From NCBI RefSeq assembly GCF_003050865.1, contig NZ_QAOK01000031.1, positions 1 through 36,913 on the forward strand: a stretch of DNA of 36,913 nucleotides, given 5' to 3'. The notes below the pieces were generated by a model that saw nothing but the letters and a program-made list of their open reading frames with translations, searched no databases and had not been told where the DNA came from. Every line of letters begins with the position of its first letter. The first letter of the stretch is position 1. This DNA comes from Nitrosospira multiformis. GTDB taxonomy: Bacteria > Pseudomonadota > Gammaproteobacteria > Burkholderiales > Nitrosomonadaceae. This document shows positions 1 through 36,913 of the stretch, piece by piece. The position numbers and the translations under genes were made by a program.

Positions 1-163
1 GAATTACCGCATGAGGGTCTTGGCTCAATGCGGTTGGAACGGTGTGATCAACCGTGTCTGATGAATGACCCATCCCCCGTTAATGGGAAAGAGCCTAAAG
101 TAGCAATATGGTAGCAATGAAGAAGGTTCTGGCTGCGCAACTTCTTGTAACCAACTGATTCGT

Positions 164-239
164 TGGCTCCCCGACCAGGGCTCGAACCTGGGACCTGCGG
201 ATTAACAGTCCGTCGCTCTACCGACTGAGCTATCGGGGA
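164..239 (-). tRNA. tRNA-Asn (anticodon GTT)
   Basis: The minus strand folds as a complete 76-nt cloverleaf with the CCA end encoded. The 7-bp acceptor stem pairs TCCCCGA with TCGGGGA, followed by a G discriminator base and CCA at 166-164. The anticodon loop reads CTGTTAA with GTT at 206-204, which decodes Asn. The T-arm carries the usual GGTTCGAGCC. Just beyond the 3' end a short inverted repeat (CCAAC/GTTGG) overlaps the CCA. No repeat of the tRNA 3' end was seen elsewhere in the window, so there is no sign of an integrated island using it. Confidence 0.97.
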
Positions 240-561
240 ATTGGAGAGGTGCATATACTAATAGCTTAAGCCAAGCTGGTCAATCAGGAGGGACGAGTTA
301 TTGGGCTTGACAGGAGCCATTAAGGCTGATGGAACTGAAATGCCGTGGCCTTGTATCTCAACAAAAGGGGGAAATCGACTTGCAAGTAGCGCGGCTCAGA
401 AAAGTTATGCCGGCCCCCTAGTACAGACCACTTCTTGCTCGTCCAACATTAAATTTCCCGTAAGGGATCACGTTTAATGTTGGACGATCCATTTAATGAA
501 GTATTTTATTTTGTTTGCGGGATTTACCAGCGCTTATGCGCCGGTAAATTTTCTGAAGCGA
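240..561. other. Intergenic region with a long inverted repeat, otherwise empty
   Basis: Between the tRNA and the small lipoprotein gene no credible reading frame was found. The only clear structure is the 15-bp perfect inverted repeat listed separately at 439-487. Confidence 0.5.
439..487. repeat. 15-bp perfect inverted repeat, possible terminator
   Basis: The arms at 439-453 and 473-487 (TCGTCCAACATTAAA and its exact complement) enclose a 19-nt spacer that itself contains a small TCCCGTAAGGGA hairpin. It lies about 75 bp past the stop of the minus-strand lipoprotein gene and could end its transcript, but there is no clear T-run after the stem. A regulatory cruciform or a remnant mobile-element end is also possible. 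Confidence 0.5.
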
Positions 562-711
562 TCAATAATTTCTCTCCGGATCTTTCTCGGGCACGACAAT
601 AATTTTTTCCTTTTCCTTTTCTTTTTCTTTTTCTGCAGGACGCTCTACGGACACACAGCCCGTGATTTGAGCGAGCAATAACGTCGCTATAAACAATTTT
701 AGTATTTTCAT
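562..711 (-). CDS. Small lipoprotein with a Lys-Glu repeat, 49 aa
   Basis: This short frame starts with ATG at 711-709, has AAAGGA about 10 bases upstream, and ends with TGA at 564-562. The protein opens with MKILKLF, a hydrophobic stretch, and a lipobox-like ITGC with the cysteine at residue 19, so it should be lipidated and anchored in a membrane. The mature part is only about 30 residues and contains five Glu-Lys pairs in a row (residues 27-36), then IIVVPEKDPERNY. No family is recognised. The DNA of the repeat is a purine run (GAAAAA units) prone to slippage, so its length may vary between strains. The signal peptide, lipobox and ribosome binding site together make it a believable gene. 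Confidence 0.6.
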   Translation of the reverse strand: MKILKLFIATLLLAQITGCVSVERPAEKEKEKEKEKIIVVPEKDPERNY

Positions 712-1287
712 AGGGAATGATCCTTTTGTAATTCGGCATGAAGTAAATGGGCCGAATTATTACAATAGGCTAAAGCTGTAATCAAAGCCGTTCGTTAGCA
801 CACATTATTGACGAACAAGTTTTCTTTGTATCCGTCCGAGAACCAGCGGAAGAACATATCTACCGGGAAGATTTCTCTTGACATTTAGAATAATCCACAG
901 TTACGTTCTGAGTTCAGGGCCGAAAATTGCCGTGCTCTTCGGAGGTTGCAGTAAAGCTTGACTTTATTTTAATTTATTGATAGTAAAGCCTTTTTAGAAA
1001 TGTTCAAAAAATAGCCAGACAAGAAAAAGCTGTTACAGGAGGGCGACTTACTCTTCCTTTCATCAGCTTATCAACAAACTTATCCACAGCAATTGTGGAA
1101 AATAAAACGCCTGATTTAACGGTGTCAGGAAATGCAAAAGGTGCTGCATACGGGGGAATTCAGACGAACACTTGCGCATCAGGAATCCTTGTCATTTTCG
1201 CTTGCTTCAGCATTCAGGATTCCTGATTGAAAGACGCTTCTTGAAGCCTGGTCAAAGCATCAAACAGTATTAAACGTCCGTCTGTTT
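712..1287. other. AT-rich intergenic region holding DnaA-box element copy 1
   Basis: No gene is supported here. The region holds the first copy of the DnaA-box element (891-1102). It also has CTTGACA at about 877-883, just before the first box, which could act as a -35 element but has no good -10 partner. Confidence 0.5.
891..1102. repeat. DnaA-box-like element, copy 1
   Basis: This stretch contains TAATCCACA (891-899), TTATCAACA (1068-1076), the perfect consensus box TTATCCACA (1080-1088) and, inverted, TGTGGAAAA (1094-1102). The last two form an imperfect inverted repeat. The region between is AT-rich. The same boxes in the same order and nearly the same spacing recur at 3226-3433. The box sequence matches the DnaA consensus TTATNCACA; whether DnaA binds here, and why, is inference. 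Confidence 0.6.
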
Positions 1288-1506
1288 CTACCGTACGGGC
1301 TTTTCATACTCCTCTTGCCGCAATGCCGCTTCCACGACTTCCTTGGCCTCCACGATGTTCTTTACGTGCGACAGATCGATTCCCGGATTGGGATAGCTAT
1401 GCCAGAAAGAAAACCCTGCGGTCGTGATCCACAATAACCCTCTTACATGCTGTTCTACGAATACCTCCTGATGATGCTCATCAACTATCTTCCATTCAAT
1501 ATCCAT
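1288..1506 (-). CDS. Hypothetical protein, 72 aa
   Basis: The chosen start is the ATG at 1506-1504, because GGAGGAG sits 8 bases before it; an upstream ATG at 1551 in the same frame has no such site. The protein (MDIEWKIVDEHHQ...) is acidic and soluble, with no signal peptide or membrane segment. The first half is aromatic-rich (WITTAGFSFWHSYP) and the second half is a likely helix rich in Glu, Ala and Val. No family was recognised. It stands alone, divergent from the haloperoxidase gene downstream and next to the DnaA-box element. Confidence 0.6.
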   Translation of the reverse strand: MDIEWKIVDEHHQEVFVEQHVRGLLWITTAGFSFWHSYPNPGIDLSHVKNIVEAKEVVEAALRQEEYEKPVR

Positions 1507-1830
1507 CGTTAAGACTCCTCCGCATCTGGAAATGTTAATATAACTGATCAAACTCAGACTGTAGCAGTTATACTTTCATACTAATACCAATTGCTTCATT
1601 CTGCACTCGTCCTGAGGCCCCCAGCACTAATTGAGTGAATGCCTGCAAGCGCTGGTTAGCCGGCAAAACCAGAAATACTACGAGCGATGTTCGTTTTCCT
1701 CAATCTCCCGCCTGTTTCATAGTCCGTTGCCCTATCGGGATAACGTTCAGCAGCATGCACCTCGGCAGGAAGGGGCTTTTATGCCGATTGATATATCCTA
1801 TCCTGCCCAATCGTCAGCAAGGAAAAAACA
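1507..1830. other. Divergent intergenic region
   Basis: This 324-bp space separates the 72-aa gene (leftward) from the haloperoxidase gene (rightward) and should hold both promoters. Short frames inside it overlap the haloperoxidase start and have no ribosome binding site. No clear promoter or operator was identified. Confidence 0.4.
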
Positions 1831-3066
1831 ATGACTCAAGATGTAAAGAAAAATCGGTTACTGGTATTGGCAATAGTCGTTATACCTATTCTTGTCAGTT
1901 CCGCAGCGCGAGCCGACGCAGTAACGCACTGGAACCGCGTGGCAGGCGATATTATCGTGGACTCGGGATTGGGCCCGCTACCGGCAGATCGTGCTCTCGC
2001 GATCGTGCAAACCGCGGTATATGAGGCAACAAACGCAATTACCCAGCAATATCCGGCCAGTGATCTCAAGCTGAAAGGCAAGCCGGAAGCCTCGGTTGAG
2101 GCCGCCATTGCAGCGGCAAATCGCGCTACGCTTACAGCCCTGGTACCGGCGCAACGGACAGCTATTGATACTGCCTATCGCCAGGCGCTCACCGCCATCC
2201 CGGACGACATCGCAAGAAGCGATGGTCTTGCGATTGGCGAAAAAGCCGCAGCGGGAATTCTGTCGCAGCGGGCACAGGACGGTGCCGATGCAGGAGAATC
2301 ATATCGCCCGCGCACCTCTCCCGGAGTCTATGTGCCTACTGTAATACCGGAAGCGCCGCACTGGTTGCAGATCAAGCCCTGGCTTATGGACAATCCTGCT
2401 CAATTTCGTCCCGGCCCTCCTCCCCAACTGGAAAGCGAGCTATGGGCACGCGACTATAATGAAGTCAAAGCGCTGGGCGGGAAGCACAGCCAGCGCACTG
2501 CTGCCCAGACCGAAATTGCCCGTTTTTGGGAAGAAGTAATGCCTCCGATCTACCATGGAGTGATGCGTTCGGTTGCCGAAGCACCGGGAAGGGAGATCAC
2601 CCGAAATGCGCGCCTCTTTGCAGCGGCAACCCAGGCTTCGACCGATGCGCTTATAGCGGTATTCGACGCCAAGTATCATTACGGCTTCTGGCGCCCGGTC
2701 ACTGCCATCCGCAATGGCGATCTTGATGGAAACAACGCCACGGAACGGGATCCTTCATGGGTTCCCTTTATCGACACACCCATGCATCCTGAGTACCCGT
2801 GTGCCCACTGCATCGTCGCAGGCGCGGTAGGAACAGTACTGAAAGCAGAGATCGGTGCAGAACCCGTGCCGCCTCTGGCTACTACCAGTCGCGCGGCGGG
2901 CGGCGTGATGCGCAGTTGGAAAAATATCGATGAGGTCATCCAGGAGGTAGCCAACGCACGCATATATGATGGAGTGCATTATCGCAACTCCGGCGAGGTA
3001 GGCACCGCCATGGGCAGGCGAATTGCCGAACTGGCAGTCATGAAATATTTCCGCACTGACCAGTAA
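1831..3066 (+). CDS. Secreted vanadium-dependent haloperoxidase-like protein (PAP2 superfamily)
   Basis: The 411-residue protein starts at ATG 1831 with AAGGAA just upstream and has a Sec signal peptide (basic start, hydrophobic 10-22, cleavage near ARADA at 26-30). The C-terminal half has the vanadium chloroperoxidase/acid phosphatase layout: K281 and R288-P289 in KYHYGFWRP, then HPEYPCAHC at 319-327, then R377 and H383 in ARIYDGVHY. In the family these bind vanadate or phosphate, and the second histidine is the axial ligand. The usual PSGH of the middle box is PCAHC here, as in bacterial vanadium haloperoxidase relatives with variant centres. It should act in the periplasm; whether it oxidises halide or is a phosphatase cannot be told. 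It appears to be a single-gene unit, flanked by the two DnaA-box elements. Confidence 0.88.
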   Translation: MTQDVKKNRLLVLAIVVIPILVSSAARADAVTHWNRVAGDIIVDSGLGPLPADRALAIVQTAVYEATNAITQQYPASDLKLKGKPEASVEAAIAAANRATLTALVPAQRTAIDTAYRQALTAIPDDIARSDGLAIGEKAAAGILSQRAQDGADAGESYRPRTSPGVYVPTVIPEAPHWLQIKPWLMDNPAQFRPGPPPQLESELWARDYNEVKALGGKHSQRTAAQTEIARFWEEVMPPIYHGVMRSVAEAPGREITRNARLFAAATQASTDALIAVFDAKYHYGFWRPVTAIRNGDLDGNNATERDPSWVPFIDTPMHPEYPCAHCIVAGAVGTVLKAEIGAEPVPPLATTSRAAGGVMRSWKNIDEVIQEVANARIYDGVHYRNSGEVGTAMGRRIAELAVMKYFRTDQ

Positions 3067-3614
3067 GCTTTTATGTGCCCTCAGAAACTCTCCCTGAGCG
3101 CCCGCCTTGCGCACGGCGCTCACGGTCCCCGTGCGATTTCGTGCCGGCGCCTTTCCACATTCGAGACGATATCAGCCACAGTAAATGAGGCAGTCAGTGT
3201 TGAAAATGGGCTTGACAAATTGAAGTAATCCACAACGTCACAAAAGTCCCATATCTTCGAAAAATCTCTTTTTCAAAACTTCCAGTATATAAAGCTTATT
3301 TATAAGCAACTGAAAATAAATATGTTTTTTTGAAGACAAAAAATGGCCGAATAAAAAAATCCGTTACGAAGACGTTACTTACCGATTGTGCTCATACCTT
3401 ATCAACAAAGTTATCCACAGTTATTGTGGAAAACAAAATCCTTGACAGGCATGAGTGAAAGGGCCATGAAATCGGCAATAAATGACGAAATGAACATGTC
3501 GGGGAACAAAAGCGTCCGGAGTGATGCCTAAAAATTTTATGGCGACGTTTTGCCGTTTGTTGTTTGAGTGTAAGCGTGTAGCGGGTTGTTCTAACGGACT
3601 TTAGGAGGTCGAAC
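3067..3614. other. Intergenic region holding DnaA-box element copy 2
   Basis: No gene is supported. The region is AT-rich from about 3240 to 3400 and contains the second DnaA-box element. A CTTGACA at about 3211-3217 precedes the first box, as in copy 1. Confidence 0.5.
3226..3433. repeat. DnaA-box-like element, copy 2
   Basis: The boxes are TAATCCACA (3226-3234), TTATCAACA (3399-3407), TTATCCACA (3411-3419) and inverted TGTGGAAAA (3425-3433). The order is that of copy 1, and the distance from first to second box is 173 bp against 177 bp in copy 1. The AT-rich stretch between also aligns in part (AAAAAATGGCC against AAAAAATAGCC, then a GTTAC and an ACTTAC). The copies are direct repeats about 2.3 kb apart and clearly diverged. 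Confidence 0.6.
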
Positions 3615-3812
3615 GTGAAACAGCATGTCACTTTGCACAAATACATCCTTTTTTCTGACTTGCTCGATAAAGGAGCCGAAATTTTTACCAAGAAAAAACT
3701 CGAACATTCTCGATCGAAGGCCGATGCACCTGATAGCATGGGAAAAAATTCGCCAGTTCCAAAGTCTGTCAGCAGATCAAAATCTCCCCAGGAAAGAAAA
3801 GAAAAAGTTTAG
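3615..3812 (+). CDS. Small basic hypothetical protein, 65 aa (GTG start)
   Basis: A strong ribosome binding site, AGGAGGT at 3603-3609, lies 5 bases before the GTG at 3615-3617, which is the main reason to call this gene. The product begins MKQHVTLHKYILF, has a short amphipathic N-terminal part, and becomes very rich in Lys, Ser, Arg and Pro after residue 25 with a disordered tail. There is no signal peptide. No family was recognised. It follows the second DnaA-box element by about 180 bp. A nucleic-acid-binding role would fit the charge but is only a guess. Confidence 0.5.
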   Translation: MKQHVTLHKYILFSDLLDKGAEIFTKKKLEHSRSKADAPDSMGKNSPVPKSVSRSKSPQERKEKV

Positions 3813-3958
3813 CAGTTCAAAAACTCAGGAATGCAGCGGCAGCGCCTGTTCCCGCAGCTGTTCCATACGCAACAGCAATGGCAGCGCATCTGGACTGTCA
3901 CATGAAAAGTGAAGTCCGGTTGAGGAACTTCAAAGATTCGAGCAGCAGATCTTATATT

Positions 3959-5395
3959 CTATGTTACGCGGACATTCTTGAATTGCCAGGGGTCATCCCT
4001 GTCGATATCCTCGTCAAATAACCATCCTCGATCCTGCAACGGAGTCCAGCCCGAATAGACCCCTACAAGCTCTCCGAGATAAGGCCTGGCTACCTCCAGG
4101 ACAAGCTCGTGGTCGATTACTTCAGGTTCCACCACCCCCGATCTGGGATTCTGCAGAGCCCATATCATCCCGGCAAGAATGCCAGCCACGACCTGCAAGC
4201 TGGTAGCGCTATTGAACCGTGCAAGTCGGCGTGCTTCCCGTATAGATAACCGGGAACCATACCAGTAAGCGCATTTTGCATGGCCCATGAGCAATACGCC
4301 AAGCTCGTCCGTTCCCTCCACCAGTTCATCCCGAAGAATGCGCTTTTTCGCCTGTACCTGCCAATTTCTGCCTGCCAGTTCGTGAACTGAAAGTACAGCA
4401 TCGTCACAGGGAAGATAAGCGTAATGCACCGTCGGGCGGTAAATTACTTCTCCCTTTTCTCTCAATGTCAGGTGGTCGGCTATCGAAATGGATTCGTTAT
4501 GGGTTATCAGAAAACCATGATACGGTCCGCCGAGGGGTGTCCAGCTCCGCACGCGGGTAGAGGCGCCGGGGCGGCTGAGATAGATGGCGGCATCACATCC
4601 GAATCCATGGTGCGCCCCATCCACCGGCCAATGGCGTTCATGACTGCCCCATCCCAGTTCCGATGGCTGAAGACCTTCCCCGACAAAACCATCCACCGAC
4701 CAGGTGTTGACAAACTCATCGGGCTGTTTGCGTTGGGAAGCAACCTGGGTATCACGCTCTGCAATGTGGATTGCTCTTATGTTGAGCCGATGCGCAAGTT
4801 GCGCCCATTCGCAGGAGTTTGCCGGTTTTTTCACTGCCATGCCGGTGTCAGCAGCAATGTTCAGTAATGCCTGTTTCGCAAACGTCGAGGCAAGCCCCGG
4901 ATTCGCGCCATGCGACAGAAGCGCGGTGGGTCCTCCCCGCTTTTCCCGCGCAAAAGTGAGCGCTTGCTCACGCAATGCATAATTGGAACGCAAAGACGGG
5001 GAAACGGATTGGTCAACATATCCGCCGGCCCAGGGTTCGATGCAAGTATCCAGATACAATGCGCCTCGCCGCCAGCACAATTCCATCAGGGCAAGGCTGG
5101 AAACGTCTACTGCGAGATTAAGCAGAAAATCTCCCTCATCGAGCCAGGGCTCCAACACAGCAAGATAATTTTCCTCGTTCAGCGAATGGTGCATGAATAA
5201 GACGCCAAAATGGCGTGCGATGTCGCCGCCATGTTCATCAGCCGTAATTATCCTTACCTGATCCGGACGCATCTCGATATTCTGAAACAGTAACGAAAGC
5301 AAAGCCTGGCCTACGCTGCCAAAACCCACTATTATCAAATTCCCCTGCAAATGCGCGTGTTTGGTATTTGCCTGCTTGTGTGCTTTCATTTCCAT
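3959..5395 (-). CDS. hss: Homospermidine synthase
   Basis: The 478-residue product matches bacterial homospermidine synthase in length and layout. The enzyme (EC 2.5.1.44) makes the polyamine homospermidine from putrescine, using NAD as a hydride carrier, in the cytoplasm. The N-terminal Rossmann motif GFGSVGQ is at residues 24-30 after a hydrophobic strand. The family-typical stretches LDTCIEPWAGGY, LSHGANPGLAS, THNESISIADHL and NSATSLQVVAG are all visible. The start ATG at 5395 has a very strong GGAGGAGGG about 12 bases upstream; a second ATG two codons on is also possible. No neighbouring gene is co-directed and close, so it is probably transcribed alone. Confidence 0.95.
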   Translation of the reverse strand: MEMKAHKQANTKHAHLQGNLIIVGFGSVGQALLSLLFQNIEMRPDQVRIITADEHGGDIARHFGVLFMHHSLNEENYLAVLEPWLDEGDFLLNLAVDVSSLALMELCWRRGALYLDTCIEPWAGGYVDQSVSPSLRSNYALREQALTFAREKRGGPTALLSHGANPGLASTFAKQALLNIAADTGMAVKKPANSCEWAQLAHRLNIRAIHIAERDTQVASQRKQPDEFVNTWSVDGFVGEGLQPSELGWGSHERHWPVDGAHHGFGCDAAIYLSRPGASTRVRSWTPLGGPYHGFLITHNESISIADHLTLREKGEVIYRPTVHYAYLPCDDAVLSVHELAGRNWQVQAKKRILRDELVEGTDELGVLLMGHAKCAYWYGSRLSIREARRLARFNSATSLQVVAGILAGMIWALQNPRSGVVEPEVIDHELVLEVARPYLGELVGVYSGWTPLQDRGWLFDEDIDRDDPWQFKNVRVT

Positions 5396-5933
5396 ATCGA
5401 AATTAACCCTCCTCCTTATTGCCGGTCACTGCCATCACTGCCTTTTCCAGTTGTCAATCAGTTTTGTCCCATAACTTCCCGATTTCGATCCACGTATCAT
5501 CCACACTGATATTTATCGCAGGTAGAATCCTTTGTCGCAGACAGGCTCACTGAGATGGCGTAGATCCCTGCCCGTACTCACGCTCCATCCTTTCCACTCT
5601 TAGCTGCCGCCAGACCAGGATTGCGAACGTCCTGGCAAATACTCCTCCTACCAGTCTTTCCGGCATGGATTTCCCTCGATCAGGAACTGGTGGAGTCGAA
5701 CAATGGTCAAACCATTATTTTAATATACCCTTCAAATTGCATGTGACCCTGCCGGAGCCGGATGTGACCTTGTCATCGTACCTCGTACCAAGGGTAACCG
5801 GTAACGCAAGTAAAATGGAGGTAAAAGGGTCGGTTCGAATGCAAGGGTGTTATGTTGTTTCATTTTTATTGTTATTTATGGATGCGGCAGCTTTTGAACT
5901 GATTCACCTTATTGAGACTTAAGGAAAAGTGCT
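5396..5933. other. Divergent intergenic region, no supported gene
   Basis: This 538-bp space between hss (leftward) and the histidine-rich gene (rightward) should contain both promoters. An 85-codon frame at 5665-5922 has no ribosome binding site and no recognisable features. Nothing else stands out. Confidence 0.4.
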
Positions 5934-6296
5934 ATGACGAATTCTAATTGTATCCTGCCACAGCATGAAAATCATACCCATCCCCACGGCCCGGAATGCG
6001 GCCACACTGGCGTAGCGCATGATGACCATGTCTGCTACCTTCATGATGGCCATCTGCATTACCCGCACGGCAATCATATCGATGAGCATGTCATAGACGT
6101 CGGCGAGACCAATCCCCAGGACTGTACTCCGGGACATGAATGCGAAGGTCACGCGCAAGGCCATGTACACGGCCCCGACTGCGGACACGAAGCCGTGCCT
6201 CACGGAGACCATGTGGATTATCTGGTCGGGGGCCATCTTCACTATCCCCATGATGACCATTGCGACGATCATGGTCCGGTGAAGACATTGGGGTGA
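5934..6296 (+). CDS. Histidine-rich metal-binding protein with two repeats
   Basis: The 120-residue protein starts at ATG 5934 with AAGGAA 8 bases upstream. About a quarter of its residues are His, with many Asp, Cys and Gly. It holds two copies of a ~35-residue unit, at about 16-52 and 77-113, each with HGP(E/D)CGH, then HxDHVxYL, then GHLHYPH and a His/Asp tail. The units are 61 residues apart. Such repeats usually bind Zn, Ni or Cu. There is no signal peptide or membrane segment, so it is likely a cytoplasmic metal buffer or chaperone. Similar short His-rich proteins occur near metal transporters, but none is adjacent here. No metal-regulator operator was recognised upstream. Confidence 0.85.
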   Translation: MTNSNCILPQHENHTHPHGPECGHTGVAHDDHVCYLHDGHLHYPHGNHIDEHVIDVGETNPQDCTPGHECEGHAQGHVHGPDCGHEAVPHGDHVDYLVGGHLHYPHDDHCDDHGPVKTLG

Positions 6297-6413
6297 TCCT
6301 GTCTCCAGGCACTCCTTCGGAGAACTTCCTCAAGCCGAAGAGGTTGACCGGTTTAGGAAAGGGTCTAAGGCTAAGGGAAGGGCAGTGTATTGCTTGCGCG
6401 AGAGGTATTCCGC

Positions 6414-8399
6414 TCAGATTACGAGCAACGCGGGATGCAGCATTTCGATCTCGTACAGAGGCCGCCCCTGCTGTGGAGGCGAATAAGCGCTGTAACTCGA
6501 AATCACCGAAGGGTCGAGATGACCGACGATCTGCTCCAGATCGGAAAGCCGCAAGCCCTGGCGTACAAGATAAGTAATGTAACTATGCCGGACCGTCTCG
6601 GCGGTGATTTCCTGGGGATCAGGCAATCCCGAATCGATTACGGCGCAAACCAGCGCTGTTGACAGATCGACCCGTGTCTGCGAATCATCCGGATCCCATA
6701 CCGGACGATTGCCAGATTGCTGGAACAAGGATTTGAGCGGATTGCTGAGCGGCACCGTCCTTGGAGATCTTCCGTCTAGGTTGATGACATTGGCACGCTC
6801 GTTGAGCTGATTCGCCTTCAGTGATGCTGCCTCATCGATGTCGAGGCCACTGAGCAGCAAACCGATAAGCTGCTTCCCTTTCAGGCTGGCAGCGTTGATC
6901 AGGGTCCGTAACTGATGGCTCGAAAGTTCCCTGTGCGCCGGTTTTGACAAGGCAAAGTTGGTTTTCTGCTCTAACGGGTCGGCTTTGGCCCCGAGCGCGG
7001 CATGAGGATGATCAATCAGTTCGGCAGCAGGCGGTGTATATCTCTCCACACCGAATACCGCAATGGAAGGCTGTTGTTCCTTTTTTTGGGTCAGATACTC
7101 AAAAACCCACACGCTGATCAACCCCAGCAGCAGGGAACCGGTGAGCGCTATCAAGGCTTCACGACTGTAGTTCGGCCTTACTGGCTCCCTTGACTCATAC
7201 GCCCTGCTGATCACATCGACCTGCGGATATTTGTCCTTGCGGCCGGTTTTCACCTGTACCAGCCGTTCCTGCGTATCCCGATACAGCTTTTCCAGCCCCT
7301 CCAGATCGCTCTTCAACGCCTCGTGCTGGGTAAACTTTGTCGCGAAGAGCGATGCCCGCTGCTTGTGCTCGCCCAATTGTTCGCGAATATCCCTGACAGT
7401 CTGTCGTGCGGCCGCATAATTTACCTCGGCCTCGTTCAAGACTACATCTTGACCGCGCAACCGCTTATTGTTGATAGCAGTCTCGAGTTCCTTGATCTGC
7501 TCAGGGAGAGACTTCAAGTCGGGTTGCAGGTTTAAGTACTCGCGGGTAAATTTTTTATCGAATTCCGTCAGTTTTTCACGTGAATCATGCAGACGCTTCT
7601 CGAGGTCGGCCAGGCTGATTTTCTCGTCGTCTGGAACCACTGCCTTTCCCCGGGCAATTGCGGCCCTGATAGCATCCAGTTGCGCTTTCGCCTTGACTTC
7701 AGCCTCGGAAGCCTTGTTAAGCGACTCGTTCAGCCCCTTCAGCCGGGCCGACGGTTCATTCTCATCGCGCTCTGTCGATAGAATGTTGTTGTTTTCCCGG
7801 AAGGTCTCCAGCGCCGCTCTCGCCGCAGCAACCTTGTCAGCCAACCCTTCCAGCTCATCCTCGACAATACGTTCAGTATTGCTCTTCAAACGTTTTACTT
7901 CTTCCCCTCGCGCTTCCTGGTATACGTCTATCCATGTATTGATGAGCAAAGGCAAAAAGCGGGGATCTGAGCCTTCCGCCGTGACCTCGACGAGGTTGGT
8001 TTCGGGAACAGGCTCGACGGCCAATAAAGTCTGAATATCAGATTCAGTCAACCGATTTAGAGATTTGCCGACGGGAGAAGCCTTCAATTTCGCCAGGGTT
8101 TCGGCAGCAAGCTCCCGTCCCAGCAGGATCTGGCGCTGGATTGCAACGTGCTGGATATCGGCATTATCGCTCTGCTGATCGATCGGTGTCATGGCCGAAG
8201 TAAGCAATGTCGCGCTGCTGCGATAAATTGCCGGCTGGCTGTAAACGTAAGCAAGGCTGATAGCGGCGCTCGTCATAAATACGAGCCCAAAAATATTGAA
8301 CCTGCGGGATTGATACCAAGGGAATTCACTCTTATCAGCAATCCGCCCCATTTGGTGTGAATTGCCCCCAAAATGCAAGTTGACTCTGTTTTTCATCAT
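6414..8399 (-). CDS. GumC/Wzz polysaccharide chain-length protein fused to a degenerate tyrosine-recombinase domain
   Basis: With the start at ATG 8399-8397 (661 aa; an in-frame TTG at 8483 would add 28 residues, ATG 8351 would remove 16) the protein has TM1 at about 34-55, a Wzz-like periplasmic part, long coiled coils at about 165-380, a PNYSREAL-type junction and TM2 at about 411-436. That is the layout of inner-membrane GumC/Wzz proteins that set exopolysaccharide chain length. A cytoplasmic C-terminal region at about 491-640 resembles the catalytic domain of XerC/D-type recombinases: LLLSGLDIDEAASLK, RTVPLS, TVRHSYITYLV, LEQIVGHLD, then SSYSAY. R604, H627 and Y636 have XerD spacing (23 and 9 residues). 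The first Arg is Asp520 and the box-II His is Glu601, so catalysis is unlikely. It is one uninterrupted frame. No other polysaccharide gene is adjacent. The ribosome binding site is weak, so the start is uncertain. Confidence 0.82.
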   Translation of the reverse strand: MMKNRVNLHFGGNSHQMGRIADKSEFPWYQSRRFNIFGLVFMTSAAISLAYVYSQPAIYRSSATLLTSAMTPIDQQSDNADIQHVAIQRQILLGRELAAETLAKLKASPVGKSLNRLTESDIQTLLAVEPVPETNLVEVTAEGSDPRFLPLLINTWIDVYQEARGEEVKRLKSNTERIVEDELEGLADKVAAARAALETFRENNNILSTERDENEPSARLKGLNESLNKASEAEVKAKAQLDAIRAAIARGKAVVPDDEKISLADLEKRLHDSREKLTEFDKKFTREYLNLQPDLKSLPEQIKELETAINNKRLRGQDVVLNEAEVNYAAARQTVRDIREQLGEHKQRASLFATKFTQHEALKSDLEGLEKLYRDTQERLVQVKTGRKDKYPQVDVISRAYESREPVRPNYSREALIALTGSLLLGLISVWVFEYLTQKKEQQPSIAVFGVERYTPPAAELIDHPHAALGAKADPLEQKTNFALSKPAHRELSSHQLRTLINAASLKGKQLIGLLLSGLDIDEAASLKANQLNERANVINLDGRSPRTVPLSNPLKSLFQQSGNRPVWDPDDSQTRVDLSTALVCAVIDSGLPDPQEITAETVRHSYITYLVRQGLRLSDLEQIVGHLDPSVISSYSAYSPPQQGRPLYEIEMLHPALLVI

Positions 8400-8704
8400 G
8401 CCTGCAATTCCCCTGCTCCAGCCGCGACCATGCCATCTATCACCCACACTCCTCCGCGCAATTCTTCCATTGATTCGATACAAATGTCACGCGATAAATG
8501 AAGCTTTTGTACGGTGCCGCACAAACGGGAAAGGGTTCATCCTCTGACAATGGGCCCATCCAAAAAAGCAGCGATATTCATATTATTGTAAAACGCTTGC
8601 TTTAACTTGACGGTTAGCAATCGCACGCTTGATGCACATAGGGTTTGTACCAAAACCGGAACGCAAATCAGAATCAGCCTCTTAATCCTTTCAGGAAACG
8701 CAAA
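8400..8704. other. Divergent intergenic region
   Basis: This ~300-bp region lies between the chain-length protein gene and a short rightward gene. It may encode an N-terminal extension of the chain-length protein as far as 8483 (TTG). No convincing promoter was picked out. Confidence 0.35.
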
Positions 8705-8893
8705 ATGAAAAAACATCGTGATCAGGTTCTGTTCGGCAATGCCTTTGCTTCGTTCGATCCCCGATCGGCGGCATTTCGGCAAAAAATGTTTGAACATTTT
8801 CAGACAAATAAATGCAAGCAGTGGAAAACGGTTGAAAGATTACCGGAAACGGGAAAAAATCATGGTGTGATATACTTTAGAGAAAACGTGTAA
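8705..8893 (+). CDS. Hypothetical protein, 62 aa
   Basis: The frame begins at ATG 8705 with an AGGA about 9 bases upstream and ends with TAA at 8891-8893. The product is basic (MKKHRDQVLFGNAFASFDP...), with no signal peptide or membrane segment, and ends in a short VIYFRENV segment. No family was recognised. A frame on the other strand overlaps it at 8537-8797 but has no better support. It may be a small independent gene between the chain-length protein and the dioxygenase. Confidence 0.35.
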   Translation: MKKHRDQVLFGNAFASFDPRSAAFRQKMFEHFQTNKCKQWKTVERLPETGKNHGVIYFRENV

Positions 8894-9048
8894 GAAGCTC
8901 CCGTCCGACCACGGGTATACCGCTATCTCTACACGCTTTCCTGCGATTGCCAATGTGCTTCCGGCGTGACTTTGATAATCATGGCGTTCCAGTAAGCCCG
9001 GCAGCGCCCCTCCAACTTTACCCACTTCCATAGCTTCTGCCCAATCTC

Positions 9049-9828
9049 ATGACCGCAATGCCCGCCATCTTCGTAGGCCATGGAAACCCTATGAATGCCC
9101 TGTCCCGCAACGCGTATACTGAAGCCTGGTCCGCTATTGGCACGGGCCTTCCGGCCAAACCTGAAGCTATCCTTTGTGTTTCCGCCCATTGGTACATACC
9201 GAAAACAGCGGTAACTGCACAGGAAAATCCACCCACGATTCATGACTTCGGGGGATTCCCGCAGGAGCTGTATCAAGTCCAGTACCCGGCGCCCGGGTCC
9301 CTGGAACTTGCAGCGGAAGTTGCGGATTTACTCCTGCCGGATGCGGTCATGGACACGACCTGGGGGCTCGATCATGGCACCTGGTCGGTCCTCGTCCATA
9401 TGTTTCCGGATGCGGATATCCCCGTCATTCAATTGAGTATAGATGAAACCAAAGAGGCCGCATGGCATTATGAGACGGCGCGAAATCTGGCGCCGTTGCG
9501 GGATCGTGGCGTCCTTATCCTGGGAAGCGGTAATATCGTCCACAATCTGCACACCTATTCATGGGGAAAGCATGATGCAGAACCCTATGACTGGGCTCTA
9601 CGGTTTGAAAAAATGGTCCGTACAGCGCTGAGATCAGGCAATGTCGAATCCCTGATTGCCTATGAAAAGCTGGGAAAGGACGCGTTGCTATCGGTGCCAA
9701 CCCCTGACCATTACCTTCCGTTTCTCTATATTCTTGCTCAGAGGCAGCACAACGAGGAAATCAATTTTCCGGTGGAAGGATTTGATGATGGATCAATTTC
9801 CATGACGGCAGTTCAGATCGGCGTATAA
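9049..9828 (+). CDS. ygiD: YgiD-type extradiol ring-cleavage dioxygenase (LigB/DODA family)
   Basis: The 259-residue protein follows E. coli YgiD (4,5-DOPA extradiol dioxygenase) almost block by block. Visible are VGHGNPMN with His11, SAHW with His47, PPTIHDFGGFP at 61-71, GLDHGTW with His109, GNIVHNL with His165 and PTPDHYLP near 220. These histidines hold the catalytic metal in class III extradiol enzymes. Length is typical. It has no signal peptide and should be cytosolic. The natural substrate is unknown; catechol-like compounds are expected. The start could be ATG 9049 or 9058, and no strong ribosome binding site is seen before either. It is a single gene facing the convergent flavoprotein gene. 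Confidence 0.93.
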   Translation: MTAMPAIFVGHGNPMNALSRNAYTEAWSAIGTGLPAKPEAILCVSAHWYIPKTAVTAQENPPTIHDFGGFPQELYQVQYPAPGSLELAAEVADLLLPDAVMDTTWGLDHGTWSVLVHMFPDADIPVIQLSIDETKEAAWHYETARNLAPLRDRGVLILGSGNIVHNLHTYSWGKHDAEPYDWALRFEKMVRTALRSGNVESLIAYEKLGKDALLSVPTPDHYLPFLYILAQRQHNEEINFPVEGFDDGSISMTAVQIGV

Positions 9829-9883
9829 GGCCCGCTTATCTGAAGCAAAGGTTGGGCCCCCGTATCTCCACGAAAGCCCTTCC

Positions 9884-10993
9884 TCAGGTTTCCTTTGCCT
9901 CCCTTATCTCTTTTAACCTATGGTAATGGTACGCGGCCGTCTTTTTCTGAGCGGCGACGCGTTGGCGTATCGCATTCTCAAAACCCGGCAGATCGAAAAG
10001 AAAATTGCCTTCAGCTTTCTGCAAAGCCTCCAGTAACATGTCTGCGCCGAGTTGCGCGGATTCGATTGCCCACTCGATCCCCGTTCCGCTGAGAGGGTCC
10101 GGCGCCGCCGTTGCATCTCCGACTGCAATCCAGGCATCTCCACCCATTGCTGGAAACGCCGTCGCGCCAGCCGTGCGGCCGGATATCGGCCGCTGATCGG
10201 AAGCTCCTGCCGACAGTGGCGCGAGAAGACGGGTACACTGCAATTCCTGAAAGAAAAAATCCTTTAAGCGCGACTGCCGCTGCTTGAGTTCATTCCGTTC
10301 GATACAAAAACCGGCAAAATAGCCTTTTCCGGCAGGCAAAGCGTACCACCAGCCACTGCGTGTACCCTCGATATAGAGAGTATGGCCGGGCGCCATCCGT
10401 GCCTGGAGCGAAATCATAAGGGCAATCTGCGAGGGCTCCGATACAGGTACATGGTCAAAAAACGGTAGCGGCACGCGGCCTGTCGCAAGCACTATAAAAC
10501 GCGCATAAATAGCACGTTCGCCTGCGCCGGAAGTGGTTTCACTGGAAGGTGCCTCCTGGGAAGAGCGCGCGATCAGCCGCCATCTGTCACGCTGGCGCTC
10601 CACGCCCACTACTTTGGCATCGGGGATTATAGTGCTGCCCGCATCGACAGCAAGATTTCGCAAAGCTTCATCCAGAAGCGGACGCTCAATCGCTACACCC
10701 GCACCCCATGGATTAAACATTGCATTGAATATTATTGGCTCGGCCGTATCCCACAGCGAGACAGTTTCATGAATCTCTATTCCATGCACTACCTCTGAAA
10801 AAAAACCGGGACAATACTGCTCGATAAAATGACGCGCCCGACCCGATATGAGTTCGATGCCGCCTGGAGCGTAGCCTCCCCAGTACACCAGCTTTACATC
10901 GACACCCGCACGCGCGAGCGCAAGCGCGCAGATGGCGCCCGCAGGTCCACCACCTATGACAACAACATCCGATATCCTCCGGTCCGGAAACAT
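9884..10993 (-). CDS. FAD-dependent oxidoreductase (halogenase/monooxygenase-like)
   Basis: The 369-residue protein has the FAD dinucleotide-binding motif GGGPAG at 14-19, a middle LATGR motif, and the second FAD motif VGDATAAPDPLSGTGIEWA near 300-320. This places it among the group I flavin monooxygenase, halogenase and geranylgeranyl-reductase-like proteins, which includes LodB/QhpG flavoproteins that modify partner enzymes. The W-x-W-x-x-I motif of tryptophan halogenases is not evident. It has no signal peptide. It is divergent from the intradiol dioxygenase gene at 11162 with 168 bp between, so the two may share a control region. The substrate cannot be inferred. Confidence 0.8.
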   Translation of the reverse strand: MFPDRRISDVVVIGGGPAGAICALALARAGVDVKLVYWGGYAPGGIELISGRARHFIEQYCPGFFSEVVHGIEIHETVSLWDTAEPIIFNAMFNPWGAGVAIERPLLDEALRNLAVDAGSTIIPDAKVVGVERQRDRWRLIARSSQEAPSSETTSGAGERAIYARFIVLATGRVPLPFFDHVPVSEPSQIALMISLQARMAPGHTLYIEGTRSGWWYALPAGKGYFAGFCIERNELKQRQSRLKDFFFQELQCTRLLAPLSAGASDQRPISGRTAGATAFPAMGGDAWIAVGDATAAPDPLSGTGIEWAIESAQLGADMLLEALQKAEGNFLFDLPGFENAIRQRVAAQKKTAAYHYHRLKEIREAKET

Positions 10994-11161
10994 TTGCTGC
11001 TATCGGCTCTTTTTACTGGCAAACAGGACTATTCTGTACTACTGTCATTTTATAGGGAAGAACTGGGTAGTGATGTCGAGAGGCAGGATTGCCGGTTCAC
11101 GTTTCCCTCTCCGTGATTCTTGGAAACCGGAACCAGGCACGGCTAAAAGAGGATATCAATT

Positions 11162-11839
11162 ATGCGCGCTAGCAAAGGAAAACAAGAAGAATACCGGACT
11201 ATCAGTCGCCGCACTATTTTAAAAGCGTCTGCCGCCATGTTTGCCGCGGGTATGTTGCCTGCGAGTGCAGTTTTTGGGAAGGTCCTGGATCGGACACAGG
11301 ACCAGATTCTGGGTCCCTTTTATCCCATTATGAGCGAACCCGATCGCAGCGGGGACCTCACACGGGTACCCGGAGGATCAGGACGCGCCAAGGGGCAGCC
11401 CGTCATCATCAGGGGAACAGTACGCAATCCTGATGGCAAACCGGTGTTGGGCGCAGAGGTTGAAATCTGGCAAGCCAATGCTGCGGGCCGCTATGCGCAT
11501 CCCGACGATACCAATCCCGCGCCCCTCGATCCCAATTTCCAGGGCTTCGGCGCAGCGACTACGGGTCCTGACGGCTTCTACCAGTTTAAAACAATAAAGC
11601 CGTTGCATTATCCGGCAGGCAGCATTGGAATTCGGCCGGCTCACATCCATTTCGATATCAGAGGCCGTCGTGACGAACTGGTAACCCAGATGTACTTCGA
11701 GGGAGACCCCTACAATGAGAAAGATTCTTTCCTCCAAAGCGTTCTCAATCCGGACGCATTGATTGTAAAGCTGCTTTCGCCAACCGCAGAGGAGCCTGAG
11801 TTTATGGTTGCAGTATTCGATATTGTCTTCAGGGGCTAG
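11162..11839 (+). CDS. Tat-exported intradiol ring-cleavage dioxygenase
   Basis: The 225-residue protein opens with a twin-arginine signal (SRRTILK at 15-21, then a hydrophobic stretch to about 38), so it should be folded with its iron and exported. The body is the beta-sandwich of protocatechuate 3,4-dioxygenase-like enzymes: ILGPFYP at 49-55, EIWQANAAGRY with Tyr111, IKPLHYP with Tyr150, and RPAHIHF with His161 and His163. These two Tyr and two His are the Fe(III) ligands of the family. An RBS (AGAGGAT) precedes ATG 11162. Extracytoplasmic dioxygenases of this kind have poorly known substrates. It does not sit in an aromatic degradation operon. Confidence 0.92.
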   Translation: MRASKGKQEEYRTISRRTILKASAAMFAAGMLPASAVFGKVLDRTQDQILGPFYPIMSEPDRSGDLTRVPGGSGRAKGQPVIIRGTVRNPDGKPVLGAEVEIWQANAAGRYAHPDDTNPAPLDPNFQGFGAATTGPDGFYQFKTIKPLHYPAGSIGIRPAHIHFDIRGRRDELVTQMYFEGDPYNEKDSFLQSVLNPDALIVKLLSPTAEEPEFMVAVFDIVFRG

Positions 11840-11902
11840 CTGCTCAATGCAACTGGTTCTTTGTGCAGGCACATTTAAAAACCGGAGGTATCGTAGAGGT
11901 TA

Positions 11903-12898
11903 ATGAAATACTTAGGCCATCTGTCGACAGATGACCCCTTTTATGAATACCTCCGGCATGACATCCTCCCGGCGCTGCATACCGTGAATCATCCGGATTT
12001 CAGGGTTTATGAGCTGCGGGCCTCCAACCATGTTTACCTTTATGAAGAACGGGACAGCGGAGCGCGGGTTATCGGAAAATTCTTCGGTGGCGTTCCGCAT
12101 ATCGGTCCTGACGCTGCATTGCGTCATATGGAGCAGGAGTTCAATAATTTGAATTACCTGCGCAGAATCGGCTTCAATGCCTATCCCCACTATGTAGCGC
12201 GTCCCCTTGGCCGCAACGCCAGCCTTAATCGCGTGGTTGTGGAAGAATATTGCTACGGCACACATTTTAAACATGTCATTCTCAAGGCGATCCGCGAGAA
12301 TGTGCGCGATGTTCTTTTCCAGAAGCTTACCGCGCTCGCTTATTCTCTTGCCACGCTGCATAACCGGACAGCCCACGATAGCAAGGTGGATTTCAACAAA
12401 GAATGCGATTACTTTGACCAAGTCATGAACCGATTGCTAAGCGCAGCATGGATTGGATGGGATCAGGCGCAGGACTTGTACCGGCTAAAAAACCGATGGA
12501 GGGACAAAGCCTGCATGTGGGAAGACTGCAAGGTTCTGATCCATGGCGATGTTACTCCGGATAATGTTCTTTTTGGCGATGGCCTTTGGGTCATCATGCT
12601 CGATCTGGAGCGGATGAAATCATCTGACAGGGTGTTTGATCTGGGCCGGGTCGCAGGCGAACTCCAGCATTTCTTCTTGCAGCAGACGGGCGAGAAGTCG
12701 CGGGCCGAACCCTTTATCGGGCATTTTCTATGGGAATACAGTTGTCATTTTCCCGATCGCGATGCAGCCTTCGCTGCGATAACCCGCCGTCTTCCCTTCT
12801 ATGCCGCACTCACTCTCCTGCGCATCAGCCGCAATGCGTGGATCGATGGGACGTATAGGGAGCGCTTACTGGATGAAGCCAGGAAGACGTTGGCCTGA
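11903..12898 (+). CDS. Aminoglycoside-phosphotransferase-fold kinase
   Basis: The 331-residue protein has the APH/choline-kinase fold: Lys59 in VIGKFF as the likely ATP-binding lysine, VVVEEYCYG at 111-119 as hinge, LIHGDVTPDN at 212-221 as the Brenner catalytic motif (Asp216, Asn221), and MLDLE at 232-236 as the metal-binding motif. The third motif reads D-L-E in place of D-W-E/D-F-G. The start ATG 11903 has AGAGG close upstream. It is followed after 12 bp by a HAD hydrolase gene in the same direction, so a kinase/phosphatase pair acting on one small metabolite is plausible. Nothing points to antibiotic resistance. Confidence 0.82.
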   Translation: MKYLGHLSTDDPFYEYLRHDILPALHTVNHPDFRVYELRASNHVYLYEERDSGARVIGKFFGGVPHIGPDAALRHMEQEFNNLNYLRRIGFNAYPHYVARPLGRNASLNRVVVEEYCYGTHFKHVILKAIRENVRDVLFQKLTALAYSLATLHNRTAHDSKVDFNKECDYFDQVMNRLLSAAWIGWDQAQDLYRLKNRWRDKACMWEDCKVLIHGDVTPDNVLFGDGLWVIMLDLERMKSSDRVFDLGRVAGELQHFFLQQTGEKSRAEPFIGHFLWEYSCHFPDRDAAFAAITRRLPFYAALTLLRISRNAWIDGTYRERLLDEARKTLA

Positions 12899-12910
12899 GG
12901 AATTTACATC

Positions 12911-13639
12911 ATGGCAATAAAAGGCATCCTGTTTGACCTCTATGGCACCCTGATCGATATCGAAACCGATGAATCCATCGATGAAATCTATCGCGCCATT
13001 GCACACTACCTGGTTTACCAGGGTGTATATCTTCATCGTGGACAAGTGCGGGAGCGCTACTATGCCATCATGAGACAACAGAAAGATGCGAAGGGTGAGG
13101 AATACCCGGAAATCGATGTGGAAGCCATATGGAACGAACTGCTCCTCCAGCAAGGCATCAAGTCAGGCTATATCCGGGGGCAGCAGGCAAAAGTGATCGC
13201 CCATATTTATCGCGGCATCTCCCGCAAGCGCCTTCGACTCTATCCAAACGTGAAGGAAGTATTGAATGAGCTTCAGGCGCACTACCAACTCGCGCTGGTG
13301 TCTGACGCACAACCCTGTTTTGCACTGCCTGAAATTCGAGCGGTGGGTCTTGAGAGTTATTTCAATCCTGTCATCATTTCCAGTTACTACGGTTTCAGAA
13401 AACCCGATTCCCGTCTCTTCAACAAAGCGCTTGATAAAATGGGTATCTCACGCTCAGAGGCAATTGCGGTGGGAAATGATATGTTCCGGGACATATATGG
13501 AGCCCAGCTTCTCGATATCAGGACGATTTTTTTCGACTCCAATCAGGGCGCCAAAACTTACGAGAATGTTGTACCCGCATATCGGACCCAACAATTCGAG
13601 GATATCCTCACTGGCATAGCTCAACTGGCGCAACGTTAG
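12911..13639 (+). CDS. HAD-superfamily hydrolase
   Basis: The 242-residue protein has the HAD motifs: FDLYGTL (nucleophile Asp9), LALVSDAQ (motif II Ser), FRKPDSRLF (motif III Lys) and AVGNDMFRDIYGA (motif IV acidic pair). The residue two after the nucleophile is Tyr, as in haloacid dehalogenases (DxYGT), while phosphatases normally have Asp there. The substrate type is therefore open. A helical cap lies between motifs I and II. GAGGAA precedes ATG 12911. It forms an operon with the kinase upstream, with 12 bp between the genes. Confidence 0.88.
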   Translation: MAIKGILFDLYGTLIDIETDESIDEIYRAIAHYLVYQGVYLHRGQVRERYYAIMRQQKDAKGEEYPEIDVEAIWNELLLQQGIKSGYIRGQQAKVIAHIYRGISRKRLRLYPNVKEVLNELQAHYQLALVSDAQPCFALPEIRAVGLESYFNPVIISSYYGFRKPDSRLFNKALDKMGISRSEAIAVGNDMFRDIYGAQLLDIRTIFFDSNQGAKTYENVVPAYRTQQFEDILTGIAQLAQR

Positions 13640-13721
13640 TGTCGACCGCAGCGCGAGTAATCGATTCCCCCTCCCCCATGAAAAAGGAGATAAAAGAAAG
13701 GATAGCTGGGGAAAGTCGCTC

Positions 13722-14600
13722 TCAACCCGGGTATTTAAGCTTCAACCGGTTAATGAATGGCTCAGACAACGAAAAATCCCTGTCGCCCGGCACGAAAACC
13801 TTGCAGCTGTGTTCCGTTCCAGCATGGCTTACCTTGAGGGTTGCAAACACGCCCTTATCTGCGGGTCGGGTAACAGGGATCTGCAGCGTTCCTGCTTTCA
13901 ACTTATAACGGTCAGGCAATATTCGGGACGCCGCCACACCTTCGAACCTCGCAATCCCGCCTCTCGTAAGATAGGAATATTCGACCTCGGGCTGGCCCTC
14001 GGATCCTGAAACCCCACCTGATGCCCAATTGACATTGAGTACGAACTCTTCTCCCTGTTCTGCGGAGGATACCTTGGCCGGAGTTGCCCAACAGGTCAGC
14101 CCCGGCCGCTTGCGGAGGCATGCTGACCAGTTTTCGACTGCCCGGGACGCATCGCTATTGCCGGCTACGGCCCGTTGCATGAAAAACTCCGAAGCCTGAG
14201 AGGGATCGAGCGTTGCATTTTGTACGCAATACCCACCCTTCCATTGCCCAAATCGCATGTCGCTCATTGTGTCTGCCGGACTAGAGCCTGAATCCGGGCT
14301 ATCATCAGGCGGCAAATCATCCAGATTCACAAGCCCGTACGTCAGTCCCAGCGATTTATCCTTGCCGAATTGCTGCGCACGCTTGATCGCCTTTTGGGCG
14401 TCTTCATACCTCAATGCGCACAATTCTGCATACATTGCCCGGTCTCTCAAGGGCGGCGTAATCCTCTGGTATTCGTCATAAAATCCGTTTGCCAGAGAAT
14501 TATGGCAGGTTTGGCTGGCCGACACGCGCCCCGGCAGAATCGACCAGATCAGCACGACAGGCAGAATAAGCGCGAGAGCGGAAATATATCCCTTTTTCAT
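13722..14600 (-). CDS. Secreted hypothetical protein
   Basis: The start ATG at 14600-14598 is chosen because TGGAGGAG lies 5-6 bases before it; a codon 21 bases upstream is less likely. The 292-residue protein has a clear Sec signal peptide (MKKG, hydrophobic 5-22, cleavage near VSASQ at 26-30). The mature part has an N-terminal region with paired cysteines and a YAELCALRYEDAQKAI helix, an acidic Pro/Ser linker near 95-110, and a C-terminal part that may be a beta-sandwich (alternating strands from LTCWATPAKV to the end). Six or so cysteines suggest disulfides in the periplasm. No family was recognised. It is convergent with the HAD gene. Confidence 0.75.
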   Translation of the reverse strand: MKKGYISALALILPVVLIWSILPGRVSASQTCHNSLANGFYDEYQRITPPLRDRAMYAELCALRYEDAQKAIKRAQQFGKDKSLGLTYGLVNLDDLPPDDSPDSGSSPADTMSDMRFGQWKGGYCVQNATLDPSQASEFFMQRAVAGNSDASRAVENWSACLRKRPGLTCWATPAKVSSAEQGEEFVLNVNWASGGVSGSEGQPEVEYSYLTRGGIARFEGVAASRILPDRYKLKAGTLQIPVTRPADKGVFATLKVSHAGTEHSCKVFVPGDRDFSLSEPFINRLKLKYPG

Positions 14601-14804
14601 GATGCTCCTCCAAAAAGGCAAACATATTATATATAAGATGTTACCCGGCCAGAAGAAAGCTTTGCCTCAAGAAAGATTCGACGATCAGAAAATACCTCCA
14701 TTGTGATCAATCGCACAGATAATTGTCTAAACTGTATGCTCAACTGGCTTTGAACCCAGGCTCTGCCAACCAATAAAATAAACAAATAATAATCGGGAGA
14801 TACT

Positions 14805-17800
14805 TTGTCCCCTGATGGATTCCCGAACTCCGATGATAAAGTTTCTCCATTGCTCAACCGTTATACGATGAGTCGCTCCCCCTGGCTGATCGTCTTGCTT
14901 TACGCCGCTTTATCGATTCTCTGGATTGCTGTTGCGGGTTATCTGATATCGCTCACGCTCGAAGATCCGGTTTTGCGAAGCCGCGCTTATCTGGCAAAGG
15001 AACTGGTTCTTATTGCCATTAGCAGTATCCTGTTTTATGCGCTGCTTAAACTGGGCCGCGACACCCCCATCCGGGAAGGGCGCGCGACAGTCTCGGCTTC
15101 GCCAGGTTTCCGGCTGAACCGGCTGATACTGGCGTTCTTCTCGCTGGCGATGGTGGCGCCCATTACCAGCTTAGTCATTGTAAAAATGTATGGACCGCAG
15201 ATGGAGCGAGGCGCTTATGCTGATCTACAAACGATCGTTGATCTAAAGGCAGAACAGATCGAACTCTGGCTCGCAGAACGACATAACGATGCACAAGCAT
15301 TGATGGCAAGCCAAGCACTCATCGAACGAGTGGTCAATCTCCAGCGAAGAATAGACGGCCATGGAATGGAACTCATCCGTAATCGCCTGGAGGCAGTACG
15401 GCAAGCCTACAGCTACGAATCAGTGATATTGCTTGATGTTGAAAGCCGACCTTTGCTCGTGTTAGGCGAAAAGCGTGAACTGCCATCCGTTACCCGCGAA
15501 TTACTATCCACCACATTACGCACCCATCACATAGAGAGTACGGATTTCTTTCTGGATGAAAACGGAAAAGCGCTGCTGGATATTGCAGTGCCTCTGGTGG
15601 CTGAAACAGCAAATAAGGAACCTGTTGCCGTTGTGCTCTTACGAGCGGATCTGGAGCAATTCCTTCTTCCGCTGGTCAAGAAATGGCCAGGCATCAGCGC
15701 CAGTGGAGAGATACTGCTTGCCGTTCAGAAAGATGAAATTGTCAGTTATCTCAATAAATTGCGCCCCTCTCAACAAACGCACACGGTCGATGGATATCAC
15801 GCGCTTGTCGCCAGCGACAAACTTGCCAGCACTATTGCCACCCGCGACGAAAAACAGGGAACGGTACATGGAATCGACTACCGCGGCGAACAGGTGCTTG
15901 CCGCGTATAGGCCCCTTACTGGTAGCGACTGGCGACTGCTTGCAAAAATTGACCAGAATGAAGTATTGGCACAGTTATGGACCCTTGTATTCTGGATCAG
16001 CGTCGTCATCCTGGTTGCAGTTGCTACGGTAAGCGTCGTGCTGCTGCTGCTATGGCGCCAACAGCAGCGTGCCCATCAGTTGGCGCTGATCGTTCACACC
16101 GCCGAGCAGGATCGCCTCCTCAAGTATTTCTATGACCTGCCATTCATCGGCATGGCAATCACCTCTCCCGACACGAAGCGCTGGCTGCGGTTCAATCATC
16201 AGTTTTGCGAGATGATGGGATACTCAGATGAGGAACTGGCAAATAAAACCTGGGATGAAGTAACTCATCCGGATGATGTCGCTAAAGGCATTCTCGAGCG
16301 CAAGCGCATCATCAGGGGCGAGTCCGAGGGTTATGCGATGGACAAGCGCTTCATTCGCAAGGATGGCTCAATAATCTTAGCCAACGTGGATGTCAAATGC
16401 GTCCGCAGGGAGGATGGCTCGGTGAATTATTTTGTTGTCATGATCCGGGATATTACCGAGCAGGAGCGGCGGAAAGCCGAAATTCTGGCCGCGCGCCGCC
16501 AACTGCAAGCCACACTCGACGCCATTCCCGATTTACTGTTCGAACTCGACGCGGATGGCTGTGTTCACGCGTGGCATTCGGTCCGGCGTACCGAGTTCCC
16601 GAGTGTATCCGGTGAGAGCCTTGTAGGCAAAAAAGTTTCGGATGTTCTCCCGACCGGTGCAGTAGATATTATCCTGTCGGCATTGACGGAGGCGCAGGAG
16701 AAAGGGTTCTCCTCGGGGAAACAATTGGAACTCCGCCTTCCCGGGCGCGAAGACAAGTGGTGGTTCGAACTTTCCGTCTCGCGCAAACATGTCGATACCG
16801 CAACGGGTCCCCGTTTTATCGTCCTAGCGCGTGACATTACAGAGCGCAAGGCATCAGAGCAACGGATACTTCATCTGGCCCATTATGATTCCCTCACCGG
16901 TCTGCCAAACCGCGCCCTCCTGGCCGATCGAATGAGAGTGGCAATCAACCGTGCAGCACGGCAAGCCAAACGCCTTGCTGTACTGTTTGTAGACCTCGAT
17001 CGTTTCAAGGCAATCAATGATTCGCTTGGCCATGATATTGGCGACCATCTGTTAAAGGCTGTAGCGGAACGAATGCAAACCTCGATACGCAGTGTAGACA
17101 CGGTAAGCCGGGTGGGAGGTGATGAATTTGTTGTTCTCCTGAGCGAGATCGAAACTGCAGAGGATGCGGCGCGCGTAGCGCAAAAAATCATAGAGGGTCT
17201 TTCACAACCATACCAGATCGAAAAGCATGAGTTGCTGCTGACTGGAAGCGTCGGCATTTGCATCTATCCCGATAACGGCATGGAACCAAATATCCTCTTG
17301 CGCAATGCGGATGCATCCATGTACACAGCAAAGGAAGCCGGACGCAACCGTTACCAGTTCTATTCGGAAGACATGACGGCCCGGGCGATCGAGCGGCTCA
17401 GCCTGGAACATGATCTCCGCGGGGCGATCGAGCGCGGTGAAATGTTTCTGGTTTATCAGCCGCAGATCGAGCTTGCGACAGGTCGTATTATCGGGGTGGA
17501 GGTGCTGATGCGCTGGCGCCATCCCGCACGGGGATTGATTTCCCCTGTTCGCTTTATTCCCGTTGCGGAGGATACGGGACTGATTCTCTCGATCGGGGAA
17601 TGGGGTTTGCGCGAATCGTGCAGGCAGGCGCGCTCGTGGTACGAGTGCGGATTGCTGAACGCGAGCATCTCAGTCAATGTTTCTGCGGTGCAATTCCGCC
17701 AAATTGATTTTGTTGAAGTCATTGAACATGCGCTTCGTGAATCGGGGTTACCACCCGACAGCCTGGAACTGGAACTTACTGAAAGCGCAGTTATGCAGGG

Positions 17801-18182
17801 TGCGGAACCTGCGCTGAACAAACTGCGCGAACTGGATGCGCTCGGGGTGAAAGTCGCAATCGACGATTTTGGTACGGGTTACTCAAGTCTCGCCTACTTA
17901 CGGCAGTTTACCGTCGACCGCCTGAAAATTGATCAGTCATTCGTGCGCGATGTGCCGGGTAATAATGATGCCGAAGCTATCGCAGCGGCAATTGTGGCAA
18001 TGGGTCTCAACCTGGGCTTGCGTATCATTGCCGAAGGCGTAGAAACGGAAGCGCAAGCGGAATTTCTCCAAAGTGTCTTATGCAAGGAAGGCCAGGGTTA
18101 TCTTTATGCCTGGCCCATGACTGCCGATGAGTTTGAAGCATGGGTAGGCGCGCGGCAAAACCGCGCAGGAAGCACCTCCTAG
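14805..18182 (+). CDS. Membrane-bound PAS-GGDEF-EAL c-di-GMP regulator
   Basis: This 1125-residue protein probably starts at TTG 14805, which has GGGAG 6 bases upstream; ATG 14868 has none. Two TM segments (about 27-50 and 66-83) and a third (106-128) precede a periplasmic sensor region (130-388, dCache-like), then TM4 at 391-417. PAS domains follow at about 430-555 and 560-685. The GGDEF domain (690-855) has the intact GGDEF at 771-775 and an RxxD inhibitory site at 762-765. The EAL domain (865-1115) has E899 in EVLMRW, N958, DDFGTGYSSL at 1020-1029 and AEGVE at 1076-1080. Both synthesis and breakdown of cyclic di-GMP look possible. It likely couples an extracellular signal to biofilm or exopolysaccharide control. 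Confidence 0.95.
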   Translation: MSPDGFPNSDDKVSPLLNRYTMSRSPWLIVLLYAALSILWIAVAGYLISLTLEDPVLRSRAYLAKELVLIAISSILFYALLKLGRDTPIREGRATVSASPGFRLNRLILAFFSLAMVAPITSLVIVKMYGPQMERGAYADLQTIVDLKAEQIELWLAERHNDAQALMASQALIERVVNLQRRIDGHGMELIRNRLEAVRQAYSYESVILLDVESRPLLVLGEKRELPSVTRELLSTTLRTHHIESTDFFLDENGKALLDIAVPLVAETANKEPVAVVLLRADLEQFLLPLVKKWPGISASGEILLAVQKDEIVSYLNKLRPSQQTHTVDGYHALVASDKLASTIATRDEKQGTVHGIDYRGEQVLAAYRPLTGSDWRLLAKIDQNEVLAQLWTLVFWISVVILVAVATVSVVLLLLWRQQQRAHQLALIVHTAEQDRLLKYFYDLPFIGMAITSPDTKRWLRFNHQFCEMMGYSDEELANKTWDEVTHPDDVAKGILERKRIIRGESEGYAMDKRFIRKDGSIILANVDVKCVRREDGSVNYFVVMIRDITEQERRKAEILAARRQLQATLDAIPDLLFELDADGCVHAWHSVRRTEFPSVSGESLVGKKVSDVLPTGAVDIILSALTEAQEKGFSSGKQLELRLPGREDKWWFELSVSRKHVDTATGPRFIVLARDITERKASEQRILHLAHYDSLTGLPNRALLADRMRVAINRAARQAKRLAVLFVDLDRFKAINDSLGHDIGDHLLKAVAERMQTSIRSVDTVSRVGGDEFVVLLSEIETAEDAARVAQKIIEGLSQPYQIEKHELLLTGSVGICIYPDNGMEPNILLRNADASMYTAKEAGRNRYQFYSEDMTARAIERLSLEHDLRGAIERGEMFLVYQPQIELATGRIIGVEVLMRWRHPARGLISPVRFIPVAEDTGLILSIGEWGLRESCRQARSWYECGLLNASISVNVSAVQFRQIDFVEVIEHALRESGLPPDSLELELTESAVMQGAEPALNKLRELDALGVKVAIDDFGTGYSSLAYLRQFTVDRLKIDQSFVRDVPGNNDAEAIAAAIVAMGLNLGLRIIAEGVETEAQAEFLQSVLCKEGQGYLYAWPMTADEFEAWVGARQNRAGSTS

Positions 18183-18231
18183 CCGGGATATCCAAAAGCG
18201 CGAGGATCGCGTGTGTGAGCTTTTATTTCTT

Positions 18232-18420
18232 TCAATCTTTCTCCTGCTGATCGCTGCGTTTCTCCTTTGTAACCGGATTTTGCAGCGTGTATCCTTCCTC
18301 TTTCATTTTATAACCACCATAAGCTCCTGCGCCACCTGCCGCGAGTAACCAGCAGCCGGACAGGCCTGGCGCTGCCAATAAAAATATTGCCAGATAAAGC
18401 AATTTACGCGCCCCCTTCAT
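18232..18420 (-). CDS. Small lipoprotein, 62 aa
   Basis: The start ATG at 18420-18418 has AGGAGA 4-5 bases upstream; an earlier start at 18504 would place 28 non-signal residues in front. The protein has a basic start (MKGARK), a hydrophobic stretch and a lipobox LSGC with the cysteine near residue 23. After it comes a Gly/Ala-rich segment (AAGGAGAYGGYKM) and a charged tail. Such short Gly-rich lipoproteins occur widely in beta- and gammaproteobacteria without a known role. It is convergent with the c-di-GMP regulator gene. Confidence 0.7.
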   Translation of the reverse strand: MKGARKLLYLAIFLLAAPGLSGCWLLAAGGAGAYGGYKMKEEGYTLQNPVTKEKRSDQQEKD

Positions 18421-18793
18421 ATTATCTCCTGTGGTAATCATCAAAATCAGGGAAAGAAAAACAATATATCCTGGTAATTGCGACGTCTGTACGATCGCAA
18501 ACATTTGTCCTCATGCGAACATAGTATACTGAAATTGCAGAGTGACCGCTTATGCTGCACCAGTTCCGCACCGATCATAAGGCTGCGGGCGCCTTTGAGT
18601 TCGGGTTGATGATTACCGGGCGCGGCCTGACGGATTTTATCCAGTCCATCGTTATTCGCCGCTTACAGAGGCTTGCTCTGCTGCGCGGCTCATGCCTCGT
18701 GCTGGACAAAATCTGTCTCCGTCGCGTGCGAAACAAGTGTTAACAGGCCCTAACAAAGGATTACACAAGAACTGATTGTACCTGGAGCCAAAA
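18421..18793. other. Divergent intergenic region
   Basis: This region separates the small lipoprotein (leftward) from the metallopeptidase (rightward). A 63-codon frame at 18552-18743 has no ribosome binding site and was not accepted. No regulatory site was recognised. Confidence 0.35.
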
Positions 18794-19660
18794 ATGAAGT
18801 GGGAAGGTTACCGCCAAAGTAGTAACGTAGAGGATCGCCGAGGTTCGGGCAGCGGATTTGGGCTGGGTGGCGGCAGAATCAGCGCCGGTGCGATTGTCAT
18901 AGCGTTGATCGGTGGGCTGTTGTTCGGTATCGACCCCCTCACCATGCTCAGCGTGATCACCGGCGGAGGCAGCAGCATGGTTCAGGAACAAGGCCCTGCA
19001 CCCCCGGCGCCCCCAGGGGACACGCAGGCAGCCTTTGTTTCGACGGTCCTCGCCGATACCGAGGATGTGTGGACGGGCCTGCTGAGGCAGGAAAACAAAA
19101 TTTATGAGCCACCCAAACTTGTGCTGTTTCGAGGTGCCGCTCTAACGGCGTGTGGCCAGGGAAGCGCGGCAATGGGTCCCTTCTACTGCCCGGAGGACCA
19201 GCGCATCTATATCGACCTGAACTTCTTCGATACGATGGCAAACCAGCTTGGGGCAGGAGGCGACTTCGCGCAGGCATATGTCATTTCGCACGAAGTCGGG
19301 CACCACGTACAGAATCTCCTTGGCATCTCCGAGCGGGTGAATGCCGCTCGCGCGCACTTGCCGCGCTCACAGGCAAATTCCTTGTCGGTACGCGTTGAAT
19401 TACAGGCGGACTGTCTGGCCGGGGTCTGGGCTTACCATTCGCAGCGTTCCAAGGGGTGGCTGGAGCAAGGTGATATCGAGGAAGCAATGAACGCAGCAAC
19501 GCAGATTGGCGACGATACGTTGCAGCGCAAGACGCGCGACACGATTGTGCCGGAAAGCTTCACGCATGGCACAAGCGCGCAGCGTACTCGCTGGTTCACG
19601 CGGGGATTGCAAACGGGAAACATGACAGATTGCAATACCCTGGAAGCGGGAAAACTGTAA
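18794..19660 (+). CDS. ypfJ: YpfJ-family neutral zinc metallopeptidase
   Basis: The 288-residue product starts at ATG 18794 (GGAG 6 bases upstream; a TTG at 18776 is in frame but not needed). It begins MKWEGYRQSSNVEDRRG, typical of the family, then a Gly-rich stretch and one TM segment at about 32-46. The protease domain has the zinc motif HEVGHH at 166-171 and a downstream ELQADCLAG, which supplies further active-site residues. The C-terminal FTHGTSAQRTRWF block is also characteristic. It is an inner-membrane-anchored putative peptidase with the catalytic part probably outside the cytoplasm. Substrates are unknown. Confidence 0.93.
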   Translation: MKWEGYRQSSNVEDRRGSGSGFGLGGGRISAGAIVIALIGGLLFGIDPLTMLSVITGGGSSMVQEQGPAPPAPPGDTQAAFVSTVLADTEDVWTGLLRQENKIYEPPKLVLFRGAALTACGQGSAAMGPFYCPEDQRIYIDLNFFDTMANQLGAGGDFAQAYVISHEVGHHVQNLLGISERVNAARAHLPRSQANSLSVRVELQADCLAGVWAYHSQRSKGWLEQGDIEEAMNAATQIGDDTLQRKTRDTIVPESFTHGTSAQRTRWFTRGLQTGNMTDCNTLEAGKL

Positions 19661-19691
19661 CCTTGCCTCAAAATTCACAGAGAGAACAGTT

Positions 19692-20006
19692 ATGAGAGTC
19701 TCCGAGCTTAAAGACGAACTGCTCGACTACTGGGTGGCAAAAGCCAATGATGTGGAAGAAGTGCATGTTATCGATTCCCACTGCGTGATCAATCATCAGC
19801 GCTGGGAACCCTCGGTAGACTGGTCTCAAGGAGGACCGATCATCGAAAGAGAAGGAATAAATCTCAGTCACAGCCTGGAACCGGGTTCCGAGCATTGCAC
19901 AGCGTTCATGCGATCAGGCAGGAACCGGCAAAAGGGGCTTACTCCCCTGATTGCCGCAATGCGCTGTTACGTAGATTCCAAGTTTGGAGAAGAGGTTACG
20001 GACTAG
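19692..20006 (+). CDS. DUF2591 (NinX-like) protein
   Basis: The 104-residue protein has the DUF2591 pattern: an N-terminal helix MRVSELKDELLDYWVAKA, a middle block with W-x-P-S-x-D-W-S-x-G-G-P-I-I at about 38-52 and a C-terminal AAMRCYVDSKFGEEV. The family is best known from lambdoid phage NinX, but it is also found as a chromosomal gene in beta- and gammaproteobacteria. Its function is unknown. No phage genes lie nearby. It sits 31 bp after the metallopeptidase gene and 80 bp before the phospholipase D gene, in the same direction. Confidence 0.75.
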   Translation: MRVSELKDELLDYWVAKANDVEEVHVIDSHCVINHQRWEPSVDWSQGGPIIEREGINLSHSLEPGSEHCTAFMRSGRNRQKGLTPLIAAMRCYVDSKFGEEVTD

Positions 20007-20086
20007 GATTAAGGAAATATAAAAAGGTGGGAAAAAAGAAAGATCTGCCAGGGAACATACGCGAGAGAGAACGGATCGAATAGCGT

Positions 20087-21724
20087 ATGGCCAAGTTCAA
20101 GCTGACAAACCTGCTGCGCGAGATTCCCCGTGAAACCCCGCGTGAGGATGCTTCTGCCAGAATCATGGCAGCCCAGGCGTTTTCACGCGCCGCAGGGGCG
20201 CCTCTCGTGCATGGCAACAGCATCCGTCTCCTCAAGGATGCAAGCGAGAATTATCCTGCATGGCTCGAGGCGATTCGGTCGGCTGAAAAGAACGTCTATT
20301 TTGAAAATTATATTATTCGTGATGACATTATTGGCCAGCGATTTGCTGATGCTCTCATTGCGAAAGCAAAAGAAGGCATACGGGTAAGATTACTCTATGA
20401 CTGGCTTGGAGGGCTGACTGAAACGTCATCCAATTTCTGGCGTGGCCTGAGCAATGGGGGTGTGGAAGTTCGATGCTTCAATCCGATGCGCTTCGACAGT
20501 CCCCTGGCCTGGCTGAGCAGGCTGCATCGCAAATCGGTCTGCGTGGATGATCGTGTTGCATTTGTCAGTGGATTATGCGTCGGCCAGATGTGGGATGGAT
20601 ACCCCGAGCGGAATATTGCGCCCTGGCGGGATACCGGTGTGGAACTGCGGGGACCGGTGGTAGCGGATGTCATAAATTCCTTTGCGCGTGCATGGGGAGA
20701 GACGGGACCGGAAATACCTGCGGATGAACTGCCTGCTCCCGATTCAATTCCGATTGCGGGTCACATCGATGTGAGAGTACTGGGAAATTTTGCTGCGACC
20801 GCAGGCTTATACCGGCTGGAGCAGCTGATCACCGTGCTGGCGCAAAAAACACTTTGGCTTACCGATGCCTATTTCGTTGGCACCACAAGTTATGTGCAAG
20901 CGTTGAGAGGCGCGGCAATGGACGATGTAGATGTCCGCTTGCTTGTTCCCGGATCGAGTGGAGATCTCAAGTTTCTCAGGCCGATTTCGCGCGCCGGTTA
21001 TCGTCCGTTGCTGGAAGCCGGCGTACGCGTGTTCGAGTGGAATGGCTCGATGCTGCACGCCAAGACAGCCGTTGCCGATGGGCGTTGGGCCCGCGTCGGT
21101 TCAAGCAATCTCAATATGGCGAGCTGGCTGGGAAATTGGGAACTGGATGTTGCGGTGGAAAACCTGGATTTTGCGCAGAAAATGGAGCAAATGTACCTGG
21201 AGGATCTGGAAAATTCGACCGAAATCGTTCTCAATAAAAAGAACCGGGTTCGCCCCGTAGCGGAGCAACTTCCCCACCGCACCCGGCGTCAGTACGGGGT
21301 TGTCAGGCGCCGGTCTGGAAGCGCCAGCAGATTGACAGCGGGCGCCCTGCGTGTAGGCAACACTGTTGGAGCGGCTATCACCAGTCGGCTCGTCCTGGGA
21401 GCTGCCGAGGCAAAAATCATGTTTTTCGGGGGTGTTACGCTGCTTGCTTTGACAGCCATTGCATTGTTTGAGCCCCTGCTCATGGTAATCCCTTTCTCGC
21501 TGCTTGCGGGATGGATTGGCGTTTCACTGTTGATACAGGCTCACAGGTTGCACAGGAACGGGCAGAATGATGCCGCAGCCCAGAGTGCCACTATTGCATC
21601 CGATGAGGCTCAGGATAAGGTGATCGAGCTTCCCAACTCCGTGCGCGAAGGCCAGCAGGCCGAAGATACCCGGAAAGAAGCCCGGGAAACACAGGAAATT
21701 CAGAAAGCACTCAGGCAACGCTGA
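20087..21724 (+). CDS. Cardiolipin-synthase-like phospholipase D protein
   Basis: The 545-residue protein carries two HKD motifs: H147-K149-D154 (HRKSVCVDD) and H324-K326-D331 (LHAKTAVAD) followed by [11 protein letters not shown]. This is the bacterial cardiolipin synthase type of PLD. Instead of N-terminal TM segments it has a C-terminal hydrophobic pair at about 443-488 and then a charged, disordered tail rich in Glu, Gln and Ala. It most likely transfers phosphatidyl groups in the inner membrane. No strong ribosome binding site precedes ATG 20087. A 9-bp inverted repeat (21724-21732 with 21754-21762) overlaps the stop and might be a weak terminator. Confidence 0.88.
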
Positions 21725-22176
21725 GAAGAACTGTTGGCGTACAGACGGGATTGAGTTCTTCTGATTTCAATCGGCTTCAAGTCGTTCCCCGGCAAATCCT
21801 TTTTCTTGATACCAGCAGATTCTCTTCCTGCCCGAAGTACCTGCATGGGTCCAGAAGTCCTTCATCATCTCTTACCTCCTACCCGCGCCTGAATACCTTG
21901 ATAACCAGAAAGCTTGTCTTGATTCAACGACAGGAAAAACACTTTAAGCTCATGCATTTGGCTGAAATAGCGGGATAAACGTCTCCCCACGGGAACGACT
22001 GTTTTGGTTAAAGCCAGTTAAACGTTGGCAATCCCCTGATTTCAAATATTATTATTTCTGGCATGCAAATTGCTTTCTCATTTAAAGCCGCGCTATTGCT
22101 GGGTTGTCATGCAGCTTCATTTTGGCCGGCTATAACGTTTGTTTTTAAAATAATATGAAAAAATTGGAGAATTGGT
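21725..22176. other. Intergenic region with sigma-54 promoter
   Basis: No gene was found in this 450-bp stretch. The sigma-54 type promoter at 22059-22074 is listed separately; activator binding sites would be expected upstream but could not be identified. Confidence 0.45.
22059..22074 (+). promoter_or_regulatory. Sigma-54 (RpoN) promoter for the PEP-CTERM gene
   Basis: TGGCATGCAAATTGCT matches the -24/-12 consensus TGGCACGNNNNTTGCW at every fixed position but one, with the correct GG-to-GC spacing. Transcription would start near 22085, about 90 bases before the PEP-CTERM start codon. In several beta- and gammaproteobacteria PEP-CTERM genes are controlled by the PrsK/PrsR pair with RpoN, so the context supports the call. 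Confidence 0.75.
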
Positions 22177-23046
22177 ATGTTAAAAAAGAAAGAGGTCGTA
22201 CTTACCCTGTTGGCAGTATTTGGGCTGGTTGCGGAGTCTTCCGCATCAGGTGGATCAGGAGTTTTTGCGGGATTAGGAGCGTCCGCGGGACTCGGCTCTA
22301 CGGGATCAGGAGTTTCTTCCAGCCTGGAAGCTTCCACCGATTCAGCAACCTCCACTGATCTGGGTATTTCTACGCGATCTGGAGCTTCCATTGGATTGGG
22401 AACTTCTACAGACTTGGGGATTTCTCCGGGATTGGAAACTTCCACAGCCATAGGGGTTTCTACGGACTTGGGAATCGCTACGGGCACGAGCGTCGCTGCC
22501 ACCCCCTCAGGCTTAACGACACTCGGTGCAAACAGCACCGTGGATATAACAGCCTCCCCCCCTGCACTCGGGACGAGCAAGGTAACCTTGGATGCCCCCG
22601 CGCTTGGAATTGCGGGCAAGGTGACTGCAACCCAATCGTTGGATGCCATGAGTACGATCACAGTAGGTGTGCCGGCCGTTGATGCAATCAGCAATGTAAG
22701 TGTGGGAGCGCCGAAACTAAAACTTGCCGCTGACGTGGATGCATCAACTTCCACCGGAATCGCTGCGTTAATCGGGCCGGCTGACACAACTGCCAATGTC
22801 GATACATCTGCTGCACTTAATGTAGATGCCTTGCAAGCAGATATGGGCGTTGTAAGTCAAGTAGATGGAACTGTCGATCTGGCCGGAACCTTGGGAATCG
22901 GAGAGGTTCTTCCTGTCTATTCAAAACTGGCGATCACTGCTGATGCAATTCCGCCTGTTCCGGAAGCCGATACTTACGCAATGTTGTTAGCAGGCCTTGG
23001 CCTTATGGGTTTCATGGTGAAGCGCAGAAAGAAAACGCTGAACTAG
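22177..23046 (+). CDS. PEP-CTERM protein with low-complexity repeats
   Basis: The 289-residue protein has a signal peptide (MLKKKEVV, hydrophobic to about 20), a long low-complexity mature part, and a C-terminal sorting signal at 261-289: VPEADTYAM, a hydrophobic helix and the basic tail KRRKK. That is the recognition tag for an exosortase, which cleaves and exports such proteins to the surface or matrix, usually in strains making exopolysaccharide. Residues about 28-110 consist of short degenerate Gly-Ser-Thr-Leu repeats (G-I/V-S-T-x-L-G type), giving nearly no aromatic residues and no cysteines. The start ATG 22177 has GGAG 8 bases upstream. The exosortase itself is not in this window. Confidence 0.92.
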   Translation: MLKKKEVVLTLLAVFGLVAESSASGGSGVFAGLGASAGLGSTGSGVSSSLEASTDSATSTDLGISTRSGASIGLGTSTDLGISPGLETSTAIGVSTDLGIATGTSVAATPSGLTTLGANSTVDITASPPALGTSKVTLDAPALGIAGKVTATQSLDAMSTITVGVPAVDAISNVSVGAPKLKLAADVDASTSTGIAALIGPADTTANVDTSAALNVDALQADMGVVSQVDGTVDLAGTLGIGEVLPVYSKLAITADAIPPVPEADTYAMLLAGLGLMGFMVKRRKKTLN

Positions 23047-23272
23047 CAACTGGCCGGTGTTCCAAGGCTTCCACTGGGTTTTTTTAAGTGGGAAAGCCTG
23101 CTCGAGGAAGAGCGCATTAAAATCAGCGAGTGTGCTCTTCCCCGCAACGAAACACTACCAACCCGGTGATCGAATGAAAGAAGCAAGGGGATAATACACG
23201 GAGAACGTACATGCCCTATCCCTGATACAAATCATGTGACAGAGGCATGAGAAACGTGGCATAGGATATGCC

Positions 23273-23626
23273 TTATTTCTTTTGGTCACGCAGAAATTCC
23301 GCCAGAGCAACGGCATCGTTGTGCTCCTCGTCTTTGGCGCCATAAAGCAATGTAACAGCCCCTTTCTTTATTTCCTCTCTCAGTCGCGCCAACTGCTCAT
23401 CATTCTCCTCGAGCTCGATCCGATAACGCTTCTTGAAGTCGGTCCACTTGTCCGGATCATGTCCGAACCATTTTCGAAGCTCGGCACTCGGTGCGAGTTC
23501 CTTCAACCAGATATCCACACCCGCTTTTGCTTTTGTCATCCCACGCGGCCAAAGCCTGTCAACCAGAATGCGAGTGCCATCGTTTTTATCGAACGGTTCG
23601 TAAACCCTTTTGAGCTTCAGATTCAT
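23273..23626 (-). CDS. DUF488 (YeaO-like) protein
   Basis: The chosen start ATG 23626-23624 has GAGGAGG about 11 bases upstream and gives 117 residues, the usual family length; a longer form from 23677 is possible. Family motifs are clear: LKRVYEP, DGTRILVDRLWPRG, WLKELAPS, LRKWFGHDPDKW, and LLYGAKDEEHNDA near the end. DUF488 proteins are small, cytosolic and of unknown function. It is divergent from the creA gene. Confidence 0.92.
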   Translation of the reverse strand: MNLKLKRVYEPFDKNDGTRILVDRLWPRGMTKAKAGVDIWLKELAPSAELRKWFGHDPDKWTDFKKRYRIELEENDEQLARLREEIKKGAVTLLYGAKDEEHNDAVALAEFLRDQKK

Positions 23627-23941
23627 TCCTGCCGTGGCCTCCTCTTGCAAAAGATCAATTTTCCAACCCGGTTTCATCGGCCCATCTCTTCAAAAGCTTA
23701 TCGCCAGCCTGAATGTCTCGCAGAGACCTTCACTCCCCCTGGGCACCAAACGGAGAATGTCGTGATGGCAGGGGAGCAGTTCGGGAAGAAGTGCCAGAGG
23801 CATGTTCCCACTCCTTCATATCGTGACTGGTACCACACCTCCCCGCGTCATTTTGGTAAATTCAATCTTGTATACCGGCGCTTTAATCAATTGTGCGCCG
23901 ATATAATGAAGTGTTTCAATTTTGACCAACAGGGAGAAAAA
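23627..23941. other. Divergent intergenic region with a possible creA promoter
   Basis: This region separates the DUF488 gene from creA. A perfect -10 hexamer TATAAT lies at 23902-23907, 34 bases before the creA start, but the -35 at the expected distance (GCTTTA) is poor. It overlaps an inverted GGCGC...GCGCC pair. Confidence 0.4.
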
Positions 23942-24433
23942 ATGTTACGAAAAAAATTTATGGCGGGAATGGCGGCAGTCACATTATTTTCCACAGCTTT
24001 TTGCGGTATGGCAAAAGCAGAGCTCATCGGCGAAGTGGATACCGCGTTCCGATGGCTGGGAAAGGATGACCGGGTAGTGATAGAAGCTTATGACGACCCC
24101 AAAGTACGGGGTGTAACCTGCTACGTTTCCCGAGCCCGTACCGGCGGAATCAAAGGCACCGTAGGTTTGGCGGAAGACAGGGCGGAGGCGTCGATCGCCT
24201 GCCGGCAGGTGAGCGACCCGATTGAGTTCCGCGGCAAACTTCCTCGCCAGGAAGACGTGTTTACCGAACGCATGTCAATTTTATTCAAGCGCCTGCACGT
24301 AGTCCGGGTGGTGGATCCGGCACGTAACGCGCTTATCTATATGACATACTCTGACAGGATTATAGAAGGCAGCCCGCAAAACAGCGTTACGGCCGTACCT
24401 GTCGGCCGGAGCAATCCCATTCCAATGAAATAG
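23942..24433 (+). CDS. creA: CreA family periplasmic protein
   Basis: The 163-residue product starts at ATG 23942 with GGGAG 6 bases upstream; the frame is open further upstream but there it overlaps the DUF488 gene and the intergenic region and is not coding. It has a signal peptide (cleavage near AKAELIG at 23-29) and the CreA body: GEVDTAFRWLG, DPKVRGVTCYVSRARTGGIKG, AEDRAEASIACRQV and the FKRLHVVRVVD block. CreA proteins are conserved in proteobacteria, are presumed periplasmic, and have no settled function. It is transcribed alone. Confidence 0.93.
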   Translation: MLRKKFMAGMAAVTLFSTAFCGMAKAELIGEVDTAFRWLGKDDRVVIEAYDDPKVRGVTCYVSRARTGGIKGTVGLAEDRAEASIACRQVSDPIEFRGKLPRQEDVFTERMSILFKRLHVVRVVDPARNALIYMTYSDRIIEGSPQNSVTAVPVGRSNPIPMK

Positions 24434-24558
24434 TCGGAAACCTGGACGCTTTCAGAACAGGGATTGCGCTCAACCGCTTCGTGCTGAAGGATGAAGGAAG
24501 CAAAAAAGAAAAAATAATAAATCAGATGAAACGGAACTGAACAAGAAACTGGAAGTTG

Positions 24559-24574
24559 CGTACGCTAGCGTACG
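24559..24574. promoter_or_regulatory. 16-bp perfect palindrome upstream of the CHRD gene
   Basis: CGTACGCTAGCGTACG is its own reverse complement. It lies about 155 bp before the CHRD start and about 125 bp after creA. It has the symmetry of a dimeric regulator's operator. No regulator family was assigned. Confidence 0.4.
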
Positions 24575-24727
24575 GACATCATGCCAAATGAGAAATAGAA
24601 TTGCCCGGATTCTTCGTGTGCGGCGCTTCTCACAGCGCTTCCGCCAGAAAAGTCAAAAGAACATGGCAGACTCCAATTCAAAACAACCATCAAACTACAT
24701 AATTTTATTTCTAGAGGAGGTAGTTAA

Positions 24728-25165
24728 ATGAATAAAGTTCGCAAAACGCTCTTCGCCGCCCCCGCTTGGACAGCCGCTATGCTGGCTATCCTGACTTTAG
24801 GTGCGACCGCAGCTAACGCCACAGATATTACCGTGCATCTGACGGGCGACCAGGAAGTGCCTCCGGTCCAGACTTCCGCAATGGGCCATGGCACCCTGAC
24901 TGTAGAAGATGACAAATCCATCAAGGGCAAAGTCATGACCTCTGATATAAAAGGTACCGGTGCGCATATCCATGAGGCTGCGGTGGGCAAGAATGGTCCC
25001 GATATCATTACGCTCAACAAAACTTCCGATAACGAATGGTCCATTCCAGACGGAGCGAAGTTGACAGATGCGCAATACGATGCCTTCAAGGCCGGGGGAC
25101 TTTACATCAACATTCACAGTGATGCCCATAAGAGCGGAGAAATACGCGGCCAGCTAAAACGCTGA
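24728..25165 (+). CDS. Secreted CHRD-domain protein
   Basis: The 145-residue protein has a near-ideal ribosome binding site (AGAGGAGGTAGTTAA before ATG 24728), which suggests strong expression. A signal peptide ends near residue 31 (ATAANA). The rest is one CHRD domain: LTGDQEVPPVQT, GHGTLTV, GAHIHEAAVG, and the closing YINIHSDAHKSGEIRGQL. CHRD domains are named from chordin, and in bacteria they occur in secreted proteins of unknown role; the conserved histidines suggest metal binding. It should be periplasmic or extracellular. Confidence 0.93.
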   Translation: MNKVRKTLFAAPAWTAAMLAILTLGATAANATDITVHLTGDQEVPPVQTSAMGHGTLTVEDDKSIKGKVMTSDIKGTGAHIHEAAVGKNGPDIITLNKTSDNEWSIPDGAKLTDAQYDAFKAGGLYINIHSDAHKSGEIRGQLKR

Positions 25166-25262
25166 CATAATATTCGGAAAGAGCCGGGTTGGGGGCGGGA
25201 GCGCGTTTGTCTTGATTGCCGATACCCCAACCCCGATAACCCAAAAACCTGATCTCATTTTT

Positions 25263-25526
25263 ATGCCAGAATACCGTTTGCAGAAAGAACCGGATAGACC
25301 GGGACGTCCGGACAAACCAGATGACCCCCCGCCAGGTCCTGCACCCGATCGTGGCCCTTCCCCTGATCATCCCATTCAGGAACCGCCCCGTCCCATCGAC
25401 CCCGATAAGCCAAGACGGGATCCGGAACCCTTTAATCCCGACAAACCTGTCGATCCTCGTCCCTACGATCCTGATCCCACCCCCGGCGATCCTATCATCG
25501 ATCCGGCGGATGAACCCCTGCTTTGA
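25263..25526 (+). CDS. Proline/aspartate-rich hypothetical protein
   Basis: From ATG 25263 the frame gives 87 residues, about a third of them proline, in a regular pattern of D-P, P-D-K-P and R-P units (DPDKPRRDPEPFNPDKP). The regular composition argues for a real protein and against a chance frame. However, no ribosome binding site precedes ATG 25263 or the in-frame TTG at 25212. There is no signal peptide from either start. It would be fully disordered and acidic, with no family recognised. It follows the CHRD gene by about 100 bp in the same direction and could be co-transcribed with it. Confidence 0.42.
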   Translation: MPEYRLQKEPDRPGRPDKPDDPPPGPAPDRGPSPDHPIQEPPRPIDPDKPRRDPEPFNPDKPVDPRPYDPDPTPGDPIIDPADEPLL

Positions 25527-25654
25527 TCGGAGTAGAACTCCTCGCTCCTCAGTTGAGACTCACCTGAGTCATGGCAGGATTAAGTGTACCTCTCTATTTA
25601 GCGATTCCACGCAATGCAATCCTGAAACAGCTCATGCTGCCAGGGAAGTATTGA

Positions 25655-26944
25655 ATGAACATCAATCAGACAGTGGGAAAAGCCATGCCCCATTACGACG
25701 AGAACAAGCACGATAGAACCGGAACTCCTGACCCTCTGAGCAAGGCCAATCCCGCCGCCCCCTCCGCCGCAGGGGCTGCAACAACCGTTCCGAGCGGTGA
25801 CCACCAGCCAAGCAACACCGCCATCCAGACACAATGCCAGAGCGAGCATGACCGGGAAATCCCGGAAGTGGATCTGATGTCCCCGCTTACCCTTCGCGGC
25901 GTTACTTTCCCCAACCGGATCGCAATGTCACCCATGTGCATGTATTCTGCCGAGGACGGTTTTGCCAACGACTTCCATCTCGTCCATCTGGGCAGCCGGG
26001 CAATCGGCGGCACAGGGCTTGTGGTGGTTGAAGCCACCGCAGTCACGGCTGCGGGACGCATTTCACCGGGAGACATGGGAATCTGGAAGGATGAACATAT
26101 CGAACCCCTGGCTCGCATTGCCCGATTTGTGGAGATGCAGGGCGCGATTCCGTGCATCCAGCTCGCACACGCCGGACGTAAAGCCAGTTGCGATGCTCCC
26201 TGGAATGGCGGCAACAGCCTGAAAACGCCGGCGGAAGGAGGATGGCCCGTGATAGGTCCCAGTTCCCTGCCGTTTTACGCCGATGACCCAGTCCCAACAT
26301 CCATGTCGGAAACAGATATCGAAGAGTGCATCGAGGCATGGGGGGCAGCCGCTCGACGTGCACTGAAGGCGGGCTTCAAAGTGATAGAACTTCACGCGGC
26401 ACATGGTTACCTCATGCACGAATTTCTATCCCCGTTAAGCAACCGTCGCACTGATAATTATGGCGGCAGCCTGGCAAATCGCACGCGGCTTTTGCTGGCA
26501 GCTGCCAGTCACCTCCGCGATATCATACCGTCCGAGCTGCCTCTCTTCGTACGAATCTCGGCAACTGACTGGGTCGATGGAGGCTGGGATATAGAACAAT
26601 CGATCATTCTTTGCAGAGAGCTGAAGCTGCTCGGAGTGGATCTGATCGATGTCTCGTCCGGCGGCGTGATACCTGACGCCAGGATTCCTGTCGCCAGAGG
26701 TTATCAGGTTCAATTTGCCAAACGCATCCGCGATGAAGCGCAAATCCATACGGGAGGAGTAGGACTGATCACCGACCCACAATATGCCGATGAGATCATC
26801 ACCAGCGGTCAGGCAGATCTCGTTTTTATCGGCCGAGAGTTGCTGCGGGAGCCTTACTGGGCCCTCAAGGCGCAACATGCGTTAGCGATAGAACCGGAAT
26901 GGCCGGTACAGTACGGCTATGCTGTCAAGCGCCGTGCAAAATAG
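25655..26944 (+). CDS. Old Yellow Enzyme family NADPH:flavin oxidoreductase (YqjM-like)
   Basis: The enzyme part (from about residue 72) is a YqjM/NamA-type ene reductase with FMN: NRIAMSPMCMYS with C95 and Y97, LAHAGRK, the substrate-binding histidine pair in ELHAAHGYLMHEFLSP, SNRRTDNYGGS, and the FMN-phosphate site near IFIGRELLREP. It should reduce activated C=C bonds with NADPH in the cytoplasm. Unusual is a ~72-residue N-terminal extension rich in Pro, Ala, Thr and His. ATG 25655 has AGGGAAG 6 bases upstream, so the long form is supported; ATG 25877, at the usual family start, also has a GGAAG 8 bases upstream. Both forms could be made. Confidence 0.92.
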   Translation: MNINQTVGKAMPHYDENKHDRTGTPDPLSKANPAAPSAAGAATTVPSGDHQPSNTAIQTQCQSEHDREIPEVDLMSPLTLRGVTFPNRIAMSPMCMYSAEDGFANDFHLVHLGSRAIGGTGLVVVEATAVTAAGRISPGDMGIWKDEHIEPLARIARFVEMQGAIPCIQLAHAGRKASCDAPWNGGNSLKTPAEGGWPVIGPSSLPFYADDPVPTSMSETDIEECIEAWGAAARRALKAGFKVIELHAAHGYLMHEFLSPLSNRRTDNYGGSLANRTRLLLAAASHLRDIIPSELPLFVRISATDWVDGGWDIEQSIILCRELKLLGVDLIDVSSGGVIPDARIPVARGYQVQFAKRIRDEAQIHTGGVGLITDPQYADEIITSGQADLVFIGRELLREPYWALKAQHALAIEPEWPVQYGYAVKRRAK

Positions 26945-26953
26945 AGTTGTGGT

Positions 26954-26976
26954 TTAATTGCAGGTTATGCAATTAA
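26954..26976. terminator. Possible bidirectional hairpin between convergent genes
   Basis: TTAATTGCA and its exact complement TGCAATTAA are separated by 5 nt, just past the OYE stop and about 45 bp from the end of the convergent cytochrome gene. The stem is AT-rich and there is no T-run, so termination is only likely from position. Confidence 0.35.
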
Positions 26977-27022
26977 GGAAGATAAAAGGGAAGCGGACCA
27001 GCGGAAGTACTAAACGCTCACA

Positions 27023-28336
27023 TCAACGTTCCGTTATTCCTTCGCGGCTCTTGTCGACTTGAGCGGTTGTCACCAGGCTGGCGCGATTGCCCCACGCGTT
27101 GCGGATATATGACAGAACCAGCGCAACCTCACCATCGCGTAAAACCTGGGCGAATGGAGGCATGCCGTAAGGCCGGGGGTTGCCTGCGGTCGATGGGGGG
27201 TAACCTCCATTGAGCACGCTGCGAATGAGGTTCGTAGGGGGTGTCAGGGTAACGCTTCGGTTACCGGCCAACGGAGGATAAATTCCCGGGGCGCCTTGTC
27301 CGGAGTCGCCATGGCAATCCTGGCAGTGCTCCTTGTATATCCGTGCCCCATACCGCAACCAGGCCTGCACCTGTTCTGTCTGCGCAGGAGGATTTACCTG
27401 CTGGTGCGACTGTGTTTCAGGCAATGATTTCAGATAGACGGCCATTGCTCGGGCATCCTCTTTTGTCAGATGCTGGAGGCTTTGGCTGACAACCTCCGCC
27501 ATCGGTCCTGATGTCGTCGCTCGCGGTGAAATTCCGGTGGTCAACAACTGGACAATTTCTTCGATCGGCCAGCCAGCCGTACTTGCCTCCAGACTCGAGG
27601 TCAGCGATGGAGCGTACCAGTTCGAGCCCATGATCTGCCCGCCCCCCAGCTTATCATCTCCCTTGCGGCCGATCATGCCGCCCAGGGGATTTCGCTCGGC
27701 GTGACAGGCGCTGCAATGACCAAGCCCCTGTACCAGGTAAGCACCCCGGTTCCACTCGGTGCTTTTGGTGGGATCAGCCTGATACACGCCGGGCTTGAAA
27801 TAAGCCGCACGCCAAAGGGTTAGCAATGGCTGGAAATCGTATCGGGAAGCAACCTGGCTTGGCGGATTCTGTTGAACGACGGGCTCGAGAGCTCGAAGAT
27901 GGGCAAAAATTGCATCGGAATCCTCGCGGGTGATTTTCGTATATTCCGTATACGGAAATGCGGGGTACAGAAGCCTCCCATCGCGCGACTTACCCTCATG
28001 CAGCGCTTTCCAGAAATCATCTTCATTCCAGTCACCGATTCCGGTTGCTTTATCCGGCGTGATATTGGACGTGACAAACGTGCCGAATGGGGTCGCAAGC
28101 TTCCTCCCGCCGGCATAGGCGAGTCCACCTTGAGTTGTATGGCATCCTATGCAATTCCCGGCTCGCGCAAGATATGCTCCGCGCGCTTGCCGCTGTTTCA
28201 AAAGAACCGATGATAAGGATGTGGGACTCTTTTCGGCCTTTGCTTCCTTTTTCAGTGAAGTTGCGCCGATTACTCCAGGAGACAGGCTGATACCCGCAAG
28301 AACTGCCACTGCGGCAGCGATAACAGCAATTTTCAT
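27023..28336 (-). CDS. Tri-heme cytochrome c (alcohol/gluconate dehydrogenase cytochrome-subunit type)
   Basis: The start ATG 28336-28334 has GGAG 9 bases upstream and overlaps the stop of the preceding gene (ATGA), so the two are translationally coupled. The frame is open for 300 more bases upstream, but there it overlaps the other cytochrome gene. The 437-residue product has a signal peptide (to about residue 25) and three heme c sites: CIGCH at 62-66, CSACH at 208-212 and CQDCH at 338-342. Three such domains in tandem are typical of the cytochrome subunit of membrane alcohol, aldehyde or gluconate dehydrogenases. No flavin or PQQ dehydrogenase gene is next to it, so the electron donor is unknown. 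It acts in the periplasm. Confidence 0.92.
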   Translation of the reverse strand: MKIAVIAAAVAVLAGISLSPGVIGATSLKKEAKAEKSPTSLSSVLLKQRQARGAYLARAGNCIGCHTTQGGLAYAGGRKLATPFGTFVTSNITPDKATGIGDWNEDDFWKALHEGKSRDGRLLYPAFPYTEYTKITREDSDAIFAHLRALEPVVQQNPPSQVASRYDFQPLLTLWRAAYFKPGVYQADPTKSTEWNRGAYLVQGLGHCSACHAERNPLGGMIGRKGDDKLGGGQIMGSNWYAPSLTSSLEASTAGWPIEEIVQLLTTGISPRATTSGPMAEVVSQSLQHLTKEDARAMAVYLKSLPETQSHQQVNPPAQTEQVQAWLRYGARIYKEHCQDCHGDSGQGAPGIYPPLAGNRSVTLTPPTNLIRSVLNGGYPPSTAGNPRPYGMPPFAQVLRDGEVALVLSYIRNAWGNRASLVTTAQVDKSREGITER

Positions 28337-29103
28337 CGGTCTGCGCTCCGTTGGACAATACTCCCGCAGCGCTGCGCCATCTTGGGGGGCAGCGCATCTG
28401 CCGGGCCTGCATTTTCCGGCACAGGCTGAGCGGCAAGCCACGCCGCAACTACATTTGTCTCCTCGATCGTGAGTTGCCTGGCGATATCGGACATGCAATT
28501 GCTCTCTTGTCCCCGCATCACTCCACCGTTCTTCCAGGCGCCGAATTGGGCGGCGATATAGATGCGCGGAAGCCCCAGGAGTCCGGGAATAAAAGGCGCG
28601 GTGCCCATGAGCTGCTTGCCGTGGCATTCGATGCACGCGGGTATATCCCGCGTGGCATCGCCCTGCTGAACCAGCTTCTGGGCCTGTCTTATTTCAGTGG
28701 GGGAAGATATCACCTGTTCCGGCGGAGGGTAAGGTTGCCTGAGTCCCGAAAAATACGCTGCCATTTCCCGCAGGTATTCATCGCTCACGTTTGCCAGCAG
28801 TAACATCATCGGCCGGTAATAACGGCGCCCATCCCGAAAATCGCGCAACTGATTGAAAAGATATCCCTCCGGCTTACCCGCAATCCGGGGGTAATAGGCG
28901 TCCCTGCCCACCCTGTCTGCCTGGCCATGACACACTGTGCAGGGCTTGACCCGCTCGGCCATGGTATCCGGCACGTTCACCGGCGTAGCCGGCGCAGCCT
29001 TGCTCGACGGAATTCCGTCTGAAGCAGCAGCAATGACACTCGATACGCCTGATATGGCAGCAGCAATGAACAGGAGTGAAATAAATTGACGCATGAGGCG
29101 CAT
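28333..29103 (-). CDS. Di-heme cytochrome c (cytochrome c4-like)
   Basis: The probable start is ATG 29103 or ATG 29094; neither has a good ribosome binding site, and a GTG at 29178 is less likely since it would precede the signal peptide by 28 residues. From 29103 the protein has 256 residues, a signal peptide (to about residue 26), and heme c sites CTVCH at 55-59 and CIECH at 157-161. The two-domain layout with a YPRIAGKPEGYLFNQL block and Met residues after each heme resembles cytochrome c4. It would carry electrons in the periplasm, probably to or from the tri-heme protein made by the coupled downstream gene. The C-terminal tail lacks similarity to anything recognised. Confidence 0.88.
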   Translation of the reverse strand: MRLMRQFISLLFIAAAISGVSSVIAAASDGIPSSKAAPATPVNVPDTMAERVKPCTVCHGQADRVGRDAYYPRIAGKPEGYLFNQLRDFRDGRRYYRPMMLLLANVSDEYLREMAAYFSGLRQPYPPPEQVISSPTEIRQAQKLVQQGDATRDIPACIECHGKQLMGTAPFIPGLLGLPRIYIAAQFGAWKNGGVMRGQESNCMSDIARQLTIEETNVVAAWLAAQPVPENAGPADALPPKMAQRCGSIVQRSADR

Positions 29104-29328
29104 GAGGATTAATGAGTAACCAGATTCTGCCAGAAAAACTTCATTGATGAGGCTGTGCCAGGTTGTCTGTCTAAGCACCCTGAACGAACTTCTAAGTTTT
29201 ACCTGGAAGTGGCGTTCCGGTCAACCAGAGTCGGTCCAATTGGCGTTGGAGAGCACGACCGGCGAATATCGATTGTTCTGCTAGACTTCAGGATGAATAG
29301 CGTGTATTCCGCACAATCGGAGGGGGAT

Positions 29329-30711
29329 ATGTTGTTCGGCTCAAATATACTGGAGGTGGGAATCGCCGTCATTTTCGTCTATTTGCTGCTCAGCATCGTA
29401 TGTACAGCCTTTAACGAAGGAATTGCGTCATTGATCGACAAACGCGGGAAAAATCTGGTGGAGGGCATAAAGAACCTCCTGAATGACCCGAAGTTTACCG
29501 GACTGGCGCAGCAGCTCTACAATCACGGACTGATAGGCGGGATCTCCCAGTATGCTTCCGACCCTGCAAAACGGACCCGTCTCCCCTCCTATATGTCCGG
29601 CGAAAGCTTCTCTCTGGCTTTGCTCGACATCCTCTCGGCACGGGGAATCATTGCGGGAAAGTACGGCGACCTTCTGGCGAATGCCGAGGCGGCAGATGAT
29701 GCTTATGAAGAAGCTCTGGAAGCAGCAGCCGCTGCTCCTCGTGATCCGCAGTGCGCTGCAGCCGTTGCCCAGGCAAAAGATGCGCGCGACAGAACAAGAG
29801 TAGCGCTCGAAGCAATTGCCGAAAAAGCAAAGACGGCGTATGACCAGGCTGTGCAAGCGGCAAAGGCCGCACCAGACGATACAGCTCTTGTGAAAGCAGA
29901 AGCAGAGGTCCGGCACGAAGCCGACAGTATCAGCGCGGCGCTGAAGATGCTCGATGCGCGTCATGCCGCCATCGCGTCCGCAAAAAATCCAAAAGAGGTT
30001 GAATTGCTCCTGACAGCGGGCGCCACATTGAAGGAAGCGCTGGCTTTTGCGCGGGATTTTGCTATGGAATATCCGGATCCTCTGGGCAACATACAGGAAG
30101 GACTGAAAAGACTGCCCGAGGGCCATACCAAGGAAACCCTTCTCGTTCTTGTCGATAAGACCCGCCGGGAAGTGACTGCCATCGAGCATCAGGCGGAAGC
30201 CTTCCGCAACAATCTCGAAAACTGGTTCAACACAGCCATGGAACGCGTTGGCGGCTGGTACAAGCGCTGGACACAGCGGGTGCTGCTTTGTCTCGCGACT
30301 CTGGTCGTGGTTGTCTCCAATGCGGACACGGTGATGCTCATTGAAAGGCTTTCAAAGGACAATGTTTTGCGCGCTTCGATTGTTGCGGCTGCGCAGGATA
30401 CAGTGAAGGCTCAGCCTGCTGCTGATGTTTCAGCGCAATCGCAAACGGTTCTCAAAGCGGCAGAGAACCTCAAACTGCCGGTAGGATGGTCGCTGAACCC
30501 GGGTGACCCCGGTTATTTTCGACCGCCCGAGTTATCGTGGAACTACACGGGGTGGGCATTTTACAAGATATTCGGCCTGTTCATTTCCATACTTGCTGTC
30601 ACGCTAGGCGCTCCCTTCTGGTTCGATACATTGAGCAAATTCGTCAATCTGCGCAGCGCAGGGACACCGCCCGGCGAAACCAGTAAAAGCGCGCCCCAGC
30701 CTGGGCAATGA
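29329..30711 (+). CDS. Membrane protein with central coiled coil
   Basis: The start ATG 29329 is chosen for the GGAGGGGG just before it; earlier in-frame starts (29155, 29293) lack a site. The 460-residue product has an N-terminal TM helix (about 8-28) with the pattern VYLLLSIVCTAFNE, known from a group of uncharacterised bacterial membrane proteins. An Ala/Glu/Lys-rich coiled coil spans about 125-225, TM segments lie near 325-340 and 420-440, and the C-terminal tail is Pro-rich. Its stop overlaps the start of the RimK-like gene (ATGA at 30708-30711), so the two are translationally coupled and probably act together. Function is unknown. Confidence 0.75.
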   Translation: MLFGSNILEVGIAVIFVYLLLSIVCTAFNEGIASLIDKRGKNLVEGIKNLLNDPKFTGLAQQLYNHGLIGGISQYASDPAKRTRLPSYMSGESFSLALLDILSARGIIAGKYGDLLANAEAADDAYEEALEAAAAAPRDPQCAAAVAQAKDARDRTRVALEAIAEKAKTAYDQAVQAAKAAPDDTALVKAEAEVRHEADSISAALKMLDARHAAIASAKNPKEVELLLTAGATLKEALAFARDFAMEYPDPLGNIQEGLKRLPEGHTKETLLVLVDKTRREVTAIEHQAEAFRNNLENWFNTAMERVGGWYKRWTQRVLLCLATLVVVVSNADTVMLIERLSKDNVLRASIVAAAQDTVKAQPAADVSAQSQTVLKAAENLKLPVGWSLNPGDPGYFRPPELSWNYTGWAFYKIFGLFISILAVTLGAPFWFDTLSKFVNLRSAGTPPGETSKSAPQPGQ

Positions 30712-32270
30712 CACCGGAAGCAAGACCCTCCAAGAATCCAACAGCAACGATCCGGCCAAAAAGGTTTCCTGTGAGTATCTTGATTATTGTAGACAAACCC
30801 GAAGATTGGCCTCTTCAGATTCCAGGCGTGACCGTGATTGGGTCCCAGGCCTACCTGACCGATCCATTTTTTGCCACCCAGGCGGAAAGCAATCGCGGCA
30901 TGAGCGCTGCGGGACAGTCTGTCAAGGTTTTCAACCTTTGCAAATCGTATCGCTACCAGGGATCAGGATATTACGTTTCATTGCTTGCCGAAGCACGAGG
31001 ACATAAACCGGTACCCAAAGTAGGCGCTATTGAGGATTTACATTCCCGGAATCTGGTGCGCCACCTCACGGAGGATCTGGAGGATCTCGTTCAGAGTGTG
31101 CTGGCTCCCTTGCCGGGGGACGACTTCCAGCTTGCCTTCTATTTTGGCCGCAATCCGCTTACCGGTTATGATTCCCTGGGTCATCAGTTCTTCAGCCTGT
31201 TGCAGGTGCCACTCCTGGTGGTCCGCTTCGAACGCCACCGCAATCAGTGGAGCTTGCACAGCGCGCGCCCCCTGGGCGCCAGCGAGATTCCTGTCGAACA
31301 CCAGGCCTTCGCGATACTTGCCGCGACCACTTATTTCAATGGACGCATGCAGCAATCACGAAAACCTCCTCCCCGCCATGATCTTGCCATTCTTTGCAAC
31401 CCGGATGAATCCGAGCCACCCTCCAATGCAGAGGCTCTGCAAAAGTTCAGGCAGGCAGCGGAAAAACTGGACATGCACGTAGATTTCATAACGCGGGCGG
31501 ATATCGGCCGACTAGCACATTTCGACGCCCTGTTCATTCGCGAAACCACGTTCGTCAATCACTACACCTATCGTTTCTCGCGGCTTGCATTCGCGGAAAG
31601 ATTGGCGCTAGTCGATGACCCCGACTCTATCCTCAAATGCAACAACAAGGTTTACCTAGCTGAGCTTCTCGCCCTGCATAAAGTGCCGATACCGAAAACG
31701 CTGCTGATCCACCGCGATAATATCGACCAGGTTATCCCTGAACTGGGTCTTCCATGCGTACTGAAACAACCCGACAGTTCATTTTCGCGAGGAGTCGTTA
31801 AAGTGGAAGCTGAGAGCGAGCTGCTCCCCAAGGTAACGGAACTGCTGGCAAAATCTGTGCTTGTCATCGCACAGCAATGGCTACCCACTGAGTTCGACTG
31901 GCGTATAGGCATACTCGATCGGAAGGTATTATTTGTGGCTAAATACTTCTTTCCCGCGGGACATTGGCAGATTATCGAACGTGACGAGCAGCGGCACAAA
32001 CTGAGAGAGGGAGCCACGCTGGCTGTTCCATTGGATGAAGCGCCGCAGGACGTCGTCAGTATTGCACTTAAATCAGCAAACCTCATCGGTGACGGATTCT
32101 ACGGCGTGGATATCAAGCAGACGAATGCTGGCTGCTATGTAATGGAAGTCAACGATAACCCGAATGTGGATGCCGGCAACGAAGACGCAGTGCTCGGCGA
32201 GGCGCTCTACGAGGAAATCATGCGGGTTTTCCTGAGGCGGATTGAAGCCGCCAGGCGCTCATCCCGCTGA
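30708..32270 (+). CDS. RimK-like ATP-grasp ligase with RLAN-type N-terminal domain
   Basis: The 520-residue protein has an N-terminal domain (about 22-180) of the kind found before RimK-like ATP-grasp modules (ILIIVDKPEDW, SYRYQGSGYYVSLLAEARG) and a C-terminal ATP-grasp domain (about 300-510). Visible ATP-grasp parts are LKCNNKVYLAELLALHKVPIPKT, the ATP lysine in PCVLKQPDSSFSRGVVKV, FDWRIGILD, and the metal-binding VMEVNDNPNVDAGNED. RimK enzymes join amino acids (often glutamate) to a carboxylate of a protein or small molecule using ATP. The acceptor here is unknown; the coupled upstream membrane protein is a candidate partner. The 3' end overlaps by 12 bp the end of the broken ADP-ribosylglycohydrolase gene. 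Confidence 0.87.
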   Translation: MTPEARPSKNPTATIRPKRFPVSILIIVDKPEDWPLQIPGVTVIGSQAYLTDPFFATQAESNRGMSAAGQSVKVFNLCKSYRYQGSGYYVSLLAEARGHKPVPKVGAIEDLHSRNLVRHLTEDLEDLVQSVLAPLPGDDFQLAFYFGRNPLTGYDSLGHQFFSLLQVPLLVVRFERHRNQWSLHSARPLGASEIPVEHQAFAILAATTYFNGRMQQSRKPPPRHDLAILCNPDESEPPSNAEALQKFRQAAEKLDMHVDFITRADIGRLAHFDALFIRETTFVNHYTYRFSRLAFAERLALVDDPDSILKCNNKVYLAELLALHKVPIPKTLLIHRDNIDQVIPELGLPCVLKQPDSSFSRGVVKVEAESELLPKVTELLAKSVLVIAQQWLPTEFDWRIGILDRKVLFVAKYFFPAGHWQIIERDEQRHKLREGATLAVPLDEAPQDVVSIALKSANLIGDGFYGVDIKQTNAGCYVMEVNDNPNVDAGNEDAVLGEALYEEIMRVFLRRIEAARRSSR

Positions 32271-33308
32271 CCGCATATCCGGAGTTGCAGGCGTACTGAG
32301 CTGCATGCCTTGCCGGAATGCCCAGCCCATAAGAAGGGCTCCGGCGAGAGCCCCGGTCAAAATGGGCGCGCGCCTGGTTTTGCCCTCCCCCATTCACCGC
32401 ATGCAGTACAGCCGACTCGAAGTCCCGAGGGAAGCGGGCAGCCAGATAGTAGGCTGCGGGAAGCTGGTGATAAATAGCACACGGCATGCCGTATATGAGA
32501 GATACCTTCCACGCGCTCTATCGGGATACCCGGATCGGCAGCCGCGGTGGATACAGAGGACGGCGTAAGCAGGGCATCAGGGGATGCGAACCGTCCCGCT
32601 CGCGGTGGATCCGGGTCACCAGGGCGCGGCGGTTGCAGATCCGCGTATGTCACCGCGTGAAAAGGCAGCTGGCCAGTCTTCACCAGATCCATCAATTTGC
32701 CGGACAGGTTCTTGTCGAGCTTATGTCCCTGAACCAGAAGGCTCAGCACCGCTCCGTAAGCGACTGTCATTGAAAGCACGATCGTCGATCTGGGTAAGGC
32801 GGGCATTATTGGAAATAGTGGTTGCCAGTTCCTGAGGTTGAAGTGCATAGCGAACCGCAAGGGCGAGCGTGCGTTCGATGGCTTCGGTGGTATCGGCATG
32901 ACCGCCGGTCTGTCCCCACGGCAGTTTCTGCTGGACGCGCTTGCGCCAGGCCTCGTGGATGGATTGGCTCGTGTACCCTCCGGGTCCGTTTACCGGAGTA
33001 CCGTCCAGCAAGGGAAACAGCTCTTCATCCATGCGTCTGCAGAAATCCGCTTCGTCATAGCCGCCCTGCTCAACAAGCGAATGCAACATGAGCTTGAGAA
33101 TAAAGCCTGGCTGGGACAACTGGCCTGCCTTGAGGCCTTCATGGTAGCGTCCGGGCTTGGGATCTGTATAAGTCGTAATCCAGTCGCCATAGTCGCGGCG
33201 CAGCTCCTCCAGGTCATAGTACCAGTGGGGGCCCAGGCCCAGAGCCTCTCCAATGAATGCGCCCATGATGGCGCCGGCGGCCCGGTCTTGAATGGCAGCA
33301 TCGCCCAT
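32259..33308 (-). pseudogene. ADP-ribosylglycohydrolase, broken by three frameshifts
   Basis: Reading from ATG 33308 gives the family start (AAGAIMGAFIGEALGLGPHW) and GGHADTTEAIERTLALAVRY, up to about 32785. There the homologous text moves to another frame (IVLSMTVAYGAVLSLLVQG) until about 32490, then to the third (MPCAIYHQLPAAYYLAARFP, AVNGGGQNQARA) until about 32380, then back to the first (ILTGALAGALLMGWAF) to a TGA at 32261-32259. Each step corresponds to one extra base, so three insertions restore the frame. An intact enzyme of about 345 residues would remove ADP-ribose from proteins or small molecules. Either a decayed gene or clustered sequencing errors would explain this. Confidence 0.8.
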
Positions 33309-33511
33309 GTCTGATCCTCCTCGTGGCTAAACTGTATTTCTGATCAAATAGGCTGGAAGCGTGCTTGGATCTGTAATGATAGGTTATTAACGCATTTTAG
33401 GCCCACGATCTGCAATCAAACATTCGGCAACGCCCTCTCTATCAGGTAGCTTGCCTGCAATCCGTTATGGGGAATCCTGTATAACAAGAATTCTGACCAG
33501 CATCCGCGCCG

Positions 33512-34492
33512 CTATGCCAGCTTCGCGCGATCATGGGGCTCATCGAGATTCAGAATCGGGCCGGCCGGCACAATGCCATTCGGATTGATGGTGGGATGAC
33601 TGCGGTAATAGTGTTCCTTGATGTGCTGCATGTTCACCGTCTCTGCCACGCCCGGCCACTGATACAACTCCCGGGTGTAGGCCCAGAGATTGGGATAATC
33701 CGCGAGACGCCTGAGGTTGCACTTGAAATGGCCGTGATAGACCGGATCAAAGCGGATCAGGGTGGTGAATACCCGCCAGTCGGCTTCAGTGATACAGTTG
33801 CCGATGAGATAACGTTGACGTGAAAGCAGTTGTTCCAGCTCGTCCATGCATCCGAACAGCACCATCACCGCCTTCTCGTACACCGATTGCCTGGTGGCAA
33901 AACCTGCCTTGTAAACGCCATTATTGACGTCAGCGTAAGTGCGCGCATTGATCTCATCGATCTGCGGAAGCAACACTTCAGGCGCATAATTCCCGGGCAA
34001 AGCGCCTATTCCATCGAAGGCCGAGTTCATCATGCGGATGATATCAGCCGATTCATTGCTGACAATGGTATTCCGCTGTAAATCCCAGAGCACAGGTACT
34101 GTCACGCGTCCACTATAGTCTGGCACTGACCGGAGGTAGACCTCATAAAGATAGAGTGCACCACCAACGGGATCAGGTATTACTCCCGGCGCCTCATCAA
34201 AAGTCCAGCCATGCTCGCCCATGTAGGGATGCACCACGGAAGCACTGATCATGCTCTCAAGCCCTTTGAGCATGCGAAAAATCAGCGTGCGGGAAGCCCA
34301 GGGGCAAGCGAGCGAGATATAGAGGTGATAACGCCCTGCCTCGGCGGAAAATCCGCCTTCACCGCTGGGCCCCGGACTGCCATCAACCGTTATCCAGTTG
34401 CGGAACTGCGCATTGGTACGGATGAAGCGGCCGCCGGTCGATCTGGTATCGTACCACTCATCCACCCACTTGCCTTTAACGAGTAAACCCAT
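33512..34492 (-). CDS. yqjG: Glutathionyl-hydroquinone reductase (YqjG/ECM4 family)
   Basis: The 326-residue protein has the S-glutathionyl-hydroquinone reductase layout: an N-terminal GRFIRTNAQFRNWI block, LYISLACPWASRTL with the catalytic Cys63 in CPWA, GWTFDEAPG, VPVLWDLQRNTIVSNESADIIRM, and a C-terminal GST domain with YLIGNCITEADWRVFTTLIRFD and HIKEHYYRSHPTINPNGIVP. It reduces glutathionylated hydroquinones with glutathione in the cytosol. AGGAAGGAT lies 7 bases before the ATG at 34492. It stands alone; 203 bp separates it from the broken glycohydrolase gene. Confidence 0.95.
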   Translation of the reverse strand: MGLLVKGKWVDEWYDTRSTGGRFIRTNAQFRNWITVDGSPGPSGEGGFSAEAGRYHLYISLACPWASRTLIFRMLKGLESMISASVVHPYMGEHGWTFDEAPGVIPDPVGGALYLYEVYLRSVPDYSGRVTVPVLWDLQRNTIVSNESADIIRMMNSAFDGIGALPGNYAPEVLLPQIDEINARTYADVNNGVYKAGFATRQSVYEKAVMVLFGCMDELEQLLSRQRYLIGNCITEADWRVFTTLIRFDPVYHGHFKCNLRRLADYPNLWAYTRELYQWPGVAETVNMQHIKEHYYRSHPTINPNGIVPAGPILNLDEPHDRAKLA

Positions 34493-34598
34493 TCTGCAGA
34501 TCCTTCCTGTTTTTTCGGGTCAGCACGATCAAATCGGGCAATTACTGATCTTGATCATACGACTGTTCCCCGATATCCGGCAGCCACTTTGATGTTTA

Positions 34599-35438
34599 CT
34601 ACCCTATGTTGAGGTCTAGTTGCTTGACGTCCTTGAACTCATTCAATGCCGCGTAAATATCACCGCGCCTGTAAGTATTCATCTCAGTCGATAAGGATTT
34701 TCCATCCAGTCTCGCCACTATGTTTGGCCCCTGCTCAACTCCCCGTCTTTTTAGAAAACGACCAATCAGACTGGAAAGATTTTCCCCTGAGTTAGGATAC
34801 AGCGGCATGAGGCTTGAATCCAGACCCTGCTCGGCAATCGCCTGTTTGACGGAAATGAAGGCATTCTGGTCACGCAGAGCAGCCACCGCTTCTCTCAATT
34901 CCGCAATCACAACGTCCTGTTCATGCAATTTCTTATCGTGATCTCCCAGCCGCGGCGCAATAACCTGTCTGATAATCTCAAGCAGTGTTTCTTGTGTGAC
35001 AGGTGAACCCGGCATGGTACTGGAGCTTATTCCATGACTTAGCGCCCGCTCCTGAAGATCATATCCCCAATGAACCAGGCGTTCGTAGTTATCGTGAAAT
35101 CTTTCAATATCCCGTTGCTCCTGTTTGGGCCTGCCTTTAAACTGGGTTTGATACCATTGCCTGTCGAAGACGCGCAACTGTTCAGCCACGATATGCCAGC
35201 GATAAACCAGCACACTCTTGTAGATCATTTCCAGTTCGCCATCCATCACATTCTTGTTCAGCAAGGCTGTTCTGATCAGACCTGTTTCAAACCACACTTT
35301 CATGGCGTCCGGCACCTGTAATGCCCTGCTCCATGATTTTGCCGACGCATATACACGTCCGCCGCTGATCAGATAATTCAGTTGTCCACCATTGGGTGAT
35401 AATTCCTTCATGGTTACAACATTGGTAAGAGTTTTCAT
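34599..35438 (-). CDS. Hypothetical protein, 279 aa
   Basis: The start ATG 35438-35436 (with AGGT 7 bases upstream) is preferred to a GTG 27 bases earlier. The protein has no signal peptide or TM segment. Residues about 25-130 are helical and rich in Trp and Tyr (VYRWHIVAEQLRVFDRQWYQ). A coiled coil runs over about 175-205 (HDKKLHEQDVVIAELREAVAAL). The C-terminal part (SSLIGRFLKRRGVEQGP to YRRGDIYAALNEF) looks like a small DNA-binding or phage-antirepressor-type module, but this is an impression. No family was assigned. Confidence 0.6.
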   Translation of the reverse strand: MKTLTNVVTMKELSPNGGQLNYLISGGRVYASAKSWSRALQVPDAMKVWFETGLIRTALLNKNVMDGELEMIYKSVLVYRWHIVAEQLRVFDRQWYQTQFKGRPKQEQRDIERFHDNYERLVHWGYDLQERALSHGISSSTMPGSPVTQETLLEIIRQVIAPRLGDHDKKLHEQDVVIAELREAVAALRDQNAFISVKQAIAEQGLDSSLMPLYPNSGENLSSLIGRFLKRRGVEQGPNIVARLDGKSLSTEMNTYRRGDIYAALNEFKDVKQLDLNIG

Positions 35439-35975
35439 TCCTGTACCTGTAGAGCAAACTTCCACAAAACTGGCAAGACCGGAATCCAGCCAAACCAGTA
35501 ATGGCGCGCTTTGAACGCCCCTGGACCGGCTTCCGCCGGTATGTTTGTACCGGTTGCTCGCCGACCCGATAAATATGCTTTATATCCTTTTTATACCCTT
35601 TCGAGTGGCAGTCACACCAGGTAGTGTACAGCTCCTTCAACTCCCGGGATTGAGTCTGCGTTTGCATCCTGGATTCCCAGGGACGGGTGCAGAATCTGTG
35701 TATGACAAGAAGGGAAGAGGTGTATTCCTGATGGTTCTTCTGGAATCATCAACCTTTTGCAAGGCGGTAGAAAAATCGTGGGTTGGACGGGAATTCTCTG
35801 AGCTGACCCGTGGGCAGATTATCGATAATGTATTTTATCAATAATAAAGGATGTGTTAATTTTGGCGTACTTCAATAAATATTGGGTTGAGAACCAATCC
35901 GGTACGGAAAAAGCCCGCATTGCCAGATCGCTCTGCCACCATAAACCATACATCGTTAAAAGCAGAAATTACAAC
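35439..35975. other. Intergenic region between a hypothetical gene and an interrupted small ORF
   Basis: Frames on both strands cross this ~540-bp region (35545-35844 plus; 35287-35667 minus) but neither has a ribosome binding site or recognisable content. A small inverted repeat ACCGGC.../GCCGGT lies near 35524-35555. The region is upstream of the hypothetical gene and presumably holds its promoter. Confidence 0.35.
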
Positions 35976-36140
35976 ATGACGGGTATAACAGCTCTTGGTT
36001 TGTCTGCATTATCGCTGCCCGTCTTCGCATCAACCGATACGCAGGATGCGTCGTTTCACTCGGGCTAGGTCGGAGTTCTGCTCACGCTGCTCATATGGTA
36101 CGTTTGCGCGAGCCGCAGGAAAAAAGAAATAGGCGGTTGA
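35976..36140 (+). pseudogene. Small two-helix membrane peptide interrupted by an amber codon
   Basis: From ATG 35976 the frame encodes a signal-like hydrophobic stretch (ITALGLSALSLPVFAST), a polar loop (DTQDASFHSG) and then TAG at 36066-36068. Without that stop the same frame continues with VGVLLTLLIWYVCASRRKK, a clean TM helix with a basic end, to TGA at 36138-36140. The match of frame and character on both sides suggests a ~54-residue membrane peptide gene disabled by one nonsense change, next to the IS6 insertion. No ribosome binding site stands out. No family was recognised. Confidence 0.4.
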
Positions 36141-36166
36141 CTGATCTATTACTATATTCGGCTCTA

Positions 36167-36559
36167 TTATTGGGATAATGGCTTTGTTGCAATCGGCCAA
36201 TCAAATCCAAAGCAAACTCCACAAGCATAGGTGGAACAACTGTGCCAAACGCTGTCAGGGACTGAGTAATAGCCATTGTCGCAAACTTGCACAACTCCAT
36301 AGCATGAGACATTTGTCTGCGCAGGGGTACAGGTAGGTTCTAAATTCGCGCATAAGGCTTTACTACCTGTCGAACAGCACCCACCGTCACCGCACTCGCT
36401 TCTTTGAACCTCTCGCTCATTTGGCAGGCATTGTCCATCGCAGAAAGGTGCGGTGCCACGCCATGTGTCAGCTTTCGCAAGGGGTGCCGCGAGCCAAACG
36501 GCGGCAACAATTAGGATTACCTTCATGGAAGTCATAAGCCTTAGAATTGTTATTTCCAT
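36167..36559 (-). CDS. Secreted cysteine-rich protein in the IS6 element
   Basis: AAGGAGG with a 4-base gap precedes ATG 36559-36557, a strong site that supports an independent start although the frame is continuous with the transposase. The 130-residue product has a signal peptide (hydrophobic MKVILIVAAVWLAAP, cleavage near AKADT at about 28-32). The mature part has 12 cysteines, including WRGTAPFCDGQC, ECGDGGCCSTGSKALC and YACGVCFGFD, which suggests several disulfide bonds and a small secreted domain. A similar W-x-G-T-A-P-F-C pattern exists in secreted proteins of other organisms, but no function is known to me. The last codons read through the putative IS end repeat (IATKP) into flanking DNA, so the original C-terminus may be altered. 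Confidence 0.72.
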   Translation of the reverse strand: MEITILRLMTSMKVILIVAAVWLAAPLAKADTWRGTAPFCDGQCLPNEREVQRSECGDGGCCSTGSKALCANLEPTCTPAQTNVSCYGVVQVCDNGYYSVPDSVWHSCSTYACGVCFGFDWPIATKPLSQ

Positions 36560-36913
36560 AAAACCTCCTTTTATCTTGAACATTCGCATGAGCTCGAAAC
36601 CTTTGATGGTGGCGTAGGCTGTTTTCATCGATTTAAAGCCCCGCACCGGATTTATCAAGCGTTTGAGCTTGCCATGATCAGCTTCGACAATATTGTTCAA
36701 GTATTTGACCTGCCGGTGCACGATATCCGGCAGACACTTTCCTTCCGCTTTTAATTCGGTAATGGCAGCGCTGTAAGGGGAAGTCTTGTCCGTATTGATA
36801 GTACCGGGGTGCGCCCAAGGTTTCATGGATTTCAGGGCTTTGCCCAAGAACTGTTTGGCGCCCTGGGTATTGCGAGTAGCGGAGAGATAGAAATCAACCG
36901 TATGGCCTTTTCT
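36180..36913 (-). mobile_element. IS6-family element, partial, cut by the window edge
   Basis: The right end of the window holds an IS6-family transposase and, at 36180-36192, GGCTTTGTTGCAA, which resembles the terminal inverted repeats of this family (for example GGCACTGTTGCAA). If this is the true end, the 8-bp target duplicate would be GGGATAAT at 36172-36179, to be looked for beyond the other end. Between transposase and repeat lies a cysteine-rich protein gene that is not part of typical IS6 elements. Confidence 0.65.
36560..36913 (-). CDS. IS6-family transposase, C-terminal part
   Basis: The 118 visible residues run off the window edge at 36913 with an open frame. The DDE centre is clear: Asp in TVDFYLSATRNTQGAK, Asp in TINTDKTSPY, and Glu in NIVEADHGKLKRLI. 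The HRQVKYLNN and GFKSMKTAYATIKGFELMRM stretches are classic IS6 family. The usual ~20-residue tail after this point (KGQ...) is missing: the frame continues without a stop into the cysteine-rich gene at the GGAGG ribosome binding site. The enzyme may therefore be made as a fusion or be truncated. Confidence 0.88.

What the first reader, a model, noticed from the sequence alone, without database searches (positions are those of the whole stretch)
6414..8399. Polysaccharide chain-length protein fused to an inactivated tyrosine-recombinase domain
One uninterrupted frame joins a GumC/Wzz inner-membrane protein to a C-terminal domain with the XerC/D layout. R604, H627 and Y636 sit at exactly the XerD spacing (23 and 9 residues), but the first catalytic Arg is Asp520 and the box-II His is Glu601. 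Most GumC/Wzz partners carry a tyrosine kinase (BY-kinase) or nothing in this place. A recombinase fold here could be a protein- or DNA-binding module that links exopolysaccharide assembly to something in the cytoplasm. I know of no described protein with this architecture.
Basis: partly seen in the sequence, partly recalled or inferred. Interest (0 to 1): 0.85.

Follow-up and report, generated by a model that had tools for sequence, protein, structure and literature searches.

The report
Polysaccharide co-polymerase with dead recombinase domain
A bacterial inner-membrane protein of the kind that guides sugar-polymer assembly carries, where such proteins often have a kinase, the fold of a DNA-recombining enzyme that has lost key catalytic residues; related bacteria keep the combination, so a DNA enzyme seems to have been reused as a control or scaffold part.

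The parts
6414..8399 (-). The fused gene: PCP-2-like protein with C-terminal tyrosine-recombinase-fold domain (661 aa; stop codon included)
   Evidence: Open frame; start shared with homologues; domain hits
8238..8321 (-). TM1, about residues 27-54
   Evidence: Helix in AlphaFold full-length model, low overall confidence pTM 0.33; hydrophobic stretch in the sequence
7170..8237 (-). Periplasmic PCP region, about residues 55-410: alpha/beta base and long helices
   Evidence: TIGR03007 E 4.7e-13, EpsF 9.4e-11; Wzz and GNVR each in 7 of 22 members at E up to 0.1; Wzc (E 1.9e-9) and PslE (1.8e-6) chains by profile; Wzc top of Foldseek
7074..7169 (-). TM2, about residues 411-442, after a Pro-rich PCP-like motif
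   Evidence: Helix in model; P381, P384, Y386 (numbering of alignment A2) invariant in its 19 rows
6936..7073 (-). Cytoplasmic linker, about residues 443-488, predicted disordered
   Evidence: pLDDT under 50 for 439-488; highest dN/dS of the three parts in 9 of 10 pairs, 0.13-0.36
6417..6935 (-). Tyrosine-recombinase-fold domain, residues 489-661, catalytically degenerate
6840..6842 (-). D520 at the position of catalytic Arg-I
   Evidence: 0 of 75 fusions have Arg here, 23 of 23 genuine recombinases do
6597..6599 (-). E601 at the position of box-II His
   Evidence: 0 of 75 fusions have His, 22 of 23 genuine do
6588..6590 (-). R604, retained Arg-II
   Evidence: 71 of 75
6519..6521 (-). H627, box-III position
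   Evidence: His in only 16 of 75; Tyr in 37
6492..6494 (-). Y636, position of the nucleophile
   Evidence: Tyr in 67 of 75; Leu 5, Phe 2, Cys 1

Best explanation
The gene encodes an inner-membrane PCP-2-type protein (TM1, long periplasmic helices, TM2) whose cytoplasmic domain is a tyrosine-recombinase catalytic domain that has lost catalysis and been exapted as a non-enzymatic protein-protein module. Supported by sequence and models: the fusion, the fold, the loss of Arg-I and His-II, purifying selection, one clade, acidic character. Inferred: the domain sits where PCP-2a proteins carry the BY-kinase and, like that domain, stabilises or gates the cytoplasmic side of a ring-shaped PCP oligomer or docks a partner. 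A plausible way is exchange of the C-terminal helix with the neighbouring subunit, which recombinases use between protomers and which resembles the tail docking that holds the Wzc kinase ring together. This would be a phosphorylation-independent PCP-2, analogous to EpsV with the pseudokinase EcpK. The polymer, if any, is not identified.
For: Two-half architecture; Foldseek of the full model returns Wzc (E 1.0e-8) first and XerA (1.1e-6), though that model is weak (pLDDT 66.6, pTM 0.33) and the Wzc superposition poor (TM 0.27); the domain model is better (81.3) and matches XerA. Catalysis lost: Arg-I 0 of 75, His-II 0 of 75. Selection: TR-domain dN/dS 0.08-0.21 in 10 pairs within the genus. Co-inheritance: identities of the two halves correlate, Pearson 0.85 over 1378 pairs of 53 genes; 75 of 75 fusion domains form one clade against 23 genuine recombinases, FastTree support 0.92. 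Conserved residues whose commonest counterpart in recombinases differs: D589, Y607, Y610, Q614, R617, P641. Acidic domain, mean charge -6.1, negative in 74 of 75, against +8.0 in 15 genuine domains, fits protein contact better than DNA contact. The PCP half is kept without the domain in 4 of 4 sampled genomes of one genus (ORFs of 488-504 aa), so the domain looks like an add-on to a working PCP. One locus lies directly upstream of Asn-synthase, epimerase and glycosyltransferase genes. Precedents: Wzc ring held by the C-terminal tail in the neighbour's active site (PMC8285477, passages); EcpK pseudokinase scaffold (PMC12004946, abstract and outline); alpha-N helix docking in cis or trans in recombinases (PMC3646895, passages).
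Against: No direct evidence of oligomerisation or of a partner. The C-terminal tail is not specially conserved: mean entropy 1.87 bits for residues 640-658, against 1.11 for the Arg-II helix and 1.50 for the same tail columns in the genuine set; P641 and P656 are conserved, but P656 is also Pro in 10 of 23 genuine recombinases. The domain evolves faster than the PCP part in 9 of 10 pairs. In the window's genus and in most other loci where I annotated neighbours, these are unrelated metabolic genes, so a polysaccharide role rests on the fold and one locus. Retention of Arg-II and Tyr is not explained by this model except as structural.
Confidence: 0.5

Rival explanations
1. Membrane-tethered DNA-binding protein: the dead recombinase fold still binds DNA, as in the phage repressors MrpR/YopR and SroF, so the protein anchors a chromosomal site at the inner membrane or acts as a membrane-bound regulator.
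Against: Net charge is negative in 74 of 75 fusions, while 15 of 15 class-wide and 7 of 8 own-genome recombinase segments are positive. No N-terminal core-binding domain; in MrpR the positively charged groove lies between that domain and the catalytic one, whereas here the region before the domain is linker and TM. Arg-I and box-II His are replaced, box II by Glu or Asp in 51 of 75. One own-genome recombinase-like segment (L158) is also acidic, -3, and no surface was computed, so charge alone does not decide.
Confidence: 0.2
2. Ligand sensor: the former active-site pocket, with E523, R547, R604 and Y636 kept, binds a small phosphorylated molecule (nucleotide, cyclic dinucleotide, lipid-linked sugar phosphate, phosphopeptide) and signals it across the membrane to the PCP half.
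For: E523, R547 and R604 are each kept in 52 of 53. E176 of Cre, the likely counterpart of E523, is listed among the crucial residues in PMC10516654 Table 3 (passage); that Arg-II contacts the phosphate is recalled, and the role given to R547 is my mapping.
Against: The same residues are conserved in genuine recombinases (E 23 of 23, R547 column 18 of 23, R604 23 of 23), perhaps partly for the fold; Arg-I is lost in all. No ligand evidence.
Confidence: 0.17
3. Evolutionary passenger: a recombinase gene fragment fused by chance behind a PCP gene and tolerated.
For: Catalytic residues are lost; one genus lacks the domain and keeps the PCP half; the domain evolves faster than the PCP part in 9 of 10 pairs.
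Against: dN/dS 0.08-0.21 in the domain; open in 75 copies over many genera; residues conserved that are not those of recombinases. Outside genus g585 every partial match at the calls' thresholds (1e-30 or 1e-25) was at a contig end or in a split gene; note that the large searches scored only the first few candidates of each genome.
Confidence: 0.07
4. Active recombinase or nuclease anchored in the membrane.
For: Tyr and Arg-II are present in the window protein at recombinase spacing.
Against: Arg-I and box-II His absent in 75 of 75; Tyr itself replaced in 8 of 75; no core-binding domain. The genome has other PF00589 proteins, two with strong XerC/D-like scores (175 and 166 bits).
Confidence: 0.02

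Closest known systems
PCP-2a Wzc (PCP with fused BY-kinase)
   Same: Same order: TM1, periplasmic region with long helices, TM2, linker, cytoplasmic domain at the C-terminus; profile and fold matches to Wzc chains
   Different: The cytoplasmic domain is a recombinase fold, not a P-loop kinase; no polysaccharide operon at this locus
EpsF / XrtA-type PCP (TIGR03017, TIGR03007), kinase separate
   Same: Periplasmic half matches both models; the same genome has a true EpsF (E 1.4e-206) with its kinase EpsG
   Different: The EpsF of this genome is 462 aa with no such domain; scores here are far under the equivalog cut-offs
EpsV with pseudokinase EcpK (Myxococcus xanthus; PMC12004946, abstract and outline read)
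   Same: A PCP-2 thought to work with a catalytically dead cytoplasmic partner acting as a scaffold
   Different: There the partner is a separate BY-kinase-like protein; here it is a fused recombinase fold
MrpR/YopR (SPbeta) and SroF (phi3T)
   Different: MrpR is a DNA-binding repressor with a core-binding domain and a positively charged groove; this protein is membrane-bound, its domain acidic, and it lacks the core-binding domain
XerA / XerD / integron integrase catalytic domain
   Same: Fold and order of conserved boxes
   Different: Arg-I and box-II His lost in 75 of 75 fusions; no core-binding domain

Membership tests
Tyrosine recombinase (as an enzyme) | Catalytic-domain fold | tested here: met
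Tyrosine recombinase (as an enzyme) | Catalytic Arg-I | tested here: not met
   D520; 0 of 75 fusions, 23 of 23 genuine
Tyrosine recombinase (as an enzyme) | Box-II His (HxxR) | tested here: not met
   E601; 0 of 75 fusions, 22 of 23 genuine
Tyrosine recombinase (as an enzyme) | Arg-II and Tyr nucleophile | tested here: met
   R604 and Y636 present in the window protein; 71 and 67 of 75 in the family
Tyrosine recombinase (as an enzyme) | Hairpin Lys | tested here: inconclusive
   The column chosen holds Lys in only 1 of 23 genuine recombinases, so it is not the right column
Tyrosine recombinase (as an enzyme) | N-terminal core-binding (SAM-like) domain | tested here: not met
   No such match before the domain; residues 439-488 predicted disordered, preceded by TM2
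PCP-2 polysaccharide co-polymerase | Two TM helices around a periplasmic region with long helices | tested here: met
   by model and profile, model confidence low in parts; membrane topology not measured
PCP-2 polysaccharide co-polymerase | Wzz / GNVR sequence signature | tested here: inconclusive
   Not matched by the window protein alone at E up to 1; each in 7 of 22 members at E up to 0.1, best 1.9e-5 and 0.0012
PCP-2 polysaccharide co-polymerase | Gene lies in a polysaccharide biosynthesis locus | tested here: not met
   Neighbours in the window unrelated; one exception elsewhere, L140/L151
PCP-2 polysaccharide co-polymerase | Ring oligomer and control of chain length or export | not testable with these tools
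   -
PCP-2a (fused BY-kinase) | C-terminal P-loop tyrosine kinase domain | tested here: not met
   C-terminal domain is PF00589; compare L150, a Wzz-GNVR protein with AAA_31
Dead recombinase-fold DNA-binding repressor (MrpR type) | Recombinase fold without the catalytic residues | tested here: met
Dead recombinase-fold DNA-binding repressor (MrpR type) | Positively charged DNA groove | tested here: inconclusive
   Only net charge computed: -3 for the window domain, negative in 74 of 75; no surface calculated
Dead recombinase-fold DNA-binding repressor (MrpR type) | DNA binding | not testable with these tools
   -

The most novel reading that the evidence does not exclude
A DNA site-specific recombinase domain was domesticated, once, as the cytoplasmic ring-forming part of a polysaccharide co-polymerase: its ability to pass a C-terminal helix to the next protomer was reused to assemble or gate a membrane ring, giving a kinase-free class of PCP-2 proteins spread through beta- and gammaproteobacterial nitrifiers, methanotrophs and their relatives.
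Probability: 0.25. Interest if true: 0.85.

Novelty: new variant of a known kind. Interest (0 to 1): 0.68.

Why it matters
Known PCP-2 proteins act with a BY-kinase, fused or separate, or with a pseudokinase (PMC12004946, abstract). A conserved class with a dead recombinase in that place would suggest that the cytoplasmic partner's essential task can be shape and contact, not phosphorylation, and would add a membrane protein to the non-catalytic reuses of the tyrosine-recombinase fold such as MrpR. It also warns annotators: PF00589 hits in these genes do not mark integrases or mobile elements. The genus without the domain gives a natural comparison.

Tried and rejected
Considered and rejected: assembly or frameshift artefact (73 full-length fusions among the 75 copies used); passenger relic (dN/dS); mobile-element gene (no plasmid match at E 1e-5; phage matches in 56 records, the ten listed being integrases or unannotated, at about 29% identity over 66% of the domain); link to ammonia or methane monooxygenase (PF02461 found in 10 of 17 genomes tested, absent from fusion carriers G203, G239, G462, G833 and from the held genome of L039); a conserved partner gene beside the fusion (none shared across genera by my clustering).

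Led nowhere: the catalytic-Lys column; promoter and terminator scan (5 promoter-like sites against 2.3 expected, 3 terminator-like against 3.5); PslE cytoplasmic domain in papers (listing only, none opened); a survey of tyrosine recombinases (PMC8138268, word search) does not contain the words inactive, fused, membrane or polysaccharide. The 50 VIA entries shown are recombinases, their relatives or a topoisomerase; other folds were not tested.

Errors and limits of mine: one search translated minus-strand loci on the wrong strand (redone); one search clustered on the wrong BLAST column (redone); the control half crashed (redone). One search used 10 hand-picked close pairs, all in the window's genus. 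The 15 class-wide genuine domains are the next-best hits to the fusion profile with a locus, mostly Xer-like, not a random sample. Of 10 other PF00589 matches in the own genome I used 8; the two pieces on contig C44 (L160, L161) were dropped. The 75 domains are 53 plus 22 chosen from later searches: two come from one genome (L133, L134), one gene is cut by a contig end (L145), one is split (L146). Left out: the 4 PCP-only genes (L125-L128), contig-edge cases (L129, G072, G955, G1159, G1187), the split G1148, and further full-length hits for which I took no locus. G076 (L107), which is included, has one in-frame TAG in its matched stretch; I used its 655-codon open part. In some searches only the first 3 to 10 candidates of each genome were scored.

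Full report
WHAT IS THERE. The C-terminal part matches Pfam Phage_integrase above its cut-off (E 1.4e-7 for the piece alone) and, under its cut-off, NCBIfam XerA. The N-terminal part matches the chain-length-determinant models TIGR03007 (E 4.7e-13) and EpsF (E 9.4e-11), under their equivalog cut-offs. Scanned one by one, 15 of 22 diverse relatives match PF00589, 7 Wzz and 7 GNVR at E up to 0.1. A profile of the 22 finds Wzc and PslE chains in the PDB with the N-terminal half and XerC/D-type chains with the C-terminal half.

CATALYTIC STATE. In 75 fusion domains against 23 genuine recombinase domains (15 from the class, 8 from the window's own genome): Arg-I is Arg in 0 of 75 (T 36, S 22, D 9, A 4, N 2, G 2) and 23 of 23; box-II His is His in 0 of 75 and 22 of 23; Arg-II is 71 of 75 and 23 of 23; box-III is His in 16 of 75 and 21 of 23; Tyr is 67 of 75 and 22 of 23 (one gap). 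So the two residues are lost throughout and not only in this protein; the Tyr is common but dispensable. In MrpR, replacing the retained Tyr makes the repressor temperature-sensitive (passages of PMC10516654), which offers a structural reason for keeping it.

CHARGE. Net charge (K+R-D-E) of the fusion domains averages -6.1, range -12 to +3, negative in 74 of 75. The 15 class-wide genuine domains average +8.0 (range +5 to +13); 8 own-genome segments average +4.3, with one at -3. This argues against the usual DNA-binding face but does not prove its absence, as no surface was computed.

SELECTION AND ORIGIN. In 10 close pairs within the genus dN/dS is 0.08-0.21 in the domain, 0.06-0.11 in the PCP part and 0.13-0.36 in the linker; the domain is faster than the PCP part in 9 of 10. 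Pairwise identities of the two halves correlate (Pearson 0.85, 1378 pairs of 53 genes). All 75 fusion domains form one clade apart from the 23 genuine ones (FastTree support 0.92). In a search of 321 genomes of the class with the domain profile, the five genomes with fusions (the window's own included) score 177-275 bits and the other 43 at most 49 bits, in open frames of 219-480 codons as integrases have, so I saw no free-standing close relative of the domain there. Some of the best conserved residues (D589, Y607, Y610, Q614, R617, P641) are not the commonest in recombinases. This is what a repurposed domain looks like.

DISTRIBUTION. 22 of the 23 genomes of the window's genus that were searched have it; the one without is 80% complete. 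Matching named records are Nitrosospira multiformis (3), Nitrosospira sp., Nitrosovibrio (3) and one Methylococcaceae bacterium. In the family 48 of 125 genomes match at E 1e-30: 22 of the genus and 26 of a second genus (one a contig-edge piece), probably Nitrosomonas, as 7 of 7 of its genomes tested have ammonia-monooxygenase-like genes (the name is my inference). In the order 11 of 250 match at E 1e-15, of which 3 are partial PCP-only matches; one of these, L150, is a Wzz-GNVR protein with an AAA_31 kinase-type domain. In the class 6 of 369 and in the phylum 3 of 398, the window's genome and G024 counted in both. In the family of G462 7 of 36. In the family of G397, probably methanotrophs (G397 has a PF02461 match), 31 of 81, of which the four sampled genomes of genus g585 have the PCP half in frames of 488-504 codons that end soon after the linker, with no domain of this kind in any frame of 90 codons or more in the stretches fetched. 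One genome, G1178, has two copies with different neighbours.

SURROUNDINGS. In 10 of 11 loci of the window's genus the same flanking genes recur (saccharopine-dehydrogenase-like, FAD oxidoreductase, phosphotransferase-like, HAD-like; LigB-like and intradiol dioxygenase in 8 of 11 each by my ORF calls); L065 differs. None is a polysaccharide gene. Other genera have other neighbours: PEP carboxylase, SNF2 helicase, malate synthase, acetyl-CoA-synthetase-like, a transposase. In G1175 (L140, L151) the fusion lies directly upstream of Asn-synthase, epimerase and glycosyltransferase genes, with an O-antigen-ligase-like gene further on. Weaker envelope hints: in G914 (L147) a transglycosylase upstream and a UDP-sugar dehydrogenase downstream, and in L039 an ABC exporter whose frame overlaps the end of the fusion. 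Beside a g585 PCP-only gene there is a family-9 glycosyltransferase about 4 kb away (L127). The window's genome has an XrtB-type EPS locus on another contig: sugar transferase, EpsL, EpsD, EpsE, EpsF, kinase EpsG, exosortase B, a glycosyltransferase and a flippase. So the fusion is an additional, orphan PCP-2-like protein.

MECHANISM. The domain occupies the place of the BY-kinase in PCP-2a. In Wzc the kinase ring is held by a C-terminal tail that enters the neighbour's active site (passages of PMC8285477); in recombinases the alpha-N helix docks in cis or in the neighbour (passages of PMC3646895). A dead recombinase fold could build such a ring without chemistry, as the pseudokinase EcpK is proposed to do for EpsV by contact alone (abstract of PMC12004946). 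This step is inference; the tail is not exceptionally conserved. Rivals are DNA tethering and ligand sensing.

NOVELTY. My searches of the held papers for recombinase or integrase domains in chain-length or co-polymerase proteins (listings only) returned no description of this architecture. Many subscription papers and all bioRxiv preprints are missing from that library, so absence from print is not established. The parts are known kinds; the combination is a new variant.

Noticed in passing
L125, L126, L127, L128 (four genomes of genus g585): Close relatives of the PCP half (442-463 bits) with no recombinase domain; the protein ends soon after the linker. A natural comparison lineage.
   Followed up: partly
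L133 and L134 (genome G1178): Two copies of the fusion in one genome, in different neighbourhoods; G1128 and G1155 of the same genus also have two.
   Followed up: no
L140:9010-19787 and L151: Fusion gene directly upstream of a polysaccharide cluster (Asn synthase, epimerase, glycosyltransferases), unlike the other loci I annotated.
   Followed up: partly
window 5934-6296: Small His-rich plus-strand ORF (120 aa, possibly metal-binding), overlapped by a minus-strand ORF of similar length; no Pfam match; my ORF calls show it in 5 of 11 loci of the genus and an opposite-strand frame in 4 others.
   Followed up: no
window 14805-18182: Large protein with Cache-like, PAS, GGDEF and EAL domains.
   Followed up: no
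window 1831-3066: PAP2/vanadium-haloperoxidase-like protein, matches just under the Pfam cut-offs, found in 9 of 11 loci of the genus.
   Followed up: no
L158 (own genome, C38:251-799): A PF00589 protein with an acidic domain (-3), unlike the other seven recombinase segments of this genome that I used.
   Followed up: no
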